Positions 1 through 64,000 of a DNA stretch of 64,000 bases are shown here, one piece after another. The stretch is from Pseudomonas sp. J452 (GTDB lineage: Bacteria; Pseudomonadota; Gammaproteobacteria; Pseudomonadales; Pseudomonadaceae). The stretch spans positions 4,278,001-4,342,000 of the forward strand of contig NZ_CP088294.1 in the NCBI RefSeq assembly GCF_024666525.1, given 5' to 3'. The position numbers and the translations under genes were made by a program. Position 1 is the stretch's first letter; each line of letters starts with the position of its first letter. The notes under the pieces were generated by a model, which saw nothing but the letters and a program-made list of their open reading frames with translations, did no database searches and was not told the origin of the DNA.

Positions 1-692
1 ACGGCGAAACGCACCCGATTGAGCGGATTGCGGATCGACTGGCTGACCAGCCATGCCAGCGCCAGCGCCAGTGTCAGTCCACCGAACAGGAGCGTATAGG
101 TGAGCGTGGTGCTGTGCTCGGCGAACGCGGCAATCTGCGTGGTGGTGTCGCGGATGGAGGTTTCCTTGACCTCGGCGATGGCATTGAGCAAGGCGTCGGC
201 CTGCTGATCCAGATGCTGGAACTCATCGCTGTCGAGCAGCTGCTGGGCCTGGCCCAGGCGCCCCTCGCCAGCCAGTTGCACGGCCTGCTCGGCATCGTTG
301 CGCAGGCGTTCCAGCAGCAGCTCGAACTCGGTGAGACGGCCCAGGTTATCGCTGCGCTTGAGGGTCGGGCGGACCTGGGCCAACGCCTGATGCAGCCGTT
401 GCTGGGCCTCCAGCAGCTGTTGCCGGGCCTCGCTGCGGACCCCTGCGTTGCTGGTGCTTACCACTCGCTGCAGCGCCTGCACCATATGCGGCAGTTGCAC
501 CCGCGCCTCGTGCAGGTGGGCGATGCCGATCAGCTCTTCGCGGTAGAGCTTCTGCATGTCGTGTTTCAGCGACGCTTGGGTACGCAGACTCTGCACCCCG
601 AGCGCCAGCACCAGCACCAGCAGCGCAGAGAAGCCGAGGACCAGTTTGTGCAGCAGCGACAGACGCTCAAGCAGGGCGAGCAATCGGCTCAT
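1..692 (-). CDS. Membrane sensor protein, N-terminal part (4HB-type sensor plus start of HAMP), partial
   Basis: The reading frame opens at an ATG (complement of 690-692) and continues off the left edge, so only about 230 residues are visible. It starts with a short cytoplasmic stretch and a transmembrane helix (about residues 15-35), followed by a long Leu/Gln/Glu-rich helical periplasmic region typical of four-helix-bundle sensors. A second transmembrane helix follows, and then a SIRNPL motif that begins a HAMP domain. The output domain is beyond the window, so it could be a histidine kinase, a hybrid kinase or a chemoreceptor. It lies 46 bp downstream of, and on the same strand as, the HD-GYP response regulator, which suggests a kinase-regulator pair; that pairing is inference. 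Confidence 0.75.
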   Translation of the reverse strand, partial: MSRLLALLERLSLLHKLVLGFSALLVLVLALGVQSLRTQASLKHDMQKLYREELIGIAHLHEARVQLPHMVQALQRVVSTSNAGVRSEARQQLLEAQQRLHQALAQVRPTLKRSDNLGRLTEFELLLERLRNDAEQAVQLAGEGRLGQAQQLLDSDEFQHLDQQADALLNAIAEVKETSIRDTTTQIAAFAEHSTTLTYTLLFGGLTLALALAWLVSQSIRNPLNRVRFA

Positions 693-738
693 GGCAGATT
701 CCCAGTAGACACAACAATGAAAGGCCGCAACGCGCTGC

Positions 739-1896
739 TCAGGACTTTTGCTCCATGCGCTCAAGCGCCGCCCTTTGTTTGGCCAGGTCCTGGTCGTTGT
801 CGGCAAACCGTTCGGCGACGGCGCGGAACTGCTCGACGCAGGCCAGGAAGGCGTCGCAGATATCCGGATCGAAGTGCGAGCCGCGGCCCTGGCGAATGAT
901 CTCGACGGCCTGTTCGTGGGGCATCCCCGCCTTGTACACGCGCCGGCTGATCAGCGCGTCGTAGACATCCGCCACCGCCATCAGCCGGGCGCTGATGGGA
1001 ATATCGTCGGCGGCCAGCCCCTCGGGGTAGCCGCTGCCGTCCCACTTCTCCTGATGGCCGTAGGCGATTTCCTTGGCCAGGCTGAGGAAGTCCACGCGGA
1101 TGCCCAGCTGATCCTCGGCATGCTGGATGGCATCGCGACCCAGGGTGGTATGGGTCTTCATGATCTCGAACTCTTCCGCGGTGAAGCGGCCGGGCTTGAG
1201 CAGGATCGCGTCAGGGATGCCGATCTTGCCGATATCGTGCAGCGGCGCCGACTTGAACAGCAGCTGGATCGTCTCGGCGCTGAGGAAGTGGCGGAAACGC
1301 GGGTGCTCGCGCAGGTGCTCGGCCAGCACCTTCATGTAGTGCTGGGTACGACGGATATGGTTGCCGGTCTCGTTGTCACGGGTCTCCGCCAGCGAGGCCA
1401 TGGCCTGGATGGTGACATCCTGAATGGCGACCACCTCGCGGGTGCGGCGCTGGACTTCCTGCTCCAGAAAGTCGTTCTGATCGCGCAGGAAGTCCGCCGC
1501 GGCCTTGAGCTTGAGCTGGGTCTCCACCCGCGCCAGGACCAGCGGTGGACTAATCGGCTTGGTGATGTAGTCGACCGCACCCAGCTCCAGGCCGTGGATC
1601 TCATCCTCGGTTGCGGACATGGCAGTGAGGAAGATGATCGGGATATGGCGGGTGCGCGGGTCCTGCTTGAGCTGCTCGGCCACCTCATAGCCGGACAGCC
1701 CGGGCATCATGATGTCGAGCAGGATCAGGTCCGGCAGCGGGTCGCCCTGCAGCACCCGCAGGGCCTTCTCGCCGCTATTGGCGGCCTTGACCCGGTAGCG
1801 ATCCTTGAGCAGGTCGGTCATCAGCATCAGGTTGTCCGGCGTATCGTCGACCACCAGGACGGTGGCAGGCCGGTAGACTTCTTGTTCGACACTCAT
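739..1896 (-). CDS. Response regulator with HD-GYP cyclic-di-GMP phosphodiesterase domain
   Basis: A 385-residue two-domain protein. The N-terminal receiver domain has the acidic pair D17-D18 and the predicted phosphoacceptor D61 (LLDIMMPG), with K113 in the usual position. A helical linker leads to an HD-GYP domain with HDIGKIG (H220, D221) and WDGSGYP (about 285-291). By family it hydrolyses c-di-GMP under phosphorelay control. An earlier in-frame ATG at 1941 exists, but the ATG at 1896 is preceded by AAGGGAG at good spacing and begins at the receiver domain, so I chose 1896. It is upstream of and co-directional with the sensor fragment, its likely partner. Confidence 0.9.
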   Translation of the reverse strand: MSVEQEVYRPATVLVVDDTPDNLMLMTDLLKDRYRVKAANSGEKALRVLQGDPLPDLILLDIMMPGLSGYEVAEQLKQDPRTRHIPIIFLTAMSATEDEIHGLELGAVDYITKPISPPLVLARVETQLKLKAAADFLRDQNDFLEQEVQRRTREVVAIQDVTIQAMASLAETRDNETGNHIRRTQHYMKVLAEHLREHPRFRHFLSAETIQLLFKSAPLHDIGKIGIPDAILLKPGRFTAEEFEIMKTHTTLGRDAIQHAEDQLGIRVDFLSLAKEIAYGHQEKWDGSGYPEGLAADDIPISARLMAVADVYDALISRRVYKAGMPHEQAVEIIRQGRGSHFDPDICDAFLACVEQFRAVAERFADNDQDLAKQRAALERMEQKS

Positions 1897-1991
1897 GGCG
1901 AGCAACTCCCTTGCCAGATGGAAGCATTGCCAGGGCGGCATAGCCCCAAGGAAGCTTAGCTAGGGTTTGCCGGAGCCGCCGCGCGACTAGC

Positions 1992-2654
1992 TCAGCGCTT
2001 GCGGCAGAGGGTCAGGCCGTCGCCCAGCGGCAGCAGCGACAGATCGACACGCCGGTCGCTCTTGAGGGTGCGGTTGAGCGCCTGGATCGCGCGGGTGTCG
2101 GCGCTGTCCGGGTTCTGCTCGAGCACCCGGCCGCTCCACAGCACGTTGTCGAACAGGATCAGCCCGCCCTGGCGCGCCAGGACCAGGGCGTGTTCCAGGT
2201 ACACCGGGTAGTTGGCCTTGTCGGCGTCGATGAAGATCAGGTCGAAGCTCTCGCCCTGCCCGCCGCGCTCCAGCGCGTTGAGAGTTTCCAGGGCCGGTGC
2301 CAGGCGCAGCTCGATGCGTTCCGCCACCCCCGCCTCATACCAGTAGCGCCGGGCGATGGCGTTGTAATCGCCGGGCAGGTCGCAGCAAATCAGCTGGCCG
2401 TCGACCGGCATGGCAGCGGCCATGCACAGGGCGCTGTAGCCGGTGAAGGTGCCGATCTCGAGAATCCGTTTGGCGCCCGTCAGCTGCACCAGCAGGGCCA
2501 TGAACTGGCCCTGTTCGGGGGCGATTTGCCAGTGCGCACTGGCCAGCTGCGCCGTTTCGTCGCGCAGGCGCTTGAGCAGCGGCGTCTCGCGTAGGGAGAC
2601 ATCCAGCAGGTACTGGTAGAGGTTGTCGTCGAGATTGAGGGTGCGCTGAGTCAT
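1992..2654 (-). CDS. SAM-dependent O-methyltransferase (family 3 type)
   Basis: A 220-residue protein of the size and layout of class I O-methyltransferases related to catechol/caffeoyl-CoA O-methyltransferase. The SAM-binding motif ILEIGTFTGYSAL lies near residues 60-75, and the metal-binding motif FIDADKANY near residue 140. The substrate cannot be deduced from sequence. Its start codon overlaps the stop of the upstream NlpC/P60 gene by 4 bp, so the two are translationally coupled. Confidence 0.88.
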   Translation of the reverse strand: MTQRTLNLDDNLYQYLLDVSLRETPLLKRLRDETAQLASAHWQIAPEQGQFMALLVQLTGAKRILEIGTFTGYSALCMAAAMPVDGQLICCDLPGDYNAIARRYWYEAGVAERIELRLAPALETLNALERGGQGESFDLIFIDADKANYPVYLEHALVLARQGGLILFDNVLWSGRVLEQNPDSADTRAIQALNRTLKSDRRVDLSLLPLGDGLTLCRKR

Positions 2655-3172
2655 GGCTGGCGCGCCAGCTGCGCCGGTGCCAGTACGCGCTTGGCGCTGA
2701 GGTAGGTCTTCTGCCAGTAGGCCGTGGACAGGGTGTCCAGGCGCACCGTGCCGCCGCTGGACGGCGCATGGACGAAGCGCCCTTCGCCGACATAGATGCC
2801 GGCATGGCTGACCTGGCCGCCGCCATTGGTGGCGAAGAACAGCAAGTCGCCGCTCTGCAGGGCATTGCGGCTGACCGTCGGCGCACGCAGGTTGATCATC
2901 TCGCGGGTCGAGCGCGGCAGCTGGATGCCGGCCGAGTTGCGGTACACATAGCCGATCAGGCCGCTGCAGTCGAAGCCGCTGTCCGGGGTGTTGCCACCAT
3001 AGCGATAGGGTGTGCCAACCAGGCCGATGGCACTCATCAGCACATCATCAGCATTTTCGTTGCCAACGATGGGGAAAGGGTCGACGGGGTAATCAGGAGA
3101 GGGAGAGTTGCCGGCGCAGGCGGTAAGCAGCGCGGCGAGGGCTAGCAGGGCGAAGCGAGCCGTGAAATGCAT
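2651..3172 (-). CDS. NlpC/P60 family lipoprotein (C40 peptidase)
   Basis: A 173-residue predicted outer-membrane lipoprotein. The signal peptide ends in a lipobox, LLTAC, with Cys19. The NlpC/P60 domain shows the catalytic Cys in GFDCSGL and the catalytic His in VSHAGIYVG, the pattern of D,L-endopeptidases that cleave peptidoglycan stem peptides. I chose the ATG at 3172 because an upstream in-frame start would place 17 charged residues before the signal peptide. It is a close paralogue of the next gene upstream (3259-3870), so this is a tandem duplication, and it overlaps the methyltransferase start. Confidence 0.88.
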   Translation of the reverse strand: MHFTARFALLALAALLTACAGNSPSPDYPVDPFPIVGNENADDVLMSAIGLVGTPYRYGGNTPDSGFDCSGLIGYVYRNSAGIQLPRSTREMINLRAPTVSRNALQSGDLLFFATNGGGQVSHAGIYVGEGRFVHAPSSGGTVRLDTLSTAYWQKTYLSAKRVLAPAQLARQP

Positions 3173-3258
3173 GGGCGGGCGATCCTGGCCGGAATGCGCC
3201 CTACTCTGCCGCGTGCCGGACACAGGCGCAAGCCCTGTGCCCTCGCGCCCGCACGGGC

Positions 3259-3870
3259 TTAACGGTTAACCGAACGCTCGCTCTGCAGCTGCGGAGCCAG
3301 TGCCAGGGCGCGCTTGGCTTCCATGTAGCTACGGTTCCAGTAGCTGTCGTCCAGGCTGTCGATGCGCACGCCACCGCTGCGGCTGCTGCTGGAGTGGATG
3401 AACTGGTCATCGCCCAGGTAGATGCCGGCATGGCTGACACGGCCACGGCCACGGTTGTTGAAGAAGATGATGTCGCCCGGCTCCAGCTCTTCGCGAGCCA
3501 CCAGCGGGGCATCCAGGTTGATCATTTCGCGGGTGGAGCGCGGCAGCTGCATGCCGGCTTCTTCACGGAACAGGTAACCGATGAAACCGCTGCAGTCGAA
3601 GCCGGATTTCACCGAGGTGCCGCCGAAACGGTACTTGGTGCCGACCAGAGACAGGCCCTGACTGAGGATGCTGTCTGCCAACTGGGGCAGCGCATAGGGT
3701 TTGTCGTCGGTGATGTCGGCCATCATCTGCTCGTCGCTGATGTACTCGACGGGTTCTGGCTCGACCGCTAGCTGCTCGATCGGCTGCTGCGGAACCTGGC
3801 CGGCACAAGCCGCCAGGAGACTAATCAGTGCAAGAGGCACGAGGGGTGCGAAGCGCTTTAGCATGGGCAC
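3259..3870 (-). CDS. NlpC/P60 family lipoprotein (C40 peptidase), paralogue
   Basis: A 203-residue lipoprotein with lipobox LLAAC (Cys22), an acidic linker of about 45 residues, and then the C40 domain. The catalytic Cys is in GFDCSGF and the His in VSHAGIYLG. Stretches such as LPRSTREMINL are identical in the neighbouring paralogue, supporting a tandem duplication. Predicted role: peptidoglycan endopeptidase anchored in the outer membrane. A second ATG two codons in (3864) is an alternative start. Confidence 0.88.
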   Translation of the reverse strand: MPMLKRFAPLVPLALISLLAACAGQVPQQPIEQLAVEPEPVEYISDEQMMADITDDKPYALPQLADSILSQGLSLVGTKYRFGGTSVKSGFDCSGFIGYLFREEAGMQLPRSTREMINLDAPLVAREELEPGDIIFFNNRGRGRVSHAGIYLGDDQFIHSSSSRSGGVRIDSLDDSYWNRSYMEAKRALALAPQLQSERSVNR

Positions 3871-3933
3871 GACCGTGTTTGTCTGGTTTTTATAAGGGGG
3901 CGACTATGCCGTCTGATGAGCGAGATTGCAAAT

Positions 3934-4701
3934 TCAATGCCGAGAAATGTGACTTAGTAGTTTCGGAAAAACATCTAACGCTCTTCCTGACAGACGGACA
4001 TCCACCCAGCCACTGAGGTCGGTTGTCGCAGGGTTCACTTCCACGGTGAAACCCCCATTCCTGCGGGCTTGCACCACAGGTTCGACGATATAGGGGAAGC
4101 TCGCCGTGGTGCCCACCGCCAGCACCACGTCGAAGCCCTTGTGCACCTGGTCATAAAGCCGACCAATGGCATCCTCCGGCAGCATTTCCTCGAACAGCAC
4201 CACCGGTGGGCGCAGGATGCCCGCGCATTGGGCACAGCGCGGCGGCAAGGGTCGTTGCAGGTGCTCGGCCAGCTCGGGGTCTGCGGCGCCGCAGGACTGG
4301 CAATACAGCGGCGCCAGCTGGCCATGGATCTCGATCAGCCGCTCTGCCGGCGAGCCGGCCTGGCGGTGATAACCATCGATGTTCTGCGTCAGCACCCAGC
4401 AGCCGGGCTTACGCCGCTGCAGCTCGGCGATCGCCGCATGGCCGGCATTCGGTTGCGCGCCCAGACAGGCCTTGCCCAGCTCGGCCAGGTACTTCCAGCA
4501 CAGCGCCGGGTCGCGTTGCAGCATCGGCCCGGACAGCGCCGCCTCGATCGGCAGGCCTTCCGGGGTGAGGCCGTTGTACAGGCCACCGAGGCCACGATAG
4601 GTCGGCAGCCCCGAGTCAGCAGACAGGCCGGCACCGGTGATGATCAGCATGCGCTCGGCCCGCTCGATGGCCTGGGCGACGCGGATGATGTCCTGTTCCA
4701 T
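3934..4701 (-). CDS. Sir2 family NAD-dependent protein deacylase
   Basis: A 255-residue sirtuin. The NAD-binding motif GAGLSADSG is near residue 22, followed by GLPTYRG. The TQNIDG motif is present but is followed by Tyr where most sirtuins have Leu. The catalytic His is in IHGQL. Two Cys pairs (CQSCG and CAQCAG) form the zinc module, and GTTASF and EVNPA make the C-terminal NAD-binding part. The family removes acyl groups from lysines; the variant residues leave substrate preference open. It is transcribed alone. Confidence 0.9.
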   Translation of the reverse strand: MEQDIIRVAQAIERAERMLIITGAGLSADSGLPTYRGLGGLYNGLTPEGLPIEAALSGPMLQRDPALCWKYLAELGKACLGAQPNAGHAAIAELQRRKPGCWVLTQNIDGYHRQAGSPAERLIEIHGQLAPLYCQSCGAADPELAEHLQRPLPPRCAQCAGILRPPVVLFEEMLPEDAIGRLYDQVHKGFDVVLAVGTTASFPYIVEPVVQARRNGGFTVEVNPATTDLSGWVDVRLSGRALDVFPKLLSHISRH

Positions 4702-4770
4702 CGCACTCTCCTGATGAGCCTGTCGATCTCTTAGCGGGTGCGCCCGGCGAGTCCTGGTGCGTTTGGCGCA

Positions 4771-4796
4771 GCGAGTGGGTAGCCCGAACCACTCGC
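4771..4796 (-). terminator. Hairpin between VOC and Sir2 genes
   Basis: A perfect 8-bp inverted repeat (GCGAGTGG / CCACTCGC) around a 10-nt loop that contains GTAGCCCG, the core of the REP-like family seen elsewhere in the window. It lies just downstream of the VOC gene. There is no clear T-run, so terminator activity is uncertain. Confidence 0.4.
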
Positions 4797-4815
4797 AATG
4801 AGCCCCCTGCTCCGC

Positions 4816-5169
4816 TCAGTGCGCGGACCAGACCGCCAGCTCGTTGCCATTCGGATCGGCGAACTGGAAGCGGCGGCCACCGGGGAAGCTGAAGATATCC
4901 TTGACGATGCACCCACCACCCTCGCGCACCCGCGCCAGCACGGCTTCCAGGTCATCGGCGTAGAGCACCACCAGCACCGAGCCATTGGCGGTGGTGGCGT
5001 TCAGGTTGGCCTGGTAGAAGCCACCATCCAGGCGCCCGTCATTGAAGGCGCAATACTCCGGCCCGTAATCGACGAACTGCCAGCCGAATACGCTGCTGTA
5101 GAACGTCTTGGCCAGCTGCAGATCCCTGGCGGGCAACTCGATGTAGTCGATCTTGCGGTCTGCGGGCAT
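4816..5169 (-). CDS. VOC (glyoxalase/bleomycin-resistance fold) family protein
   Basis: A 117-residue single-domain VOC protein. It opens with DYIELPARDLQLAKTFY, has the internal VFGWQFVDYG and LVVLYADDLEAV blocks, and ends with GRRFQFADPNGNELAVW, the standard two betaalphabetabetabeta modules with a metal-site Glu near the end. Small VOC proteins of this kind are mostly of unknown substrate. I took the ATG at 5169 because a GAGGA ribosome-binding site sits 8 bases upstream and overlaps the alternative ATG at 5184. Confidence 0.85.
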   Translation of the reverse strand: MPADRKIDYIELPARDLQLAKTFYSSVFGWQFVDYGPEYCAFNDGRLDGGFYQANLNATTANGSVLVVLYADDLEAVLARVREGGGCIVKDIFSFPGGRRFQFADPNGNELAVWSAH

Positions 5170-5211
5170 GACACTGTTCCTCAATGAAATGGATGACGGC
5201 CGGCCAATCGA

Positions 5212-5706
5212 TCAGCGCATGGCTAAGCGCCGGCTCTGGCACAAGCTATTGAGCTGCTGCGCCAGCACCTCGGCGGGCAGACCATAGGTATCCGGCAAGG
5301 CACTGTGGTAGCCCGACAGCGCCTGCGAAATCGCCGCGCCACGACCGTGCGGCACATGGCCCTGGGCGAAATTCCAGGCCACCAGCGAGTTGCTGCTGAT
5401 GCGCACCACCGCGAAACCGGTCACCGCGACCCAGGCAATACGGTGCGCACGAAACAGACTGCAGTAGGTGAAGCCCTGCTCATCCAGATGCAGATAAGCA
5501 GCACGCGGATGCAACTGCACGAGAAACACCAATGCGCCCAGGGCAAATAGCAGCGCACAGAAATAACCGAGCAGCACGCCGTCGAGCACCATCCATACAC
5601 CCACCGCGCTGAACGACAGGCACCCCAGCAGCAGAAGCAGGGTTTTCCCGTGCGCGGGATAGAGCACCAGCGGCAAACGCAGCTCTGGCTGCAGAACGGC
5701 GTTCAT
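5212..5706 (-). CDS. Hypothetical membrane protein
   Basis: 164 residues with two adjacent transmembrane helices (about residues 22-40 and 44-65). A soluble C-terminal part of about 95 residues has a beta-strand pattern (YLHLDEQGFTYCSLF, WVAVTGFAVV) resembling small PH-like membrane proteins. Its start codon overlaps the stop of the upstream secreted-protein gene (ATGA), so the two are probably co-translated. No function is assigned. Confidence 0.7.
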   Translation of the reverse strand: MNAVLQPELRLPLVLYPAHGKTLLLLLGCLSFSAVGVWMVLDGVLLGYFCALLFALGALVFLVQLHPRAAYLHLDEQGFTYCSLFRAHRIAWVAVTGFAVVRISSNSLVAWNFAQGHVPHGRGAAISQALSGYHSALPDTYGLPAEVLAQQLNSLCQSRRLAMR

Positions 5707-6053
5707 TGACGATTGCCTCCATCCGGCCTGGACAGCACGCGCAGGCGCTCACTTCGCACCCAGACGCCGGCATCCTCCTCGTCGCCAGCCGGGTAAAGGA
5801 TCTGCGACCAGGAGCCGTACTCAGAATAGATAGAAACCCCATCACCGGGAATGATGAACTTGCCGCGAATCGGGCAGGCCGCATCCGGCGCCGAATGAAA
5901 CTGCGCGCGCCCCTGGCCGATCACCTCGCCGATATAGGGACGGTGCTCGGCCCCGGTCTTCACCGCAGCGTCCAGCGCCGCACAGTCGACCTGCTGCGCC
6001 GGTGCAGCTGAACTGAACAGACAGAGTGCTGCCAGCCACTTACCTTTGTGCAT
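5703..6053 (-). CDS. Hypothetical secreted protein, SH3-like
   Basis: 116 residues with a cleavable signal peptide ending near AAPAQQ. The mature part has two Cys that could form a disulphide, and a region (DGVSIYSEYGSWSQILY, VWVRSERL) that reads like a bacterial SH3 domain. Its 3' end overlaps the following membrane protein gene by 4 bp. The function is unknown; a periplasmic location is inferred from the signal peptide. Confidence 0.65.
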   Translation of the reverse strand: MHKGKWLAALCLFSSAAPAQQVDCAALDAAVKTGAEHRPYIGEVIGQGRAQFHSAPDAACPIRGKFIIPGDGVSIYSEYGSWSQILYPAGDEEDAGVWVRSERLRVLSRPDGGNRQ

Positions 6054-6074
6054 CCCTGCTCCTCCTGTGCCCTC

Positions 6075-6398
6075 TCAGCGCAGCAAGCCGCCTACCTTCT
6101 GCTCTAGCAGGCGCACCAACTCCGTTTGCATGTACTGGTAATCGTCGGGAATACCCAGACAGATCACCCGCTTGCCTTTCAGCGCAGCGGCGAAGCGTTG
6201 CTTGAGCCGGCGCCCGTGCACCGCTTCCATGACGAAGATCAGCTCAGCCCACTGCACCTGCTCCAGCGACAGAACCTGCTCGGCATCCGGACTGAGGCCC
6301 GCCGAGTCGCTTTGTACACCTGGCCAACTGGCGAACACCTGCTCCGCCGTCGGGCTGCGCAGGCGATTGCGACTGCAGATAAACAATACGCGCGGCAA
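6075..6398 (-). CDS. Low-molecular-weight protein-tyrosine-phosphatase-like protein
   Basis: 107 residues if translation starts at the TTG at 6398, where VLFICSRNRLRSP begins three residues in. CSRNRLRS fits the CX5R(S/T) phosphatase loop, and IPDDY near the C-terminus supplies a general-acid Asp. The longer open frame (to 6485) reads through the upstream small gene and looks spurious. GGAGAG lies 6-7 bases before the TTG. This short subfamily is known but its substrates are not. The gene begins about 17 bp after the stop of the small membrane protein gene upstream. Confidence 0.75.
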   Translation of the reverse strand: MPRVLFICSRNRLRSPTAEQVFASWPGVQSDSAGLSPDAEQVLSLEQVQWAELIFVMEAVHGRRLKQRFAAALKGKRVICLGIPDDYQYMQTELVRLLEQKVGGLLR

Positions 6399-6414
6399 GC
6401 GCTGCTCTCCGAGA

Positions 6415-6639
6415 TCAGGCGCGCCGATGCGCGCGGGCCAGCAGGATAATCCCGAGCAGCGCCAGCGCGCCAATCGACAGGCCATAGCACCAGGGCGCCG
6501 GCCCGGAATGGCCGAGTGCCTCGATGCCGATGCTCGTATCCAGCCAGCCCCACAGCGGCAGCAACAGCAGCGTCAGCAAGACCCCGCCACACAAGGCGCC
6601 CAGGCCGATGGCCAGCAGCATAAAAAGCACACGCATCAC
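6415..6639 (-). CDS. Small membrane protein, hypothetical
   Basis: 74 residues with two strongly hydrophobic segments (about 5-28 and 50-67), separated by a Trp/Gly-rich loop and ending in a basic tail (RAHRRA). Nothing else is recognisable. It is co-directional with and immediately upstream of the phosphatase-like gene, so probably co-transcribed. Confidence 0.55.
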   Translation of the reverse strand: MMRVLFMLLAIGLGALCGGVLLTLLLLPLWGWLDTSIGIEALGHSGPAPWCYGLSIGALALLGIILLARAHRRA

Positions 6640-6689
6640 CGACGTCCCAGTGGTTCACGTCAGGCCAGCCTAGCAAAACAGCGCGCATA

Positions 6690-6714
6690 AAAAAGGGCAG
6701 CCAACAGGCTGCCC
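6690..6714 (-). terminator. Rho-independent terminator after actP
   Basis: GGGCAGCC, a 4-base loop and GGCTGCCC, read on the minus strand and followed by a run of six T. It lies 26 bp downstream of the ActP stop codon. Confidence 0.85.
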
Positions 6715-6739
6715 GAAACACGCGGAGAATCTTGCTTGT

Positions 6740-8398
6740 TTAGTGTGCGACCGCACCGCTGGCGCCCAGGCCAGTCTGCGAGCGGACGAACTGCGAGTAG
6801 AAGCGTGCACGTTCCTCGCCGGCGGCAACGGACTTGTCGGTGATCGAGAAGAACCAGATACCGCTGAAGGCAATCGCCATGGAGAACAGTGCCGGGTACT
6901 CGTAGGGGAAGATCGCTTCGGCATTGCCGAGCACCTGCACCCACACGGTTGGGCCGAGAATCATCAGGGCCACGGCGGTGATCAGGCCCAGCCAGCCGCC
7001 AACCATGGCGCCACGGGTGGTCAGCTTCTTCCAGTACATGGAGAGAATCAGTACCGGGAAGTTGCAGCTGGCCGCGATGGAGAAGGCCAGACCGACCATG
7101 AAGGCAATGTTCTGCTTCTCGAACGCGATACCCAGGCCGATGGCCAGGATGCCGAGTGCCACGGTGGTGATTTTCGATACGCGCAGCTCATCTTTCTCGT
7201 TGGCTTTGCCTTTCTTGATCACGCTGGCATACAGATCATGGGATACCGCCGATGCACCGGCCAGGGTCAGACCAGCAACCACGGCGAGGATGGTGGCGAA
7301 GGCCACAGCCGAGATAAAGCCGAGGAACCAGCTACCGCCCACCGCGTTGGCCAGATGCACCGCCGCCATGTTGTTACCGCCGAGTAGGGCACCGGTGGCG
7401 TCTTTGAAGGCCGGGTTGGTGCTGACCAGCAGGATCGCGCCGAAGCCGATGATGAAGGTCAGGATGTAGAAGTAGCCGATAAAACCAGTGGCGTAGAACA
7501 CCGACTTACGCGCTTCCTTGGCATCGCTCACGGTGAAGAAGCGCATCAGGATATGCGGCAGGCCAGCGGTACCGAACATCAGCGCCAGACCAAGGGAAAT
7601 CGCCGAGATCGGGTCTTTCACCAGGCCGCCGGGGCTCATGATCGCCTCGCCTTTCGGGTGTACGGCAATGGCTTCGCTGAACAGCCGGGCGAAGTCGAAG
7701 TCGACGTGCTTCATCACCATCAGCGCCATGAACGAGGCACCAGAAAGCAGCAGCACGGCCTTAATGATCTGTACCCAGGTGGTCGCCAGCATGCCGCCGA
7801 ACAGCACGTAGAGCACCATCAGGATGCCGACCAGGATCACCGCCACATGGTACTCGAGGCCGAACAGCAGCTGGATCAGCTTGCCGGCGCCGACCATCTG
7901 CGCGATCAGGTAGAACGCCACCACCACCAGCGAACCGCTGGCAGACAGGGTGCGGATCTGGGTCTGACCGAGGCGATAGGAGGCCACGTCGGCGAAGGTG
8001 TACTTGCCGAGGTTGCGCAGGCGTTCGGCGATCAGAAACAGGATCACCGGCCAGCCGACCAGGAAGCCGATCGAGTAGATCAGGCCGTCATAGCCAGAGG
8101 TGAACACCAGCGCGGAAATCCCCAGGAACGAGGCCGCCGACATATAGTCGCCGGCAATCGCCAGGCCGTTCTGGAAGCCGGTGATGCTGCCGCCGGCGGT
8201 GTAGAAGTCGGAGGTCGAGGTGTTACGCTTCGACGCCCAGTAGGTGATGTACAGCGTGGCGCCGACGAAGGCGAGGAACATGACGATGGCCGAAGTGTTC
8301 AGCGGCTGGCGCTGCACTTCACCTTCCAGTGCACCGGCGGCCCAGAGTGCTGGGGCCAGTGCCATCAGGCCGATGGCGGTAAGAAGACGCGCGATCAT
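6740..8398 (-). CDS. actP: Cation/acetate symporter ActP
   Basis: A 552-residue sodium:solute symporter family protein. It has an N-terminal signal-like segment (to about residue 22), a [19 protein letters not shown] block after the first transmembrane helix, and about 13 further membrane helices. The length and the partner gene match ActP, which takes up acetate and other short carboxylates in symport with a cation. Its ATG overlaps the stop of the upstream DUF485 gene by 4 bp (ATGA), the usual yjcH-actP arrangement. A strong terminator follows. Confidence 0.92.
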
Positions 8399-8706
8399 TT
8401 CTGCACCTCGTCGAGAATGGCCTGGTTCAGGCTGTCGAACTCACCGTTGGCGCGCTGCACATAGATACCGGTCAGCACGAAAGCCGAGATGATCAGGCCC
8501 ACACCCATGGGAATGCCCCAGGTCACCGGCGAATCCGCACTGATGCGGGTACCGAGCAGCTGTGGCTCGAAGGCGATCAGCAGGATGAAGGCCACGTACA
8601 GGCCGAGCATGATGGCGGAAAGGATCCAGGCGAAGCGTTCGCGCTTGGCGACCAACTCCTGGAATTGCGGATTCTGTTCAATCCGCTTGTAGATGCTGTC
8701 GTTCAT
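8395..8706 (-). CDS. yjcH: DUF485 membrane protein (YjcH type)
   Basis: 103 residues with two transmembrane helices (about 28-50 and 65-85) between charged ends. [17 protein letters not shown] at the start is the DUF485 signature. The ATG at 8706 is preceded by GGAGGA with good spacing; an upstream ATG at 8763 lacks support. It is the first gene of the acetate permease operon. Confidence 0.9.
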
Positions 8707-8936
8707 TGTTGTTGTCCTCCGCAGCACGGGTTGCTGGTGAGTCCACTCTAGAACGATGGCCAATCCACGACAGACGACCTTAGTCGTAGCCCAGGGGCAT
8801 TCTCGACCAAAGTCTTAGAGCCCGTGAGATCCATTAGGCGAATCTATCCAACGGATACATAACTGCCATTTCACCGAGCTCCGGACGCCACCTAAGCTGC
8901 ACACCAAGAAAGAACAATTCTTATTTGAGGTGCGCC

Positions 8937-9161
8937 ATGCTCAAGACCGTCACCTTCACCCTCATGCACTTCTGCATCGCCTTCGGCGTGACCTACGCAC
9001 TCACCGGCAGCGTGGCAGCCAGTGGCCTGGTGGCGGCGATCGAGCCGTTGTGCAACTCGGTAGGGTTCTATTTCCACGAAAAAGTCTGGCAGCGCTTCGA
9101 GCGGCGTGGCCCGCAGAAGGCAGCAATCCCCCAGCATGCCTGGTTGCACCATCAGGCATGA
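8937..9161 (+). CDS. DUF2061 family small membrane protein
   Basis: 74 residues with two hydrophobic segments, and the sequence VTFTLMHFCIAFGVTYALTG followed by an ALIEP-like stretch and FYFHEKVWQRF, typical of DUF2061. The ATG at 8937 has GAGGTG six bases upstream; an alternative TTG at 8925 overlaps that site. It is divergent from the acetate permease operon. Confidence 0.8.
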   Translation: MLKTVTFTLMHFCIAFGVTYALTGSVAASGLVAAIEPLCNSVGFYFHEKVWQRFERRGPQKAAIPQHAWLHHQA

Positions 9162-9223
9162 GCTGCCCGCCGGGGCTTCTGATCCGCTAAGATGCGCGGC
9201 TTTGTCGCCACGCATCCAGAACC

Positions 9224-10777
9224 ATGAGCCAGCCCAATCGTTCCCCTGCACTGCCCTACCTGTTCGCCAGCCTGCTCGCCATGCTGGCACTTGCCGCCCT
9301 CTGGTACGCGATTGGCCGCCCCGTCGTGCTGGCCGATGCGGCCACGCCGACACACAAGTTGCAGTGCGCCTCCTATACGCCGTTCGGCAAGGACCAGTCG
9401 CCCTTCCAGCAGCCTTTCGTGCTGCGTCCGGAACTGGTGGATGCCGACTTGGCCCTGCTGGCCCAACGCTTCACCTGCATCCGGACCTACTCGCAGATCG
9501 GCCTGGAAGCCATTCCTGAACTGGCGCGCAAGCATGGTCTGAAGATGCTCGCCGGCGCCTGGATCAGCAGCAATCCGGTCGATAGCGCCAAGGAAGTCGC
9601 GGCACTCATCGACACCGCCAATCGCTACCCGGACGTGGTCGACGCGGTGATCGTCGGCAACGAAGTGCTGCTGCGCAAGGAAGCCACTCCCGAGCATCTG
9701 GTCGAGCTGATCGGCCAGGTCAAGGCCGCGGTCAAACAGCCCGTGACCTATGCCGATGTCTGGGAGTTCTGGCTGGAACACCCCGAGGTGGCGCCGGCGG
9801 TGGACTTCCTCACCATTCACCTGCTGCCCTACTGGGAAGATGACCCGAGCAGCATCGAGCGCGCCCTGCACAAGGTCAGCGAAGTGCGCCAGACCTTCGG
9901 CAACGCCTACGCGCCCAAGGACATCCTGATCGGCGAAACCGGTTGGCCAAGTGAAGGCCGCCAGCGCGAAACCGCCCTGCCGAGCCGGGTCAACGAAGCG
10001 CTGTTCATGCGTGGTTTCGTCAAACTGGCTGAGGAACATGGCTGGCGCTACAACCTGATCGAAGCTTTCGATCAACCCTGGAAGCGCGACAGCGAAGGTG
10101 CGGTGGGCGGTTACTGGGGCTTGTTCGATGCTGATCGCGGCGACAAGGGCATCCTCGCCGGCCCCGTCTCCAACCTGCCGCACTGGCCGCTGTGGCTGGC
10201 CCTCAATGGCGTGCTGCTGGCGGTGGCCCTGCTGTTCGCCGGGCGTCCGGCTTCGCGCCGCGCCGCCCTGCTGCTGCCGCTTACTGCCGCCCTGGGTGGA
10301 GCCTGTATCGCCGGCTGGAGCGAACTGGCCAGCATCACCAGCCGCAACACCGGCGAATGGCTGTGGGCGATCGCCCTGCTGCTGCTCAACCTGATCGTGC
10401 TGGCGCATATCAGCCTGGCCCTGTCTGCCCGTAACGGCTGGCGCGCCGGTCTGTTCGTCTGGCTGGAGGCCCGTGGCGGCTGGTGGCTGGCGGCCAGCGG
10501 TTTCGCGGGCGCGGTGTTGATGCTCGGGCTGGTGTTCGACGCGCGCTATCGCAGCTTCCCCAGCGTGGCCCTGCTGCTGCCGGCACTGGTCTACCTGTGC
10601 CGCCCGGTCCACGGCCCGCGCCGGGAAATCGCCCTGCTCGCCGTACTGATCGGCGCCGGCATCGCCCCGCAGCTGTACCAGGAAGGCACGCATAACCTGC
10701 AAGCCATCGGCTGGGCGATCACCGCGCTGCTGCTGGTCGCGGCACTGTGGCGCAGCCTGCGCCTCAAGCGCGGTTGA
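9224..10777 (+). CDS. Glycoside hydrolase family 17-like membrane protein (beta-glucan synthesis or modification)
   Basis: 517 residues. An N-terminal transmembrane helix (about 10-28) is followed by a periplasmic GH17-like domain (about 45-325). This contains IVGNEVLL (acid/base Glu in GNE) and LIGETGWPSEG (nucleophile Glu), both classical GH17 signatures. The last 190 residues are six or seven transmembrane helices. The same arrangement occurs in Pseudomonas proteins annotated as beta-(1,6)-glucan synthases and near cyclic-glucan (NdvB) systems. Whether it hydrolyses or transglycosylates glucan cannot be decided here. Confidence 0.82.
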   Translation: MSQPNRSPALPYLFASLLAMLALAALWYAIGRPVVLADAATPTHKLQCASYTPFGKDQSPFQQPFVLRPELVDADLALLAQRFTCIRTYSQIGLEAIPELARKHGLKMLAGAWISSNPVDSAKEVAALIDTANRYPDVVDAVIVGNEVLLRKEATPEHLVELIGQVKAAVKQPVTYADVWEFWLEHPEVAPAVDFLTIHLLPYWEDDPSSIERALHKVSEVRQTFGNAYAPKDILIGETGWPSEGRQRETALPSRVNEALFMRGFVKLAEEHGWRYNLIEAFDQPWKRDSEGAVGGYWGLFDADRGDKGILAGPVSNLPHWPLWLALNGVLLAVALLFAGRPASRRAALLLPLTAALGGACIAGWSELASITSRNTGEWLWAIALLLLNLIVLAHISLALSARNGWRAGLFVWLEARGGWWLAASGFAGAVLMLGLVFDARYRSFPSVALLLPALVYLCRPVHGPRREIALLAVLIGAGIAPQLYQEGTHNLQAIGWAITALLLVAALWRSLRLKRG

Positions 10778-10804
10778 GAACCGCCTTAAAGACCCTGGCT
10801 CCCA

Positions 10805-10821
10805 AGGTGCGCACGGCGCAC
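10805..10821. terminator. Hairpin between convergent genes
   Basis: GGTGCGC / GCGCACC around a 3-base loop, in the 68-bp gap between two convergent genes. There is no T-run on either strand, so this is only a candidate bidirectional terminator. Confidence 0.35.
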
Positions 10822-10845
10822 CCCGCCCCAGCCTGAGCCGTCCGC

Positions 10846-11520
10846 TTAGTGGTTGACCGTGTGCGCCAGCATCACTGACAGCTGGCACAGCGGCCGGCCG
10901 CTTTCGGCGTGCCACTGGTTGAAGGCTGCCTGCACGGCGGCCAGTTCTTTGAGGCTGGTTGGCACCTTGTCGACGATTTCCTGGGCCTTGAGCGCGGCGA
11001 CCATGTCGTCGCTGGGGATGAAGGTGTCCTTGCCGATCATGCGCAGCAGACGCGGCGCCGACAGCCCGCCGAGCTGGCTGCCGTGCTTGGCCAGGTACTT
11101 CCACAGGCCGACGATATCGGTCACCGGCCAGTCGGCGATCAGCGCGCCGAAGCTGCCTTTTTCCTTCTGCACATCCAGCACGAACTGGGCGTTACGCGGC
11201 ACGCTCTTGAGCTTGCCCAGGTGGCGGATGATGCGCGCATCCTGCATCAGCCGTTCCAGATGCTCGGCACTCATCAGCGCCACTTTTTCCGGGACGAAGC
11301 CGAAGAACACCTCCTCGAAGGCCGGCCACTTGGCGTCCACCAGGCTGTGCTTGAGGCCGGCGCGGAATACGCGCAGGGCGATCAGCGACAGGTAGCGGTC
11401 ATCGCTGATCTGGCGCAGTTCAGTCGCGCTGCGCGGCTGCGGCAGCATGGCCTCCAGGGCCGCGGGCGAGCCGAAGCGGTTCAGGCAGTATTCGTGGAGC
11501 CATTGATAGTCGCGCATCAA
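10846..11520 (-). CDS. DNA-3-methyladenine glycosylase I-like protein
   Basis: 224 residues with the helical layout of the Tag/adenine-glycosylase family: WPAFEEVFFGF after residue 60, then ARIIRHLGKLKSVPRNAQFVLD and FGALIADWP. Unlike classical Tag it lacks the N-terminal CxW zinc ligand pair, and it ends without the His-Cys zinc pair. It therefore belongs to a divergent branch, and repair of 3-methyladenine is an inference from the fold. Two adjacent ATGs (11520, 11517) are possible starts. Confidence 0.75.
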   Translation of the reverse strand: MMRDYQWLHEYCLNRFGSPAALEAMLPQPRSATELRQISDDRYLSLIALRVFRAGLKHSLVDAKWPAFEEVFFGFVPEKVALMSAEHLERLMQDARIIRHLGKLKSVPRNAQFVLDVQKEKGSFGALIADWPVTDIVGLWKYLAKHGSQLGGLSAPRLLRMIGKDTFIPSDDMVAALKAQEIVDKVPTSLKELAAVQAAFNQWHAESGRPLCQLSVMLAHTVNH

Positions 11521-11622
11521 TCATCCTTAGCAAGTCTGGTGCGGGCGGACCCGACAGAGGCAACAGGGTGCCCGCCCAGCGCGGCATCCGGCAAGCCTGC
11601 CGACCCGAGGCGTGTGCCCGCG

Positions 11623-12369
11623 TCAGCTCCGGAACAGGTGCTGGGTATCGGCGTGGTACAGCGCCGAAGCGGCGAAGTCCTCGGCGCCCAGCACCCGGCC
11701 GACCAGGATCAGCGCGGTGCGGCGAAAACCCTTGGCGCGCACTTTGTCCTCGATATCCGCCAAGGTGCCGCGCACCCACTCCTGATCCGGCCAGCTGGCG
11801 CGATGGACCACGGCAATCGGGCAGTCGGCGCCGTAGTGCGGCAGCAGCTCGGCGACTATCGCCGCCAGGTGCTGCACGCCCAGATGGATGGCCATCGTCG
11901 TGCCGTGGCTGGCCAGGGCACCCAGCGCCTCCCCGGCTGGCATCGGCGAGTTGTGCCCGTAGCGGGTGAGAATCACCGTCTGCGCCACGTCTGGCAGGGT
12001 CAGTTCGACCTCCAGCAGCGCCGCGCAGGCGGCCGTGGCGGTGACGCCGGGAACGATCTCGAAGGGGATATCCAAGGCCCGCAGCTCGCGGATCTGCTCG
12101 CCGATGGCGCCGTACAGCGACGGGTCGCCGGAATGCACGCGGGCCACGTCCTGGCCGCGGGCGTGAGCCTCGGCCAGCAGGCGGACGATCTCGCCCAAAT
12201 GCAGCTCAGCGGTATTCACCACCTGCTCGGCGCAATGACCTTCGAGCACCGCCGGCGGCACCAGCGAACCGGCGTAGAGCAGCACCGGGCAGTTGCGAAT
12301 CAGGCGCTGGCCTTTGACGGTGATCAGTTCGGGGTCGCCGGGGCCGGCACCGATGAAATAGACGGTCAT
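11623..12369 (-). CDS. cobM: Precorrin-4 C(11)-methyltransferase CobM
   Basis: 248 residues of the uroporphyrin/precorrin methyltransferase fold. The N-terminal loop is [14 protein letters not shown], followed by SGDPSLYGAI and VPGVTA in the middle, and LVGRVLG near the end. It methylates C-11 of precorrin-4 in the oxygen-dependent corrin pathway. The start overlaps the end of cobE by 4 bp, so cobE-cobM is an operon on the minus strand, divergent from the cobW-cobN block. Confidence 0.93.
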   Translation of the reverse strand: MTVYFIGAGPGDPELITVKGQRLIRNCPVLLYAGSLVPPAVLEGHCAEQVVNTAELHLGEIVRLLAEAHARGQDVARVHSGDPSLYGAIGEQIRELRALDIPFEIVPGVTATAACAALLEVELTLPDVAQTVILTRYGHNSPMPAGEALGALASHGTTMAIHLGVQHLAAIVAELLPHYGADCPIAVVHRASWPDQEWVRGTLADIEDKVRAKGFRRTALILVGRVLGAEDFAASALYHADTQHLFRS

Positions 12370-12779
12370 TGCGAGAGCTCTCTATCGATCCGCGCCAGGG
12401 CGCAGGTGGCATTGCTACTGTGCTGGCGCGGGCCAAGCAGCTGCGCCATACCCAGGCGCGCGGCGGTGACCAGGGCGCTGGGCTCGGCCACCGCCGTGCT
12501 GCCGGTCACGCGCAGGGTCAGCGGATTGGCCGCGGCCTGGCCGGCGACGCTCGCCAGCTCCTGCACCGAGCACCAGGTCATCGGCAGCGCCAGGCGCTCG
12601 ACCAGCGCCTGCAGGCCCGGTTCGTCACGCTTGTGCGCACTGCTGGCCAGACCCACCAGAGCCTCCAGGCCCAGGCCATGCGCGGCCAGGCACTGCAGCA
12701 GCAGGGCTTGCAGCTCGTCCGGAGTACAGCCGCGACGGCAGCCGAGGCCGGCAATCAGGCGAATGGCGGGGCTGGACAT
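12366..12779 (-). CDS. cobE: Cobalamin biosynthesis protein CobE (CbiG C-terminal-like)
   Basis: 137 residues containing AGLGCRRGCTPDEL at the N-terminus and LRVTGSTAVAEPSAL near the C-terminus, both hallmarks of the CobE/CbiG C-terminal domain. CobE has been reported to bind a precorrin intermediate (precorrin-8 or a related product). It is coupled to cobM by a 4-bp overlap. The CbiG core is instead fused to CobJ at 37.0-38.7 kb, so the two CbiG-derived parts are in different cob blocks. Confidence 0.88.
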   Translation of the reverse strand: MSSPAIRLIAGLGCRRGCTPDELQALLLQCLAAHGLGLEALVGLASSAHKRDEPGLQALVERLALPMTWCSVQELASVAGQAAANPLTLRVTGSTAVAEPSALVTAARLGMAQLLGPRQHSSNATCALARIDRELSQ

Positions 12780-12879
12780 GGCGCTCCTGCTGGCAGGCGG
12801 AAAAGGCCGCGTAGCTCAGCACGGGCGGCCACCCCGGTCAACCGCGGTTGACCTGCACCCGGTCGCTGCGTAGCCTTCC

Positions 12880-13056
12880 ACCCTTTCGAGGTTCTGCACC
12901 CACGCGGGTGCAGCTAAGAGGGAACAGGGTCAACGCCCTGGCTGCCCCCGCAACTGTGAACGGTTCAAGCCCCTTCGATACACCACTGCCAACGGCGGGA
13001 AGGTGAAGGGAGCGTGCCCAGCGCACACCGTGAGCCAGGAGACCTGCCTCGACTAA
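12880..13056 (+). promoter_or_regulatory. Cobalamin (B12) riboswitch upstream of cobW-cobN
   Basis: The stretch holds the conserved AdoCbl aptamer core in order: AAGAGGGAACAGGGT (12915 onward), CTGCCCCCGCAACTGTGA, a GCCACTG-like block with GGGAAGG, and the B12 box GAGCCAGGAGACCTGCC ending near 13048. The first stem (CTGCACCC/GGGTGCAG) is well formed. The aptamer ends about 110 bp before the cobW start, enough room for an expression platform. It should lower cobW/cobN expression when cobalamin is abundant. Confidence 0.93.
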
Positions 13057-13164
13057 CCAGCTAACTGTCCGGGCGGGGTGATCCGGTGGTGCAAGGCCCG
13101 CGTCCGCCCGGACACCGGCCTGCCCCTGCCCGTCCGTCTCTTTTTCGACGCTCCGGGGCCCTCC

Positions 13165-14214
13165 ATGAAAACGCTCGCCAAACTTCCCGTCACCATCGTC
13201 ACCGGCTTCCTCGGCGCCGGCAAAACCACCCTGCTGCGTCACATGCTCGGCCATGCCGACGGCCGCCGCATCGCGGTGATCGTCAACGAGTTCGGCGAGC
13301 TGGGCATCGACGGCGAAATCCTCAAGCAGTGCTCGATCGGCTGCAGCGAAGAAGAAGCCAACGGCCGCATCTTCGAGCTGGCCAACGGCTGCCTGTGCTG
13401 CACCGTGCAGGAAGAGTTTTTTCCGGTGATGCGCGAACTGGTGGCACGCCGTGGCGAGCTCGACCATATCCTGATCGAGACCTCCGGCCTGGCCCTGCCC
13501 AAGCCGCTGGTGCAGGCCTTCAACTGGCCGGAAATCCGCACCGCCTGCACGGTGGACTCGGTGATCACCGTGGTCGACAGCCCGGCCGTGGCCGCCGGCA
13601 CCTTCGCCGCCTTCCCGGATCAGGTCGATGAGCAACGCAAGCTCGATCCCAACCTGGACCACGAATCGCCGCTGCACGAGCTGTTCGCCGACCAGCTGGC
13701 CAGCGCCGACCTGGTCATCCTCAACAAGGCCGACCTGCTCGACGCCGCTGCCCTGGCCGCGGTACGCGCCGAAGTGGCCGAGGAGCTGCCGCCGGCGGTC
13801 AAGGTCATCGAAGCCCACGGCGGCGAGCTGCCGCTGGACGTGCTGCTGGGACTGAACTGCGCGACCGAGCTGCACATCGACCAGCGTCGCACCCATCACG
13901 ACGAGGAAGGCGAGGATCACGACCACGACGAGTTCGACTCCTTCGCCGTCGAGCTGCCCGAGGTCGAGGAAGCGCGCCTGCTGCAGGCCCTGAAGGAGGC
14001 CGTGGCCAAGCACGGCATCCTGCGCATCAAGGGCTTCGCCGCCATCCCCGGCAAACCCATGCGCCTGCTGCTGCAGGGCGTCGGCCAGCGCTTCGACAAG
14101 CACTTCGACCGCGCCTGGCAAGCCGACGAAGCGCGCCTCACCCGTCTGGTGGTGATCGGCCAGGTGCTGCACCCGGCCGCCATCAGCAGCGAGCTGCAGG
14201 CGGCATTGGCGTGA
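13165..14214 (+). CDS. cobW: CobW family GTP-dependent metallochaperone
   Basis: 349 residues of the G3E GTPase family. Walker A is GFLGAGKTT (14-22), the metal-binding motif is CLCC (76-79), and the base-recognition motif is NKAD. A His/Asp/Glu-rich loop follows (about residues 243-258), then a C-terminal CobW domain. CobW is thought to deliver cobalt to the CobN chelatase. The start chosen is the ATG at 13165, where the CobW homology begins; an earlier ATG at 13078 reads from the riboswitch leader. It is the first gene of the riboswitch-controlled cobW-cobN block. Confidence 0.92.
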   Translation: MKTLAKLPVTIVTGFLGAGKTTLLRHMLGHADGRRIAVIVNEFGELGIDGEILKQCSIGCSEEEANGRIFELANGCLCCTVQEEFFPVMRELVARRGELDHILIETSGLALPKPLVQAFNWPEIRTACTVDSVITVVDSPAVAAGTFAAFPDQVDEQRKLDPNLDHESPLHELFADQLASADLVILNKADLLDAAALAAVRAEVAEELPPAVKVIEAHGGELPLDVLLGLNCATELHIDQRRTHHDEEGEDHDHDEFDSFAVELPEVEEARLLQALKEAVAKHGILRIKGFAAIPGKPMRLLLQGVGQRFDKHFDRAWQADEARLTRLVVIGQVLHPAAISSELQAALA

Positions 14215-14216
14215 AG

Positions 14217-14300
14217 CCGCTGATCGCCAGCAAGCTGGCTCCTACGGCGGCAGCGTGCTCGGGCTTGTGTGTAGGAGCCAGCTTGCTGGCAATCCCTTCC
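14217..14300. repeat. REP-like inverted repeat pair
   Basis: GCCAGCAAGCTGGCTCCTAC at 14226-14245 reappears inverted as GTAGGAGCCAGCTTGCTGGC near 14272-14291. The pair fills the 102-bp gap between cobW and cobN. This is a known style of extragenic palindrome in Pseudomonas. Confidence 0.85.
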
Positions 14301-14316
14301 CCGGTAGGCGCCTGAC

Positions 14317-17300
14317 ATGCACCTGCTGCGCACCCAGCCCGGCAGCCAACTGCCGGTCGACAGCATCGCCGACCTCGGCCAGACCCCGGCCGAGCTGGTG
14401 ATCCTCTGCACCGGCGACTCGCACCTGTCGTTGCTGGCCGAAGTGGCGCGCAGCCTGCCCGAGGACTTTCCCAGCCTGCGCCTGGCCAGCCCGGCGCAAC
14501 TGGGCAACCACGCCTCGGTGGATTTCTACGTCGAGCAGGTGCTGCAGCACGCCAAGGTCATCCTGATCTCGGTGCATGGCGGGGTCAGCTATTGGCGCTA
14601 CGGCATCGAGCGCCTGGTCGAGCTGGCCGGGCGCGGCGCCAAGCTGATCCTGGTGCCTGGCGATGACAGTCCCGACCCCGAGCTGAGCAGCCTGGGCAAT
14701 GTCGCACCGGCCGACTGCGAACGCCTGTGGCAGTACCTGCGCCAGGGCGGAGTGGACAACGCCCGGCAGTTTTTCCACTGCCTCGCCAACCTCTACCTGC
14801 AGCGCGACTACCCCTGGCAGGAGCCGCGCGCCCTGCCCCGCGTCGCTATCTATCACCCGCAGCAGGCCGCAGCCAGCCTGGACCGCTGGCGCGCCGACTG
14901 GCAGCCGGGCTGGCCGGTGGCGGCGCTGCTGTTTTACCGCACCCATGTGCAGGCGGCGAACACCGCCTTCGTCGACACCTTTTGCGCGCGCCTGCAGGCC
15001 CAGGGCCTGAATCCCTTGCCGATCGCCGTGGCCAGCCTCAAGGAAGCGGCCTGCCTGACCCAGGTCGAGGACTGGCTGGACGCGGCCGAGGCCAGCGTGA
15101 TCCTCAACACCACCGGTTTTGCCATGAGCAACCCGGAAGCGCCGGACCTGCGCCCTTTCAAACGCGACATCCCGGTGCTGCAGGCCATCTGCGCCCTGGC
15201 CAACCAGGAACAGTGGCAGGCCAGCGCCCAGGGGCTGGGCTCGCGCGACCTGGCCATGCACATCGCCCTGCCCGAGCTGGACGGCCGCCTGATCACCCAG
15301 CCGATCAGTTTCAAGGGCCTGGCCTGGCGCAGCGAGCGCAGCCAGAGCGACGTGGTCTGCTACCACGCGCACCTGCCGGGCATGGATTTCGTCGCCGAAC
15401 TGGCGCGCCACTGGTGCGAGCTGGCGCGCCGGCCCAATGCCGACAAGCGCATCGCCCTGGTTCTGGCCAACTACCCGACCCGCGACGGCCGCATCGGCAA
15501 CGGCGTCGGCCTGGACACCCCGGCGGCGGCGCTGAATATCCTTACCGCCCTGCAGGCCCAGGGTTACCCGGTCGAGGGGCTGCCGGCCAGCGGCACCGCG
15601 CTGATCCACCAGCTGCTCGGCGGGGTGACCAACGACCTGGATAACCTGGATGCGCGTCCCTGCGCGCAGAGCCTGGCGCTGGACGACTATCGACGCTGCT
15701 TCGCCGCCCTGCCCGAGACCAACCAGCAGGCGGTGCTGCAGCGCTGGGGCGAACCGGAAAGCGACCCGATGTACCGCAGCGGCCGTCTGATGATCGCAGG
15801 CCTGCGTTTTGGCCTGTGCTTCGTCGGCATCCAGCCGGCACGCGGCTACCAACTGGATGCCGCGGCGGTGTACCACGACCCCGACCTGGTGCCGCCGCAC
15901 GGCTACCTGGCCTTCTACTTCTGGCTGCGCCAGACCTTCGCCGCCAACGCGCTGATCCATGTCGGCAAGCACGGCAACCTGGAGTGGCTGCCGGGCAAGA
16001 GCGTCGGCCTGTCCGAGCAGTGCTGGCCGAGCGCCCTGCTCGGCCCGCTGCCGAACGTCTACCCCTTTATCGTCAACGACCCCGGCGAAGGCGCCCAGGC
16101 CAAGCGGCGCACTCAGGCGGTGATCATCGACCACCTGATGCCGCCGCTGACCCGCGCCGAGAGCTACGGCCCGCTGCGCGACCTGGAGCGCCTGGCCGAC
16201 GAGTACTACGAGGCCAGCCAGCTCGACCTGCGCCGCGCCGTCGAGCTGCGCGGCGAGATCCTGCAGAAAGTGCGCGAGGCCAGCCTGGATCGCGAACTGG
16301 GCCTGCAACTCAACGACGACCCGGACAGCTGGCTGCCACAGCTGGACGCCTACCTGTGCGACCTCAAGGAATCGCAGATCCGCGACGGCCTGCATGTGTT
16401 CGGCGAGTCGCCGGCCGGCCAATTGCGCCGCGACACCCTGCTGGCCCTGCTGCGCATCCCCCGCGGCGACGGCCAGAGCGGCAACGCCAGCCTGCTGCGT
16501 GCCCTGGCCCAGGACCTGCGCCTGGCCTTCGACCCGCTCGACTGCGCGATGGCCGACCCCTGGCACGAGCCCCGCCCCGCCGTGCTGGCCGAGCTGAGCG
16601 ACGAGCCCTGGCGCAGCCTCGGCGATACCCGCGAGCGCCTGGAGCTGTTGGCCCTGCAGCTGATCGGCAACCCGGATATCCCGGCCATCGGCCCGGCCAG
16701 CACCTTGATTCTCATTGAGCTGCGCCAGCGCATTGCGCCGCTGCTGGATGCCTGCGGCCCGGCGGAAATGGCCGGCCTGCTCGCCGCCCTCGATGGCCAC
16801 TTCGTCCCCGCCGGGCCCAGCGGCGCGCCGAGTCGCGGGCGCCTGGACGTGCTGCCAACCGGGCGCAACTTCTTCTCGGTGGACGTGCGCAACCTGCCCA
16901 CGCCGACCGCCTGGCGCATCGGTGTGCAGAGCGCCGAGCGCCTGCTCGAACGCCACCTGCAGGACGAAGGCGACCACCTGCGCCAGCTCGGCCTGTCGGT
17001 GTGGGGCACGGCGACCATGCGCACCGGCGGCGACGACATCGCCCAGGCTCTGGTGCTGCTGGGCGTGCGCCCGGTGTGGCAGGCCGGCAGCCAGCGGGTC
17101 GAGCGTTTCGAGGTGCTGCCGCTGGAGCAGCTCGGCCGCCCGCGGGTGGACGTCACCCTGCGCGTGTCCGGCTTCTTCCGCGACGCCTTTAGCAACCTGA
17201 TTCGCCTGTTCGATGACGCCGTGCAGGCGGTGGTTGATCTCGATGAGCCGGAAGACATGAATCCGCTGTCGGCGCGGGTCTGGCGCGAGTCCCTGGCCCT

Positions 17301-18051
17301 GCAGGACAGCGGCCTGGATGAACACGAGGCGCGCCAGCAAGCCGGCTGGCGGATCTTCGGCGCCAAGCCCGGTGCCTATGGCGCCGGGGTGCAGAACGCC
17401 ATCGAAGAACGCCTGTGGCAAACCCGCGCGGACCTGGCCGAGGTGTACCTGAACTGGGGCGGCTATGCCTACGGCCAGGGCGCCGAGGGCACCCCGGCGC
17501 GCGCGCAGTTCGCCGAGCGTCTGCAGCAGCTGCAGGCGGTGCTGCACAACCAGGACAACCGCGAGCACGACATCCTCGATTCCAACGACTACTACCAGTT
17601 CCAGGGCGGCATGCTGGCGGCGGTGGAAACCCTGCGCGGCGCCAAGGTGGCCAGCTACCACGGCGACAACAGCCAGCCGGAGACCCCGCGCATCCGCAGC
17701 CTCAAGCAGGAATTGGCCCGCGTGGTGCGCGCCCGCGCGGCCAACCCCAAGTGGATCGAAGGGATGAAACGCCACGGCTACAAGGGCGCCTTCGAACTGG
17801 CGGCGACCATCGACTACCTATTTGCCTTCGACGCCACCAGCGAGCTGGTCGACGACCACCAGTACGCCCTGCTTACCGATGCCTACCTGCTGGATACGGA
17901 CACCCGCGATTTCATCCAGCAACACAACCCCGGCGCCCTGCAGGACATCCTCGAACGCCTGCTCGAAGCCCAGCAACGCGGCCTCTGGGAAAACCCCGGC
18001 GACTACCGCGCGGCGCTGGAAAACCTGCTGCTGGATAGCGAGGAATCATGA
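14317..18051 (+). CDS. cobN: Cobaltochelatase large subunit CobN
   Basis: 1244 residues, close to the usual length of CobN (about 1250). The conserved HVGKHGNLEWLPGKS block is near residue 548, with RDGRIGNG and NVYPFIVNDPGEGAQAK before and after it. The protein inserts cobalt into hydrogenobyrinic acid a,c-diamide, using ATP hydrolysed by AAA+ partner subunits. Those partners here appear to be the ChlI/ChlD-like genes that follow after a repeat-filled gap. Confidence 0.95.
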   Translation: MHLLRTQPGSQLPVDSIADLGQTPAELVILCTGDSHLSLLAEVARSLPEDFPSLRLASPAQLGNHASVDFYVEQVLQHAKVILISVHGGVSYWRYGIERLVELAGRGAKLILVPGDDSPDPELSSLGNVAPADCERLWQYLRQGGVDNARQFFHCLANLYLQRDYPWQEPRALPRVAIYHPQQAAASLDRWRADWQPGWPVAALLFYRTHVQAANTAFVDTFCARLQAQGLNPLPIAVASLKEAACLTQVEDWLDAAEASVILNTTGFAMSNPEAPDLRPFKRDIPVLQAICALANQEQWQASAQGLGSRDLAMHIALPELDGRLITQPISFKGLAWRSERSQSDVVCYHAHLPGMDFVAELARHWCELARRPNADKRIALVLANYPTRDGRIGNGVGLDTPAAALNILTALQAQGYPVEGLPASGTALIHQLLGGVTNDLDNLDARPCAQSLALDDYRRCFAALPETNQQAVLQRWGEPESDPMYRSGRLMIAGLRFGLCFVGIQPARGYQLDAAAVYHDPDLVPPHGYLAFYFWLRQTFAANALIHVGKHGNLEWLPGKSVGLSEQCWPSALLGPLPNVYPFIVNDPGEGAQAKRRTQAVIIDHLMPPLTRAESYGPLRDLERLADEYYEASQLDLRRAVELRGEILQKVREASLDRELGLQLNDDPDSWLPQLDAYLCDLKESQIRDGLHVFGESPAGQLRRDTLLALLRIPRGDGQSGNASLLRALAQDLRLAFDPLDCAMADPWHEPRPAVLAELSDEPWRSLGDTRERLELLALQLIGNPDIPAIGPASTLILIELRQRIAPLLDACGPAEMAGLLAALDGHFVPAGPSGAPSRGRLDVLPTGRNFFSVDVRNLPTPTAWRIGVQSAERLLERHLQDEGDHLRQLGLSVWGTATMRTGGDDIAQALVLLGVRPVWQAGSQRVERFEVLPLEQLGRPRVDVTLRVSGFFRDAFSNLIRLFDDAVQAVVDLDEPEDMNPLSARVWRESLALQDSGLDEHEARQQAGWRIFGAKPGAYGAGVQNAIEERLWQTRADLAEVYLNWGGYAYGQGAEGTPARAQFAERLQQLQAVLHNQDNREHDILDSNDYYQFQGGMLAAVETLRGAKVASYHGDNSQPETPRIRSLKQELARVVRARAANPKWIEGMKRHGYKGAFELAATIDYLFAFDATSELVDDHQYALLTDAYLLDTDTRDFIQQHNPGALQDILERLLEAQQRGLWENPGDYRAALENLLLDSEES

Positions 18052-18068
18052 CCACCCCGCCAATCCCC

Positions 18069-18321
18069 GTAGCCCGGACGCACGCTCTTCTCCCCTCGCC
18101 CATTTATGGGAGAGGGGCCGGGGGAGAGGGTCGTCCGTGCGCGGGGGCAACCGAGTGGGCCGACAGCCCTTTTCACTCTCTCCCCAACCCTCTCCCGCAG
18201 GCGGGAGAGGGAGCACAGGCCCGTAGCCCGGATGCAATCCGGGGAGATGGCGATAGGCAACCCCGAATTGCATCCGGGCTACAAAGCGTTTCTCCCCTCT
18301 CCCATAAATGGGCGAGGGAGC
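18069..18321. repeat. Cluster of palindromes between cobN and the chlI-like gene
   Basis: This almost fills the 298-bp gap. Three hairpins of the CCCTCTCCCAT...ATGGGAGAGGG family lie at 18092-18117, 18188-18211 and 18295-18318. A REP-like pair, GTAGCCCGGATGCAATCCGG facing its complement, lies at 18223-18282. Both families recur elsewhere in the window (38.7, 44.5, 54.1 and 60.0 kb). No coding sequence was seen here. Confidence 0.85.
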
Positions 18322-18349
18322 AAAACACCCCGCACACGCAGGAATCGCC

Positions 18350-19369
18350 ATGACCGACCACCACTTCCCCCTCGCTGCCGTCGTCGGCGCCGATGACCTC
18401 AAGCTGGCCCTGTGCCTGGTGGCCGTCGACCCGGCCATCGGCGGGGTGCTGATCGAAGGCCCGCGCGGCATGGCCAAGTCGACCCTGGCTCGCGGCCTGG
18501 CCGAGCTGCTGCCCAGCGGCCATTTCGTCACCCTGCCGCTGGGCGCCAGCGAGGAACGCATCGTCGGCACCCTCGACCTGGACGCCGCCCTCGGTGAAGG
18601 CCGCGCGCAGTTCTGCCCCGGTCTGCTGAGCAAGGCCGATGGCGGCGTGCTGTATGTCGACGAGGTCAATCTGCTGCCAGATCACCTGGTCGACCTGCTG
18701 CTGGATGCCGCCGCCAGCGGGGTCAACCATATCGAGCGCGACGGCATCTCCCATCGCCACAGCGCGCGCTTCGTGCTGATCGGTACGATGAACGGCGAGG
18801 AAGGCGAACTGCGCCCGCAACTGCTGGATCGCTTTGGCCTCAACCTGGCCCTGGACGGCCAGCCGCAACCGGCCCAGCGCGCCGAGATCATGCGCCGCCG
18901 GCTGGCCTTCGACAGCGACCCGCAGGCCTTCCTGCACAGCTGGGCCGCCGCCCAGGATGAGCTGCGCAGCCGCTGCCTGAACGCTCGCGAACGCCTGGCA
19001 GGGATTCCCCTGTCCGACGCCGCGCTGGAGGCCATCGCCCTGCGCTGCTTCGCCGCCGGCGTCGACGGCCTGCGCGCCGACCTGGTCTGGCTGCGCGCCG
19101 CCCGCGCCCATGCGGCCTGGCGCGGAGCCGAGCGCATCGACGATCAGGACATCGACGCGGTGGCCGACTTCGTCCTGCGCCATCGCCGCCGCCCTGCGCC
19201 GCCAGCCCAAACCCCACAGCAACAACAGCCACAACAGCAGCAACCCGCGCCAAGCCCGTCCACCGCCAACGCACCGCCCCAAGGCGAAGGCCAGTGGGGC
19301 GAACTGCCAGCGCAGGTCCAGGCCATGGGCGAACGGCGCGAACCGCCGCGCTGGGCAAAAAAGCCCTGA
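18350..19369 (+). CDS. ChlI/BchI-like AAA+ ATPase (cobaltochelatase partner)
   Basis: 339 residues. Walker A is GPRGMAKST (37-45), Walker B is VLYVDEVNLL, and LIGTMNGEEGELRPQLLDRFG carries sensor 1 and the arginine-finger region, all typical of magnesium-chelatase subunit I. The C-terminus is a low-complexity Gln/Pro tail. With no CobS/CobT in the window, this and the next gene probably power CobN; that is inference from context. The start at 18350 follows GGAATCGCC and begins the conserved domain. Confidence 0.88.
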   Translation: MTDHHFPLAAVVGADDLKLALCLVAVDPAIGGVLIEGPRGMAKSTLARGLAELLPSGHFVTLPLGASEERIVGTLDLDAALGEGRAQFCPGLLSKADGGVLYVDEVNLLPDHLVDLLLDAAASGVNHIERDGISHRHSARFVLIGTMNGEEGELRPQLLDRFGLNLALDGQPQPAQRAEIMRRRLAFDSDPQAFLHSWAAAQDELRSRCLNARERLAGIPLSDAALEAIALRCFAAGVDGLRADLVWLRAARAHAAWRGAERIDDQDIDAVADFVLRHRRRPAPPAQTPQQQQPQQQQPAPSPSTANAPPQGEGQWGELPAQVQAMGERREPPRWAKKP

Positions 19370-20061
19370 GCATCCGCCCGCGCCAGCCCCTCGGCGCGGA
19401 TGCCAGAGCGAAACCGGGCAGCCTGAACGGCGGGCGCAATGGCGCCAGCCGCAGCGGCTTGCTGGGCGCCATCGACTGGCCGGCGACCTTGCTCAAGGGC
19501 CGCCCGCGCAGCCGTCAGGATCTGCTACGCCGCCCACGCAGCGCGCAGCCCAGCGAACTCTGGCTGGTAATAGTCGATGCCTCCGCCTCGACCCGCCGCC
19601 ATGGCGCCCTGAGTCAGGCCAAGGGCCTGCTCGCCGAAGTGTTCGAGGCGGCCTACCGCCAACGCGCGCGCCTGGCCCTGCTGCACGCCACCGGCACACA
19701 ACCGCGCTGGCTATGGCAGGGCCAAAAAACCTCGACCGCCCTGCGCGACTGGCTCGACCAGCTCGGCGCCGGCGGCGGCACCCCGCTGATCGAGGCCCTG
19801 CAGCAGGCCGCACGGTGGCAGACACGGCGCCAACGCCGACAACCAGGCGAACAGCAGCACCTGCTGATCCTCACCGACGGCCGCCTGCGCGACTGGCCCG
19901 CCCTGCCCGCCAGCCAGTGCCCGGCGCTGCTGGTGGATATCGAACGCACGCCCGTGCGCCTCGGCCGCGCCCACCTGCTGGCCGCGCAACTGGGCGCCGA
20001 CTACCGCCATATCGACTCGCTGGCGCCCAGCGCCAAGTCCCCCACCTGGAACACACCATGA
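19294..20061 (+). CDS. ChlD-like protein with von Willebrand factor A domain
   Basis: About 255 residues from a GTG at 19294, overlapping the end of the ATPase gene by 76 bp. The N-terminal third is basic and poorly conserved, so the true start may lie further in. The VWA domain begins near residue 88 with a MIDAS motif, DASAST, and has GGGTPL and ILTDG further on. It lacks the N-terminal AAA module of full ChlD. It probably forms the chelatase motor with the ChlI-like protein. Its stop overlaps the cobF start (ATGA). Confidence 0.8.
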   Translation: MGRTASAGPGHGRTARTAALGKKALSIRPRQPLGADARAKPGSLNGGRNGASRSGLLGAIDWPATLLKGRPRSRQDLLRRPRSAQPSELWLVIVDASASTRRHGALSQAKGLLAEVFEAAYRQRARLALLHATGTQPRWLWQGQKTSTALRDWLDQLGAGGGTPLIEALQQAARWQTRRQRRQPGEQQHLLILTDGRLRDWPALPASQCPALLVDIERTPVRLGRAHLLAAQLGADYRHIDSLAPSAKSPTWNTP

Positions 20062-20825
20062 AAGAACTGCTGCTGGTCGGCATCGGCGCCGGCGACCCCG
20101 ACTACATCACGATGCAGGCGCTCAAGGCGCTGCGCCGCGCCGACGTGATCTTCCTGCTCGACAAGGGCCCGGCCAAGCACAAGCTCAACGCCCTGCGCCG
20201 GGAAATCTGCACGCGCTACCTCGACGGCCACACGCCACGTTTTGCCGAAGGTGTACAACCGGAGCGCGAGCGCGAGGCCGCCGACTACCGCGCCAGCGTG
20301 GACGAGCTGAACCGCGACAAGCAGGCGGTGTTCGAGCAGCTGATCGACGCGCAGATGGCCGACGGCGAAGTGGCCGCCTTTATGGTCTGGGGCGACCCCT
20401 CGCTGTACGACAGCAGCATCCGCATCATCGAGGCCATCGCCGCCGCGCGCAGCGACCTGAGCTACGAAGTGATCCCCGGCATCACCAGCCTGCAGGCACT
20501 CACCGCCCGCCACCGCGTACCGCTCAACAGCATCGGCCGCGCCGTGGAAATCACCACCGGCCGCCTGCTCGCCGAGGGCTGGCCGCAAGGCGTGGACAGC
20601 GTGGCGGTGATGCTCGACGCCAAGGACAGCTACCTGCGTTTTGTTGGGCAGGGGCTGCATATCTATTGGGGGGCGTATGTGGGGACGGCGGACGAGATTT
20701 TGATTGCTGGAGCGTTGGACGAGGTGGCGGAGCGGATTGCCGCGACCCGCGCGCAGGCGCGGGAGAGGAATGGGTGGATTATGGATAGCTACCTGCTGCG
20801 CAAGAGCAGAACGGCGCGGGATTGA
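20058..20825 (+). CDS. cobF: Precorrin-6A synthase (deacetylating) CobF
   Basis: 255 residues of the precorrin methyltransferase fold, with GIGAGDPDYITMQA at the start, VWGDPSLYDS in the middle and VIPGITSLQAL following. CobF methylates C-1 and removes the acetyl group, giving precorrin-6A in the aerobic pathway. The ATG overlaps the ChlD-like stop. From about 20640 to the end the codon use shifts from C-rich to G/T-rich third positions although the protein still reads normally; see findings. Confidence 0.93.
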   Translation: MKELLLVGIGAGDPDYITMQALKALRRADVIFLLDKGPAKHKLNALRREICTRYLDGHTPRFAEGVQPEREREAADYRASVDELNRDKQAVFEQLIDAQMADGEVAAFMVWGDPSLYDSSIRIIEAIAAARSDLSYEVIPGITSLQALTARHRVPLNSIGRAVEITTGRLLAEGWPQGVDSVAVMLDAKDSYLRFVGQGLHIYWGAYVGTADEILIAGALDEVAERIAATRAQARERNGWIMDSYLLRKSRTARD

Positions 20826-21211
20826 GATCGACGGTGGACAAGCAGAGCGTTGTCCTCCTACCCACGATCCAACCCGCGCAGGCTGGATGGCAACCCCGTG
20901 GAAAACTGCGCAGCGTTTTCCACCCTGGTTGCCTAGGCTACTTGCTGGTTACGACCCAATCGGCCTTTTAGAACTGGAAGAAACCGCCCCAAAGCGGCCG
21001 GGCGCGATAGGCGGGAATCGGCCAAAAGCAGGCCATGGACACGCGGCTAGCGACTTCGTAATCTCCGCGCAGACCATGTCGCTTTTTCTCCCCGCCTCAT
21101 GTTGCGTTTCCAGCGCGTCTTGCAAGCTGCTGAAGGAGTTATCCATGTACAAGGAACGTCATACGCCACAAAGAGCGCACCGCATTACGCCACTTGTGGC
21201 GTCTACTTATA
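20826..21211. other. Non-coding gap between cobF and the cassette array
   Basis: I see no convincing gene in these 386 bp. At 20889-20933 there is a large nested hairpin: GGCAACC...GGTTGCC outside and GTGGAAAAC/GTTTTCCAC inside. It is probably the end of the cobF transcript and also a repeat of Pseudomonas type. Next to the first cassette boundary is a CGCCACTTGTGGCG palindrome (near 21188-21201). No integron integrase gene is present here. Confidence 0.7.
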
Positions 21212-21243
21212 GTTAGGCTCACAGAGGCAGAGGTCATAGCAGG

Positions 21244-21441
21244 ATGCATCCAGACCTAAAATCCCTAATAAGCAAGGGGCGATCCCAAGGCTTCCTACTG
21301 AAGTCTGAAGTCCTAGAAATATTGCCTGAAGACATCACACAAGAAGAGCTTATCAATGACATATTGCTGATGATCAGCGATATGGGTATCTCTATAGTCA
21401 ATGATCAAGCGAGCGCTAACAATGGACACCCAGAAGCCTAA
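21244..21441 (+). CDS. Cassette 1: stand-alone sigma-70 region 1.1-like protein
   Basis: 65 residues that align end to end with region 1.1 of RpoD-type sigma factors. LKSLISKGRSQGFL matches the first helices, LPEDIT matches the conserved LPEDI block, and DILLMISDMGI matches the DII-MINDMGI block. No other sigma region is present. In whole sigma factors this acidic domain occupies the DNA channel of RNA polymerase and blocks DNA binding by free sigma. A free copy could bind polymerase or mimic DNA, which is inference. It starts 26 bp after the first GTTAGGC boundary and ends inside the cassette before attC1. Confidence 0.85.
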   Translation: MHPDLKSLISKGRSQGFLLKSEVLEILPEDITQEELINDILLMISDMGISIVNDQASANNGHPEA

Positions 21442-21512
21442 CAAATGATTCAAGCCGTTCGCTTCTCTCACTCGGGGCTGGCTAAAGCCGGCCCCTTAGC
21501 CAAACGTTAGGC
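21436..21512 (+). repeat. attC site 1
   Basis: Runs from GCCTAAC to GTTAGGC, 77 bp, with inner complementary arms around a GGCTGGCTAAAGCCGGCC core. Confidence 0.93.
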
Positions 21513-21520
21513 GTAAACAA

Positions 21521-21811
21521 ATGAAATCGCCTTTTAAAGCCACTTTCTTTGCCTTTGCAGCGTGCATTTCTGCAGAAGCTATTCCCGCAAGCTCACTACC
21601 TGGGGTGGACAGCGTTCAAGAGCATGAAATTATCGGCCTTGGCACCGTGCGCATAGGGCAAGAGCTCACCCATGCAAAGTTCGGCGTTGGGAAAGTTGAA
21701 GAGATCCAACCAGGAGAAGAAGGCATCACGGTTATAAACATAACCTTCCCTTCTGTTGGCTCAAAATGGCTTATTGCAGAGCATGCGAATTTAAAGCAGG
21801 TCACCGAGTGA
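21521..21811 (+). CDS. Cassette 2: UvrD/PcrA C-terminal (Tudor-like) domain protein with a signal-like N-terminus
   Basis: 96 residues. Residues about 45-94 match the C-terminal domain of UvrD/PcrA helicases: RIGQELTHAKFGVGKV, then SKWLIAEHANLKQV, which parallels the UvrD pattern G-K-H-AKFG-G-V ... G-KWL-A-YA-L. In PcrA/UvrD this domain is known to contact RNA polymerase. The first 24 residues look like a cleavable signal peptide (Lys, then FFAFAAC, then AEA), which would place the domain outside the cytoplasm. A GTG at 21604 would give a cytoplasmic form, so the start is unresolved. Confidence 0.75.
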   Translation: MKSPFKATFFAFAACISAEAIPASSLPGVDSVQEHEIIGLGTVRIGQELTHAKFGVGKVEEIQPGEEGITVINITFPSVGSKWLIAEHANLKQVTE

Positions 21812-21814
21812 GCC

Positions 21815-21890
21815 GCCTAACAAATGGTTCAAGTCACTCGCTTCGCTCGTTCGGGACCGCGTTCCGCGGCCCCTTAACCAAACGTTAGGC
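21815..21890 (+). repeat. attC site 2
   Basis: GCCTAAC to GTTAGGC, 76 bp, closely similar to sites 1 and 4. Confidence 0.93.
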
Positions 21891-21913
21891 CTTGTATAGC
21901 GCTTTGGACAAAC

Positions 21914-22465
21914 ATGGATCATCTACGTTTACGCTTGATGCATAGGGAAGCCATAAGAAGGCTTTCCGACGCGCAAATCTTAGTGGAAGCTGATCCACTT
22001 GGGTCTAGGCGCGCTGATTCAGACCATTTGCTCAAACTGCTCGGATTGGAGCTACTTCTCAAGTTTCTGTTTGAAATTGAGCAATCACGACAAGCAGATG
22101 AATTCGGCCATGACTACAAAGCCATCTTCTCCGCTCTTCAACCAGAAACCCAAGCGCGGCTGATATCGCTTTGCGGCGAGCGCATAGGGCCATCGGCCTT
22201 CACTGCAGAGTCAACAAAAACCCTTGCTGAATGGGGTCGGAATTTCGTTGGTTTGAGGTATCCGTTTGAGCGCTACAAGGGGTTGTCCGAGGAGCAGTAC
22301 GCGGCAACATCCGCGCGCTGGCTTCAAAAGGGTGCAAAGCTGGAAAGCGCTACTTTTCGGTTCTACCCACAAGAGTTGACTGGAGCGCTGTATGCATTGC
22401 AAACCATCGCCAACGAACACGCTCTCCAAATCTTTGGCGAAGAGTTCATCCATGACATCATCTGA
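21914..22465 (+). CDS. Cassette 3: hypothetical protein, possibly HEPN-like
   Basis: 183 residues, largely alpha-helical. A segment LLKLLGLELLLKFLFEI followed by GHDYKAIF resembles the helix pair and the GHDL motif of HEPN-type proteins (residues about 38-75). A later RNFVGLRYPFERY block lacks the classical RX4-6H RNase motif, so enzymatic activity is doubtful. Nothing else is recognised. It begins 23 bp after attC2. Confidence 0.6.
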   Translation: MDHLRLRLMHREAIRRLSDAQILVEADPLGSRRADSDHLLKLLGLELLLKFLFEIEQSRQADEFGHDYKAIFSALQPETQARLISLCGERIGPSAFTAESTKTLAEWGRNFVGLRYPFERYKGLSEEQYAATSARWLQKGAKLESATFRFYPQELTGALYALQTIANEHALQIFGEEFIHDII

Positions 22466-22498
22466 TAAGCACACGGGATGGGCCAATTCCACCGAAAA

Positions 22499-22564
22499 GC
22501 CTAACTGGTCATTGCACACGGACGCCCATGCTTCGCATGGCGCTGGTGAACTTGGGCGTTAGGC
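22499..22564 (+). repeat. attC site 3 (divergent type)
   Basis: GCCTAAC to GTTAGGC, 66 bp, with an inner CCCATGCTTCGCATGG hairpin. Only the outer boxes match the neighbouring sites, so this cassette probably came from another lineage. Confidence 0.9.
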
Positions 22565-22670
22565 TAAATAATCGGAGCCATGCATCGAAGATGGTAGTGC
22601 CACACACAATGCGGATAAGACACACCACACATCTAGACCAAACAACCATCAATCAAACAAGACACAACTG

Positions 22671-23375
22671 ATGCGCCACTATATATTATTACTTCTTTTA
22701 ATTCTTTGCTCGGGCTGCATTCCAACCAAACAAATAATACCCAGCGACGATGGAGGGCGATTCGTTTTAGAAGAGGATATTTTCGAATTTTATGAAGGAC
22801 CATTCGGCGATCGATTTCTAGCAGGCCTTACCAAAGGCGAATATATAGCTATCGGCCATGACGAAGATGGCGTCTATTATCGCGGCCCACATAAATGTCT
22901 AGTATTTCTCAACGAGGAGCAAGGCTATCACTTTCTCGCCACTGGAGAGCGTCCAGGAACGCTGAGCAACCCCAGAGCAATTAATTTATTTACTGGGGAT
23001 GAGGGCGGCGTCTTTGTTCCATATGATTTCGAGGATGATGACCCGTGGTACTTTCATTATGCTGATTATCGAAATGCCACAGGAGATGCTGACTCAAAAA
23101 TCCCCCCGAGGCCCGCATCAAGTATAAATAAGCCAGAGCCGGAAACCACACCGGCCGCGGCAGTTTACATGCTACCCAATGTAAAAATAATTAACGGCGA
23201 CGACCCCAATGCTCTGCCACCGGCTGAAGCTGTTGTCGGCGGAGCAATAGGAGTGGTAGCCGGACGACAATTGGGATTGGCTGGACTCCGAGATGCGCAA
23301 GGCGGAATACTGCCTGGTGTAATGGTTAAAAGTGTGAAAGTTTTGGCAATCATACGCAACCTAAAAACACGCTGA
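22671..23375 (+). CDS. Cassette 4: hypothetical lipoprotein
   Basis: 234 residues. A short signal peptide with lipobox LCSGC (Cys16) suggests a membrane-anchored lipoprotein. A strongly acidic, aromatic-rich domain follows (about 25-145), then a Pro-rich linker (about 143-165). A small C-terminal segment contains VVGGAIGVVAGRQLG, which could be a glycine-zipper-like helix. No family is recognised. The leader between attC3 and the start is unusually long (106 bp) and AT-rich, and might hold a promoter. Confidence 0.6.
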   Translation: MRHYILLLLLILCSGCIPTKQIIPSDDGGRFVLEEDIFEFYEGPFGDRFLAGLTKGEYIAIGHDEDGVYYRGPHKCLVFLNEEQGYHFLATGERPGTLSNPRAINLFTGDEGGVFVPYDFEDDDPWYFHYADYRNATGDADSKIPPRPASSINKPEPETTPAAAVYMLPNVKIINGDDPNALPPAEAVVGGAIGVVAGRQLGLAGLRDAQGGILPGVMVKSVKVLAIIRNLKTR

Positions 23376-23384
23376 TGTGGCGCG

Positions 23385-23461
23385 GCCTAACAAATGGTTC
23401 AAGCCGTTCGCTTCGCTCACTCGGGACCGGCTAAAGCCGGCCCCTTAACCAAACGTTAGGA
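23385..23461 (+). repeat. attC site 4
   Basis: GCCTAAC to GTTAGGA, 77 bp, nearly the same as attC1. Confidence 0.92.
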
Positions 23462-23470
23462 GAAAGCCAC

Positions 23471-24370
23471 ATGCCTGAAAACGGTATTCGTAGCACATAC
23501 TCTCAATCTCCATTTCAGATTTTTATGTGCGATGACGCTGGCGTCATATCAACAGGTAGTGCATTTTTCTATGAATATGGGGAAGAATGGTTCCTTATTA
23601 CTAATTGGCATAATTTCAGTGGTCGGCACTTTTTGACGAGAGCTCCACTTAGCGATCCCTCAAGGTTTCCTACATATATTAAGGTGAAGTTATCCACCTA
23701 CATTGACGGGGATAAATTCACAACTACTGCGCAACAGGTTGATATTTACAAAGATTACGAACCATGCTGGTATCAACACCCTAAGTTAGGCCATACATGT
23801 GATGTGGTTGCCCTTCCTTTAAATAGGCCGAAAAGCTGTCCAGAATTCATGCATAACGCGGCCAACTGCATCAGTAAAATAAAAATCCCTGTAAAACCTG
23901 GCTGTACAGCGTTCATTATTGGATTCCCTCACTCCTTAAGTGTTGGATTTGGTCTGCCGCTGTGGAAATCTGGTTATATTGCCTCAGAGCCACATTACGA
24001 TATTGAAATAGGTGGAAGTCTTTCAGAAATTGCAGGGACTCAAGGCGGCACCAAATTGCCGGCGTTCTTTATCGACTCCCTAACTAGGTCGGGAATGTCT
24101 GGCTCCCCAGTTTTCGCTGCGTACACTGGAAACTGGGACTCATCAGATCCATACAAAGAATTGAATATGGATGACCCAAATTTTTGGAGTCGAGATGACG
24201 TCTTACTCGGTGAAAATCGGATGCAATTTATCGGCTGCTACAGCGGCAGAGTTGGAAGGGAAGAGGAAGGCGCGGCATTGGGCCTCTGTTGGCGAGAAGA
24301 CGTTATTCAAGAGATATGTAAATCTCGCAATATTGGCGAGCATCCACAAATAACGTCTAGTAACTCCTAA
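23471..24370 (+). CDS. Cassette 5: trypsin-like serine peptidase
   Basis: 299 residues without a signal peptide. A chymotrypsin-fold triad is visible: His in TNWHNFSG (about residue 50), Asp in CDVVALPL (about 113), and Ser in SGMSGSPVF (about 214). The Asp lies in DVVALPL, as in HtrA-like and cytoplasmic trypsin-domain proteins. It is probably an intracellular protease; bacterial trypsin-like proteases of this type occur in some defence modules, but no partner is present here. The stop codon lies inside the R'' box of attC5. Confidence 0.78.
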   Translation: MPENGIRSTYSQSPFQIFMCDDAGVISTGSAFFYEYGEEWFLITNWHNFSGRHFLTRAPLSDPSRFPTYIKVKLSTYIDGDKFTTTAQQVDIYKDYEPCWYQHPKLGHTCDVVALPLNRPKSCPEFMHNAANCISKIKIPVKPGCTAFIIGFPHSLSVGFGLPLWKSGYIASEPHYDIEIGGSLSEIAGTQGGTKLPAFFIDSLTRSGMSGSPVFAAYTGNWDSSDPYKELNMDDPNFWSRDDVLLGENRMQFIGCYSGRVGREEEGAALGLCWREDVIQEICKSRNIGEHPQITSSNS

Positions 24371-24440
24371 CAATTCGCTCAAAGCGCTCACTTCGCTCGC
24401 AGGGAGCGGCGAAGCCGGCCCCTTAGCTTAATCGTTAGCT
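24365..24440 (+). repeat. attC site 5
   Basis: TCCTAAC to GTTAGCT, 76 bp. The TAA of the upstream protease gene is part of the first box. Confidence 0.9.
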
Positions 24441-24456
24441 TCTATGGACATACGTC

Positions 24457-25296
24457 ATGTTATTTTCTAAGCGAAAAGGATTATCACCGGTTAAAGATAA
24501 AATCCAGAAAGATGGCATGGACGATGCACTAAGGCATGGACTCTGGAACGCATTACATCTGTGCATATGGGAAAAAATTGAATACAACCCTTACGACACT
24601 TCATTTCGCAACACCAATCTATATGAGCTATTCCAAAACTACTGGCATAATTTATTTAAGTTTCCACTAGACAACTTACCTAGCTATTTTGAGGAAGCGC
24701 ATAAGCGAATTCGAAAGTATTTTTTCGAATGCCAGTGGCATGAAGCTTACGATCTCATTGAGTTTACAGCACAAGTGTCCCCCAAAGATCTCAAAGATCA
24801 GTACGTAAATTTTTGCAACCACATACTTGAAAAAGAGCTTTCTGCCTATAGATTTATTGACCTACAGCTTACAGATATTACCAGTGAGGAAGAGATTGAA
24901 AGCATAGAAACAGCCATCAACGCTACGACCAAGTACACCGGAGCCAATAAACACCTCCGAACATCCTTGAACTTCCTCTCCGATCGCAAGTCGCCCGACT
25001 TTAGGAACTCCATTAAAGAGTCAATAAGCGCAGTAGAGTCGCTGTGCGCCTCTATATCCGGCGACCCCAAAGCAACGCTTGGTGCTGCATTAAACACAAT
25101 AGAACGCTCGCATCAGTTGCACCCTGCATTCAAGAAAGCGCTGTCTAGCTTGTATGGATACACAAGCGACTCCAATGGAATTCGCCATGCTCTGCTGGAA
25201 GAGAGCTCTATAAGCTATAGTGACGCAAAATTCATGCTTGTTGCGTGCAGTGCATTCGTAAACTATGTATTAGGCAAGGCCAGTGAAAAAAGCTAA
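24457..25296 (+). CDS. Cassette 6: AbiJ-like abortive infection protein (AbiJ-NTD4 plus HEPN-like C-terminus)
   Basis: 279 residues. The N-terminus FSKRKGLSPVKDKIQ, followed by MDDALRHGLWNAL, fits the AbiJ N-terminal domain 4 pattern. The C-terminal part GIRHALLEESSISYSDAKFML, with ACSAFVNYV after it, fits the HEPN-like domain of AbiJ proteins, where RH supplies the likely catalytic pair. Members are predicted phage-defence proteins that act by RNA cleavage and growth arrest. Activity here is inference from domain layout. It ends inside a shortened attC site. Confidence 0.75.
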   Translation: MLFSKRKGLSPVKDKIQKDGMDDALRHGLWNALHLCIWEKIEYNPYDTSFRNTNLYELFQNYWHNLFKFPLDNLPSYFEEAHKRIRKYFFECQWHEAYDLIEFTAQVSPKDLKDQYVNFCNHILEKELSAYRFIDLQLTDITSEEEIESIETAINATTKYTGANKHLRTSLNFLSDRKSPDFRNSIKESISAVESLCASISGDPKATLGAALNTIERSHQLHPAFKKALSSLYGYTSDSNGIRHALLEESSISYSDAKFMLVACSAFVNYVLGKASEKS

Positions 25297-25357
25297 AAAA
25301 GCGCTAACTTCGCTCACTGAGACCGGCGAAGCCTGCCCCTTAGCTTAATCGTTAGAC
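25292..25357 (+). repeat. attC site 6, with an internal deletion
   Basis: The right half matches attC5 up to GTTAGAC, but about 10 bp between the CTAA of the first box and AAAGCGCT are missing. The stop codon of the AbiJ-like gene falls in what remains of the first box. The site may recombine poorly. Confidence 0.75.
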
Positions 25358-25382
25358 GAAAACAGAACATACGGAGCTATAC

Positions 25383-26234
25383 ATGTTAACTGCGTATTCA
25401 GTGTTTATTGTCGCTATAATTTCTTATCCACTCTTTTGGCTGCATACCTTTAATCCTAATTATCGGGTAGGTATTTTTATCAAAAATAACCTCGATTCAA
25501 AGAACGAATTTGCGACTGACACCCCGCCGTCACTTCTCAGCGGTGCAGCAATTTTTTGGGCACTTTTATTTGGATTTGTCTACAGATATTTTCCAGAAAA
25601 TTGGTCTACCAATGGGTCCAATCTAGGTGGCCTTAGTCTCATTCTCGGCTTGGCTTGTGTCGCGATCACTGGAAAAATATACGTTGGTGCGATAGCGGAA
25701 AACCATAAGAGAGTTCTGTTTGATGGAACAAAAATTACTCGCCCTATAAAATGGCGCATTGTCGACATACTTACTGCAATTCCAGTTAATCTTACGGTTA
25801 CTCCACTTAACAAACTCTTATGGCTTCCTGTTTTTGGTTTGATTGCATGGCTGTTACACCCACTAAATATTCATGCATCCGTGATTGTTCCCGATTATGT
25901 ATTTTTGGCCGGAGCAATGTTTGTCCTCGGGCGACTATCGAGCATGTACATTAACAGAAAAGCAATTCCACTAGACGTTTCGATGGGCCACTCAAGCAAA
26001 CATCACTACCAGGGGCTTAAGCTCTTCTTAATTTCGGCATTCTGCATTTCCTCGTTCGTAGTTACCACTTCTTTAGTTGATGCAATACTTCAGAAAAGCG
26101 GATTCTCAACAGAGAATTTACCTTCATATTCGTTGCTGCTTGCAGGGCTGTCGGGAATTCCACTTATTACCGTGACTGGTGAATTTATATCAGCTATTTT
26201 TGCTGAAATATTTGAGCGAGTAGGTTTCGGATAA
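25383..26234 (+). CDS. Cassette 7: hypothetical polytopic membrane protein
   Basis: 283 residues with about seven hydrophobic helices spread over the length, starting with an N-terminal one (about 3-20). A basic cytoplasmic loop (about 110-125) and a His-rich loop (GHSSKHHYQG) are visible. No family is recognised. It sits 26 bp after attC6 and is one of the few multi-pass membrane proteins in such arrays. Confidence 0.6.
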   Translation: MLTAYSVFIVAIISYPLFWLHTFNPNYRVGIFIKNNLDSKNEFATDTPPSLLSGAAIFWALLFGFVYRYFPENWSTNGSNLGGLSLILGLACVAITGKIYVGAIAENHKRVLFDGTKITRPIKWRIVDILTAIPVNLTVTPLNKLLWLPVFGLIAWLLHPLNIHASVIVPDYVFLAGAMFVLGRLSSMYINRKAIPLDVSMGHSSKHHYQGLKLFLISAFCISSFVVTTSLVDAILQKSGFSTENLPSYSLLLAGLSGIPLITVTGEFISAIFAEIFERVGFG

Positions 26235-26331
26235 TTGGCGGTGCGAATCACCAAAACATGCATTCTAACCAAATATATCGAGAGTGCGCAGACACGAAAG
26301 GAACTGTTCTTTCCACAAAAATGCGAGGCGC

Positions 26332-26421
26332 CGCCTAACAATGCGCTCAACTGTCGCTCACTTCGTTCGCTGGACAGCCAAAAGCTGCGCTTTTGCCTGC
26401 CCGTTAGCTTAATCGTTAGAG
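26332..26421 (+). repeat. attC site 7
   Basis: GCCTAAC to GTTAGAG, 90 bp, the longest site of the array because of a larger inner hairpin (AGCCAAAAGCTGCGCTTTTG region). Confidence 0.88.
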
Positions 26422-26431
26422 GAGACGCAGC

Positions 26432-26824
26432 ATGGAGCGATTCACGGGCGGTTGCCTGTGCGGCAACGTTTGCATCGTCGCGTCGGGACGGCCCTACCGG
26501 GTCGGCCTGTGTCACTGCCTCGACTGCCGCAAGCATCACGGCAGCCTTTTTCACGCTTCCGCGATATTCCCTCAGGATGCGGTGACGATCGAGGGCGAAA
26601 CACGCGACTACGCCGGGCGGTTTTTCTGTCCGCGCTGCGGCTCGTCCGTTTTCGCCCGCAGCGCCGACGAAATCGAAGTGAACCTGGGGGCCCTGGATAC
26701 TCCCGACCAACTGATGCCCACCTACGAAAGCTGGATCATCCGGCGTGAGTCCTGGTTGCCGCCGTTTCCGCTCGCCAGACGATACGAGCGCGATCGTGAC
26801 GCCAGCAGTCGCTTCGAGGAGTAG
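26432..26824 (+). CDS. Cassette 8: GFA family protein (S-(hydroxymethyl)glutathione synthase-like)
   Basis: 130 residues. The zinc ligands are arranged as GGCLCG (two Cys), CHCLDC (two Cys) and CPRCGS (two Cys), typical of the GFA (CENP-V-like) family. Whether it handles formaldehyde-glutathione adducts is uncertain; most small GFA proteins are of unknown substrate. Its GC content is higher than that of the other cassettes, pointing to a separate origin. A lone GTTAGAG box 37 bp after the stop marks the end of the array. Confidence 0.85.
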   Translation: MERFTGGCLCGNVCIVASGRPYRVGLCHCLDCRKHHGSLFHASAIFPQDAVTIEGETRDYAGRFFCPRCGSSVFARSADEIEVNLGALDTPDQLMPTYESWIIRRESWLPPFPLARRYERDRDASSRFEE

Positions 26825-26868
26825 CGGGCAGGCGCCACGGCGCGGTTGTCCACCCACCCGGTTAGAGG

Positions 26869-28578
26869 CTAGCCGCGCCCCAACGGCGGAGTCCGCGGCG
26901 GCACCAGGCGCTTCGAACCCGTCGCTTCGAACGCCGCCGCCAAACGCAGCAACGCCGAATCGTCATAGGCACGCCCGGCGAAGGTCAGCCCCACCGGCAT
27001 GCCGATGTCCGCCATCACGCCCATCGGCACGGTGACGGTCGGCACGCCCAGGTGACGGATGGCCAGATTGCCGTTGGCCACCCAGATGCCGTTGCTCCAG
27101 GCGATATCCGCCGAGGCCGGGTTCACATCGGCGTCCGCCGGGCCGACGTCGGCCACGGTGGGGAACAGCACCGCGTCGAGGCCGAGGTTGTCCATCCAGT
27201 CTTCGAGGTCGATCTTGCGGGTCTTTTCCAGGCCGCGCAGGCCGTCCGGCAGCGTAGCTATCTGATCCCACGACTTGATGCCGCGCTTGGCCATGTTCAC
27301 GTATTCGTCCATGCCGGCGGCCAGGTCGTCTTCGCGATTCGGCAGCGTGCCCGGGTCGTGGGGGAAGATCAGCGGGCCGTCGACATCGGCGAGCTTGTTC
27401 AGCTTGGGATCGCCATTGGCCCGCAGGAAGTCGTCGAACGCCCAGCCTGACAGCTCCCACAGTTCATCATGGAGGAACTCCTTGGACACCAGGCCGCGGT
27501 TGTACACGGTCGGGGCGCCAGGGCGGTCGCCCTCGCAATTGGAGACCAGCGGGAAGTCCACTTCGATCACTTGCGCGCCGGCGGCTTCGAGGGCCTGGCG
27601 CGCCTGCTGCCACAGCTCGATCACCGTGGCGCGGGTATGAATCCGCTGCCCGGTCGGGCCGCCAATACCGGGCTTCTCGCTGGTGCCGGCCAGCTCATCC
27701 TGGTTGATAAACATGCGCGGCACGCCGAAGCGCTTGCCCTTGAGTGCATCACGCGGGGCGGCAAGTTCCAGGTAGGAAGCCGGGCGCACCGCCGAGGCCT
27801 TGGGGATCGGCACCCAGGGTTGCAGGCGCCAGAGGTCGCCACGGGTGTCGAGGTCGTCCGCCACCACCACGTCGAGCACTTCGAGCAGGTCGGCCATGGT
27901 TCGCGCGTAAGGCACCACCACGTCCATGGTCGGGGTCAGCGGCCAGTTGCCGCGCACCGAGATCACCCCTCGCGACGGGGTGTAGGCGCACAGACCATTA
28001 TTCGAGGCCGGGCCACGGCCGCTCGACCAGGTTTCCTCGGCCAGGCCGAAGGCGGCATAGCTGGCGGCGGTGGCGGTGCCGGCACCGTTGGACGAGCCCG
28101 AGGCGAACGGCGCGGTGAGGTAGGCGGCGTTGTACGGGCTTTCCGCGCGGCCATACACGCCGCGCTGCATGCCGCCGTTGGCCATGGGCGGCATGTTGGT
28201 CTTGCCCAGGCAGATGGCGCCGCCAGCGCGCAGACGCTCGACGGTGAAGGCGTCGCGCTGGGCGACCAGGTCCTTGAACGCCGGGCTGCCGGAGGCGGCG
28301 GTGAGGCCTTTGACCAGGTAGCTGTCCTTGGCCGTGTAGGGGATGCCGTCGAGCGGGCTGAGGGTAGCGCCACGCGCGCGGCGCGCGTCGGAGGCATGTG
28401 CCTCGGCCAGAGCCTCGGGGTTACGCACCACCACGGCATTCAGCGCGGTGGATGTGGCGGGGCCATCGTAAGCATCAATCCGCGCCAGATAGGCCTGGAC
28501 CAGCTCGACGGCGCTGGTGCGGCCGGCTTCGAGCGCGGCGCGCAGTTCGGCGATGGAAACCTCGGTGACTTCGATCAT
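26869..28578 (-). CDS. Amidase (amidase signature family)
   Basis: 569 residues. The catalytic Lys lies in YTAKDSY, the cis-Ser in SGSSNGAG, and the nucleophile Ser most likely in TWSSGRGPASNN, which replaces the usual TDTGGSIRIPAS. These are recognisable but divergent signature residues. Substrate unknown. The stop codon lies 1 bp after the last integron box (26861-26867), so the array ends right against this gene. The gene is transcribed toward the array. Confidence 0.85.
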   Translation of the reverse strand: MIEVTEVSIAELRAALEAGRTSAVELVQAYLARIDAYDGPATSTALNAVVVRNPEALAEAHASDARRARGATLSPLDGIPYTAKDSYLVKGLTAASGSPAFKDLVAQRDAFTVERLRAGGAICLGKTNMPPMANGGMQRGVYGRAESPYNAAYLTAPFASGSSNGAGTATAASYAAFGLAEETWSSGRGPASNNGLCAYTPSRGVISVRGNWPLTPTMDVVVPYARTMADLLEVLDVVVADDLDTRGDLWRLQPWVPIPKASAVRPASYLELAAPRDALKGKRFGVPRMFINQDELAGTSEKPGIGGPTGQRIHTRATVIELWQQARQALEAAGAQVIEVDFPLVSNCEGDRPGAPTVYNRGLVSKEFLHDELWELSGWAFDDFLRANGDPKLNKLADVDGPLIFPHDPGTLPNREDDLAAGMDEYVNMAKRGIKSWDQIATLPDGLRGLEKTRKIDLEDWMDNLGLDAVLFPTVADVGPADADVNPASADIAWSNGIWVANGNLAIRHLGVPTVTVPMGVMADIGMPVGLTFAGRAYDDSALLRLAAAFEATGSKRLVPPRTPPLGRG

Positions 28579-28896
28579 GCGCTCACCGCCGCCACAGGCT
28601 GGCTGACTGGATGTTTACGGCTGGTCTCAGAATGGCTGCTCATAGCGGTTCTCGTTGCACGGCATTACGCGATAGGGTTAGCCCTTCTATTTAGCACCAA
28701 GCGCGGCGCAGAGAAATCGCAACGGCGACAATCTGCCCCCGCGCCGGCGACCTGCAGGCCAACAAGCACAGCCTGAAGAATGCCCTGGACCAACAGGCCA
28801 GGGCCGCCATAGAACGGCTCGCACGACGCAGTCTCGATCGTGCCGAATCGGCGCCAGGCTCGGGCAAGCTCGCTGCACGAGCCTGCCCCTGAACCG
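28579..28896. other. Gap between amidase and DUF1329 gene
   Basis: 318 bp. Several short open frames exist on both strands, but none has a ribosome-binding site or a recognisable domain. The segment must contain the amidase promoter and the 3' end of the DUF1329 operon. I see no clear hairpin. Confidence 0.5.
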
Positions 28897-30264
28897 CTAA
28901 CGCACCCCGGCGTTGCGCAGCGCCGCAGGCGTGAACTCGGCTGCGGACAGGTCGATATCGAACTCGACCCCACGCTTCTCCTCGTTCTTCATGCCGATGG
29001 CCAGATAGCGCCCCGCCACCAGGTCATTGAGCGTCTCGAAGGCATACAGGGGAACCTGCGCCTTGTACTGGTGAATCAGCATGGCCTGGCCCACTCGCCA
29101 CAATTGACCGCGCGTGTCGTACTGTTCGGATAACGCGATCTGCCACGAGTCTTCGTCCAGGAAGAAGCGGCGTTTGGCATAGATATGCCGCTCCCCCGGT
29201 TTCAGCACGGCCTCGACTTCCCAGACCCGGTGCAGTTCATAGCGGGCCAGGTCCTGGTTGGTATGCCCGGCTTTGACGATGTCGCTGTACTTGAGGCTGG
29301 GCGATTCGAGCTTGTAGTTGTTGTACGGGATATACAGCTCGCGCTTGCCCAGCAGGCGCCACTCGTAGCGATCCGGCGCGCCGTTGTACATGTCCAGATT
29401 GTCCATGGTGGCGAGGCCGTCCGCCGCCGTGCCGGGGCCGTCATAGGCGACCTGTGGCGCGCGGCGCACACGACGCTGGCCAGCGTTGTACAACCAGGCC
29501 ATGCGCGGCTGGCTGATCTGGTCGATGGACTCATGCACCAGCAGCACGTTGCCGGCCAGGCGTGCCGGTGCCGTGACCCGCTGGGTGTAATAGAGCAAGG
29601 CATTGGCGGTTTTTTCCGCGTCGAGATCCTTCAAACCCTCGGGAAAGCCGACCTTGTCTTCGAAGCGGACAAGGGTGTAGTCCCCCGAGACCTGCGGCGT
29701 GACCTGGACGATGCTGCGGCGCAGGGTACGGCCGCGGTAACGGGTGATGTGGTTCCACACCACCTCAAGCCCATTTTGCGGCAGTGGAAAGGCGTAATAG
29801 CGGCTCGCGGAGAAACCTTTCAGGCCATTACCACTGGCGATCGCTTCGGTGTTCAGCGCGCTGGTCTTGATCGCGGCGTAGACAGCGTCGGGCAAGGCGA
29901 CCGTGCGATGGCTCGGGTAGACCGGCATCCGGTAGCTGTCGGGGTAACGCTTGAACATCGCAATCTGGCCTGCGGACAGGTTCTCCTGGTATTGCGCAAG
30001 GTTCTCGGCGGTGATGGTGAACAGCGGTTGCTCATCGGCGAAGGGGTCGTCGAGAAAACCGTCCTGGTTCTCCTGCCCGGCATCCTTGGGCAAACCGCCG
30101 TTCCACGCGGGAATGGTGCCGGCACTGTTGCCGGCCCGTACGGCGCCAACCGGGGTCAGGTCCTGGCCCAGGCGCTGGGCTTCAGCGCTGGAAACGGCCG
30201 CCTGTGCGTTGAGGCCGCAGAGGCTGCATGCCAGGCCGAAAAGCAGATTGATCATGGCTTTCAT
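28897..30264 (-). CDS. DUF1329 family exported protein
   Basis: 455 residues with a signal peptide (about 1-22, ending LNAQA). The DUF1329 layout follows: SAEAQRLGQDLTPVGA at the mature N-terminus, then a long outer-membrane lipoprotein-like beta-rich region with PRMAWLYNAGQRRVRRAP and YAKRRFFLDEDSWQI. DUF1329 genes often accompany hydrocarbon or sterol catabolism genes. Here it is the last gene of the monooxygenase operon, suggesting help with uptake or trafficking of a hydrophobic substrate; that is inference. ATG 30264 was chosen because it starts the signal peptide; no strong ribosome-binding site is visible. Confidence 0.8.
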   Translation of the reverse strand: MKAMINLLFGLACSLCGLNAQAAVSSAEAQRLGQDLTPVGAVRAGNSAGTIPAWNGGLPKDAGQENQDGFLDDPFADEQPLFTITAENLAQYQENLSAGQIAMFKRYPDSYRMPVYPSHRTVALPDAVYAAIKTSALNTEAIASGNGLKGFSASRYYAFPLPQNGLEVVWNHITRYRGRTLRRSIVQVTPQVSGDYTLVRFEDKVGFPEGLKDLDAEKTANALLYYTQRVTAPARLAGNVLLVHESIDQISQPRMAWLYNAGQRRVRRAPQVAYDGPGTAADGLATMDNLDMYNGAPDRYEWRLLGKRELYIPYNNYKLESPSLKYSDIVKAGHTNQDLARYELHRVWEVEAVLKPGERHIYAKRRFFLDEDSWQIALSEQYDTRGQLWRVGQAMLIHQYKAQVPLYAFETLNDLVAGRYLAIGMKNEEKRGVEFDIDLSAAEFTPAALRNAGVR

Positions 30265-30386
30265 GAAGAGGGTATCCGTAGTTCTGGTTTGTCGAGGTGC
30301 GGCCTGCCAGCGGGCAATGTGCCGGCGCTGGCGATCCGGCACGCGCCAGTCGTTGGTTGCCAGGGGCTTCAGGTTTCGCTAACGCG

Positions 30387-31562
30387 TTAGCCAGAGTGGC
30401 GATTGGCGGCCAGCAGTGCCTGGATGCCGCTGCGGGCGTTCGCCGCACGGGCCAGCTCGCGCTCTTCGGCACTGGCATAGTCGCGGTCCCAGGCCAGCAC
30501 CTTGGGCGTCATCAAGTGGTGCCAGAGCGGCGGGATCATGGCCACGATGATGGTGGTCAGGTAGCCGCCGACCATCATCGGCGCATCCGGGAAGGGCTTG
30601 AGATCCTGGTAAGGCACTTCGCCCTGGGCGTGGTGATGGGAGTGGCGGGTCAGGTTGAACATGGCCCAGGAGCTGATGCGCTTGTTGGTGTTCCACGAAT
30701 GCCGTGGCTGCACCGGCGTGGCCGGGTTGCGCACCATGCCGTAGTGCTCCATGTAGTTGACGATCTCCAGCAGCGCCTTGCCCGCCAGGGCACTCGCGAC
30801 GAAGAACAGTGCGGCCCAGGCGCCGCCGATGGCGTAGGCGGCAACGACCAGCAGCAGGCTCATCAGGTAGCCGCGCAGCACTGCGTTGTGCCAGCCGAAC
30901 AGGCTGTGGCCCTTGCGTGCCAGGCGCTTCTTCTCGATCGCCCAGGCGCTCAGGTTGCCCTTGAGGGTCGAGGCAAGCACGTGGAAGTAAACGTTGCGCC
31001 CGCGTGGCGCGGTGGCCGGGTCCTCGCTGGTGGAGACGTAGCGGTGGTGGCCGTAAACGTGCTCGATGGCGAACACCGTATCGAAGCTGAAGGCCAGCAG
31101 CCAGCGGCCGACCAGCATGGAGATCGGGTCCCAGGTGCGGTGGGTCAGCTCATGGGCCGGGATGGTGCCGGTCATGCCGATCATCAGCCAGGTGATGGCC
31201 CAGGTGGAGACGTGGTGGCCGGCATCGGTGGCATCGCGGGCGGCGAGCAGGTCATAGCCGCTGAGCCGGCTCAGCGCGGCGCCGAAACCGAGGAAATCCC
31301 CGCCGCTGACGCTCCACACCGCCGCGAACACGATAAAGGCCAGCAGCGGCAGAGCCAGCCACAGCTGCACAGTGAGAATGCCGGGATGCTTGAACTGCGG
31401 AGTGCTGGTGTCGTCGCCGCTGATGGCATCGCCGATCACGTAGAAGGCCACGATGGCGAGCAGGCCGAGGCTGATCCAGGCGCCACCGGCGAGGATGGCG
31501 GTGGCCGCGAGCAGGCCGACGGCGTGGAACAGGAAGTACTTGAGGTAGTGCAGAGCGTTCAT
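30387..31562 (-). CDS. AlkB-type membrane non-haem di-iron hydroxylase
   Basis: 391 residues with about six transmembrane helices. All histidine boxes of the alkane-hydroxylase/xylene-monooxygenase family are present: HELTH, EHVYGHHRY, NYMEHYG and LTRHSHHHA. These ligate a di-iron centre that oxidises terminal methyl groups of alkanes or aryl-alkyl compounds. The fourth box reads HSHHHA, where classical AlkB has HSDHHA, so substrate assignment is open. The ATG at 31562 follows GAGAG; the reductase gene ends 28 bp upstream. Confidence 0.9.
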   Translation of the reverse strand: MNALHYLKYFLFHAVGLLAATAILAGGAWISLGLLAIVAFYVIGDAISGDDTSTPQFKHPGILTVQLWLALPLLAFIVFAAVWSVSGGDFLGFGAALSRLSGYDLLAARDATDAGHHVSTWAITWLMIGMTGTIPAHELTHRTWDPISMLVGRWLLAFSFDTVFAIEHVYGHHRYVSTSEDPATAPRGRNVYFHVLASTLKGNLSAWAIEKKRLARKGHSLFGWHNAVLRGYLMSLLLVVAAYAIGGAWAALFFVASALAGKALLEIVNYMEHYGMVRNPATPVQPRHSWNTNKRISSWAMFNLTRHSHHHAQGEVPYQDLKPFPDAPMMVGGYLTTIIVAMIPPLWHHLMTPKVLAWDRDYASAEERELARAANARSGIQALLAANRHSG

Positions 31563-31590
31563 GGTCGTCTCTCTTGTTGTGATGACGGGT

Positions 31591-32625
31591 TCAGGCCGGC
31601 ACCGGCCGGGCGTCTTGGCAGGTGGTGAAGCGGTCGGCATGGATGTGCTCGCTGCTCACGCCCATTGCGCGCAGCAGGGGCACGGCGCTGTCGATCATGG
31701 CGGGCGGGCCGCACAGGTAGGCGTGGGCGCCAGGCTCGAGCAGGACGGCAATCTGCGTGGTGACCAGGCCTCTGGCGCCCTGCCAGGGCGCATCGACGGC
31801 CGCCGCAGACAGCACCGGCACGAAGCGGAACGGTGCGCGCCACTGCGCAGCGATCGCAGCGATGGCGTCCAGGGCGTAGAGGTCGCGCTCCTCGCGAGCG
31901 CCGAACAGCAGGGTGGCGGGCCGTTTGCAGCCATCTACCAGGGCGTCCTGCAGCATCGCCAGCAGCGGTGCCAGGCCGCTGCCGCCGGCGATCAGCAATA
32001 ACGGCGCCGCGCCCGGGCGCAGATGAAAGTCGCCCAGCGGGCCGGCGACGGTCACGCCCTGGCCGAGCAGCGGCTGCTCATCGACCAGGCCGGTGAACAA
32101 CCCGCCGGGCACCCGGCGGATAAAGAAACTGACTTGGCCATCGGCCTGCACCGGGCTGGCGAAGGAGAAGCTGCGTGGCTGCTGCGGCAGGCTGTCGAGC
32201 GTCAGCTCGGCATACTGGCCGGCCTGGTACGCCAGGCTGTCGTCGAGCTGGATGACCAGGCGGCTGATATCGTGGGTCAGGCGCTCCTGCGCCACCACCC
32301 GGCCGCGCACCTGACGGCGGGCCTGCTGGCGCGCCAGGTCGACCTCGATGCGCACGTCGCCCCTGGGCACGCTCTGGCAGGCGAGGATATAGCCGGCATC
32401 CAGTTCCGCGTCGGAGAGGATGTAGCCGCTCTCGGTCAGCTCACGGACCCGCCCCTCGACCAGCCGGCACTTGCAACTGGCACAGCCACCGACCCGGCAG
32501 CTGTGCGGGAAGTCGATGCCCTGGCGCAGTGCAGCCTGCAGCAGGGTCTCCCGGGGCTGCACCTCGACGTCGATACCGTTGATCGCGGCCCTGCTCGCGC
32601 GCGGCCTGGATAGGAAATAAAACAT
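31591..32625 (-). CDS. Ferredoxin-NAD(P)H reductase electron-transfer component (2Fe-2S, FAD, NAD domains)
   Basis: 344 residues. The N-terminal plant-type 2Fe-2S domain has Cys in CRVGGCASCKC and ILACQS. The FAD domain has RSFSFASP, and the C-terminal NAD domain has LLIAGGSGLAP. This is the XylA-like single-protein electron chain, which feeds electrons from NADH to a membrane hydroxylase. It is the first gene of the operon, upstream of the AlkB-type gene, replacing the separate rubredoxin and rubredoxin reductase used by classical AlkB. GGAGGA precedes the ATG. Confidence 0.9.
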   Translation of the reverse strand: MFYFLSRPRASRAAINGIDVEVQPRETLLQAALRQGIDFPHSCRVGGCASCKCRLVEGRVRELTESGYILSDAELDAGYILACQSVPRGDVRIEVDLARQQARRQVRGRVVAQERLTHDISRLVIQLDDSLAYQAGQYAELTLDSLPQQPRSFSFASPVQADGQVSFFIRRVPGGLFTGLVDEQPLLGQGVTVAGPLGDFHLRPGAAPLLLIAGGSGLAPLLAMLQDALVDGCKRPATLLFGAREERDLYALDAIAAIAAQWRAPFRFVPVLSAAAVDAPWQGARGLVTTQIAVLLEPGAHAYLCGPPAMIDSAVPLLRAMGVSSEHIHADRFTTCQDARPVPA

Positions 32626-32709
32626 GCGTCCTCCGCTTCGGATTCCGCACCGAGCGGTGCGGGACGCCTGAATCCTAGGGAGGAACGAGGTGCTGCCGAG
32701 AGGTTACGG

Positions 32710-32741
32710 ATTGACATTCAGGGGGTCATTAATTGACATTC
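32710..32741. promoter_or_regulatory. Tandem ATTGACATTC repeats, candidate AraC-family operator
   Basis: Two identical 10-bp direct repeats at 32710-32719 and 32732-32741, 22 bp apart (two helical turns), lie between the divergent reductase and AraC regulator genes. Direct half-sites at this spacing are characteristic of AraC/XylS regulators. It probably controls the hydroxylase operon. Confidence 0.6.
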
Positions 32742-32771
32742 GCTACACAAGAAAAATGACGAGACACACGC

Positions 32772-33782
32772 ATGTCCGACTTCCTGCTTCCCGTGCTTTA
32801 CCTGCGGCAATTCGCCGAACAGCTGCGCATCATGGGCAAGGCCCCCGGCGACTGGCTCGAACAGTGCGGGGTCGACGCGCAGCAGCTGGACGACCCCAGC
32901 TTCCAGCCAGGCTATGCCCTGTTCAGCCGGCTGATCGAGCGCGCCGTGCAGCTGTCGGACGACCCGGCGCTGGGCCTGCTGGTGGGCGAGCGGCTGCTGG
33001 TCAACACCCACGGCATCCTCGGCTTCGCCGCCCTGCAAAGCGAGTCCCTGCGCCAAACGATCAAACTGCTGGAGCGCTACCTGGCGGTACGCACCACCCT
33101 GGTGAGCCTGCAGCATGTGCATGATGCCGAGGCGCAGCAGGAACATATCCAGCTCATCCCTCGCTACCCGCTCGGCGCCATCGAACGCAGCGTGCTGGAG
33201 GCGGTGATGCTGGCGATCAAGAACATTCTGGACGCCGCCACCCTGGGCAACGTGCGCCTGCAACAGGTCAGCTTTCCGTTTCCCACGCCCGGCTATGCGC
33301 AACTGGCCCAGGCCATGTTCAACTGCCCGGTCGCCTACGCCCAGCCCTGGGCCGGTTTCACCTTCGCCAGCGCCCTGCTCGACCAGCCCCTGCGCATGGC
33401 GGACCCGGAGGCCTTTCGCGAAGCGGAGCTGATCTGCCAGCGCGAACTGCGCAAGCTCGGCGAGACCACCAGCCTGGGCGCACGCATCCGCCGCCTGATG
33501 CTGGAGAAACACAACGGCTTCCCCAGCCTGATCGTGACCGCCCGCCTGTTCCACCTGACCCCGCGCACCCTGCACCGCCGCCTGCTGGACGAAGGCACCA
33601 GCTTCAAGCAGCTACTCGAGGAAGTCCGCCACAGCCTGGCGGTGGAACACCTCAAGGCCGGCCACCTCAGCGTGGAGGAAATCGCCTACTCGCTCGGCTA
33701 TAACGACGTGGCCAACTTCCGCCGGGCGTTCAAGCGCTGGGAGGGGGTGCCGCCGTCTGAATATGGAGTGGGTGGCGGCTAG
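32772..33782 (+). CDS. AraC family transcriptional regulator
   Basis: 336 residues. The N-terminal part (about 1-200) matches the OruR/ArgR-like sensor domain found in many Pseudomonas AraC regulators (the WLEQCGV start, a GYALFSRLIERA block, and LLVNTHGILGFAALQS). The C-terminal part holds two helix-turn-helix motifs (SLIVTARLFHLTPRTLHRRL, and VEEIAYSLGYNDVANFRRAF followed by the PSEY end). It is divergent from the hydroxylase operon and is its likely activator. Confidence 0.88.
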   Translation: MSDFLLPVLYLRQFAEQLRIMGKAPGDWLEQCGVDAQQLDDPSFQPGYALFSRLIERAVQLSDDPALGLLVGERLLVNTHGILGFAALQSESLRQTIKLLERYLAVRTTLVSLQHVHDAEAQQEHIQLIPRYPLGAIERSVLEAVMLAIKNILDAATLGNVRLQQVSFPFPTPGYAQLAQAMFNCPVAYAQPWAGFTFASALLDQPLRMADPEAFREAELICQRELRKLGETTSLGARIRRLMLEKHNGFPSLIVTARLFHLTPRTLHRRLLDEGTSFKQLLEEVRHSLAVEHLKAGHLSVEEIAYSLGYNDVANFRRAFKRWEGVPPSEYGVGGG

Positions 33783-34261
33783 AAAGCGGGGCGGATTCTA
33801 CGGCTCCTGCCCTAGTGCCCTCTGATACCGTTAATTACAGATAGCTATTTTTTAGAAGGCAGCTAGCTGGGCACGCTTCAGACAGCTGATATCGACACAA
33901 AACGGGCAAAATAAGGGGATGACTTATATGAATAAATTTTCACCTTTTTATCGAAGCTAAGCACGCCAATGCTATCGCTATATTCCCGCACTTGGGATCA
34001 GGCCACTCACCCCATAGTAAAGCCCACCATGCTCTGCTAATTTCCACCTCTGCCTTCAGAGGACCCTGAATTGCCATCCTCCACTTGAGAGCCAACAGAG
34101 AGCTCCTCCTATTGGGCATGAGCAAAAAGACAAGTCAAATAACTTAAAACACCATAAAAATTATATTAACTTTTGACGCATAATTACTTAAGAAGTGGAT
34201 ATTTTTAAAGTTAAACCTTCTACCTTTAGACCTTTATTTAGGCAAGCAGGCGAATAGATAT
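33783..34261. other. AT-rich gap before the kinase/HIRAN pair
   Basis: 479 bp, clearly poorer in GC than the AraC gene. A 61-residue frame on the minus strand (33940-34125) has no start signal or recognised domain; it could be a remnant gene. A TTGACG at 34173-34178 may be a weak -35 for the downstream pair, but the -10 is poor. The left edge of the horizontally acquired island probably lies here. Confidence 0.5.
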
Positions 34262-35233
34262 ATGATTCAATCGAACCCGATTGATGTTTCTGACTGGGGT
34301 AGGCACGTGGAATTCTCCGAAGCTTATCCTGAAGGCGCTCGACCGAAACGAATTGTAATTTCCCCTGCTGAGCCAGTGCAGTCGGTTATAAAGCCTAGCT
34401 GGCAGTACATGTTTAAACTCTCCGACCCAAAGTATCCAGAACAATTCTGGGCGGAGCTAATTGCTTACCAGATTGGTTTATTACTAAACATTCCGGTTCC
34501 ACCATCTCATGCCGCATTCGATTCAATGACTGGAGAATGCGGCTCGCTGAGTGAATGGTTCTATGAAGAAGGAGAAGATGTATTTTATGCGGCCGGCTAT
34601 TTTTTTTATCGCGAAATAAGGGGATTCGACAAGGAGAAAGGCTCACAGCACAATCTATTAACAGCACAACAGCTGAATGTAGACTTCATTGGCAGCGACC
34701 AAATTTATGAATTTTGGTCGATGATGTTATTTGACTCCATTATTGGAAACACAGATCGACATCAAGAAAATTGGGGGTATCTACTAAATCTTTCACCAAA
34801 CTCAAAGAGTGTCGCACGCCGCAAAAGAGAGAACTATAGTGTCAGGCTGCGATTTGCGCCTTGGTTCGACAACGGAACTAGTCTAGGCTATCAAATAATC
34901 CCAAGAAAATTTGAACAGTGGGACGATACACGCCTGGACAACTTTATTAAAAAGGGTTGTCATCACATAAGATTTTCCATGGATAATTTAACTCAAATTG
35001 GCCACTTGGAATCTATGGAGTTTATCGCCAAGCACAACACTGCTGTGAGATCCCTCCTCCTGAGGAAGCTCAAGGCCTTTGACATGGATAAATTCCGCCA
35101 AACAGTTCTGCAGCTTGTTGGCCTACCTATGCCAGCGCATGCTAGACTAACCCAAAGCAGAGCGGAATTTATAATTCGATTAACCTTAAGGCGTATCGAA
35201 ATGATAACGGACAAATTACATGAACATAATTGA
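34262..35233 (+). CDS. HipA-type protein kinase (HipT-like kinase core)
   Basis: 323 residues matching the kinase core of HipA-family Ser/Thr kinases: a Lys in YMFKLS near residue 56, AELIAYQIG as the helix C Glu, IGNTDRHQENWG as the catalytic loop with the Asp and Asn residues, and APWFDNGTSLG as the metal-binding DxG. The N-terminal HipA subdomain and a HipB helix-turn-helix antitoxin are both missing. The gene overlaps the next by 14 bp. Strong AT bias against neighbours suggests transfer. Target unknown; HipA relatives phosphorylate aminoacyl-tRNA synthetases. Confidence 0.8.
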   Translation: MIQSNPIDVSDWGRHVEFSEAYPEGARPKRIVISPAEPVQSVIKPSWQYMFKLSDPKYPEQFWAELIAYQIGLLLNIPVPPSHAAFDSMTGECGSLSEWFYEEGEDVFYAAGYFFYREIRGFDKEKGSQHNLLTAQQLNVDFIGSDQIYEFWSMMLFDSIIGNTDRHQENWGYLLNLSPNSKSVARRKRENYSVRLRFAPWFDNGTSLGYQIIPRKFEQWDDTRLDNFIKKGCHHIRFSMDNLTQIGHLESMEFIAKHNTAVRSLLLRKLKAFDMDKFRQTVLQLVGLPMPAHARLTQSRAEFIIRLTLRRIEMITDKLHEHN

Positions 35234-35912
35234 TCATATATTTGAACCCAAACGCCTTCTCCTTGTGTGGCATAGTAGCAAAGACGGGACACCGCACCAC
35301 CGGAGAGTTGTGGGCGAGCTATACAAAGACGCCGACTCTATATCATTTCAATATTTGAAGAACACAAATGATTACAAGGAAGCCGAGAAGGAAGGCTTTA
35401 TAGGATTTCCGGCCTTTAGTAAAACTTCCAGTATTTTCAACAATGCTATAGATGCATTTATGAGCAGGCTTCCTCCTCGCAAGCGAGCTGACTTCAGTAA
35501 ATATCTTGCACAATATGCATTGCCAAGTAATTTTTCCGGCTCTGATCTTTCTCTACTAGGGTATACAGGCGCCCGTCTTGCCAGTGATAACTTTGAACTA
35601 TGCCCAGACTTCTCAGACGCAAATGAGCCTGTAGACTTAGTGCTCGAAGTAAGCGGAGTAAAATACAACATGAATGACACTAGCGCTCTCCTGGAGGGCA
35701 CTCCCATTCATTTCGAACTTGAGCCGGAAAACAAGTTTGATCCAAGCGCGATAGCAATTCATGCAAAAATCGGAAAGCTGGGATATGTTAGCCGAGCAAT
35801 AAATAAAGGCTTCAAAGATTTGCTAGACAGATGCCAAGTTCAAGGGAGTGTATTTAAGTCTAGTGTCCGCCAAGGAGGACTGCAGATTCTTATTCTAGTT
35901 ACTTGCAGATAG
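35220..35912 (+). CDS. HIRAN-domain protein with HipA N-terminal-subdomain-like region
   Basis: 230 residues in two parts. Residues about 10-140 resemble the N-terminal subdomain of HipA, the part that is a separate protein (HipS) in HipBST systems: VVGELYKD...FQYL, FMSRLPPRKRADF and SLLGYTGARLASDNFEL. Residues about 145-228 form a HIRAN domain (ELEPENKFDPSAIAI, LGYVSRAINKG). HIRAN domains bind single-stranded DNA ends in eukaryotic helicases. The gene overlaps the kinase, so the two are translationally coupled and likely form one complex. The HipS resemblance is by eye and moderately secure. Confidence 0.7.
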   Translation: MNIIDHIFEPKRLLLVWHSSKDGTPHHRRVVGELYKDADSISFQYLKNTNDYKEAEKEGFIGFPAFSKTSSIFNNAIDAFMSRLPPRKRADFSKYLAQYALPSNFSGSDLSLLGYTGARLASDNFELCPDFSDANEPVDLVLEVSGVKYNMNDTSALLEGTPIHFELEPENKFDPSAIAIHAKIGKLGYVSRAINKGFKDLLDRCQVQGSVFKSSVRQGGLQILILVTCR

Positions 35913-35934
35913 CAGAACAATTCCCTCGCACCGG

Positions 35935-36055
35935 GGTGCCGGCGATTGAGCGAACGAAACCGGAGCGCAGGGCCGGATGGCGGGGCAAGCCCTTTTGGTT
36001 CTTTTTGGGGCAACTGCAACTGCCAAAAGGGACCCGCCCAGCAGGGCGGAACCAC
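35935..36055. repeat. Repeat with CCCTTTTGG/CCAAAAGGG stem
   Basis: The segment contains a GGCGGGGCAAGCCCTTTTGG arm (ending near 35999) facing CCAAAAGGG (near 36024-36032). It is typical of a scattered Pseudomonas palindrome and may end the HIRAN transcript. GC content returns to the host value from here. Confidence 0.6.
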
Positions 36056-36187
36056 TGCCTGCGCCGAGAAAGAAATCGGCAAGCACAGATCACTTACTGC
36101 CAACACCAAACAGACTGAAAGCCTGTTGCCGAACCCCTGCCCCACAAGCGAGCATCGGTCCTAATCTCGCAGTAAGGAAACGCCCTC

Positions 36188-36757
36188 ATGAATCCCCACC
36201 AAACCCAAGTAGACCTGGCCAAAGCCTACCGCCTGCTCAACCACGGCCCCACCGTGCTGGTCTCGGCCCGTCATGCCGGCGTGGACAACGTGATGGCGGC
36301 GGCCTGGGCCTGCGTGCTGGACTTCGCGCCGCCCAAGCTGACCGTGGTGCTGGACAAGGCCACCCGCACCCGCGAGCTGATCGAGCACAGTGGCCGTTTC
36401 GTGATCCAGGTGCCGACGGCGGCGCAGCTGCAGCTGACCGAGCAGGTCGGCAACCACAGCCTCAAGGATGAACCGGACAAACTGGCCAAGGCCGGCGTGC
36501 AGCTGTTCGAGCAGGACGGCCACGATCTGCCCTTCGTCGCCGGCTGTTCGGCCTGGCTGGCCTGCGAGCTGATCGCCGAGCCGCACAACCAGAACACCTA
36601 CGACCTGTTCATCGGCGAAGTGGTCGGTGCCTGGGCGGATGAGCGGGTATTCAAGGACGGCCGCTGGCACTTCGAAGACGCCGACCCGGCCTGGCGCAGC
36701 CTGCACCATGTGGCCGGCGGGCACTTCTATGCCATCGGCGAGGCGCTCAAGGCCTAA
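36188..36757 (+). CDS. Flavin reductase family protein
   Basis: 189 residues with the split-barrel FMN-binding layout of flavin reductase-like proteins: RHAGVDNVMAAAWACVLDF near residue 25, RTRELIEHSGRFVIQVP near 60, and HVAGGHFYAIG at the end. Redox partners are unknown; such proteins often supply reduced FMN to two-component monooxygenases. The stop codon TAA sits inside CTAAG, the left flank of a MITE-like element (copy D). Confidence 0.85.
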   Translation: MNPHQTQVDLAKAYRLLNHGPTVLVSARHAGVDNVMAAAWACVLDFAPPKLTVVLDKATRTRELIEHSGRFVIQVPTAAQLQLTEQVGNHSLKDEPDKLAKAGVQLFEQDGHDLPFVAGCSAWLACELIAEPHNQNTYDLFIGEVVGAWADERVFKDGRWHFEDADPAWRSLHHVAGGHFYAIGEALKA

Positions 36758-36758
36758 G

Positions 36759-36926
36759 AGCCTGTTTAGGCGCCTCTCCATGAGAGCCAGACAAGACACC
36801 ACTACCAACGGGAGTAACAGCCGCCAGGCTGGCCCGCAGGGCAAGCAAAGCGCGTTAGCCGCAGGCGGCTTGCCGAGGGCGTTTTTAACGCGCTATGGCC
36901 GCGAGTCAGGAGATCGTAAACAGGCT
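36759..36926. mobile_element. MITE-like element, copy D (decayed)
   Basis: 168 bp between AGCCTGTTTAGG and GATCGTAAACAGGCT, terminal inverted repeats shared with the copies at 49.4, 54.4 and 56.5 kb. The left flank is CTAAG (containing the TAA stop of the flavin reductase gene); the right flank, CCAAA, matches only 3 of 5, so the duplication has decayed. It encodes nothing convincing and is in the opposite orientation to copies A and B. Confidence 0.75.
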
Positions 36927-37020
36927 CCAAAGGTAGGCCCGCCCCTCTTTTCTCTCAACACAAAATGACGATAAACATCACTTTCCGTTGAGATAGCAGC
37001 TCGAACGGTCTGCCCAACAG

Positions 37021-38691
37021 CTAGGTTTGCGGATACCAGCGCGGCGTATACACCCACTCGCCGCCCTCGGCCCTCGGGAAGCGGCGGGTCTGGCTGGAGC
37101 CGATGATAACCAGAGTGCGCATGTCCACCAGCTCGGCGCTCAGTTCGCCGAGGGTCAGCACGCGCAGCGCCTCGGCCGGGCGGCCGATGTCGCGGCCGAG
37201 CACCACCAGGGTTTCTGGCGTGCGGTGCTGGCGGACGATGTCGAGGGCGCGGCCGAGCTGCCAGGGGCGCGTGCGGGAGATCGGGTTGTAGAAGGCCATG
37301 GCCAGGTCGGCGGCGGCGGCGTGATCCAGGCGCTTTTCGATCATGGCCCAGGGCTTGAGGTTGTCCGACAACGACAGCATGCAGAAGTCGTGGCCCAGCG
37401 GCGCGCCGGCCTTGGCCGCAGTGGCCAGGGCGGCGGAGATGCCCGGCAGCACCTCCAGCTCTACCGCCTGCCAGGCCGCATCGCTGGACGCCTCTAGCGC
37501 TTCCAGAACGGCGGCGGCCATGGCGAACACGCCGGGGTCGCCGGACGACACCATCACCACGCGCCGGCCCTGGGCGGCCAGCTCGAAAGCATGGGCGGCG
37601 CGCTGCAGTTCCTCGCGGTTGTCGCTGGCGTGCAGCAGCTGTTCGGCGCGGAACGGCCCGGCCATGTTGACGTAGGTTTCGTAGCCGAGCACATCCTCGG
37701 CCTGGTCCAGCGCCTGGCGCACGGCCGGAGCCATCAGCTCGGCGCAACCGGGACCGAGGCCGATCACACTGAGGCGACCGCGCGGCCGGCCGGTTTGCGC
37801 GGCGGCCTCTGGGCTGGTGGCCAGGTGCAGGCTGACGCCCGCTTGGTCATACACAGCGGCGGGCAAGCTGGTTGCCGTATCGATAAAGCGCAGCGGCACG
37901 CCCAGCTCGGCGGCTGCGGCGGCCAGCTGCGGTTGGGCCATCGCGGCGGCATCGACCAGCAACGCGGCCAGCGCCGCCTCGGCCAGACCGGCCTGCTGCA
38001 GGGCGGTGCGCACGGCTGTGGGCAGATCGCCGTCCAGCGCGCTGCAACGGGCCAGCACCAGGCGCGGGTGGATCAGCAGCGCACCGCCCTGCTCTGCCCG
38101 CTGCGGGCTGATGCGGACGCAGCGACTGGCCTGCGCGTCCAGCGGCAGGTTCGCCGCCTGCAGCCAGGGTGCCTTGCCATCGATGCGCAGCGACTCGCCG
38201 CCGAGCAGGTCGCTGACCAGGCGTTTGCCCTGCTCCAGGTCGGCCAGCACGTAGCCCTCCGGCGGGTTGAGCACGCAGGTGCCGAAGCGCAGCTCGCCGC
38301 TGGTGGTGATGGCCGGCGCCACGGCCAGCAGCGCGGCAATCTCGCGGGCCATAACATTGACCCCGCTCAGCCCGCCGAGCAGCGGCACCACGGCGCTGCC
38401 GTCCTCGGCCACGGCCAGCACTGCCGGCTCGGCGCCCTTCTCCGCCAGGAGCGGCGCCAGGCTGCGGATGACGATGCCAGCGGCGCACAGGGCGATGATC
38501 GGCGTACCGGCGCGGTACAGCCCGCGCAGGGTGGCGCCGAAGTCGTCATAGGGCTGCTCGACGCCCGTCACCCGCCCGCGCAGGCCGTGGATCGCGGCCT
38601 GCGGGTAGAGGCTCTGCAGGCGGCGGGCGGTGGCCAGGGCAGAGGCGCCGAGAATGACGATGGCCGGGGATGGGGGCATGGCTTGTTCCAT
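37021..38691 (-). CDS. cobJ: CbiG-CobJ fusion: cobalamin biosynthesis protein / precorrin-3B C(17)-methyltransferase
   Basis: About 556 residues. The first 300 residues are a CbiG-like domain (GASALATARRL, LCAAGIVIRSLAPLL, PLLGGLSGVN). The last 240 are the CobJ methyltransferase with GLGPGCAELMAPAV, SSGDPGVFAMA and LPGISAALA. CobJ carries out ring contraction and C-17 methylation of precorrin-3B. The start is either ATG at 38691 or 38679; neither has a strong ribosome-binding site. It is the last gene of the minus-strand cobG-H-I-J operon and lies after a REP pair that separates it from cobI. Confidence 0.9.
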   Translation of the reverse strand: MEQAMPPSPAIVILGASALATARRLQSLYPQAAIHGLRGRVTGVEQPYDDFGATLRGLYRAGTPIIALCAAGIVIRSLAPLLAEKGAEPAVLAVAEDGSAVVPLLGGLSGVNVMAREIAALLAVAPAITTSGELRFGTCVLNPPEGYVLADLEQGKRLVSDLLGGESLRIDGKAPWLQAANLPLDAQASRCVRISPQRAEQGGALLIHPRLVLARCSALDGDLPTAVRTALQQAGLAEAALAALLVDAAAMAQPQLAAAAAELGVPLRFIDTATSLPAAVYDQAGVSLHLATSPEAAAQTGRPRGRLSVIGLGPGCAELMAPAVRQALDQAEDVLGYETYVNMAGPFRAEQLLHASDNREELQRAAHAFELAAQGRRVVMVSSGDPGVFAMAAAVLEALEASSDAAWQAVELEVLPGISAALATAAKAGAPLGHDFCMLSLSDNLKPWAMIEKRLDHAAAADLAMAFYNPISRTRPWQLGRALDIVRQHRTPETLVVLGRDIGRPAEALRVLTLGELSAELVDMRTLVIIGSSQTRRFPRAEGGEWVYTPRWYPQT

Positions 38692-38712
38692 TTTGCTGGC
38701 ATTGCGTGGCGG

Positions 38713-38766
38713 GTAGCCCGGATGCAATCCGGGAGCGCGGTTGTCCCCGGATTGCATCCGGGCTAC
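38713..38766. repeat. REP-like palindrome pair between cobI and cobJ
   Basis: GTAGCCCGGATGCAATCCGG and its inverted partner CCGGATTGCATCCGGGCTAC, 54 bp, identical in core to those at 18223-18282 and 54137-54196. Confidence 0.88.
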
Positions 38767-38782
38767 GACGAGGAGCGGCGGT

Positions 38783-39529
38783 TCAGCCGCGCCATTTCTC
38801 GCCGGGCACCAGGATCATCGAGAAATACGGCGAGGACATTGGCTCCACTTCATCCAGCGGCACGATGCGCTGGTTGCCCATGGTCGCCCGCTCGACGTAG
38901 TGCGCGCGCTGATCCAGGCCCAGCTCCTGCAGCACCCGACGGACCTTGTCGAAGTTGCGGCCGAGCTTCATCACCACGGCGGCTTCGGCGTCCTGCAGGC
39001 GGCGCTTGAGTTCGTCCTCGGGTAGCACACCGGAAAGCACGCTCAAGGACTGGTTGCGGTACACCAGCGGGGTGCCGAGCACCGAGGCGCAGCCGAGCAT
39101 GGAGCACACGCCGGGCACCACCTCGACCTGGTAGTGCGCGCCCAGGCGGTCGTGCAGGTACATGTAGGAGCCGTAGAAAAACGGGTCGCCCTCGCAGATC
39201 ACCGCCACGTCGCGGCCGGCGTCCAGGTGCCGGGCGATCTGCACCGCGCAGGTGTCGTAGAAATCGCTGATCACATCCTCGTAACTCAGCGGTGGTTCGA
39301 GCTTCTCGGTGGTCACCGGGTAGACCAGCGGCAGACGCTGTTGGGCCTCGCTCAGGTGCTGTTCGATGATGCCGAAGGCGTTGCCGCCCTGGCCTTTATT
39401 CGCCTTGGCCTTGGCCACGAAGTAGCCAACCACCGGCGCCGACTGCAACAGGCGCAGGGCCTTGAGGGTGATCAGTTCCGGGTCGCCGGGGCCGACACCG
39501 AGGCCGAGCAAACGTCCTTTACCCGTCAT
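38783..39529 (-). CDS. cobI: Precorrin-2 C(20)-methyltransferase CobI
   Basis: 248 residues with [20 protein letters not shown] at the start and [16 protein letters not shown] plus VVPGVCSML further on. It makes precorrin-3A from precorrin-2. The ATG at 39529 overlaps the cobH stop by one base (TGATG) and has GAGGTGGAG upstream; a GTG at 39532 was not preferred. Confidence 0.94.
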
Positions 39530-40155
39530 CACTCCACCTCCGTGGCCAGGGCGTTGACCGCCGCCGCGGCCATCGCGCTGCCGCCACGCCGACCGCGTAC
39601 GATCACGTAGGGCACGCCTCGGCTGTCAGCGGCGAGCATGTCCTTGGACTCGGCGGCGCCGATAAAGCCCACCGGCATGCCGAGGATCAGCGCCGGTTTG
39701 GGCGCGCCGGCATCGAGCATTTCCAGCAGGTAGAACAGCGCGGTCGGCGCGTTGCCGATCACCACCACGCTGCCTTCGAGGTGCTCGCGCCAGCGTTCCA
39801 GGGCCACCGCCGAGCGGGTATTGCCCAGTTCGCGGGCCAGCTCCGGCACGCCGGCATCGTGCAGGGTGCAGATCACCGGGTTGTTCGCCGGCAGGCGCGC
39901 ACGGGTGATGCCTTCGGCAACCATCCGCGCATCGCAGAGGATCGGCGCGCCCTTGGCCAGGGCTGCGCGGCCGGCGGCACCGGCACCCGGCGAGAAGCGC
40001 AGGTCCTGCACCACGTCGACCATGCCGCAGGCATGGATCAGGCGCACAGCGAGCTTTTCCAGGTCGGCCGGGATGGCTGACAGGTCGGCCTCGGCACGGA
40101 TGGTGGCGAAGGACTGGCGGTAGATTTCCTGGCCGTCGCGGATGTAATCGATCAT
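39529..40155 (-). CDS. cobH: Precorrin-8X methylmutase CobH
   Basis: 208 residues. Conserved blocks: [26 protein letters not shown] (containing the catalytic His) and [20 protein letters not shown]. It moves the methyl group from C-11 to C-12, giving hydrogenobyrinic acid. Its start overlaps the cobG stop by 4 bp. Confidence 0.94.
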
Positions 40156-41519
40156 GCAGAAGTTCCTGATGCGGGCTGCGCGGCGAACCAGGCGCCGGCT
40201 TCTTCGATACTGAGGGAAGGCGCCAGCAGGCGGCCGAAACCGGCCACGCCCGCGGTGCGCTGATAGAGCTGGTAACGCCCGCCGGGCTGCGCCAACAGGG
40301 TGAACGGAGCGGTATGCGCGGCGGCGCAGGAGCGCGGGCAGCCGCTGAGGTGCACCTGCGGCTGAACGCCGCCGGCGCGCAGCAGTGCAGCCAAGTGCAG
40401 GGCATCGGCCTTGGTGTCAGCCAGGCCCTTGGCGCAGGCGGTGGAGCCACTGCAGGCGAGTAGTTGGCTCAGCGGCTCGCGGGCATCCAGCAGCAGGCCG
40501 ATCTCGCCCAGCGCGGCCATCACCGCAGCCTGGCGGGCGGCGGGAATATCCGGCAGCAGCACGCCCTGCCAGGGCGTCAGGCACAGTTCGCCGCTGCCCT
40601 CGGCCTCGGCCAGATCGGCCAGGGCCCACAGCTGCACGGCCTCCAGCCGACCCAGTGGCGCAGCGGCCAGCAGCATGACCAAGCCGGTCTGGGCCTGAGG
40701 GTGCATGCCGAGCGCTATGGCTGCTGTTTGGGCGCGCGCTGGCAGCGGCATATCGCGCTCCAGAGGCATTGGCAGACGGGCGAGAAAATCCGCCACCGGC
40801 AGTTCGGCGAGCAACTGGCGCATCCGGCTGTGCGTGCCGGCCAGCTCAAGGAACAGCTCCAACACGGCCTGCACCAGATGCGGCGCCTGCCCCAGCTCGA
40901 CCACGCCCAGGACCGCATCACGCGGGCAGCCGGCCAGGCCGAAAGCCAGCTGGGTGCCACCGGGCAAGGCACTGAGCCAGAGGTCGTGGGGGTGGTCGAG
41001 CATGGCCAGCACTTCGCCGCCGTCCAGCTGCAGGGCGAACTTGGCGGAAAGGCCGTGGAAGGCGGGCGTGTCCTGCAGCAACGCCAGCAGTTGCTCGGCC
41101 AGCGGGCGGGTATCGAGAAAAGCTGCCGGATCGCGGCCGGCGGCAGGGCTGAGCAGCAGGTTGCGCACATCGTCGGCGGCGGCAACGCGCGGGCCGAGGC
41201 CGGCGGCCAGCAAGTGCTGCACCAGGGCGGCGTGCTCGCTGTCGCGCACACCGCGAATCTGCAGGTTGCTGCGGTTGGTCAGCTCCAGCACACCGCTGCC
41301 GCACAGCCGCGCAGCCCCGGCCACGGCGCGGGCCTGGGCGCTGGAGAGGCGGCCACCCGGCAGCTTGACCCGGCAGATACCGCCGTCCAGCGCGGACACA
41401 ATGCGCCACAGTCCCGGACAGGCAGACGGCCTGGGAGTGGATGCGACGCAAACGCAGGAATCAGACTTCAAGCGGTCACCGACAAACAACGACGCGGCGA
41501 CCGAACCAGCGGAATCCAC
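40152..41519 (-). CDS. cobG: Precorrin-3B synthase CobG
   Basis: Up to 455 residues. The nitrite/sulfite-reductase-like fold is clear: PGLWRIVSALDGGICRVKLPGG near the start, SNLQIRGV, and near the end the siroheme-domain motif LACSGSTACAKGLADTKADA with SGCPRSCA, whose Cys bind the 4Fe-4S cluster. CobG uses oxygen to form the lactone of precorrin-3B, marking the aerobic route. The start is uncertain: GTG at 41519 or a TTG near 41460; homology begins around residue 32. Confidence 0.88.
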   Translation of the reverse strand: MDSAGSVAASLFVGDRLKSDSCVCVASTPRPSACPGLWRIVSALDGGICRVKLPGGRLSSAQARAVAGAARLCGSGVLELTNRSNLQIRGVRDSEHAALVQHLLAAGLGPRVAAADDVRNLLLSPAAGRDPAAFLDTRPLAEQLLALLQDTPAFHGLSAKFALQLDGGEVLAMLDHPHDLWLSALPGGTQLAFGLAGCPRDAVLGVVELGQAPHLVQAVLELFLELAGTHSRMRQLLAELPVADFLARLPMPLERDMPLPARAQTAAIALGMHPQAQTGLVMLLAAAPLGRLEAVQLWALADLAEAEGSGELCLTPWQGVLLPDIPAARQAAVMAALGEIGLLLDAREPLSQLLACSGSTACAKGLADTKADALHLAALLRAGGVQPQVHLSGCPRSCAAAHTAPFTLLAQPGGRYQLYQRTAGVAGFGRLLAPSLSIEEAGAWFAAQPASGTSA

Positions 41520-41569
41520 AGACAGGGATTCCTTGGCATCGGTACACCCCGCCCGATGTTGGCACTCGC

Positions 41570-41750
41570 GACTAGCGTCGTCGGCAGGTCTCCTGGCTGG
41601 CAGGTCGGCATCGGTCGCGGCCTTCCCGGTTTCCCAGTGGCATTCAGGCGACAGACTCGCTGCTTACAGTTGCGGGGGCAGCCACGGTTGAATCGCTTCT
41701 CCGTGTTCCCTCTTAGGCCCTTGGTGACGTCCGTGAGAACGCCGGGCACC
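41570..41750 (-). promoter_or_regulatory. Cobalamin (B12) riboswitch upstream of cobG-cobH-cobI-cobJ
   Basis: Read on the minus strand it contains CTAAGAGGGAACACGG, GGCTGCCCCCGCAACTGT, CCACTGGGAAACCGGGAAGG and the B12 box AGCCAGGAGACCTGCC (complement of 41583-41598). Order and spacing match the AdoCbl aptamer. The cobG start follows about 50-100 nt later, suggesting translational control. It is the second B12 aptamer of the window. Confidence 0.93.
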
Positions 41751-41830
41751 GACGAAGGCGCTATTATGCCCGCTTTTTCCGGCGCCAGGCCAAGCCCACG
41801 CGTCGCCCGCAACAGATCAAGGAAACACGC

Positions 41831-43033
41831 ATGACAGCCTGGCTGACGGTGGTGGGAATCGGCGAAGACGGCTACGCCGGCCTGGGCAAGGCTGCGCGCC
41901 GGGCGCTGCTGGCTGCCGAGCAGATCGTCGGGGCGCCGCGCCAGCTGGAGCTGCTGCCGCCGTGCATCCGCTCGCCGCGGCAGAGCTGGCCGAGCCCATT
42001 CAGCCTGGCGCCGGTACTGGAACGGCGCGGCACGCCGGTGTGCGTGCTGGCCAGCGGCGACCCCATGCTGTTCGGCGTCGGCGCCAGCCTGGCGCGGCAA
42101 TTAGCCGAAGGAGAAATGCGCGTGCTGTCGGCGCCCTCCTCCTACTCGCTGGCCGCCGCCCGCCTGGGCTGGCCGCTGCAGGAGGTGACACTGCTCTCGG
42201 TGGTGGCGCGGCCGCTGGCGGCGCTAAACGCGCAGATCCATGCCGGCCAGCGCCTGCTGATCCTCTGCAACGACGGCTGCAGCCCGGCCGCCATCGCCGC
42301 CCTGCTGCGCGAGCGCGGCTTCGGTTCCAGCCGGCTGACGGTTTTGGAACACCTCGGCGGCCCGCTGGAACGACGTATCGACGGTCTGGCCGACAGCTGG
42401 AGCATCGACGAGGTCGCCGCCCTCAACCTGCTGGCGGTGGAATGCCTGGCCGACGCGAACGCCGTACGCCTGCCACTGACCTGCGGTCTGCCGGACGAGG
42501 CCTACCGCCACGACGGCCAGCTGACCAAGCGTGACGTGCGCGCCATCACCCTGGCTCGCCTGGCGCCGACTCCCGGCGAACTGCTGTGGGACGTGGGCGC
42601 CGGTTGCGGCTCGATCGGCATCGAGTGGATGCGCGCCCACCCCAGTTGCCGGGCTATCGCCATCGAGACCGACGGCAGCCGCCAGCAGCTGATCCAGCAC
42701 AACCGCGACGCCCTCGGCGTGCCGGCCCTGCAGCTGGTGGCCGGCGCCGCACCGCAGGCGCTGGCGGGACTGGAGCAACCCGAGGCGATCTTTATCGGTG
42801 GCGGCGTCACCCTGCCCGGCGTGCTGGAGCAGTGCTGGCAGGCGCTCAAGCCCGGCGGCCGGCTGATCGCCAACGCGGTGACCCTGCAAAGCGAGGCCAT
42901 GCTGGTGGCCTTCCGCGAACAGCACGGCGGCGAGCTGACCCGCATCAGCGTGGCCCAGGCCCAACCGCTGGGCGACTTCGACACCTGGCGCAGCGCCCTG
43001 CCGATCACCCTGCTGCAGGTGCGCAAGCCTTGA
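41831..43033 (+). CDS. cobL: Precorrin-6Y C5,15-methyltransferase (decarboxylating) CobL
   Basis: 400 residues, a fusion of two methyltransferase types. The N-terminal half has the CbiE fold ([25 protein letters not shown]). The C-terminal half is a CbiT-like class I SAM methyltransferase ([30 protein letters not shown]). It methylates C-5 and C-15 and decarboxylates the C-12 acetate. It is divergent from cobG, and its promoter region overlaps the riboswitch leader. Confidence 0.94.
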
Positions 43034-43767
43034 GCCCACGCATCCTCCTGCTCGGCGGGGTCGGCGACGCCCTGAGCATTGCCCGCCGCCTCGGCCCCAG
43101 GCATATCTACAGCCTGGCCGGGCTGGGCAAGGTGCCGCAGGATCTGACCTGCCAGGTGCGGGTGGGCGGCTTCGGCGGCAGCGAGGGCCTGGCACAGTTC
43201 ATCCGCAGTGAAGGCATCGATCTGCTGCTGGACGTCACCCATCCCTATGCCGCGCAGATCAGCGCCAACGCCGCCCAGGCCGCGCAACTTGCCGGCATTC
43301 CCTGCTGGGCCCTGCGCCGCCCCGGCTGGCAGGCCGGCAGCGGCGACGACTGGCGCGAAGTAGCCGACTGGGCCGAGCTGCGCAGCGCCCTGGCGCCCTT
43401 TCGCCGGCCCTTCTTCACCCTCGGCCGCGAGCCGCTGGAACACCTTGAGGCGATCCCCGCCGAGCAGTTCTGGACCCTGCGCCTGCTCGACGCCCATCCT
43501 GGCAATGCGCGTGCACGGATCATCGCCAACCGCGGCCCGTTCGATCTGCAGGGCGAGCGTGAGCTGTTCGCCGCCGAGAGCTTCGATGTGCTGATCAGCA
43601 AGAACAGTGGCGGCGCGGCCACCGAGGCCAAGCTGCAGGTGGCCCGTGAACGCGGCTTGCCGGTGTTGCTGCTGGCGCGCCCGGAACTGCCCGCGGTGGC
43701 GCGCGCCTTCACCGATCCCGAATCCCTATGGCAGGCCCTACAGGAACTCCCTGGCGGCCTGGCCTGA
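43030..43767 (+). CDS. cobK: Precorrin-6A reductase CobK
   Basis: 245 residues from a TTG whose last two bases overlap the cobL stop codon (TTGA). Conserved features: [55 protein letters not shown] region, and [17 protein letters not shown] near the end. It reduces the C-18/19 bond with NADPH. I rejected the longer open frame to 42586 because that region is CobL in another frame. Confidence 0.9.
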
Positions 43768-43777
43768 GTAACGAGCA

Positions 43778-44494
43778 ATGCAGACCAATACCTACGCCCG
43801 CGTGCTGTTCGCCGGGCCAGACCTGAACCAAGGCAGCTTTGCCGAGCTGCTGCGCCGCCAGTTGGCCGAGCACCTTGGCGTCGCCGTGCTAGACGACCTG
43901 TGCGATACCGGCGCTGGCTACGACGCGCTGTGGGCACGGGTGCGCAGTTGCCTGGAAGCCGGCGAACTGCCGCTGCTGCTGGTCGATCTCGACCCGCTGG
44001 GCGGCAGTCAGCAGCTGGACTGGTTGCGCGATCAACTCAACACCCTGGCTGGCGCGCACGCCGAGCAGGTCTTCGTCTGCGCCGGTGACGTCGAGAAGGT
44101 GGCGGCGCTGGCCGCACTGATCCAGCAGCCCGAGCGCCACCTGGGCTGCGTGGAAGTGCCGCAACTGCCGCAGAGCCATGCCTGGTCGTGCATTCCTCCC
44201 CACCAGTATCGCGTGCTGCTGTGCAACGGCCCACGCTGCACCCGGCGTGGCGCCCTGCCCCTGTGGAAGCTGTTGCGCGAGGAGTTGAAGGCGGCCGGCA
44301 AGCTGGAATGCGCGGGCGGCGTGCATCTCACCCGCACCCAGTGCCAGTTCCCCTGCGACCAGGGGCCGACGCTCAGCGTCTATCCGCCCGGCGCCTGGTA
44401 TCAGGTACGCAGCGAGGCCGATGTGCAGCGCCTGGTGCAGGAACAGTTCGTCGAGGGCCGCGAAGTGGCCGAGCTGATCATGCGCCAGGCCTAG
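43778..44494 (+). CDS. (2Fe-2S) thioredoxin-like ferredoxin domain protein in the cob operon
   Basis: 238 residues. The C-terminal third is a thioredoxin-like 2Fe-2S ferredoxin domain with Cys in CNGPRCTRRG and in TRTQCQFPCDQGPTL, the four-Cys pattern. The N-terminal part, about 130 residues, has an alternating alpha/beta pattern and might be a decayed CbiX/CbiK-like chelatase fold, which is weak. It starts 10 bp after cobK, so it is the third gene of the cobL-cobK operon; it may supply electrons to a corrin-ring enzyme such as CobG or a cobalt reductase (inference). Confidence 0.75.
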   Translation: MQTNTYARVLFAGPDLNQGSFAELLRRQLAEHLGVAVLDDLCDTGAGYDALWARVRSCLEAGELPLLLVDLDPLGGSQQLDWLRDQLNTLAGAHAEQVFVCAGDVEKVAALAALIQQPERHLGCVEVPQLPQSHAWSCIPPHQYRVLLCNGPRCTRRGALPLWKLLREELKAAGKLECAGGVHLTRTQCQFPCDQGPTLSVYPPGAWYQVRSEADVQRLVQEQFVEGREVAELIMRQA

Positions 44495-44497
44495 ACT

Positions 44498-44587
44498 CCC
44501 CTCTCCCACTTGTGGGAGAGGGGCCGGGGGAGAGGGTATTGGCAGCCAACGCCCTCTCCCCAACCCTCTCCCATGAATGGGAGAGGG
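44498..44587. repeat. Pair of CCCTCTCCCAT-type hairpins
   Basis: Two hairpins, 44498-44523 (12-bp perfect stem, CCCCTCTCCCAC/GTGGGAGAGGGG) and 44564-44587 (11-bp stem). They lie between convergent genes and so could act as a bidirectional terminator. Same family as at 18.1, 54.2 and 60.0 kb. Confidence 0.85.
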
Positions 44588-44609
44588 AGCGAAGCGCGCG
44601 AGTGGTAAC

Positions 44610-45437
44610 TCAGAGGCTCATCACATCAAGAAAGCGCGGCGTGGCGCTGTCGTCGATCTTCAGGCTCTGGAAATCGAACAGGTTGCGGTCGGCCAGCTGT
44701 GACGGCACCACGTTCTGCAGGGCGCGGAACATGATCTCGGTACGTCCCGGCGACTTGCGCTCCCACTCGGTGAGCATCTCCTTGACCACCTGGCGTTGCA
44801 GGTTCTCCTGCGAGCCGCACAGGTTGCACGGGATGATCGGGAACTCCTTGAGCACCGAGTAAGCCTCGATGTCCTTCTCGTTGCAGTAGGCCAGCGGGCG
44901 GATCACCACGTTGCGGCCGTCGTCGGACAGCAGCTTGGGCGGCATGGCCTTGAGGGTGCCGCCGTAGAACATGTTGAGGAAGAAGGTTTCCAGGATGTCG
45001 TCACGGTGGTGACCGAGGGCCATCTTGGTCGCGCCGATTTCGTCGGCGTAGGTATAGAGGGTGCCGCGGCGCAGGCGCGAGCACAGCGAGCAGGTGGTCT
45101 TGCCTTCCGGGATCTTGTCCTTGACCACCGAGTAGGTGTCCTTCTCGATGATGTGGTACGGCACACCGACGGACTCCAGGTAGGCCGGCAACACATGCTC
45201 GGGGAAGCCCGGCTGCTTCTGGTCCATGTTCACCGCAACGATCTCGAACTGGATCGGCGCCACCTTCTGCAGATAGAGCAGGATGTCGAGCATGGTGTAG
45301 CTGTCCTTGCCGCCGGACAGGCAGACCATCACCTTGTCGCCATCCTCGATCATGTTGAAGTCGGTGACGGCTTCGCCGGCCAGGCGGCGCAGGCGTTTCT
45401 GCAGTTTGTTCTGGTTGACCGAAAGGCTGGTGGACAT
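44610..45437 (-). CDS. ttcA: tRNA 2-thiocytidine(32) synthetase TtcA
   Basis: 275 residues. The PP-loop SGGKDSY binds ATP, and [10 protein letters not shown] and CNLCGSQ carry the Cys that ligate a 4Fe-4S cluster. It thiolates C32 of certain tRNAs. The start is ATG 45437, with the conserved domain following at once; the open frame upstream (to 45485) has no homology. Confidence 0.93.
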
Positions 45438-45522
45438 GGCGCTGAAGAATCCGGGGGAAGGCGAAAAGCTGGCTATTTTACGCACAAAGCCGCATCACAG
45501 CAGCCCATGTTAGGCTCAAACG

Positions 45523-46116
45523 ATGAATAGCGAACTCAACCCCGCCCTCGACCTGGCCGAGCAACTGCACGAACTGCTGCGCGCCGCGCCGGCCGGGATC
45601 AGCGAGTACCAGCTGATCCAGCAGCTCAAGCAACAGCATTCCACGCATATTCCCCACCTCGAGCTGACCGACAAGCTGGTGCTATTCCGCACCCACTTCC
45701 TGCTGTTCAACGCCCTCTACCTACTGCGTGACCGTCTGTGGCAGAGCCAGGCCGCGCATCTACAGATCAATCCGCTGTGCGTGCAATTGCTGCCCTGGCA
45801 ACCGGGCAGCCGCGAGTTGGCCGAACACGACCCGTTGCGTGACTACTATCTCAATCTGCAGCATCTGCGCGACACCGCCGAAGCCGATGTGGAAAAGCTG
45901 CTGGCCAGCTTCTGGACCCGCATGCAGGGCGGCGACGAGAAGCGCGCGGCACTCGAATTGTTCGAGCTGGACAGCGAGCAAACGCTCAATCTCGCCACTA
46001 TCAAGCTGCGCTACCGGCAACTGGTGAGCCAGCACCATCCGGATCGCGGCGGTAGCACCAGCCGCCTGCAGTCGATCAACCTGGCGATGGAAATACTGCA
46101 GCGCTATTACGGCTGA
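45523..46116 (+). CDS. DnaJ-related protein (N-terminal DnaJ-related domain plus J-domain)
   Basis: 197 residues. The N-terminal 120 residues match the DnaJ-related N-terminal family (AGISEYQLIQQLK, LFRTHFLLFNALYLLRD). The C-terminal 55 are a short J-domain with HHPDRGGS, the HPD motif that stimulates DnaK, and ATIKLRYRQLVSQ before it. It is likely a DnaK co-chaperone. A small hairpin (AGAGCG/CGCTCT, 46124-46138) follows the gene. Confidence 0.85.
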   Translation: MNSELNPALDLAEQLHELLRAAPAGISEYQLIQQLKQQHSTHIPHLELTDKLVLFRTHFLLFNALYLLRDRLWQSQAAHLQINPLCVQLLPWQPGSRELAEHDPLRDYYLNLQHLRDTAEADVEKLLASFWTRMQGGDEKRAALELFELDSEQTLNLATIKLRYRQLVSQHHPDRGGSTSRLQSINLAMEILQRYYG

Positions 46117-46281
46117 CCTGTAGAGAGCGATTCGCTCTAAAGCCACGACTCACGCGGCCTCCGGCGTTTGCCTATACTGCGTCATACGGTCGCAGTGATT
46201 CGGCCTGCACCCGCTGGCGCTGCATACGCGCAGCGGGCGTTGCGTTGGGGGCGATCGACAATAACAAGAGGAGGTGTCTGC

Positions 46282-46881
46282 ATGATCCACCATGTTTGGG
46301 GGCTCTTCACCCATCCCGACCAAGAGTGGCAGGAAATCCGTGGCGAGGAAGAATCCATCAGCCACATGTACCTGACCCACGTCCTGATTCTCGCGGCCAT
46401 TCCGGCTCTTTGCGCCTACTTCGGCACCACCCAGGTGGGTTGGACCGTGGGCGATGGGGCGCCGGTGAAACTGACGGAAGCCAGTGCACTGCAAATGACC
46501 ATCATGTCCTACCTGGCGATGCTCGCCGGGATCGCCGTGATGGGTGCTTTCATCCACTGGATGGCACGGACCTATGACTCCAACCCCAGCCTGACCCAAT
46601 GCGTGGTGTTCGCCGCCTACACGGCTACTCCCCTGTTCATTGGCGGCCTTGCGGCGCTCTATCCGAGCCTGTGGCTGGCGATGTTCATCGGTACAGCGGC
46701 CATCTGCTACACGGTCTACCTGCTGTACGCGGGACTGCCGACCTTCATGAATATCCCCGAGGACGAAGGCTTCATGTTCTCCAGCTCGATCCTGGCCGTC
46801 GGCCTGGTGGTGCTGGTGGCGATGATCGCCTGCTCGGTGATTCTCTGGGGCTTCGGCGTGGGTCCGGTGTACACCAGCTAA
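46282..46881 (+). CDS. Yip1 family membrane protein
   Basis: 199 residues with five transmembrane helices. VWGLFTHPDQEW at the N-terminus is the Yip1/YIF1-family entry motif, and YTATPLFIGGLAALYP is a conserved inner helix. The ATG at 46282 is preceded by an excellent AGAGGAGG ribosome-binding site. A strong terminator follows. Function unknown. Confidence 0.85.
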   Translation: MIHHVWGLFTHPDQEWQEIRGEEESISHMYLTHVLILAAIPALCAYFGTTQVGWTVGDGAPVKLTEASALQMTIMSYLAMLAGIAVMGAFIHWMARTYDSNPSLTQCVVFAAYTATPLFIGGLAALYPSLWLAMFIGTAAICYTVYLLYAGLPTFMNIPEDEGFMFSSSILAVGLVVLVAMIACSVILWGFGVGPVYTS

Positions 46882-46915
46882 AGCCGCTACTTAGAAACCC
46901 CGGCCTGCCGCCGAC

Positions 46916-46937
46916 AAAGCCGCCTTCTGGCGGCTTT
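46916..46937 (+). terminator. Terminator after the Yip1 gene
   Basis: AAAGCCGCC / GGCGGCTTT with a 4-base loop, perfect 9-bp stem, 35 bp after the stop codon. The arm ends in TTT. Confidence 0.8.
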
Positions 46938-46976
46938 GTGCTGTCTGGGATACGCACGCACGGGCATAATCGGCAT

Positions 46977-47471
46977 ATGCCCGAACTCCTCCACGCCCGC
47001 GTCGAAGCCTGCTACCTGCTGGCCGAAGACTTCTTCAAGCGCCGTTTCCGCCGCCCCGAGGTCAGCTTCAAGCTGCGTGGGCAGAAGGCCGGCGTTGCGC
47101 ACCTGACGGAAAATCTGCTGCGTTTCAATCCCAAGCTGTATGCGGAAAACCGCGAGCACTTCCTCAAGCAGACGGTGGCCCATGAAGTGGCACACCTGAT
47201 CGCCCATGAAATGTTCGGTGGGCGCATCCAGCCCCATGGCGAGGAATGGCAACTGATCATGCGCGGGGTCTACGAACTGCCGCCGGATCGCTGCCACACC
47301 TATGCCGTGGGCCGGCGCAAGAGCACGCGCTACCTCTACCTGTGCCAATGCCCGAACGGTGAGTTTCCCTTCTCCGGCCAGCGTCACAGCCTGGTGCGCC
47401 AGGGCCGCCGCTACTTCTGCCGACGCTGCCGGGCAACCCTGGTATTCAGCGGCGAGCAGCGCGTGGAGTGA
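46977..47471 (+). CDS. sprT: SprT family zinc metalloprotease
   Basis: 164 residues. HEVAHLIAHE (the HExxH zinc motif) lies near residue 70, and four Cys in CQCPNG and CRRC form a C-terminal zinc ribbon. This is the bacterial SprT pattern related to eukaryotic Spartan. The ATG at 46977 follows the terminator of the previous gene. Confidence 0.88.
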   Translation: MPELLHARVEACYLLAEDFFKRRFRRPEVSFKLRGQKAGVAHLTENLLRFNPKLYAENREHFLKQTVAHEVAHLIAHEMFGGRIQPHGEEWQLIMRGVYELPPDRCHTYAVGRRKSTRYLYLCQCPNGEFPFSGQRHSLVRQGRRYFCRRCRATLVFSGEQRVE

Positions 47472-47517
47472 CAGGCTTCGGTGTCGGACGCTTTGTAAGG
47501 TGCGCTACTGCTGATGC

Positions 47518-48495
47518 TCAGGACAGCTCGACATCGGCGACCCGAGCTGTGCTCTGGCAACCGAGCAAGGCATCCAGTCGGTCACAGTCGGTCTCGCGGC
47601 GCATGGCAGCGAACAGCGTCTGCGCTTCCGGATAACTGCGGGTGAGCATGGCCAGCCACTGCTTGAGCCGGCCCGGCGCATAACGCGGGGCGATCTTGCG
47701 CCGCGCCTGCTGCCAGAAGTCCTGCAGCAGCGGTTGCAGATCGATCCAGCTCAGCGGTGCCAGCTCCTGGCCGGCGCGGGCCGCGGCGATCTGCCGGGCC
47801 AGGTCGGGCCGTGAGACCAGGCCGCGACCGAGCATGATGTCCTCGACACCGCTGACTTCGCGGCAGCGCCGCCAGTCTTCGAGGTTCCAGATCTCGCCAT
47901 TGGCGAACACCGGTACGGCCACCGCCTCCTGCACCCGCGCCACCCATTCCCAGTGCGCGGGCGGCTTGTAGCCATCGGTTTTGGTCCGCGCGTGCACCAC
48001 GATCTGTCCGGCACCGCCATCGGCCAGCGCCCGTGCGCAATCCAGGGCGCCATCCGGGCTGTCGAAGCCCAGGCGCATCTTCGCCGTTACCGGGATATGC
48101 CGCGGCACGGCGCGGCGCACTTCGCTGAGGATCGCGTGCAGCAGTTCCGGCTCCTTGAGCAGCACGGCGCCGCCGCGCGACTTGTTCACCGTCTTGGCCG
48201 GGCAACCGAAGTTCAGGTCGATGACCGGCGCGCCCAGTTCGCAGGCATAGGCGGCGTTCTCCGCCAGGCATACGGGATCGGAGCCGAGCAATTGCACCCG
48301 CAACGGTGTGCCGCTGCGCGTACGCGCGCCCGTACCCAGCTCCGGGGCCAGCTTGCGAAAATGCGAGGCCGGCAGCAGACGGTCGCTGACCCGGATGAAC
48401 TCGGTCACGCACCAATCGATGCCGCCGACCCGGGTCAGCACATCGCGGAGGATTTCATCGACCAGGCCTTCCATGGGTGCCAGGGCTATTTGCAC
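47518..48495 (-). CDS. dusC: tRNA-dihydrouridine(16) synthase DusC
   Basis: 325 residues from a GTG at 48495, where the conserved sequence [17 protein letters not shown] begins. Active-site Cys in [20 protein letters not shown]-binding motifs MRLGFD and FANGEI are present. It reduces U16 in tRNA. The upstream open frame lacks homology. Confidence 0.92.
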
Positions 48496-48725
48496 GGCGG
48501 GAGTCTCGCGAAACGGGGCGGCGATTGTAACGGCCGCCGCCCCGGCTTTACAGGCTGGCCGGGCTTTTGCGCCGAGCGGTAAGCGGGCCGCTCGGCCACA
48601 CAACCAATCTAGTAAATTGATTGTTTATCCGGATTTTTTGCGCTTTTTATCCATATCAAACAGATAGATCATGCGCCCATCACCTCTGCACGGCACTTGC
48701 GCCGCGCAGCAACAGGAGCCTGAAC

Positions 48726-49424
48726 ATGATCGAACTGCGCCCCTTCAACTCCCTCGGCCATGCCCAGCACGGCTGGCTGAACGCTCGCCACCACTTTTCC
48801 TTCGCCGAGTACCACGATCCGCAGCGGGTCAACTGGGGCACGCTGCGGGTCTGGAACGACGACGAGATCGCCGCCCACAGTGGCTTCCCGCCGCACCCGC
48901 ACCACGACATGGAAATCATCACCTATGTCCGCGAGGGTGCCATCACCCACCGCGACAACCTGGGTAACCAGGGTCGCACCGAGGCCGGTGATGTGCAGGT
49001 GATGAGCGCCGGCACCGGTATCGCCCACTCCGAGTACAACCTGGAGGATGTCACCACCAAGATCTTCCAGATCTGGATCATCCCCAACCAGGTCGGCACT
49101 GCGCCGTCCTGGGGTGCCAAGCCTTTCCCCAAGGGTGAGCGCGCCGGCCAGTTCGTGGTGCTGGCCAGTGGTCACGAGAGCGATACCGACGCCCTGCCGA
49201 TCCGTGCCGACGCCCGCCTGGTGGCCGCCACCCTGGCCGCCGGACAGAGCGCCGAATACCCGCTGGGCCGCCTGCGCAAGGGTTACCTGGTGGCGGCCAA
49301 GGGCCTGATCGAGGTCAACGGCATCAGCGCTGGCGAACGCGACGGCGTAGCCATCGCCGGCGAGGAAGTGGTGCGGGTTACAGCGGTCGAAGACAGCGAA
49401 GTGATTCTGGTCGACGTGGCCTGA
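48726..49424 (+). CDS. Pirin family protein
   Basis: 232 residues with the pirin N-terminal cupin: metal-site His in PPHPHHDMEI and ITHRDN, and GTGIAHSEYN as the fourth ligand. A C-terminal half-cupin follows. Pirins of this class include quercetin dioxygenases and redox-linked regulators. The ATG at 48726 follows AGGAG. The TGA stop lies within CTGAG, the left duplication of MITE-like copy A. Confidence 0.88.
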   Translation: MIELRPFNSLGHAQHGWLNARHHFSFAEYHDPQRVNWGTLRVWNDDEIAAHSGFPPHPHHDMEIITYVREGAITHRDNLGNQGRTEAGDVQVMSAGTGIAHSEYNLEDVTTKIFQIWIIPNQVGTAPSWGAKPFPKGERAGQFVVLASGHESDTDALPIRADARLVAATLAAGQSAEYPLGRLRKGYLVAAKGLIEVNGISAGERDGVAIAGEEVVRVTAVEDSEVILVDVA

Positions 49425-49425
49425 G

Positions 49426-49563
49426 AACCTGCTCACGATCTCCTGACTGTCGGCCATCCGGCGTTAAAAACGGCCTCGGAATGCTCATTTACAGCCCGGA
49501 AACTGCGCTTCCTCAGCCGTTTTTGCCTTGTCTGGCTCTAATTCAGAAGATCGTGAACAGGTT
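49426..49563. mobile_element. MITE-like element, copy A
   Basis: 138 bp starting AACCTGCTCACGATCTCCTG and ending GAAGATCGTGAACAGGTT, near-perfect terminal inverted repeats of about 20 bp. Identical CTGAG on both sides (49421-49425 and 49564-49568) is a 5-bp target duplication. An inner AAAAACGGC/GCCGTTTTT pair lets the strand fold into a long hairpin. It has no coding capacity. The left duplication contains the TGA stop codon of the pirin gene. Confidence 0.9.
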
Positions 49564-49575
49564 CTGAGCCGCAAC

Positions 49576-49600
49576 GTAGCCCGGACTTCAGTCCGGGGAT
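49576..49600. repeat. Single REP-like unit
   Basis: GTAGCCCGGACTTCAGTCCG, half of the pair type seen elsewhere. It lies directly after MITE-like copy A. Confidence 0.6.
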
Positions 49601-49633
49601 CATCAGCGCCCCGGCTTGCCCGGGGCCGGCACC

Positions 49634-51121
49634 CTACTCGCCGGCTTCGTCCAGCAACGGTACGCCAGCAGCGCGTTCGAGCAGTTCGGTCGGCAAGCTC
49701 TTGCTGGCGCGGGCGCCGAGCAGCTTGAGGTTCTCGACGCGGTTGATCAGGTTGCCACGGCCTTCGCAGAGCTTGTTGCGCGCCGCCGCGTAGGCCTTGT
49801 CCAGCTGCTGCAGACGGCTGCCGACTTCGTCCAGATCACCGATGAAGGCGACAAACTTGTCATACAGGTCGCCGGCACGCTTGGCGATCTCGATGGCGTT
49901 CTGGCTCTGTCGCTCCTGGCGCCAGAGGCTGTCGATCACCCGCAGGGTGGCCAGCAGCGTGGTCGGGCTGACGATCACAATGTGCTGCTCGTAGGCCTCC
50001 TGGAACAGACCGGGATCGGCCTGCAAGGCCGCGGCAAAAGCCGCTTCGATCGGCACGAAGAGCAGAACGAAGTCCAGACTGTGCAGGCCTTCCAGACGCT
50101 GATAGTCCTTCACCGAGAGGCCCTTGAGGTGGCTGCGCAGGGACAGCACATGCTGCTTCAGCGCCGTGGCGCGGCTGTCCTCGTCCTCGGCGGCGACCAG
50201 CGCCTGGTAGGCGGTCAGACTGACCTTGGCGTCGACCACCACCTGCTTGTCGCCCGGCAGCTGGATCAGCACGTCCGGCTGGAAACGCTCGCCATCGGCA
50301 CCCTTGAGGCTGACCTGGGTCTGGTACTCGCGGCCCTTCTCCAGGCCGGCGTGCTCCAGCACCCGCTCCAGCACCAGTTCGCCCCAGTTGCCCTGGGTCT
50401 TCTGGCCTTTCAGGGCGCGGGTCAGGTTGGTGGCTTCGTCGCTCAGGCGCTGGTTGAGCTGCTGCAGGCGCTCCAGCTCCTTGCCCAGGGAGAAGCGCTC
50501 ACGGGCTTCCTGCTGGTAGCTCTCCTCGACGCGCTTCTCGAAGGCCTGGATGCGCTCCTTGAGCGGGTCGAGCAACTGGCCCAGGCGCTGCTGGCTGGTT
50601 TCGGCGAAGCGCTGCTCGCGCTCGTCGAAGATCTTCCCGGCCAGCTCGGCGAACTGCGCGCGCAGTTCGTCGCGGGCGGCCTGCAGGTCGCTCAGGCGTT
50701 GCTGATGGTGTTCCTGTTGCTCGCGCAGTTCGGCCGCCAGGCCGGCACGCTGGCTTTCCAGCTGACGCAGCTCGCTTTCCTTCTGTTCGCGTTCGCGGCT
50801 CCAGCCCTGCGCTGCCTCGCGCGCCGTTTCACGCTCGACCCCGAGCAGTTCGGTCTCACGGCGCAAGGCCGCCAGATCGGCTTGCTGGCGCGCGCCTTCC
50901 TGCTGCAGGTGGCGCAGTTCGTCGAGAGTGCTGTCGAGCTGGGCAGACAAACCGTCCTGGGCCAGGCGCGCGGTATTCAGGCGCTCTTCCAGCAACTGCC
51001 GCTCGCCACTGTCGAGTGCCTGCTGGCGCTGCAGGCGCCAGGCCAGCAGCGCCAGCGGTGCGGCACCGAGCAGCAGGCCGAGCAACAGGTTGGAAAGGTC
51101 GAGGGTAAAGGGCAAAGGCAC
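49634..51121 (-). CDS. rmuC: DNA recombination protein RmuC
   Basis: 495 residues. An N-terminal membrane helix (about 8-27) is followed by a long coiled coil (about 30-200, Gln/Glu/Leu-rich) and the RmuC nuclease-like domain (about 240-440) with GNWGELVLERVLEHAGL and VLIQLPGDKQVVVDAKVSL. RmuC limits sequence inversions at small palindromes, which is interesting given the number of hairpins in this chromosome. Confidence 0.92.
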   Translation of the reverse strand: MPLPFTLDLSNLLLGLLLGAAPLALLAWRLQRQQALDSGERQLLEERLNTARLAQDGLSAQLDSTLDELRHLQQEGARQQADLAALRRETELLGVERETAREAAQGWSREREQKESELRQLESQRAGLAAELREQQEHHQQRLSDLQAARDELRAQFAELAGKIFDEREQRFAETSQQRLGQLLDPLKERIQAFEKRVEESYQQEARERFSLGKELERLQQLNQRLSDEATNLTRALKGQKTQGNWGELVLERVLEHAGLEKGREYQTQVSLKGADGERFQPDVLIQLPGDKQVVVDAKVSLTAYQALVAAEDEDSRATALKQHVLSLRSHLKGLSVKDYQRLEGLHSLDFVLLFVPIEAAFAAALQADPGLFQEAYEQHIVIVSPTTLLATLRVIDSLWRQERQSQNAIEIAKRAGDLYDKFVAFIGDLDEVGSRLQQLDKAYAAARNKLCEGRGNLINRVENLKLLGARASKSLPTELLERAAGVPLLDEAGE

Positions 51122-51208
51122 GGGCGGGCTCGCTGTCTGGTTCGCGGTGCCCGGCAGTATACCTAGGGTCTGTTGGCGTTTTGTCGCGACCGCGACGGAA
51201 CCGCTCGA

Positions 51209-51631
51209 TCAGGCGCTTTTGGGCAGCCGGCCAAGCAGCCGAGCGGCTTCGTGGGAGCCCTGTGCGGCAGCCAGCTCCAGCCAGTGACGGGCCTGCTGCG
51301 GCTCGCGTTGGCGCGGCTGGCTATACAGGCGCCCGAGTTCCAGCTGCGCTCGCGCATCACCAGAACGTGCGGCCTGACGCAGCAGTTCCAGACCGATGCG
51401 GCGGTCACGGGTATTGCCGCAATCACGGCAGAGCAACTGGCCCAGGCGGCTTTGTGCCACCACCACCCCCTGGCGCGCCGGCTGCTTGAGCAGACGCCCG
51501 GCCAGACGCTTGATGCTGGCACTGTGTCCCAGGCGCGGGCTCTCGAGTAGCCACAAGGCCAGGCGCATCGACAGACGCGGATGTTCACTAGGTAGATTGT
51601 GGGCAGTAACGGGCAGTACGCGGGATTTCAT
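51209..51631 (-). CDS. Sel1-repeat protein
   Basis: 140 residues with about two Sel1-like repeats (AQSRLGQLLCRDC, RAQLELGRLYSQP, AAAQGSHEAARLLG). Basic overall, no signal peptide. The start at 51631 begins at MKSRVLPV; an earlier ATG (51697) adds a low-complexity tail. Sel1 proteins are scaffolds; no partner is known here. Confidence 0.75.
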   Translation of the reverse strand: MKSRVLPVTAHNLPSEHPRLSMRLALWLLESPRLGHSASIKRLAGRLLKQPARQGVVVAQSRLGQLLCRDCGNTRDRRIGLELLRQAARSGDARAQLELGRLYSQPRQREPQQARHWLELAAAQGSHEAARLLGRLPKSA

Positions 51632-52106
51632 GGAAACACGAGCTGGCTGCGGGGCGCGCCACTCTACTCTCTTTTTTCTGCCGGTAAAGACTTGCAAAAA
51701 GCCGAGAAAGCCGTGCTAGAGCAAGCGCTCGGGACAATCCACAGAAGCTGTGGATAACTCCGTGGACAACTTGCTGAAAACTCCTCTCAACTCCGATGCC
51801 ATGGGCCTTCCGCTCAAACTGGTGCTTTTTTCACCAACTAAAAAAGTCTTTATTTTTCATTGACTTAAAAAATCATCATGGATAATCAAGCGGTTACGCT
51901 GATTTATGACAGCAGGTTGACAAGCTGCTTCGCAATTGTGCACAAGTGCGCCCGCCTGGGCGGGGCGGCGCCCCGTTTGAGGGCGATTTCCCGGCACCGC
52001 AGAGCTCCCGCGGGCTGCAGGCCAGTGGCCCGGCAGAATGCTGGTCAGCCCAGCGCCAGCAGGCTATAAAGCAGCCCTTCACGCACTCCTCGGCAGCCGC
52101 CTAGCC
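51632..52106. other. Gap with DnaA-box-like palindrome and AT-rich stretch
   Basis: 475 bp. At 51737-51755 a perfect palindrome ATCCACAG-AAG-CTGTGGAT places a consensus DnaA box (TGTGGATAA, 51749-51757) against a partial one on the other strand. An AT-rich stretch follows (51825-51885, several A- and T-runs). No reading frame is convincing. It is the upstream region of the ZapE-like gene, and the DnaA-like sites may be regulatory. Confidence 0.55.
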
Positions 52107-53273
52107 ATGCCCCACCCCTCTCTTATCGCCGCCTATCAGCAGGCCCTCGACCAGCAGGGTTTCCAGGCAGACGAGGCCCAGTGGCAAACCGTCCACGCAC
52201 TGCAGAACTGTCAGGATGACCTGCATGCGGGCAACCCTCAGGTCAGCGGGGTGTACCTGTGGGGCCCGGTCGGGCGTGGCAAGACCTGGCTGATGGATCA
52301 TTTCCACCAGGGCCTGCGCGTGCCGGCACGCCGCCAGCACTTCCACCACTTCATGCAGTGGGTGCACCGCCGCCTGTTCCAGCTCACCGGCACCGCCGAT
52401 CCGCTGCTGGCCCTGGCCCGCGAGCTGGGCGACGAGGTACGCGTGCTGTGCTTCGATGAACTGTTCGTCAGCGACATCGGCGACGCCATCCTTCTCGGCC
52501 GCCTGTTGCAGGCGCTGTTCGAACAGGGCGTGACCCTGGTCGCCACCTCCAACCAGCCACCGCAGCAGCTGTATGCCGATGGTTTCAACCGCGAGCGCTT
52601 CCTGCCGGCCGTGACCGCTATCGAGCAGCATATGCAGGTGGTGGGCGTGGACGGCGGCCAGGATCATCGCCTGCACCCGGGCCAGCACCTGCAACGCTAC
52701 TGGGTAGGTAAAGCGGATCAGGCCAGCGCTCTTGCCGAGGTGTTCCAGCACCTGAGTCGTGGCCAGGCCAGCAGCACGCAGCCGATCATCCTGGCGCACC
52801 GCCCGATCCCGGTGCAGCAACGTGCGCCCGGCTTGGTCTGGCTGAACTATGCCGATCTCTGCGAGCAGCCCCTGGCGGCCCTGGATTTCATCGCCCTGTG
52901 CGACCAGTTTGCACTGATCCTGCTCGGCGCCGTGCCCAACCTGAGCGCCGCCACCCGAGCGGCGAAGATCGCCCGCGGCACCGAAGATGGCGTCGAGCAG
53001 GTGCAGGCCGGTGACCGCCAGTTGCCGGCGCTGTCGGCACGCGACGATGGCGTGCGCCGTTTCATCGCCCTGGTCGACGAATGCTACGACCGCAAGGTGC
53101 CGCTCTATATCGAAGCCGAGGTGGCGCTGCAGCAGCTGTACACTGAGGGCCACCTGGCCTTCCCCTTCCGCCGTACCCTCAGCCGCCTGCAGGAGATGCA
53201 GCTACGGCGCTTCGCCGACAGTGCCGATGTGGCGCCGCAACAGCCAGCGGCGGAACTCGTCAGCGCCGACTGA
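52107..53273 (+). CDS. zapE: AFG1/ZapE family ATPase
   Basis: 388 residues. Walker A is GPVGRGKT (53-60), and VLCFDELFVSDIGDA is Walker B; the AFG1-like ATPase core carries SNQPP as sensor 1. ZapE contacts FtsZ in stressed cells. Pseudomonas often carries two AFG1-like proteins, so the paralogue may be outside the window. ATG 52107 begins the homologous region. Confidence 0.85.
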   Translation: MPHPSLIAAYQQALDQQGFQADEAQWQTVHALQNCQDDLHAGNPQVSGVYLWGPVGRGKTWLMDHFHQGLRVPARRQHFHHFMQWVHRRLFQLTGTADPLLALARELGDEVRVLCFDELFVSDIGDAILLGRLLQALFEQGVTLVATSNQPPQQLYADGFNRERFLPAVTAIEQHMQVVGVDGGQDHRLHPGQHLQRYWVGKADQASALAEVFQHLSRGQASSTQPIILAHRPIPVQQRAPGLVWLNYADLCEQPLAALDFIALCDQFALILLGAVPNLSAATRAAKIARGTEDGVEQVQAGDRQLPALSARDDGVRRFIALVDECYDRKVPLYIEAEVALQQLYTEGHLAFPFRRTLSRLQEMQLRRFADSADVAPQQPAAELVSAD

Positions 53274-53342
53274 AAGATCTGCCCTCGTCACCACGCGCCT
53301 ATTCGAAACAAGCGCAGCCTAAGTAGAACGCTAACAGCGCTC

Positions 53343-54107
53343 TCAGGCTGGCAGCGGCAAGTACCCGTCGACCAGGAACAGCTGTAGCGGAAAGATCCGC
53401 GGCGTATCCGGGGCCTGGGCATTCTTGAAGGCCACGTAGCCCGGCGTGGTTTCGCACAGCCAGGGCAGCAGGTTGCGCGGGCGCCGCTCGCTGAAGGCCT
53501 GCGGCGCATAGAGTGCGACATTGTTGCCCTGCAGCGGGCAACGGGCCGAAGGGAACTCGAACGCTTCCACCCCGGCCTCGCGCATGGCGCTGCCCAGTGC
53601 GTGGGTGGCGCGGTAGTCGCTGCGATGGGTCAGCAGCTCGCGGTGCTGATCGAACGGCGGCTGGTGCAGGCGGATGCCGCGCTGCACCTGGTAGCGCGCC
53701 TCGAAGGAGGAATGTTCGGAAAGAATCCGTCCGCTCGGTGGCGGCTCGGCCATGCCGTGCCACAACACAAAACGGTAGAAGGCGGTTTCCGCCATCGCCG
53801 TTTCCAGCCGGCAGGCGGCATAGAACAGGCTCGGCTCGTGGCGCCGACCGAAGCGCGAACCCCAGCGCAGTGGCGGATAGCGGAATGGCGTGTGTAGCAG
53901 GTAATGCAGCGGCTCGTCACTGCGCGGTAGCGGCGGCTTGCTGCTTTCCAGCAGCTGTTCGAGCAGGGCCTGCTCTTCCAGGGTATCGACCAGTTGCAGG
54001 GTGGCCACCTGCTCCTGGCTTTCCACCAGGCGCACCAGGCGCCCACGCAACGGGGTGATCTGCTCTGCACCGGCACAGGCCTGCCAGATATCCATATCAA
54101 TGCTCAC
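53343..54107 (-). CDS. RES-domain toxin (NAD+ phosphorylase type)
   Basis: 254 residues with the RES fold pattern: PFRYPP, RWGSRFGRRHEPSLFYAA (Arg and Tyr), ETAMAETAFYR (Glu), and a SDYRATHALGSAMREAG stretch with the Ser. RES toxins degrade NAD+. Its Xre/MbcA-ParS type antitoxin is upstream at 54555-54926, but here the pair is separated by 447 bp of repeats, unlike the usual coupled layout. The protein reads complete. Confidence 0.85.
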   Translation of the reverse strand: MSIDMDIWQACAGAEQITPLRGRLVRLVESQEQVATLQLVDTLEEQALLEQLLESSKPPLPRSDEPLHYLLHTPFRYPPLRWGSRFGRRHEPSLFYAACRLETAMAETAFYRFVLWHGMAEPPPSGRILSEHSSFEARYQVQRGIRLHQPPFDQHRELLTHRSDYRATHALGSAMREAGVEAFEFPSARCPLQGNNVALYAPQAFSERRPRNLLPWLCETTPGYVAFKNAQAPDTPRIFPLQLFLVDGYLPLPA

Positions 54108-54136
54108 TTAGACCAGCTGCTGCAGGTCAGCAAAAC

Positions 54137-54196
54137 GTAGCCCGGATGCAATCCGGGGAACCCTGTGTCACCGCTCCCGGATTGCATCCGGGCTAC
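54137..54196. repeat. REP-like palindrome pair inside the toxin-antitoxin module
   Basis: GTAGCCCGGATGCAATCCGG and its inverted partner, as at 18.2 and 38.7 kb. Confidence 0.88.
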
Positions 54197-54208
54197 GCCG
54201 GCAGGCAA

Positions 54209-54299
54209 TGCCCCTCTCCCCAGCCCTCGGCTTCGGCTTCCTGCGTCGCTCTACCTCCTGCATCCATGCAGTCGTCTCCCGTGAACGGGAGAGGGGGCA
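54209..54299. repeat. Partial CCCTCTCC-type repeat
   Basis: CCCCTCTCCCCAGCCCTCGG and, after about 60 bp, TCCCGTGAACGGGAGAGGGG, a shuffled member of the family at 18.1, 44.5 and 60.0 kb. Confidence 0.6.
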
Positions 54300-54359
54300 A
54301 AAGCGCACCGCACCTACCCTGCATGCCGTTATGGCAATACAGAAAATCGTGGTTCTCAG

Positions 54360-54553
54360 AGGCTGTTTACAATCTTCTGGATTAGAGCCAGACAAGGCGC
54401 AACGACCAGCGGGAGTAACAGCCAAAGGCTGGCCCGAAGGGTGAGCGCCAGCGAATCAATTGGGCGAGGGCGCGGAGTTTACAACTGTAAATGAGCAGCC
54501 CGAGCCCAATTTCAACGCGGCATGGCCGACGATCAAGAGATCCTAGATAGGTT
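54360..54553. mobile_element. MITE-like element, copy C (longer variant)
   Basis: 194 bp in the opposite orientation to copies A and B. Flanks are CTCAG at 54355-54359 and 54554-54558, an exact 5-bp duplication. Terminal repeats resemble copies A/B (GCTGTTTACAATCTTCTGG at the left, AGATCCTAGATAGGTT at the right). The extra length is an inner segment shared with copy D. It lies between antitoxin and toxin genes, and the antitoxin stop codon is within the right duplication. Confidence 0.88.
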
Positions 54554-54554
54554 C

Positions 54555-54926
54555 TCAGACTTTGCCGCGAATGGCGTCTAGATACTCCACCACCCGCACC
54601 AGCCCCTGTACCTGATTCATCTGCTGCAGCGGCACGCCGGCCAGGTGGCGGTTGTCGGTGCGCAGGAAGTGGCGCATGTCTTCGAGGTTGCCGCCGAACA
54701 GGGCGAACAAGGCGCGGTAGGCGCGGATCAGCAGCAGCGCCAGCTCGCCGGTCTTGCTCTGCGGGCGCAAGCCACCGCTATCGCCCCAGCGGCTGATGGC
54801 GGAACGGTTGACTCCGACAATGCCGGCCAGCTCGGCCTGGGTCAGGCCCAGTTGCTCACGGGTGCTGAGCAGGGCCTTGAGCAGAACCGCATCGGCGTCG
54901 ACACCAGGCTTGTTGAGCGCACTCAT
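54555..54926 (-). CDS. Xre/MbcA/ParS type antitoxin
   Basis: 123 residues. An N-terminal helix-turn-helix (LTQAELAGIVGVNRSAISRW) binds DNA, and the C-terminal MbcA/ParS-Xre toxin-binding domain follows (ALLLIRAYRALFALFGGNLEDM, TDNRHLAGVPLQQM). It should neutralise the RES toxin at 53343-54107 and repress the pair. The ATG at 54926 follows GGAGGC; an earlier start (54989) reads from the upstream region. The TGA stop lies inside CTGAG flanking MITE-like copy C. Confidence 0.87.
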   Translation of the reverse strand: MSALNKPGVDADAVLLKALLSTREQLGLTQAELAGIVGVNRSAISRWGDSGGLRPQSKTGELALLLIRAYRALFALFGGNLEDMRHFLRTDNRHLAGVPLQQMNQVQGLVRVVEYLDAIRGKV

Positions 54927-55038
54927 GGCTGCCTCCTGATTCCTGTTTGAAACAAATCTAGCAAACAATGCAGCAAACAGACACCACAATATGCAGTCAC
55001 CCGCTCAGCGGCGCACAGGTCGCGCCCATGCGTACAAC

Positions 55039-55476
55039 CTAGCCAGCCATGCGCGCCAGCAAACGTGCCTGCAGCTGCTCCAGCTCTGCCGGGTCGGCCT
55101 TGGCGCTGGCATGCACGCCCAGCTTCTCGCCCTCGAAGCGCGGCACGATGTGCATGTGAATATGGAACACCGTCTGCCCGGCCGGCGCGCCGTTGAACTG
55201 CGCCACCTGCACACCGGCCGGCTGCAGTTCGTCCACCAGCACGCGGGTCAGGCGCTGCACCACGGCCATCACCTTGGCCAGGCTGGCGCTATCGATATCC
55301 AGGATGTTGCGTGCTTGCGCCTTTTTCGGGATCACCAGCGTGTGGCCGTAGGACTGCGGAAACACATCGAGGAAGGCCAGCACGTCGTCATCCTCGTACA
55401 GTTTGTAGCAAGGTGCCTCGCCGCGAATAATCTTGGCAAAGATGTTCTGTTCATCGTAATCGCCGTGCAGGCTCAT
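55039..55476 (-). CDS. HIT family protein
   Basis: 145 residues. The HIT motif is FHIHMHIVPR (H-x-H-x-H) near residue 100, with the N-terminal IFAKIIRGEAPCYKLYEDD block conserved. HIT proteins hydrolyse nucleotide phosphoramidates or dinucleoside polyphosphates. The start at 55476 begins the homologous region. Confidence 0.9.
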   Translation of the reverse strand: MSLHGDYDEQNIFAKIIRGEAPCYKLYEDDDVLAFLDVFPQSYGHTLVIPKKAQARNILDIDSASLAKVMAVVQRLTRVLVDELQPAGVQVAQFNGAPAGQTVFHIHMHIVPRFEGEKLGVHASAKADPAELEQLQARLLARMAG

Positions 55477-55608
55477 CAGGGGTCTCCAGTAGCAGTGTGC
55501 GAAGGGACGAACCATACCGGTTTCAGCACGCCGGGAAAAACCCGAGGCCTGACCGAACAGACATTCGCCGCTATCCTGCCCTTATCCACCACCGCAACCG
55601 GAGCGCAC

Positions 55609-56313
55609 ATGCCAGACCTGTCCGCCTTCCCCATCACGCGCAAATGGCCTGCCGCCCAGCCTGATCGCCTGCAGCTCTATTCGCTGCCCACGCCCAACGG
55701 GGTCAAGGTGTCGATCATGCTCGAAGAGATCGGTCTGCCCTACGAGCCGCACCTGGTCAGTTTCGACAGCAACGACCAGCTCAGCGCGGAGTTCCTCTCG
55801 CTCAGCCCGAATAACAAGATCCCCGCCATCCTCGACCCCAACGGCCCGGACGGTCAGGTGCTGGAGCTGTTCGAGTCCGGTGCGATCCTGCTCTACCTCG
55901 CCGATAAAACCGGCCAACTGCTGCCCCAGGACCCCGCCGCGCGCTACCAGACCATCCAGTGGCTGATGTGGCAGATGGGTGGGGTCGGCCCGATGTTCGG
56001 CCAGGTCGGTTTCTTCCATAAGTTCGCCGGCAAGGACTACGAGGACAAGCGCCCGCGCGACCGCTATATCGAGGAAGCCAAACGCCTGCTCGGCGTGCTC
56101 GACCAGCGCCTGCAAGGCCGCGAGTGGGTGATGGGCGATGCCTACAGCATTGCCGATATAGCCATCTTCCCCTGGGTACGCAATTTGATCGGCTTCTATG
56201 GCGCGGGCGTATTGGTCGAGTTCGAGCGTTTTGCCAATGTGCAGCGGGTTCTAGAGCGTTTCCTCGCGCGGCCGGCAGTGGTGCGGGGGCTGGCGATTCC
56301 GCAACGGGCTTGA
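55609..56313 (+). CDS. Glutathione S-transferase family protein (YfcG/Nu type)
   Basis: 234 residues. The thioredoxin-like N-terminal domain has YSLPTPNGVKVSIMLEE and NNKIPAI (cis-Pro), and LFESGAILLYLADK binds glutathione. The helical C-terminal domain has the YSIADIAIFPWV N-capping motif. The TPNGVKV motif (Thr-Pro-Asn) resembles disulphide reductase GSTs. Confidence 0.9.
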   Translation: MPDLSAFPITRKWPAAQPDRLQLYSLPTPNGVKVSIMLEEIGLPYEPHLVSFDSNDQLSAEFLSLSPNNKIPAILDPNGPDGQVLELFESGAILLYLADKTGQLLPQDPAARYQTIQWLMWQMGGVGPMFGQVGFFHKFAGKDYEDKRPRDRYIEEAKRLLGVLDQRLQGREWVMGDAYSIADIAIFPWVRNLIGFYGAGVLVEFERFANVQRVLERFLARPAVVRGLAIPQRA

Positions 56314-56355
56314 GCAAACGACCGCCTGCGGCCAGCTCCATTGACCACCGCCTCT

Positions 56356-56726
56356 TCAATCACTACGCACCAGCCACTCGACCACGCGCCGAGTCAGTGG
56401 ACTGATCAGCAGCACCAGCGGCAAGGCCAGCACCCAGGCCGTCAGCCAGGCGCTGAGCCACAGGCTGGCAAAGCCGGGGATCGGGCCCGTGGCGCGGAAG
56501 GTGGACAGTCCCGACACCAGCAGAGACATCACCCCTGAGAACCTGCTTACGATCTCCTGGCCGTCGGCCATACGGCGTTAAAAACAGCCTCGGAATGCTC
56601 ATTTACAGCTCGTAAACTCCGCTTCCTCGGCTGCTTTTGCCTTGTCTGGCTCTAGTCCAAAAGATCGTAAACAGGTTCTGAGAGAATCAGGGCGAACAGC
56701 AGCGGGCTGTATTTGCGCGGGATCAT
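56356..56726 (-). pseudogene. DUF2798 gene interrupted by MITE-like copy B
   Basis: The first 16 codons (MIPRKYSPLLFALILS, start 56726) are followed by the element, and the rest (GVMSLLVSGL onward, stop 56356-56358) continues on the other side. Removing 143 bp (138-bp element plus one CTGAG copy) restores one frame of 75 residues with the two-helix DUF2798 layout. As it stands, translation stops shortly inside the element. It overlaps the start of the WrbA-like gene stop by 4 bp, so it was the last gene of the operon. Confidence 0.88.
56540..56677. mobile_element. MITE-like element, copy B
   Basis: 138 bp, the same length and orientation as copy A and very similar along the whole element. 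Flanked by CTGAG at 56535-56539 and 56678-56682. It is inserted in the DUF2798 gene. Confidence 0.92.
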
Positions 56727-57322
56727 CCGACCACCTCCAGGCTCTGCGTCAGCGGGCTGCTGGGTTGCAGGCGCCGCAGGGTGGCGGCGAAGTTCTGCCC
56801 GAACAGCCGCGCGGTCTTGATGTCGCCCGGCACAAACGAATCGGCCGACGAGGCCTTTTCCGCCTGGGCCATCAGCCCCGACCAGGAACCCAGACGGTTC
56901 GCCGCTTCGTCGTAGGCAACGCCCAGGTGCTGCTCCGGCAGAATCGGATTGCCGACCCACAGCATGCCGTGCTGCATGCAGAAGACGAACATCGACAGCA
57001 GCGTCGACTGCTTGTCGCCGGCCGGCAGCGCCGACACCGTGAAACCCGCCGCCAGGCGCCCGCGCAGCTGCTGGCTGCGCCACAGCCCGCCGGTTGCGTC
57101 CATGAAGGCCTTGACCTGGGCCGACACCCCGCCGAGGTACGTCGGCGAGCCAAGGATGTAGGCATCGAAGCCGAGCAAGGCCTGCGGCGCCGTGGCCAGG
57201 TCTTGCGCCTGCAACAGCTCGACTTCGATCCCCGGCACGCTGCGCACCCCCTCGGCAACGAGGCGGGCGATGTGCTCGGTGTGCCCATGGGCACTGTGGT
57301 AAATCACCGCGACTTTGTTCAT
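56723..57322 (-). CDS. Flavodoxin-like NAD(P)H:quinone oxidoreductase (WrbA-like)
   Basis: 199 residues. YHSAHGHTEHIA is the FMN phosphate-binding loop, and SPTYLGGVSAQVKAFMD and TVSALPAGDKQ match the WrbA family. Likely reduces quinones by two electrons. It lies between DUF2938 and the interrupted DUF2798, under the MerR-type promoter. Confidence 0.88.
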   Translation of the reverse strand: MNKVAVIYHSAHGHTEHIARLVAEGVRSVPGIEVELLQAQDLATAPQALLGFDAYILGSPTYLGGVSAQVKAFMDATGGLWRSQQLRGRLAAGFTVSALPAGDKQSTLLSMFVFCMQHGMLWVGNPILPEQHLGVAYDEAANRLGSWSGLMAQAEKASSADSFVPGDIKTARLFGQNFAATLRRLQPSSPLTQSLEVVG

Positions 57323-57360
57323 GACTGGTACTCCAGGTTGGACGTGATGCGTGTCTGCAC

Positions 57361-57858
57361 TCAGCGCAGCAGTGCGCCGATCAATAAGGCGGCCAGGTAA
57401 AGGCCCAGGCCAAACACGCTGTGATTGGCCAGGCTCTTGAGGCAGTTACGCAGCGGGGTTGGCGTCTTGGCGGCGGCGAAGCCGGAGCCCATGGCCGGCT
57501 GGATCACCAACAAGGGGATGCTGACCGTGGCGACGCCCACCAGCAGCGCGGGGAGCAGCGTCGGCTGCCAGGCCCAGTCCAGGCCGACGATGGCCAGCAG
57601 CAGCCCGGCAAAGGCGATGCCGGTGGCGTAATGCATGAGCCAGCCCAGGGCCAGTTCGCCACGGATCGGCGGCGCCTTGGCGATGGCCGCATGGGCCAGC
57701 CTGCCGCGCAGCAGATGCCCGACCCAACGGCCGATGAAGGCAAAGTTCAGGGTCGGCACGCCGGCGTATTTCAACAGCATCAGCCAGGCATCCATCAGCG
57801 CCGTCGCCAGGATGCCGATGCCGGCCGCCAGGGTTATGAATTGCAGTAAGTTCGTCAT
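57361..57858 (-). CDS. DUF2938 family membrane protein
   Basis: 165 residues with four hydrophobic helices. GIGILATALMDAW near residue 14, FIGRWVGHLLRGRL and GWLMHYATGIAFAG are DUF2938 features. It is the first gene of the operon and lies opposite the MerR gene. Function unknown. Confidence 0.82.
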   Translation of the reverse strand: MTNLLQFITLAAGIGILATALMDAWLMLLKYAGVPTLNFAFIGRWVGHLLRGRLAHAAIAKAPPIRGELALGWLMHYATGIAFAGLLLAIVGLDWAWQPTLLPALLVGVATVSIPLLVIQPAMGSGFAAAKTPTPLRNCLKSLANHSVFGLGLYLAALLIGALLR

Positions 57859-57898
57859 AAAGACCTCTTCAAGGTTGACCCGCCAGGGGTTCTGCTCG

Positions 57899-57929
57899 AA
57901 TCTACAAGTTCAAGTGAACTTGAGGTCAA
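57899..57929 (-). promoter_or_regulatory. MerR-type promoter with operator in a 19-bp spacer
   Basis: On the minus strand: -35 TTGACC (complement of 57924-57929), 19 bp, -10 TAGATT (complement of 57899-57904). Within the spacer lies CAAGTTCA-CT-TGAACTTG (57905-57922). A stretched spacer with a dyad is the hallmark of MerR regulation. It drives the DUF2938/WrbA-like operon. Confidence 0.8.
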
Positions 57930-57939
57930 GGGGTATCTG

Positions 57940-58377
57940 ATGGATATCGCTGAAGTCGCCAGACGATCCGGCGTACCGGCATCGGCGCTGCGTTTTTACG
58001 AAGAAAAGGGACTGATCGCTTCGCTCGGCCGCCAGGGGCAACGGCGCAGCTTTGCGCCGCAGATCCTGGATCAGCTGGCGCTGATCTCGCTCGGCCAGTC
58101 GGCCGGCTTCACCCTGGAGGAAATCCGCTCGATGTTCGCACCCGGCGGCGCGCCGGCCATCGACCGGCAGATGCTCGCGGCCAAGGCCGATGAGCTCGAT
58201 GCCACCATCCAGCGCCTGCAGGCCATGAGCAATGGCTTACGCCATGCGGCGGCCTGCCCGGCACCGAGCCACGCCGAGTGCCCGACCTTCCAGCGCCTGG
58301 TGCAAGCGGCAGCCGCCAGCGCCCATGCACGCAAGCACAGCAAGGGCCTGCGCAAGGGCACGCCGCCGACCCGCTAG
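57940..58377 (+). CDS. MerR family transcriptional regulator
   Basis: 145 residues. The winged helix-turn-helix IAEVARRSGVPASALRFYEEKGLI lies at the N-terminus; a long dimerisation helix and a Cys-containing tail (ACPAPSHAECPTF) follow, so thiol or metal sensing is conceivable. It is divergent from the operon whose promoter it flanks. Confidence 0.88.
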   Translation: MDIAEVARRSGVPASALRFYEEKGLIASLGRQGQRRSFAPQILDQLALISLGQSAGFTLEEIRSMFAPGGAPAIDRQMLAAKADELDATIQRLQAMSNGLRHAAACPAPSHAECPTFQRLVQAAAASAHARKHSKGLRKGTPPTR

Positions 58378-58422
58378 CCATGATTGCGCCAGTGGACAGC
58401 CAAGCCGCGCCGCATGGCGACC

Positions 58423-59868
58423 TCAGTCGTGCGCTACGCCATAGCGCTTGAGCAGTTGCTTGCAACGCGCGGACAGGTGCAGCACGCGCAGCTGCTTGCC
58501 GGCCTTGGCGTAACGCTCGCGCAATGTCTTCAACGCGGCGATGGCCGAGTAGTCGACAAAGCTCAGGTGGCGGCAGTCGAGCACGACCTGCTGCGGATCG
58601 TTGGCCGGGTCGAACTGGTTGAGGAAAGGCGTGGTCGAGGCGAAGAACAGCGTGCCGTGCAGACTGTAGAGCTTGCTGCCATCGGCCTGCAGATGGCTGT
58701 CGGCATACAGCTCGCGGGCGTGCTGCCAGGCGAAGTTGAGCGCGGCGATGACGATGCCGCAGAGCACCGCAGTGGCCAGGTCGGTGAACACGGTGATGCT
58801 GGTCACCGCGATGATCACCAGCACATCGTTGAGCGGCACCCGGTTGAGCACCCGCAGCGAGGCCCAGGCGAAGGTCTGCTGCGCCACCACGAACATCACC
58901 CCGACCAGTGCGGCCAGCGGAATGCGCTCGATCAGCGGCGAGAGAAACAGCACGAACAGCAGGATCATCACCCCGGCGACCACGCCGGAGAGCCGGCCGC
59001 GACCACCGGAGCTGAGGTTGATCACGGTCTGCCCAATCATCGCGCAACCACCCATGCCACCAAACACCCCGGAAACCATGTTGGCCGCCCCCAGGGTCAC
59101 GCACTCGCGGTCCGGGTAGCCGCGGCTCTCGGTGATCTCGTCGGTCAGGTTCAGCGTCAGCAGGGTTTCCAGCAGGCCGACCAGGCCCATCAAGATCGCG
59201 TAGGGCGCCACGATGCGCAGGGTTTCCAGGGTCCAGGGCACCTGCGGCAGGGCGAACTCCGGCAGACCACCGGCGATATGCGCCATGTCGCCCAGGGTGT
59301 GGGTCGGCAGGCCGAGCAGGTACACCGCCAGGCCCACGCCGAGGATTGCCACCAGCGCCGGCGGCACGCTGCGGGTCAGGCGCGGCAGCAGGTAGACGAT
59401 GGCCATGGTCAGCGCCACCAGGCCCAGCATCAGGTACAGCGCGTTGCCGCTGAGCCAGGCCTCGCCCTGCTTGAAGTGCTCCAGCTGAGCCAGGGCGATG
59501 ATGATCGCCAGGCCATTGACGAAGCCGATCATCACCGAGTGCGGCACCATGCGAATCAGCTTGCCCAGGCGCAGCACCCCGAACAGGATCATCAGCAAAC
59601 CGCCGAGCAGCACGGTGGCGAGCAGGTACTGCACGCCATACTCGACCACCAGCGCGACTATCACCACGGCCATCGAACCGGCGGCACCGGAAACCATGCC
59701 CGGCCGGCCGCCGAACAACGCAGTCAGGGTGCAGATGATGAAAGCGCCGTACAGCCCCATCAGCGGATTGAGGTGCGCCACCAGGGCGAAGGCGATGCAC
59801 TCCGGCACCAGCGCGAAGGAGGTAGTGAGTCCGGCCAGGACGTCGGCGCGCAGACGTTTTACTTTCAT
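58423..59868 (-). CDS. SulP family inorganic anion transporter with STAS domain
   Basis: 481 residues with about 11 transmembrane helices, the GGRPGMVSGAAGSMAVV motif of SulP proteins, and a C-terminal STAS domain (VVLDCRHLSFVDYSAIAALK). It transports sulfate, bicarbonate or a similar anion. The start at 59868 (MKVKRLRADVLAGLT) is the homology boundary; an extended frame upstream runs through a repeat. Confidence 0.9.
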   Translation of the reverse strand: MKVKRLRADVLAGLTTSFALVPECIAFALVAHLNPLMGLYGAFIICTLTALFGGRPGMVSGAAGSMAVVIVALVVEYGVQYLLATVLLGGLLMILFGVLRLGKLIRMVPHSVMIGFVNGLAIIIALAQLEHFKQGEAWLSGNALYLMLGLVALTMAIVYLLPRLTRSVPPALVAILGVGLAVYLLGLPTHTLGDMAHIAGGLPEFALPQVPWTLETLRIVAPYAILMGLVGLLETLLTLNLTDEITESRGYPDRECVTLGAANMVSGVFGGMGGCAMIGQTVINLSSGGRGRLSGVVAGVMILLFVLFLSPLIERIPLAALVGVMFVVAQQTFAWASLRVLNRVPLNDVLVIIAVTSITVFTDLATAVLCGIVIAALNFAWQHARELYADSHLQADGSKLYSLHGTLFFASTTPFLNQFDPANDPQQVVLDCRHLSFVDYSAIAALKTLRERYAKAGKQLRVLHLSARCKQLLKRYGVAHD

Positions 59869-60015
59869 GCAATGACCCAAGGGCGGACGGGCAAGGCCGG
59901 GCCGCGGAGCGTGTGGGGAATGAGGGTCGCGGATGTTACGGAAATGCCGGCGGGCAGGCCAGTGATTGGCCGGGTACCTGAACGGAACGCAAAACCTGAG
60001 CCGTACCTCGTAACT

Positions 60016-60041
60016 CCCCTCTCCCACTTGTGGGAGAGGGG
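60016..60041. repeat. CCCTCTCCCAC-type hairpin
   Basis: CCCCTCTCCCAC/GTGGGAGAGGGG, perfect 12-bp stem, identical to the hairpin at 44498-44523. Confidence 0.85.
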
Positions 60042-60087
60042 CTGGGGGAGAGGGAATTGGCCCACTCACCTCCTCCCTTCTCCACCA

Positions 60088-61389
60088 TCACCTCGCCGAC
60101 TGCTCGCCAGCCTCGGCCGCCGGATTAGCCCGCTGCATCTGCTCATGCACCGTGCGCTCCTCCACCCGCGGGTCGAGGGCCGCCGAGAGCGGTGAACTGG
60201 TCATGTTGTCCGGCACGGCCACGTGCTGCAGCGGCGCATTCTCCACCGGCTGCATGTGCTTGATGGTGTCCGGACGCACGCGAAAGATCAGCACGAAGGC
60301 GCAGAAGCAGACAAAGGCGTAGAGCATGTTCGGCCCCAGCTCGCGCATCAGCAGCCCCGCCGTCAGTGGTCCCAGGCAGGCACCGATACCGAAGGTCACC
60401 AGCAGCATGGCCGTCAGCGAAACCCGGTGCTCGGCCTCGATGTAGTCGTTGGAGAACGCCACGGCCAGCGGATACAGGCTGAACTGCAGCAGGCAGAAGA
60501 CAAAGCCCAGGGGGAACAGCAGCACCAGCGGCAGCTCGGTCAGGATCGCCATAGGCAGGCTGGCCAGGGTCAGCAACACCGCGCAGTTGCGGATCAGCGC
60601 GCCGCGATCGTAACGGTCCGACAGCCAGCCCAGCGGCCACTGCACCAGCAGGCCGGCGAGGATGCAGCTGGCCATAAACAGGCCGACCTGCAGGGTACTC
60701 AGGCCCATGAGCGAGGCATGCAGCGGCGCCAGACCATAGAAGGAGCCAATCGCCAGGCCCGAGACCAGAATGGTGGTCAGCGACTGCGGCACCCGCCTGA
60801 TGAAGAACATCGGCTCCAGCGCCACCGGCTGCATCGGCGCCGGGTGGCTACGACGAGTCATGGCCACCGGCACCAGACACAGGGTGAAGCACAGCGCCAC
60901 CAGCATCAGCAGCTCCAGGCCCAGCGCCGGATGCAGCACCAGCGTGAGCTGGCCGAGCATCAGGCCGAGGTAGCAGGCAATCATGTAGCCGGAGAACACC
61001 CGGCCGCGCTGACTGGCATCGGCCTGCTCGTTGAGCCAGCTCTCGATCACCATGTACTGGCACATCATGCCCAGGCCCACTAGCGCGCGCAGCACCAGCC
61101 AGGCCGGCAGCCAATCAATCAGGCCGTGGCCGAGCACGGCGGCGCCGACCACGCCGGAGCTGGAAACGAAGGCGCGCATATGGCCGACCCGGGCAATCAG
61201 CCGATGGCCGACCTTGCCACCCAGCACCAGGCCGAGATAGTTGGCCGCCATCAGCGCACCGATCCACGCGGTATCGACCTTATCCGCGGCCAGACGCAGG
61301 CCCAGGTAGGTACTCAACAGGCCGGAGCCGATCAGCATCAGCAGGGTGGCGAAATACAGTGAGCGAAACGACTTCCAAATACTGGTCAT
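60088..61389 (-). CDS. MFS transporter (YcaD-like)
   Basis: 433 residues with twelve membrane helices. GLRLAADKVDTAWIGALMAANYLG near the start and VIESWLNEQADASQRGRVFSGYM in helix 4-5 are features of the YcaD/UMF2-type MFS branch. A hydrophilic C-terminal tail (about 50 residues) ends without a known domain. The start at 61389 begins helix 1. Substrate unknown. Confidence 0.85.
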   Translation of the reverse strand: MTSIWKSFRSLYFATLLMLIGSGLLSTYLGLRLAADKVDTAWIGALMAANYLGLVLGGKVGHRLIARVGHMRAFVSSSGVVGAAVLGHGLIDWLPAWLVLRALVGLGMMCQYMVIESWLNEQADASQRGRVFSGYMIACYLGLMLGQLTLVLHPALGLELLMLVALCFTLCLVPVAMTRRSHPAPMQPVALEPMFFIRRVPQSLTTILVSGLAIGSFYGLAPLHASLMGLSTLQVGLFMASCILAGLLVQWPLGWLSDRYDRGALIRNCAVLLTLASLPMAILTELPLVLLFPLGFVFCLLQFSLYPLAVAFSNDYIEAEHRVSLTAMLLVTFGIGACLGPLTAGLLMRELGPNMLYAFVCFCAFVLIFRVRPDTIKHMQPVENAPLQHVAVPDNMTSSPLSAALDPRVEERTVHEQMQRANPAAEAGEQSAR

Positions 61390-61945
61390 GGACAGCTCGG
61401 GGGTTCGATCTGGGAAGCCTGCGCACAGGCTTATCGGGGATGGACTGGAGTATGGTTCAGCCAAGCAGAAGACAGGGGCTGTTCATTGCCGAAACCGACG
61501 GTCCATGAACTGAGACCGCCAGGGGCACGCGTAGCGTCACAGCGGCGCGAGGGGAAAGCCGGTACAGCCCCTGGAAGCATTAGCGATATCGCCAGTTTCC
61601 CCAGAGTGCGCGACCTGATCAGCCCCTTATAGCGTGGAGGTTTAAACAGTGGGAGTGAAGGCAAGGCTGGCCACGACGGTTAGTTGAGCGGCTGCAATCG
61701 GCCAAAGCAGCCCTTCGAGCCAAGCAGCGGTTGACAGAAAAATTTATCCAAAACAGAAGGATTCCTCTTTTATTCACAACCAGATATAGCATTAAGCCAT
61801 TATCGACCGAGTGCCTTTATGGCAAAATTCCGAAGCACATCTCTGAACAGCAGCAAATTTCTAGCAAAGTAAATTTTTGACAACAAATTTATACTAAAGT
61901 CCGCACGAATAGGACTCGTCGTTAAATCGAAGAGGATTTCGAAAT
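61390..61945. other. Gap leading into the AT-rich right-hand island
   Basis: 556 bp. The left half is GC-rich and holds only a doubtful minus-strand frame (61431-61664, 77 residues, no known domain). GC drops abruptly near 61730, probably the edge of acquired DNA. TTGACA (61877-61882) and TATACT (61890-61895) occur upstream of the next gene but are too close together for one promoter. Confidence 0.5.
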
Positions 61946-63136
61946 ATGAAAACCGGCTCTGACAGCACAACTCAAAATATTGTACGTTTCGCCCACTTCA
62001 CGGATTTGCATGTAGGAATGAATGCACAGCAATGGATGTGGCCTTCGTTCAAGAGAGCATTCCTTGAAGATCTTGAGAGGATGTGCTTTAAGCTAGGCGC
62101 TTTGGACTTCGTTATATTCTCCGGTGATCTGACACAAAAATCCAGCAAGACCGAATACGCCAAGCTAACAGAGGTATTGGGTGAAATATGGGGCGTATTT
62201 AGCAAATTTGGAAAATCTCCCGCATTGATTCCCGTACCGGGAAATCATGATCTAGCACGCCCACCAGCTCTAAACCCTACTGCGAAAGTATTATCTCAAT
62301 GATGGGAAATACCAGAACTTCCGCACGCTTTCTGGAAGTCCGAACCTGCCGACTATAGAGCCCTTATAAAGAGCTCTTTCGCAGAATATATGGAATGGCT
62401 AGAAACTTTGAGAGAAACCTCCATCCCCCTTCCGAGCCTCACCCACGGGGAGATTCCAGGAGATATTTCTACAGAGATTAATTTTCAAGGAAGGTCAGTA
62501 GGGATTGTCGGATTAAACTCTGCATGGCTACAGCTTTGTGATGGGGACTATAAGGAGCGACTCCATGTAGACCCTAGACAACTAATGGCGGTCACTTCGG
62601 GAGCTCCTGATGAATGGTGCTCGAACCATGACTTCAACCTACTTGTAACTCATCACCCGCAAGAATGGCTCCACCCATCAAGCCTCTCTTCATGGCGTAG
62701 TGAAATATATATACCCTCTCGCTTTGACAGCCACCTCTTTGGCCACATGCATGAGTCAAACAGTACATCTATTTCTGAGGGAGGAGCAGTAAGAAGAAGG
62801 CATATGCAGGGAGCATCGCTATTCGGTCTTGAGTTTATCGAGAGAAAGGGGCTAGAAAGAATTCACGGATATTCAATATATGAACTTGAAAACCTAGGCC
62901 CTTCTAGAAAAATCAAACATTGGCCTCGAAAATCCCACAGAACAAATGCAGGACACTTTAAATTAATCCAAAACCCTGAATTTGATTGCAATGATGACGG
63001 CTACGCAGAGGAGGAATACAAACCATGTTCGGAAACAACGCCTTCACGAACCAAAGCACCAGAGGGATCGACAATTCTGCTCAAACCAGAACTTCAAAAA
63101 GAAGCATTGCGCCCCCCTACGAAAAACCCTGCCTAA
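61946..63136 (+). pseudogene. Calcineurin-like metallophosphoesterase with in-frame stop
   Basis: All five metallophosphoesterase motifs are present in one frame: HFTDLHVG, FSGDLTQ, VPGNHD, VTHHPQEW and GHMHES. A TGA at 62300-62302 (codon 119) falls between motifs three and four; codons on both sides continue without shift (VLSQ, stop, WEIPELPHAFW). A TGG-to-TGA change is the simplest cause. The frame then ends at 63134-63136, probably through a second lesion, a C-run frameshift near 63112-63117 leading into the following NTPase segment. If both are real the gene is dead; if either is a base-calling error it is one large protein. Confidence 0.8.
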
Positions 63137-64000
63137 AGGCATTAATTTCTCCGAAACACGGAATATAGATCGAGCGGAAAGCATTGAAGCACTCAAGGAA
63201 AATAGAGCGCTATGGATTGTTTCCGACTGGGGCCTGGGAACGCACGAATTCATTGGAGCGCTACATGAAACCTTGGATACCGGAACGGATCATGTATATC
63301 AAATCGACTGCCAAAATTATTTCTCCAAATCAGAGATATGCAATGGCATAGAAGCACAACTGGGAGTTAGCTTTGAACAGCTACTAGATACTTTAGCTTC
63401 AGAATCAGCTTGCACTTTAATTTTTGAGGACGCCCCAATATTTGAAGGCAAGGATAAATCTGCACGAGTGCTTCAACAAGAAATTGAGACACTAATCAGT
63501 ATCGCACTAGATTTTTGTGACAACGCCAGAATAGTTGTTATCTCTAGACTCCCCCCTACTTCTGGAGCCATAAAGTCTGTTGAACTCAAGCCGCTCGACG
63601 AGCTTGACACTAAAACTTACGTATCCAACCACGAAAAGGGAGGTGCTGACCTTGCAACTGCGCAGTTCATTTCACGACTACATCGTCATACAGATGGCAT
63701 TCCATCTCGAATTGACATGGTGCTTCGAGATATACAAATTGTAGGCGCTGCCCAGCTACATAGCCTTAATGCGGACGTGGCCGGGAAGCATGCAGCTACA
63801 GAAACAGCTCCCTCGGGTCTAGCTTCGACACTAGATGAGATCAAGAACTCCTCAAATCCCAACATATCAAGGGCCTTCAAGCTCCTAAAGGCTTTAGCAA
63901 TGTTCCCCAGAGGAGAGCAGCTTGAAACAGTAAAGCGATTCAATCAAACAAATTTGTTCTACCCGCAAGATGCAAGCTATCTGAAAGACTTTGCACTCAT
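62994..64000 (+). CDS. STAND/AP-ATPase-like NTPase, partial (probably the continuation of the metallophosphoesterase gene)
   Basis: The reading frame stays open from 62994 to the window end (about 335 codons). The start is uncertain; real homology probably begins near 63117. A P-loop-like segment, WIVSDWGLGTHEF, lacks the usual GKT/S (reads GTHE). LIFEDAP resembles Walker B, RIVVISRLPP resembles a sensor motif, and AFKLLKALAMFPRGE resembles the winged helix after the NTPase in STAND proteins. Deleting one C from the C-run at 63112-63117 joins it to the metallophosphoesterase frame as RPLRKTLPKG. The C-terminal sensor part is outside the window. Confidence 0.6.
   Translation, partial: MTATQRRNTNHVRKQRLHEPKHQRDRQFCSNQNFKKKHCAPLRKTLPKGINFSETRNIDRAESIEALKENRALWIVSDWGLGTHEFIGALHETLDTGTDHVYQIDCQNYFSKSEICNGIEAQLGVSFEQLLDTLASESACTLIFEDAPIFEGKDKSARVLQQEIETLISIALDFCDNARIVVISRLPPTSGAIKSVELKPLDELDTKTYVSNHEKGGADLATAQFISRLHRHTDGIPSRIDMVLRDIQIVGAAQLHSLNADVAGKHAATETAPSGLASTLDEIKNSSNPNISRAFKLLKALAMFPRGEQLETVKRFNQTNLFYPQDASYLKDFAL

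Follow-up and report, generated by a model that had tools for sequence, protein, structure and literature searches.

The window analysed in this work is a 64,000-nucleotide stretch (C1:4278001-4342000) of a 4.86-Mb one-contig genome, and it contains an array of integron gene cassettes whose features are collected in Table 1. The first cassette encodes a 65-residue protein, MHPDLKSLISKGRSQGFLLKSEVLEILPEDITQEELINDILLMISDMGISIVNDQASANNGHPEA (21244-21441, forward strand). In a Pfam profile search this product matched PF03979 (Sigma70_r1_1) with an E value of 2.2e-15 and 56.8 bits, above the cut-off of 22.5, and no other Pfam family was listed at E values up to 10, a range in which HMMER filters drop most matches above ~0.1. 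The preliminary description had read the product as a stand-alone region 1.1, and this significant match bears that reading out. Regions 1.2-4 are absent from the protein and PF03979 is the sole family listed, therefore the product is not a group 1 sigma factor (RpoD); the best NCBIfam RpoD model reached 35.2 bits against a cut-off of 555. In the whole genome PF03979 occurs twice, in RpoD (a 616-aa frame at C1:604905) and in this ORF.

Table 1. Features of the cassette array and its surroundings, in positions of the window
Feature	Position	Strand	Detail
attI-like site, no integrase gene adjoining	21074..21212	+	76% identity to stretch beside intI
Integron gene cassette (294 bp) with free region 1.1 gene	21213..21506	+	bounded by GTTAGGC at 21212 and 21506
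AGAGG, likely ribosome-binding site	21229..21233	+	10 nt before ATG, from sequence
CDS, 65-aa stand-alone sigma-70 region 1.1 protein	21244..21441	+	ATG to TAA
attC of region 1.1 cassette	21436..21512	+	77 bp, matching 7-base cores GCCTAAC / GTTAGGC, strong fold
Second cassette, 96-aa PcrA/UvrD tudor protein	21521..21811	+	PF21196 26.6 bits, cut-off 23.9
attC of second cassette	21815..21890	+	attC search
Third cassette, 183-aa protein	21914..22465	+	no family match
attC of third cassette	22499..22564	+	attC search
Fourth cassette, 234-aa protein	22671..23375	+	no family match
attC of fourth cassette	23385..23460	+	blastn to sites beside intI, up to 98.7%
Fifth cassette, 299-aa protein	23471..24370	+	weak PDC-S45 match, E 2.9e-6; Trypsin_2 25.1 bits, below cut-off 27.6
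attC of fifth cassette, degenerate core	24366..24438	+	blastn to sites beside intI
Sixth cassette, 279-aa PDC-S32 / AbiJ_NTD4 candidate phage-defence protein	24457..25296	+	PDLC04997 E 6.7e-117; PF18863 E 4.5e-37
Shortened attC-like site, apparent end of recognisable array	25302..25357	+	blastn 25308-25365; cores read

The profile alignment joins residues 4-59 of the protein to positions 6-61 of the 81-position profile. An alignment from end to end had been claimed: the match to region 1.1 is real, but it reaches no further than profile position 61, and the acidic stretch found after region 1.1 in the host RpoD is missing. The DMGI motif does not form the end of the protein as had been thought, as it occupies residues 46-49 and 16 residues follow it. 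A search of the sequences of solved structures at E values up to 10 returned 20 distinct sequences, all of them RpoD or SigA, 18 at E < 0.001, with E. coli sigma70 at ~40 bits. A predicted model of the protein matched the region 1.1 fold, a result not independent of the family match because the alignment behind the model was made mostly of RpoD pieces; the last four residues had pLDDT values <50.

The gene was correctly placed in an integron cassette by the preliminary description. It is a single gene ended by an attC site and enclosed between GTTRRRY cores, with a left core, GTTAGGC, at 21212-21218, and at least five further cassettes follow its own in the array. The cores are poorer at the fourth, fifth and sixth sites of the array than at the first three. 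By a strict pattern, 14 attC sites were found in four places of the genome, one of these places being a single site near intI, while the same pattern read backwards as a control gave 3 and 5 matches. The protein of the second cassette appears, from our reading of the sequence, to carry a signal-like N-terminus before its tudor domain, and in L034/L037 the copy of this cassette has an open frame of only 67 aa. Region 1.1 and the PcrA/UvrD tudor domain are both polymerase-binding domains; a common theme of the two cassettes is not claimed here, given the signal-like stretch with which the tudor protein starts.

To the left of the array, 21074-21215 aligned at 76% identity with C1:4537554-4537696, directly beside the sole intI of the genome, and a copy at C1:4729388 aligned with the same flank over more sequence, at 85% identity. 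Given the alignment of the left flank to the stretch at the side of intI, we regard the flank as an attI-like site lacking an integrase, at which the region 1.1 cassette occupies the first place, and secondary (attG) attachment was dropped as an explanation of the left boundary on the same ground. The intI gene (C1:4536595-4537539, 525 bits) was the only one of 8 matches above the family cut-off and lies ~237 kb from the region 1.1 cassette; within the window, the best tblastn match of IntI reached only E 0.052. Hence the array is not a complete integron, since intI is not beside the attI-like site. Three attI-like sites were found away from intI, the one in the window, C1:4729388-4729584 and C1:2176404-2176474, of which the first two directly precede attC sites, and more copies occur in two other genomes, G118 and G148. 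Several attI platforms may be served in trans by one integrase. A scan from 20820 to the region 1.1 gene gave no promoter-like site; the first place after the attI-like site would favour expression of the gene.

Upstream of the array, a short repeat at ~20898-20924 (query positions 69-95), recurrent in many matching genomes of the genus, is presumably a REP-type element, and the genes before the array are what we take to be cobalamin synthesis genes. Cobalamin riboswitches lie at 12872-13065 (+) and 41566-41768 (-) of the window.

Among 388 genomes of the genus, the cassette protein was present in three (its own, G118 and G148), and a family search of 199 genomes flagged the same three. A scan of GTDB species contigs, which may leave out the window's own record, gave P. 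guryensis SR9 (100%), Pseudomonas sp. BMS12 (98%) and Pseudomonas sp. F(2018) (95%). The SR9 and BMS12 copies are those of G118 and G148, and the four cassette copies are thus those of the window, SR9, BMS12 and F(2018); all named genomes with the cassette belong to Pseudomonas. The upstream flanks differ across all four copies, and downstream the tudor cassette is common to the window and SR9, while BMS12 and F(2018) differ.

Across 390 genomes of the order, five matches were obtained at E <=1e-11, namely the cassette itself, three RpoD proteins (frames of 610-627 aa) and a second free protein in G215. The latter is 62 aa long, has 54% identity to the cassette protein and comes from another family of the same order (L049:4989-5177), where it stands in a close-packed gene run, presumably with a sohB-like gene on its upstream side and a wax-ester-synthase-like gene on its downstream side. 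The gaps of 37 and 29 bp on its two sides are too short for an attC site. A survey of stand-alone members in cassettes had been proposed, and a cassette location was found for the four Pseudomonas copies, but not for the G215 copy. In a search of the class with P0007 as query (369 genomes, E <=1e-12), all non-cassette matches listed lay in frames of at least 455 aa, and 398 genomes of the phylum gave no other match at E <=1e-11; the thresholds used at these three ranks miss more distant free copies. Of 115 matching proteins in a protein database, 107 carry the RpoD motif ND.LP, and those of them that we inspected resemble parts of RpoD that are truncated at contig ends or frame-shifted. Three others are odd RpoD-like proteins, and four are of the free type (P0001, P0002, P0005 and P0007), with P0115 as a possible fifth; P0002 is labelled Salmonella, a label that may be wrong, and comes from a 1437-bp contig.

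The cassette was unmatched in E. coli genomes at megablast sensitivity. A plasmid search gave 71 records, all below 60% identity; among the 20 listed, 11 were annotated rpoD and 9 had no listed gene, and the RpoD matches listed there showed 43-48% identity to the cassette protein. Spread by plasmids was rejected on these identities. A phage origin was likewise rejected: neither the single protein nor alignment A1 found a relative in viral_contigs, in scans that need exact short peptide matches; the 9 records from a phage collection were all below 60% identity (7 annotated sigma factor or rpoD, 2 unannotated); and the best match to viral models had an E value of 0.51.

Between the window and BMS12 copies of the gene there are 9 silent changes and 1 replacement over 42.8 and 152.2 sites, respectively (Fisher p 5e-6, with rounded site numbers). 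The imbalance is smaller in the comparison with F(2018), at 4 silent changes and 3 replacements, and over the four copies together 10 of the 14 variable codons show silent changes only. Moreover, each of the four copies has AGAGG at a distance of 9 or 10 nt upstream of the ATG. With a G+C content of 43%, compared with 47% for the whole array and 63% for the window, the region 1.1 gene is foreign-looking, like its neighbours in the array. The gene is maintained as a protein, and is real and mobile.

In order to compare free proteins with RpoD, six free rows were aligned with 25 RpoD rows (24 of 27 loci from similarity searches, and E. coli). The RpoD rows were picked by a motif containing 'ND', a possible bias towards contrast, although the motif was found in all 27 loci tried and none was lost by it. 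Of the columns constant in at least 90% of the RpoD rows, 19 are kept in all six free proteins. Seven other positions of the same constancy in RpoD are lost in all six, namely 14 (E), 20 (Y to K), 24 (N), 25 (D), 26 (H), 41 (I) and 53 (E), and four of them fall in the helix at 20-26 of the model. Thus TYAEVNDH, the second helix constant in the RpoD rows, is not conserved in the free rows: residue 20 is K throughout, NDH at 24-26 is replaced by L/V, E/K and I/Y, and E22 is kept. In the cassette protein, two helix positions are now hydrophobic (N to L and H to I). Near-identical cassette copies make up four of the six free rows, and the six therefore represent about three independent lineages. 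In a tree of 52 columns, the free proteins stand on one side of a branch with support of 93/90, recovered in 94% of bootstrap trees, the tree being weak because of its few columns. Net charge is -6 over residues 4-56 of the cassette protein and -7 over residues 9-60 of the host RpoD; for whole free proteins it is -7 (P0001), -4 (P0002), -6 (P0007) and -1 (P0005), a range which shows that acidity is not constant among free copies. The lost second-helix residues may be the ones that touch polymerase, and the rewritten helix is the main warning against a model in which the protein plugs the polymerase channel.

To our knowledge, every natural region 1.1 described so far is a built-in gatekeeper of a sigma factor, and full-text literature searches, whose coverage leaves out most subscription papers, gave no natural free-standing region 1.1. 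In the published excerpts available for the following points, region 1.1 is described as a DNA mimic lying in the downstream DNA channel, which it must leave for the open complex (PMC4598750; PMC7822876). Its removal raised thrABC transcription ~32-fold and hardly altered basal rrnB P1 transcription (PMC6970531), and lengthened the life of the rrnB P1 complex from 34 to 115 s (PMC7822876). Isolated region 1.1 of P. aeruginosa sigma-A bound core with a Kd of 220 nM, and binding of the sigma-S region 1.1 was barely detectable (PMC9300723). Isolated E. coli region 1.1 supplied in trans made holoenzyme without region 1.1 fully subject to Gp2 inhibition again, and extended this inhibition to the sigma-38 holoenzyme (PMC3778932).

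We tentatively favour a model, to which we would give slightly less than an even chance, in which the free region 1.1 of the cassette binds the downstream channel of RNA polymerase and acts as a DNA-mimicking brake on open-complex formation. It would act in trans, and because of the published behaviour of isolated region 1.1 it would bind polymerase whose channel is empty. In the sigma70 holoenzyme, the tethered region 1.1 has an advantage of local concentration over a free copy; the main targets would be forms of polymerase in which no built-in domain already fills the channel. Candidates are core, the sigma-S holoenzyme, given the barely detectable binding of its region 1.1, and alternative-sigma holoenzymes without region 1.1. 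There the free protein would compete with DNA, leading to less open-complex formation or less non-specific binding of DNA by core, and the balance among sigma factors would shift; the rewritten second helix might tune affinity or release. We infer these steps, that is, expression, binding, channel occupancy and the effect on sigma competition. The missing acidic segment and the uneven acidity of the free copies speak against such a brake, as does the negative promoter scan between 20820 and the gene. That the free protein inhibits or retunes transcription, as had been suggested, is plausible. A broader notion, possible but more doubtful than the brake, is that of a mobile, detachable sigma module which supplies in trans the plug that alternative-sigma polymerases lack, whereby one cassette resets sigma competition and global transcription.

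The rewritten helix could also mean that the region 1.1 fold was repurposed for a new partner, be it another protein, a second copy of itself or a nucleic acid, and has ceased to enter the channel. Loss of seven RpoD-constant positions from all six free copies, four of them within residues 20-26, points this way, as do the two positions turned hydrophobic and the tree that separates free copies from RpoD; yet the remaining scaffold is kept, the cassette protein is still acidic and the tree is a weak one, and we consider repurposing unlikely. Retention as a non-functional RpoD fragment caught in a cassette is disfavoured and scarcely credible. It would fit the small size, the low prevalence (3/388) and the small silent excess relative to F(2018), but silent changes dominate in the comparison with BMS12 and in 10 of the 14 variable codons, and the frame is intact and preceded by AGAGG in every copy. 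Nor is the gene a recent piece of the host rpoD, because its G+C content is far below that of the window, though the whole array is low.

Two further readings were considered. One is an anti-phage factor which would alter the action of inhibitors that use region 1.1, such as T7 Gp2, as a decoy or as an enforcer of shut-off, and we consider it improbable, more so than repurposing. It draws on the candidate defence gene of the sixth cassette and on the finding, in the part of the study available, that Gp2 works through region 1.1 (PMC3778932). Location near a defence gene is weak evidence because neighbouring cassettes are shuffled, however, and the 65-aa protein had no PADLOC match (0 families at E up to 0.01). 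In the same partial source, region 1.1 in trans strengthened Gp2 inhibition in vitro with E. coli parts, and a plain decoy is therefore disfavoured; the earlier idea that the protein helps to resist a phage protein has no direct support on either count, as it was the sensitivity of polymerase lacking region 1.1 to T7 Gp2 that was raised. The other is a regulator that binds sigma, for instance RpoD whose own region 1.1 is lacking or displaced, and, acting in trans, masks the regions with which sigma binds DNA. Region 1.1 reportedly holds free sigma in a compact form with its DNA-binding parts hidden (PMC4598750), but the masking described in the excerpt is within one chain, and nothing points to sigma over polymerase as the partner; we judge this reading very improbable, if less so than a dead fragment.

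If the notion of a detachable sigma module is true, the cassette protein would be a natural region 1.1 that stands free, the first of its kind, and would correspond in Proteobacteria to the delta subunit. Given a mobile free copy selected at the protein level, cells could acquire a channel plug as a separate, swappable part, and polymerase control would join the possible functions of integron cassettes, which are mostly unexplained. The free protein would also be a natural reagent for asking how region 1.1 acts when untied from sigma-70, and if a plug from outside is able to control alternative-sigma polymerases.

With region 1.1 of RpoD (PF03979) the cassette protein has family, fold and scaffold residues in common, but it consists of 65 aa alone without regions 1.2-4, has a largely rewritten second helix and no acidic segment, and is borne by an integron. 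The delta subunit (RpoE) of Gram-positive RNA polymerase, which is probably kin to region 1.1, is likewise a small protein of its own; its N-terminal domain is folded, and it binds polymerase, as the cassette protein is predicted to do. Unlike the delta subunit, the cassette protein has no HARE-HTH Pfam match (E up to 10) and no acidic tail, and comes from another phylum; no delta-subunit chain was among the structural matches listed, which is compatible with kinship. The isolated sigma-A region 1.1 reagents of P. aeruginosa and E. coli, as far as the excerpts describe them, are free region 1.1 domains that bind or act in trans, as the cassette protein would (PMC9300723; PMC3778932), whereas these are lab-made and the cassette copy is natural and diverged. 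T7 Ocr and SPO1 Gp44, as partial sources present them, are DNA mimics akin to it in the proposed mode, a protein in place of DNA on RNA polymerase; they are phage proteins with no family link found, whereas the cassette protein is a sigma-factor domain. Finally, SutA of P. aeruginosa is a small accessory factor with which Pseudomonas tunes transcription by sigma-S, a kind of role also proposed for the cassette protein, but according to the same kind of excerpt SutA opens the beta lobe and activates, whereas region 1.1 restrains the lobe and fills the channel (PMC9300723).
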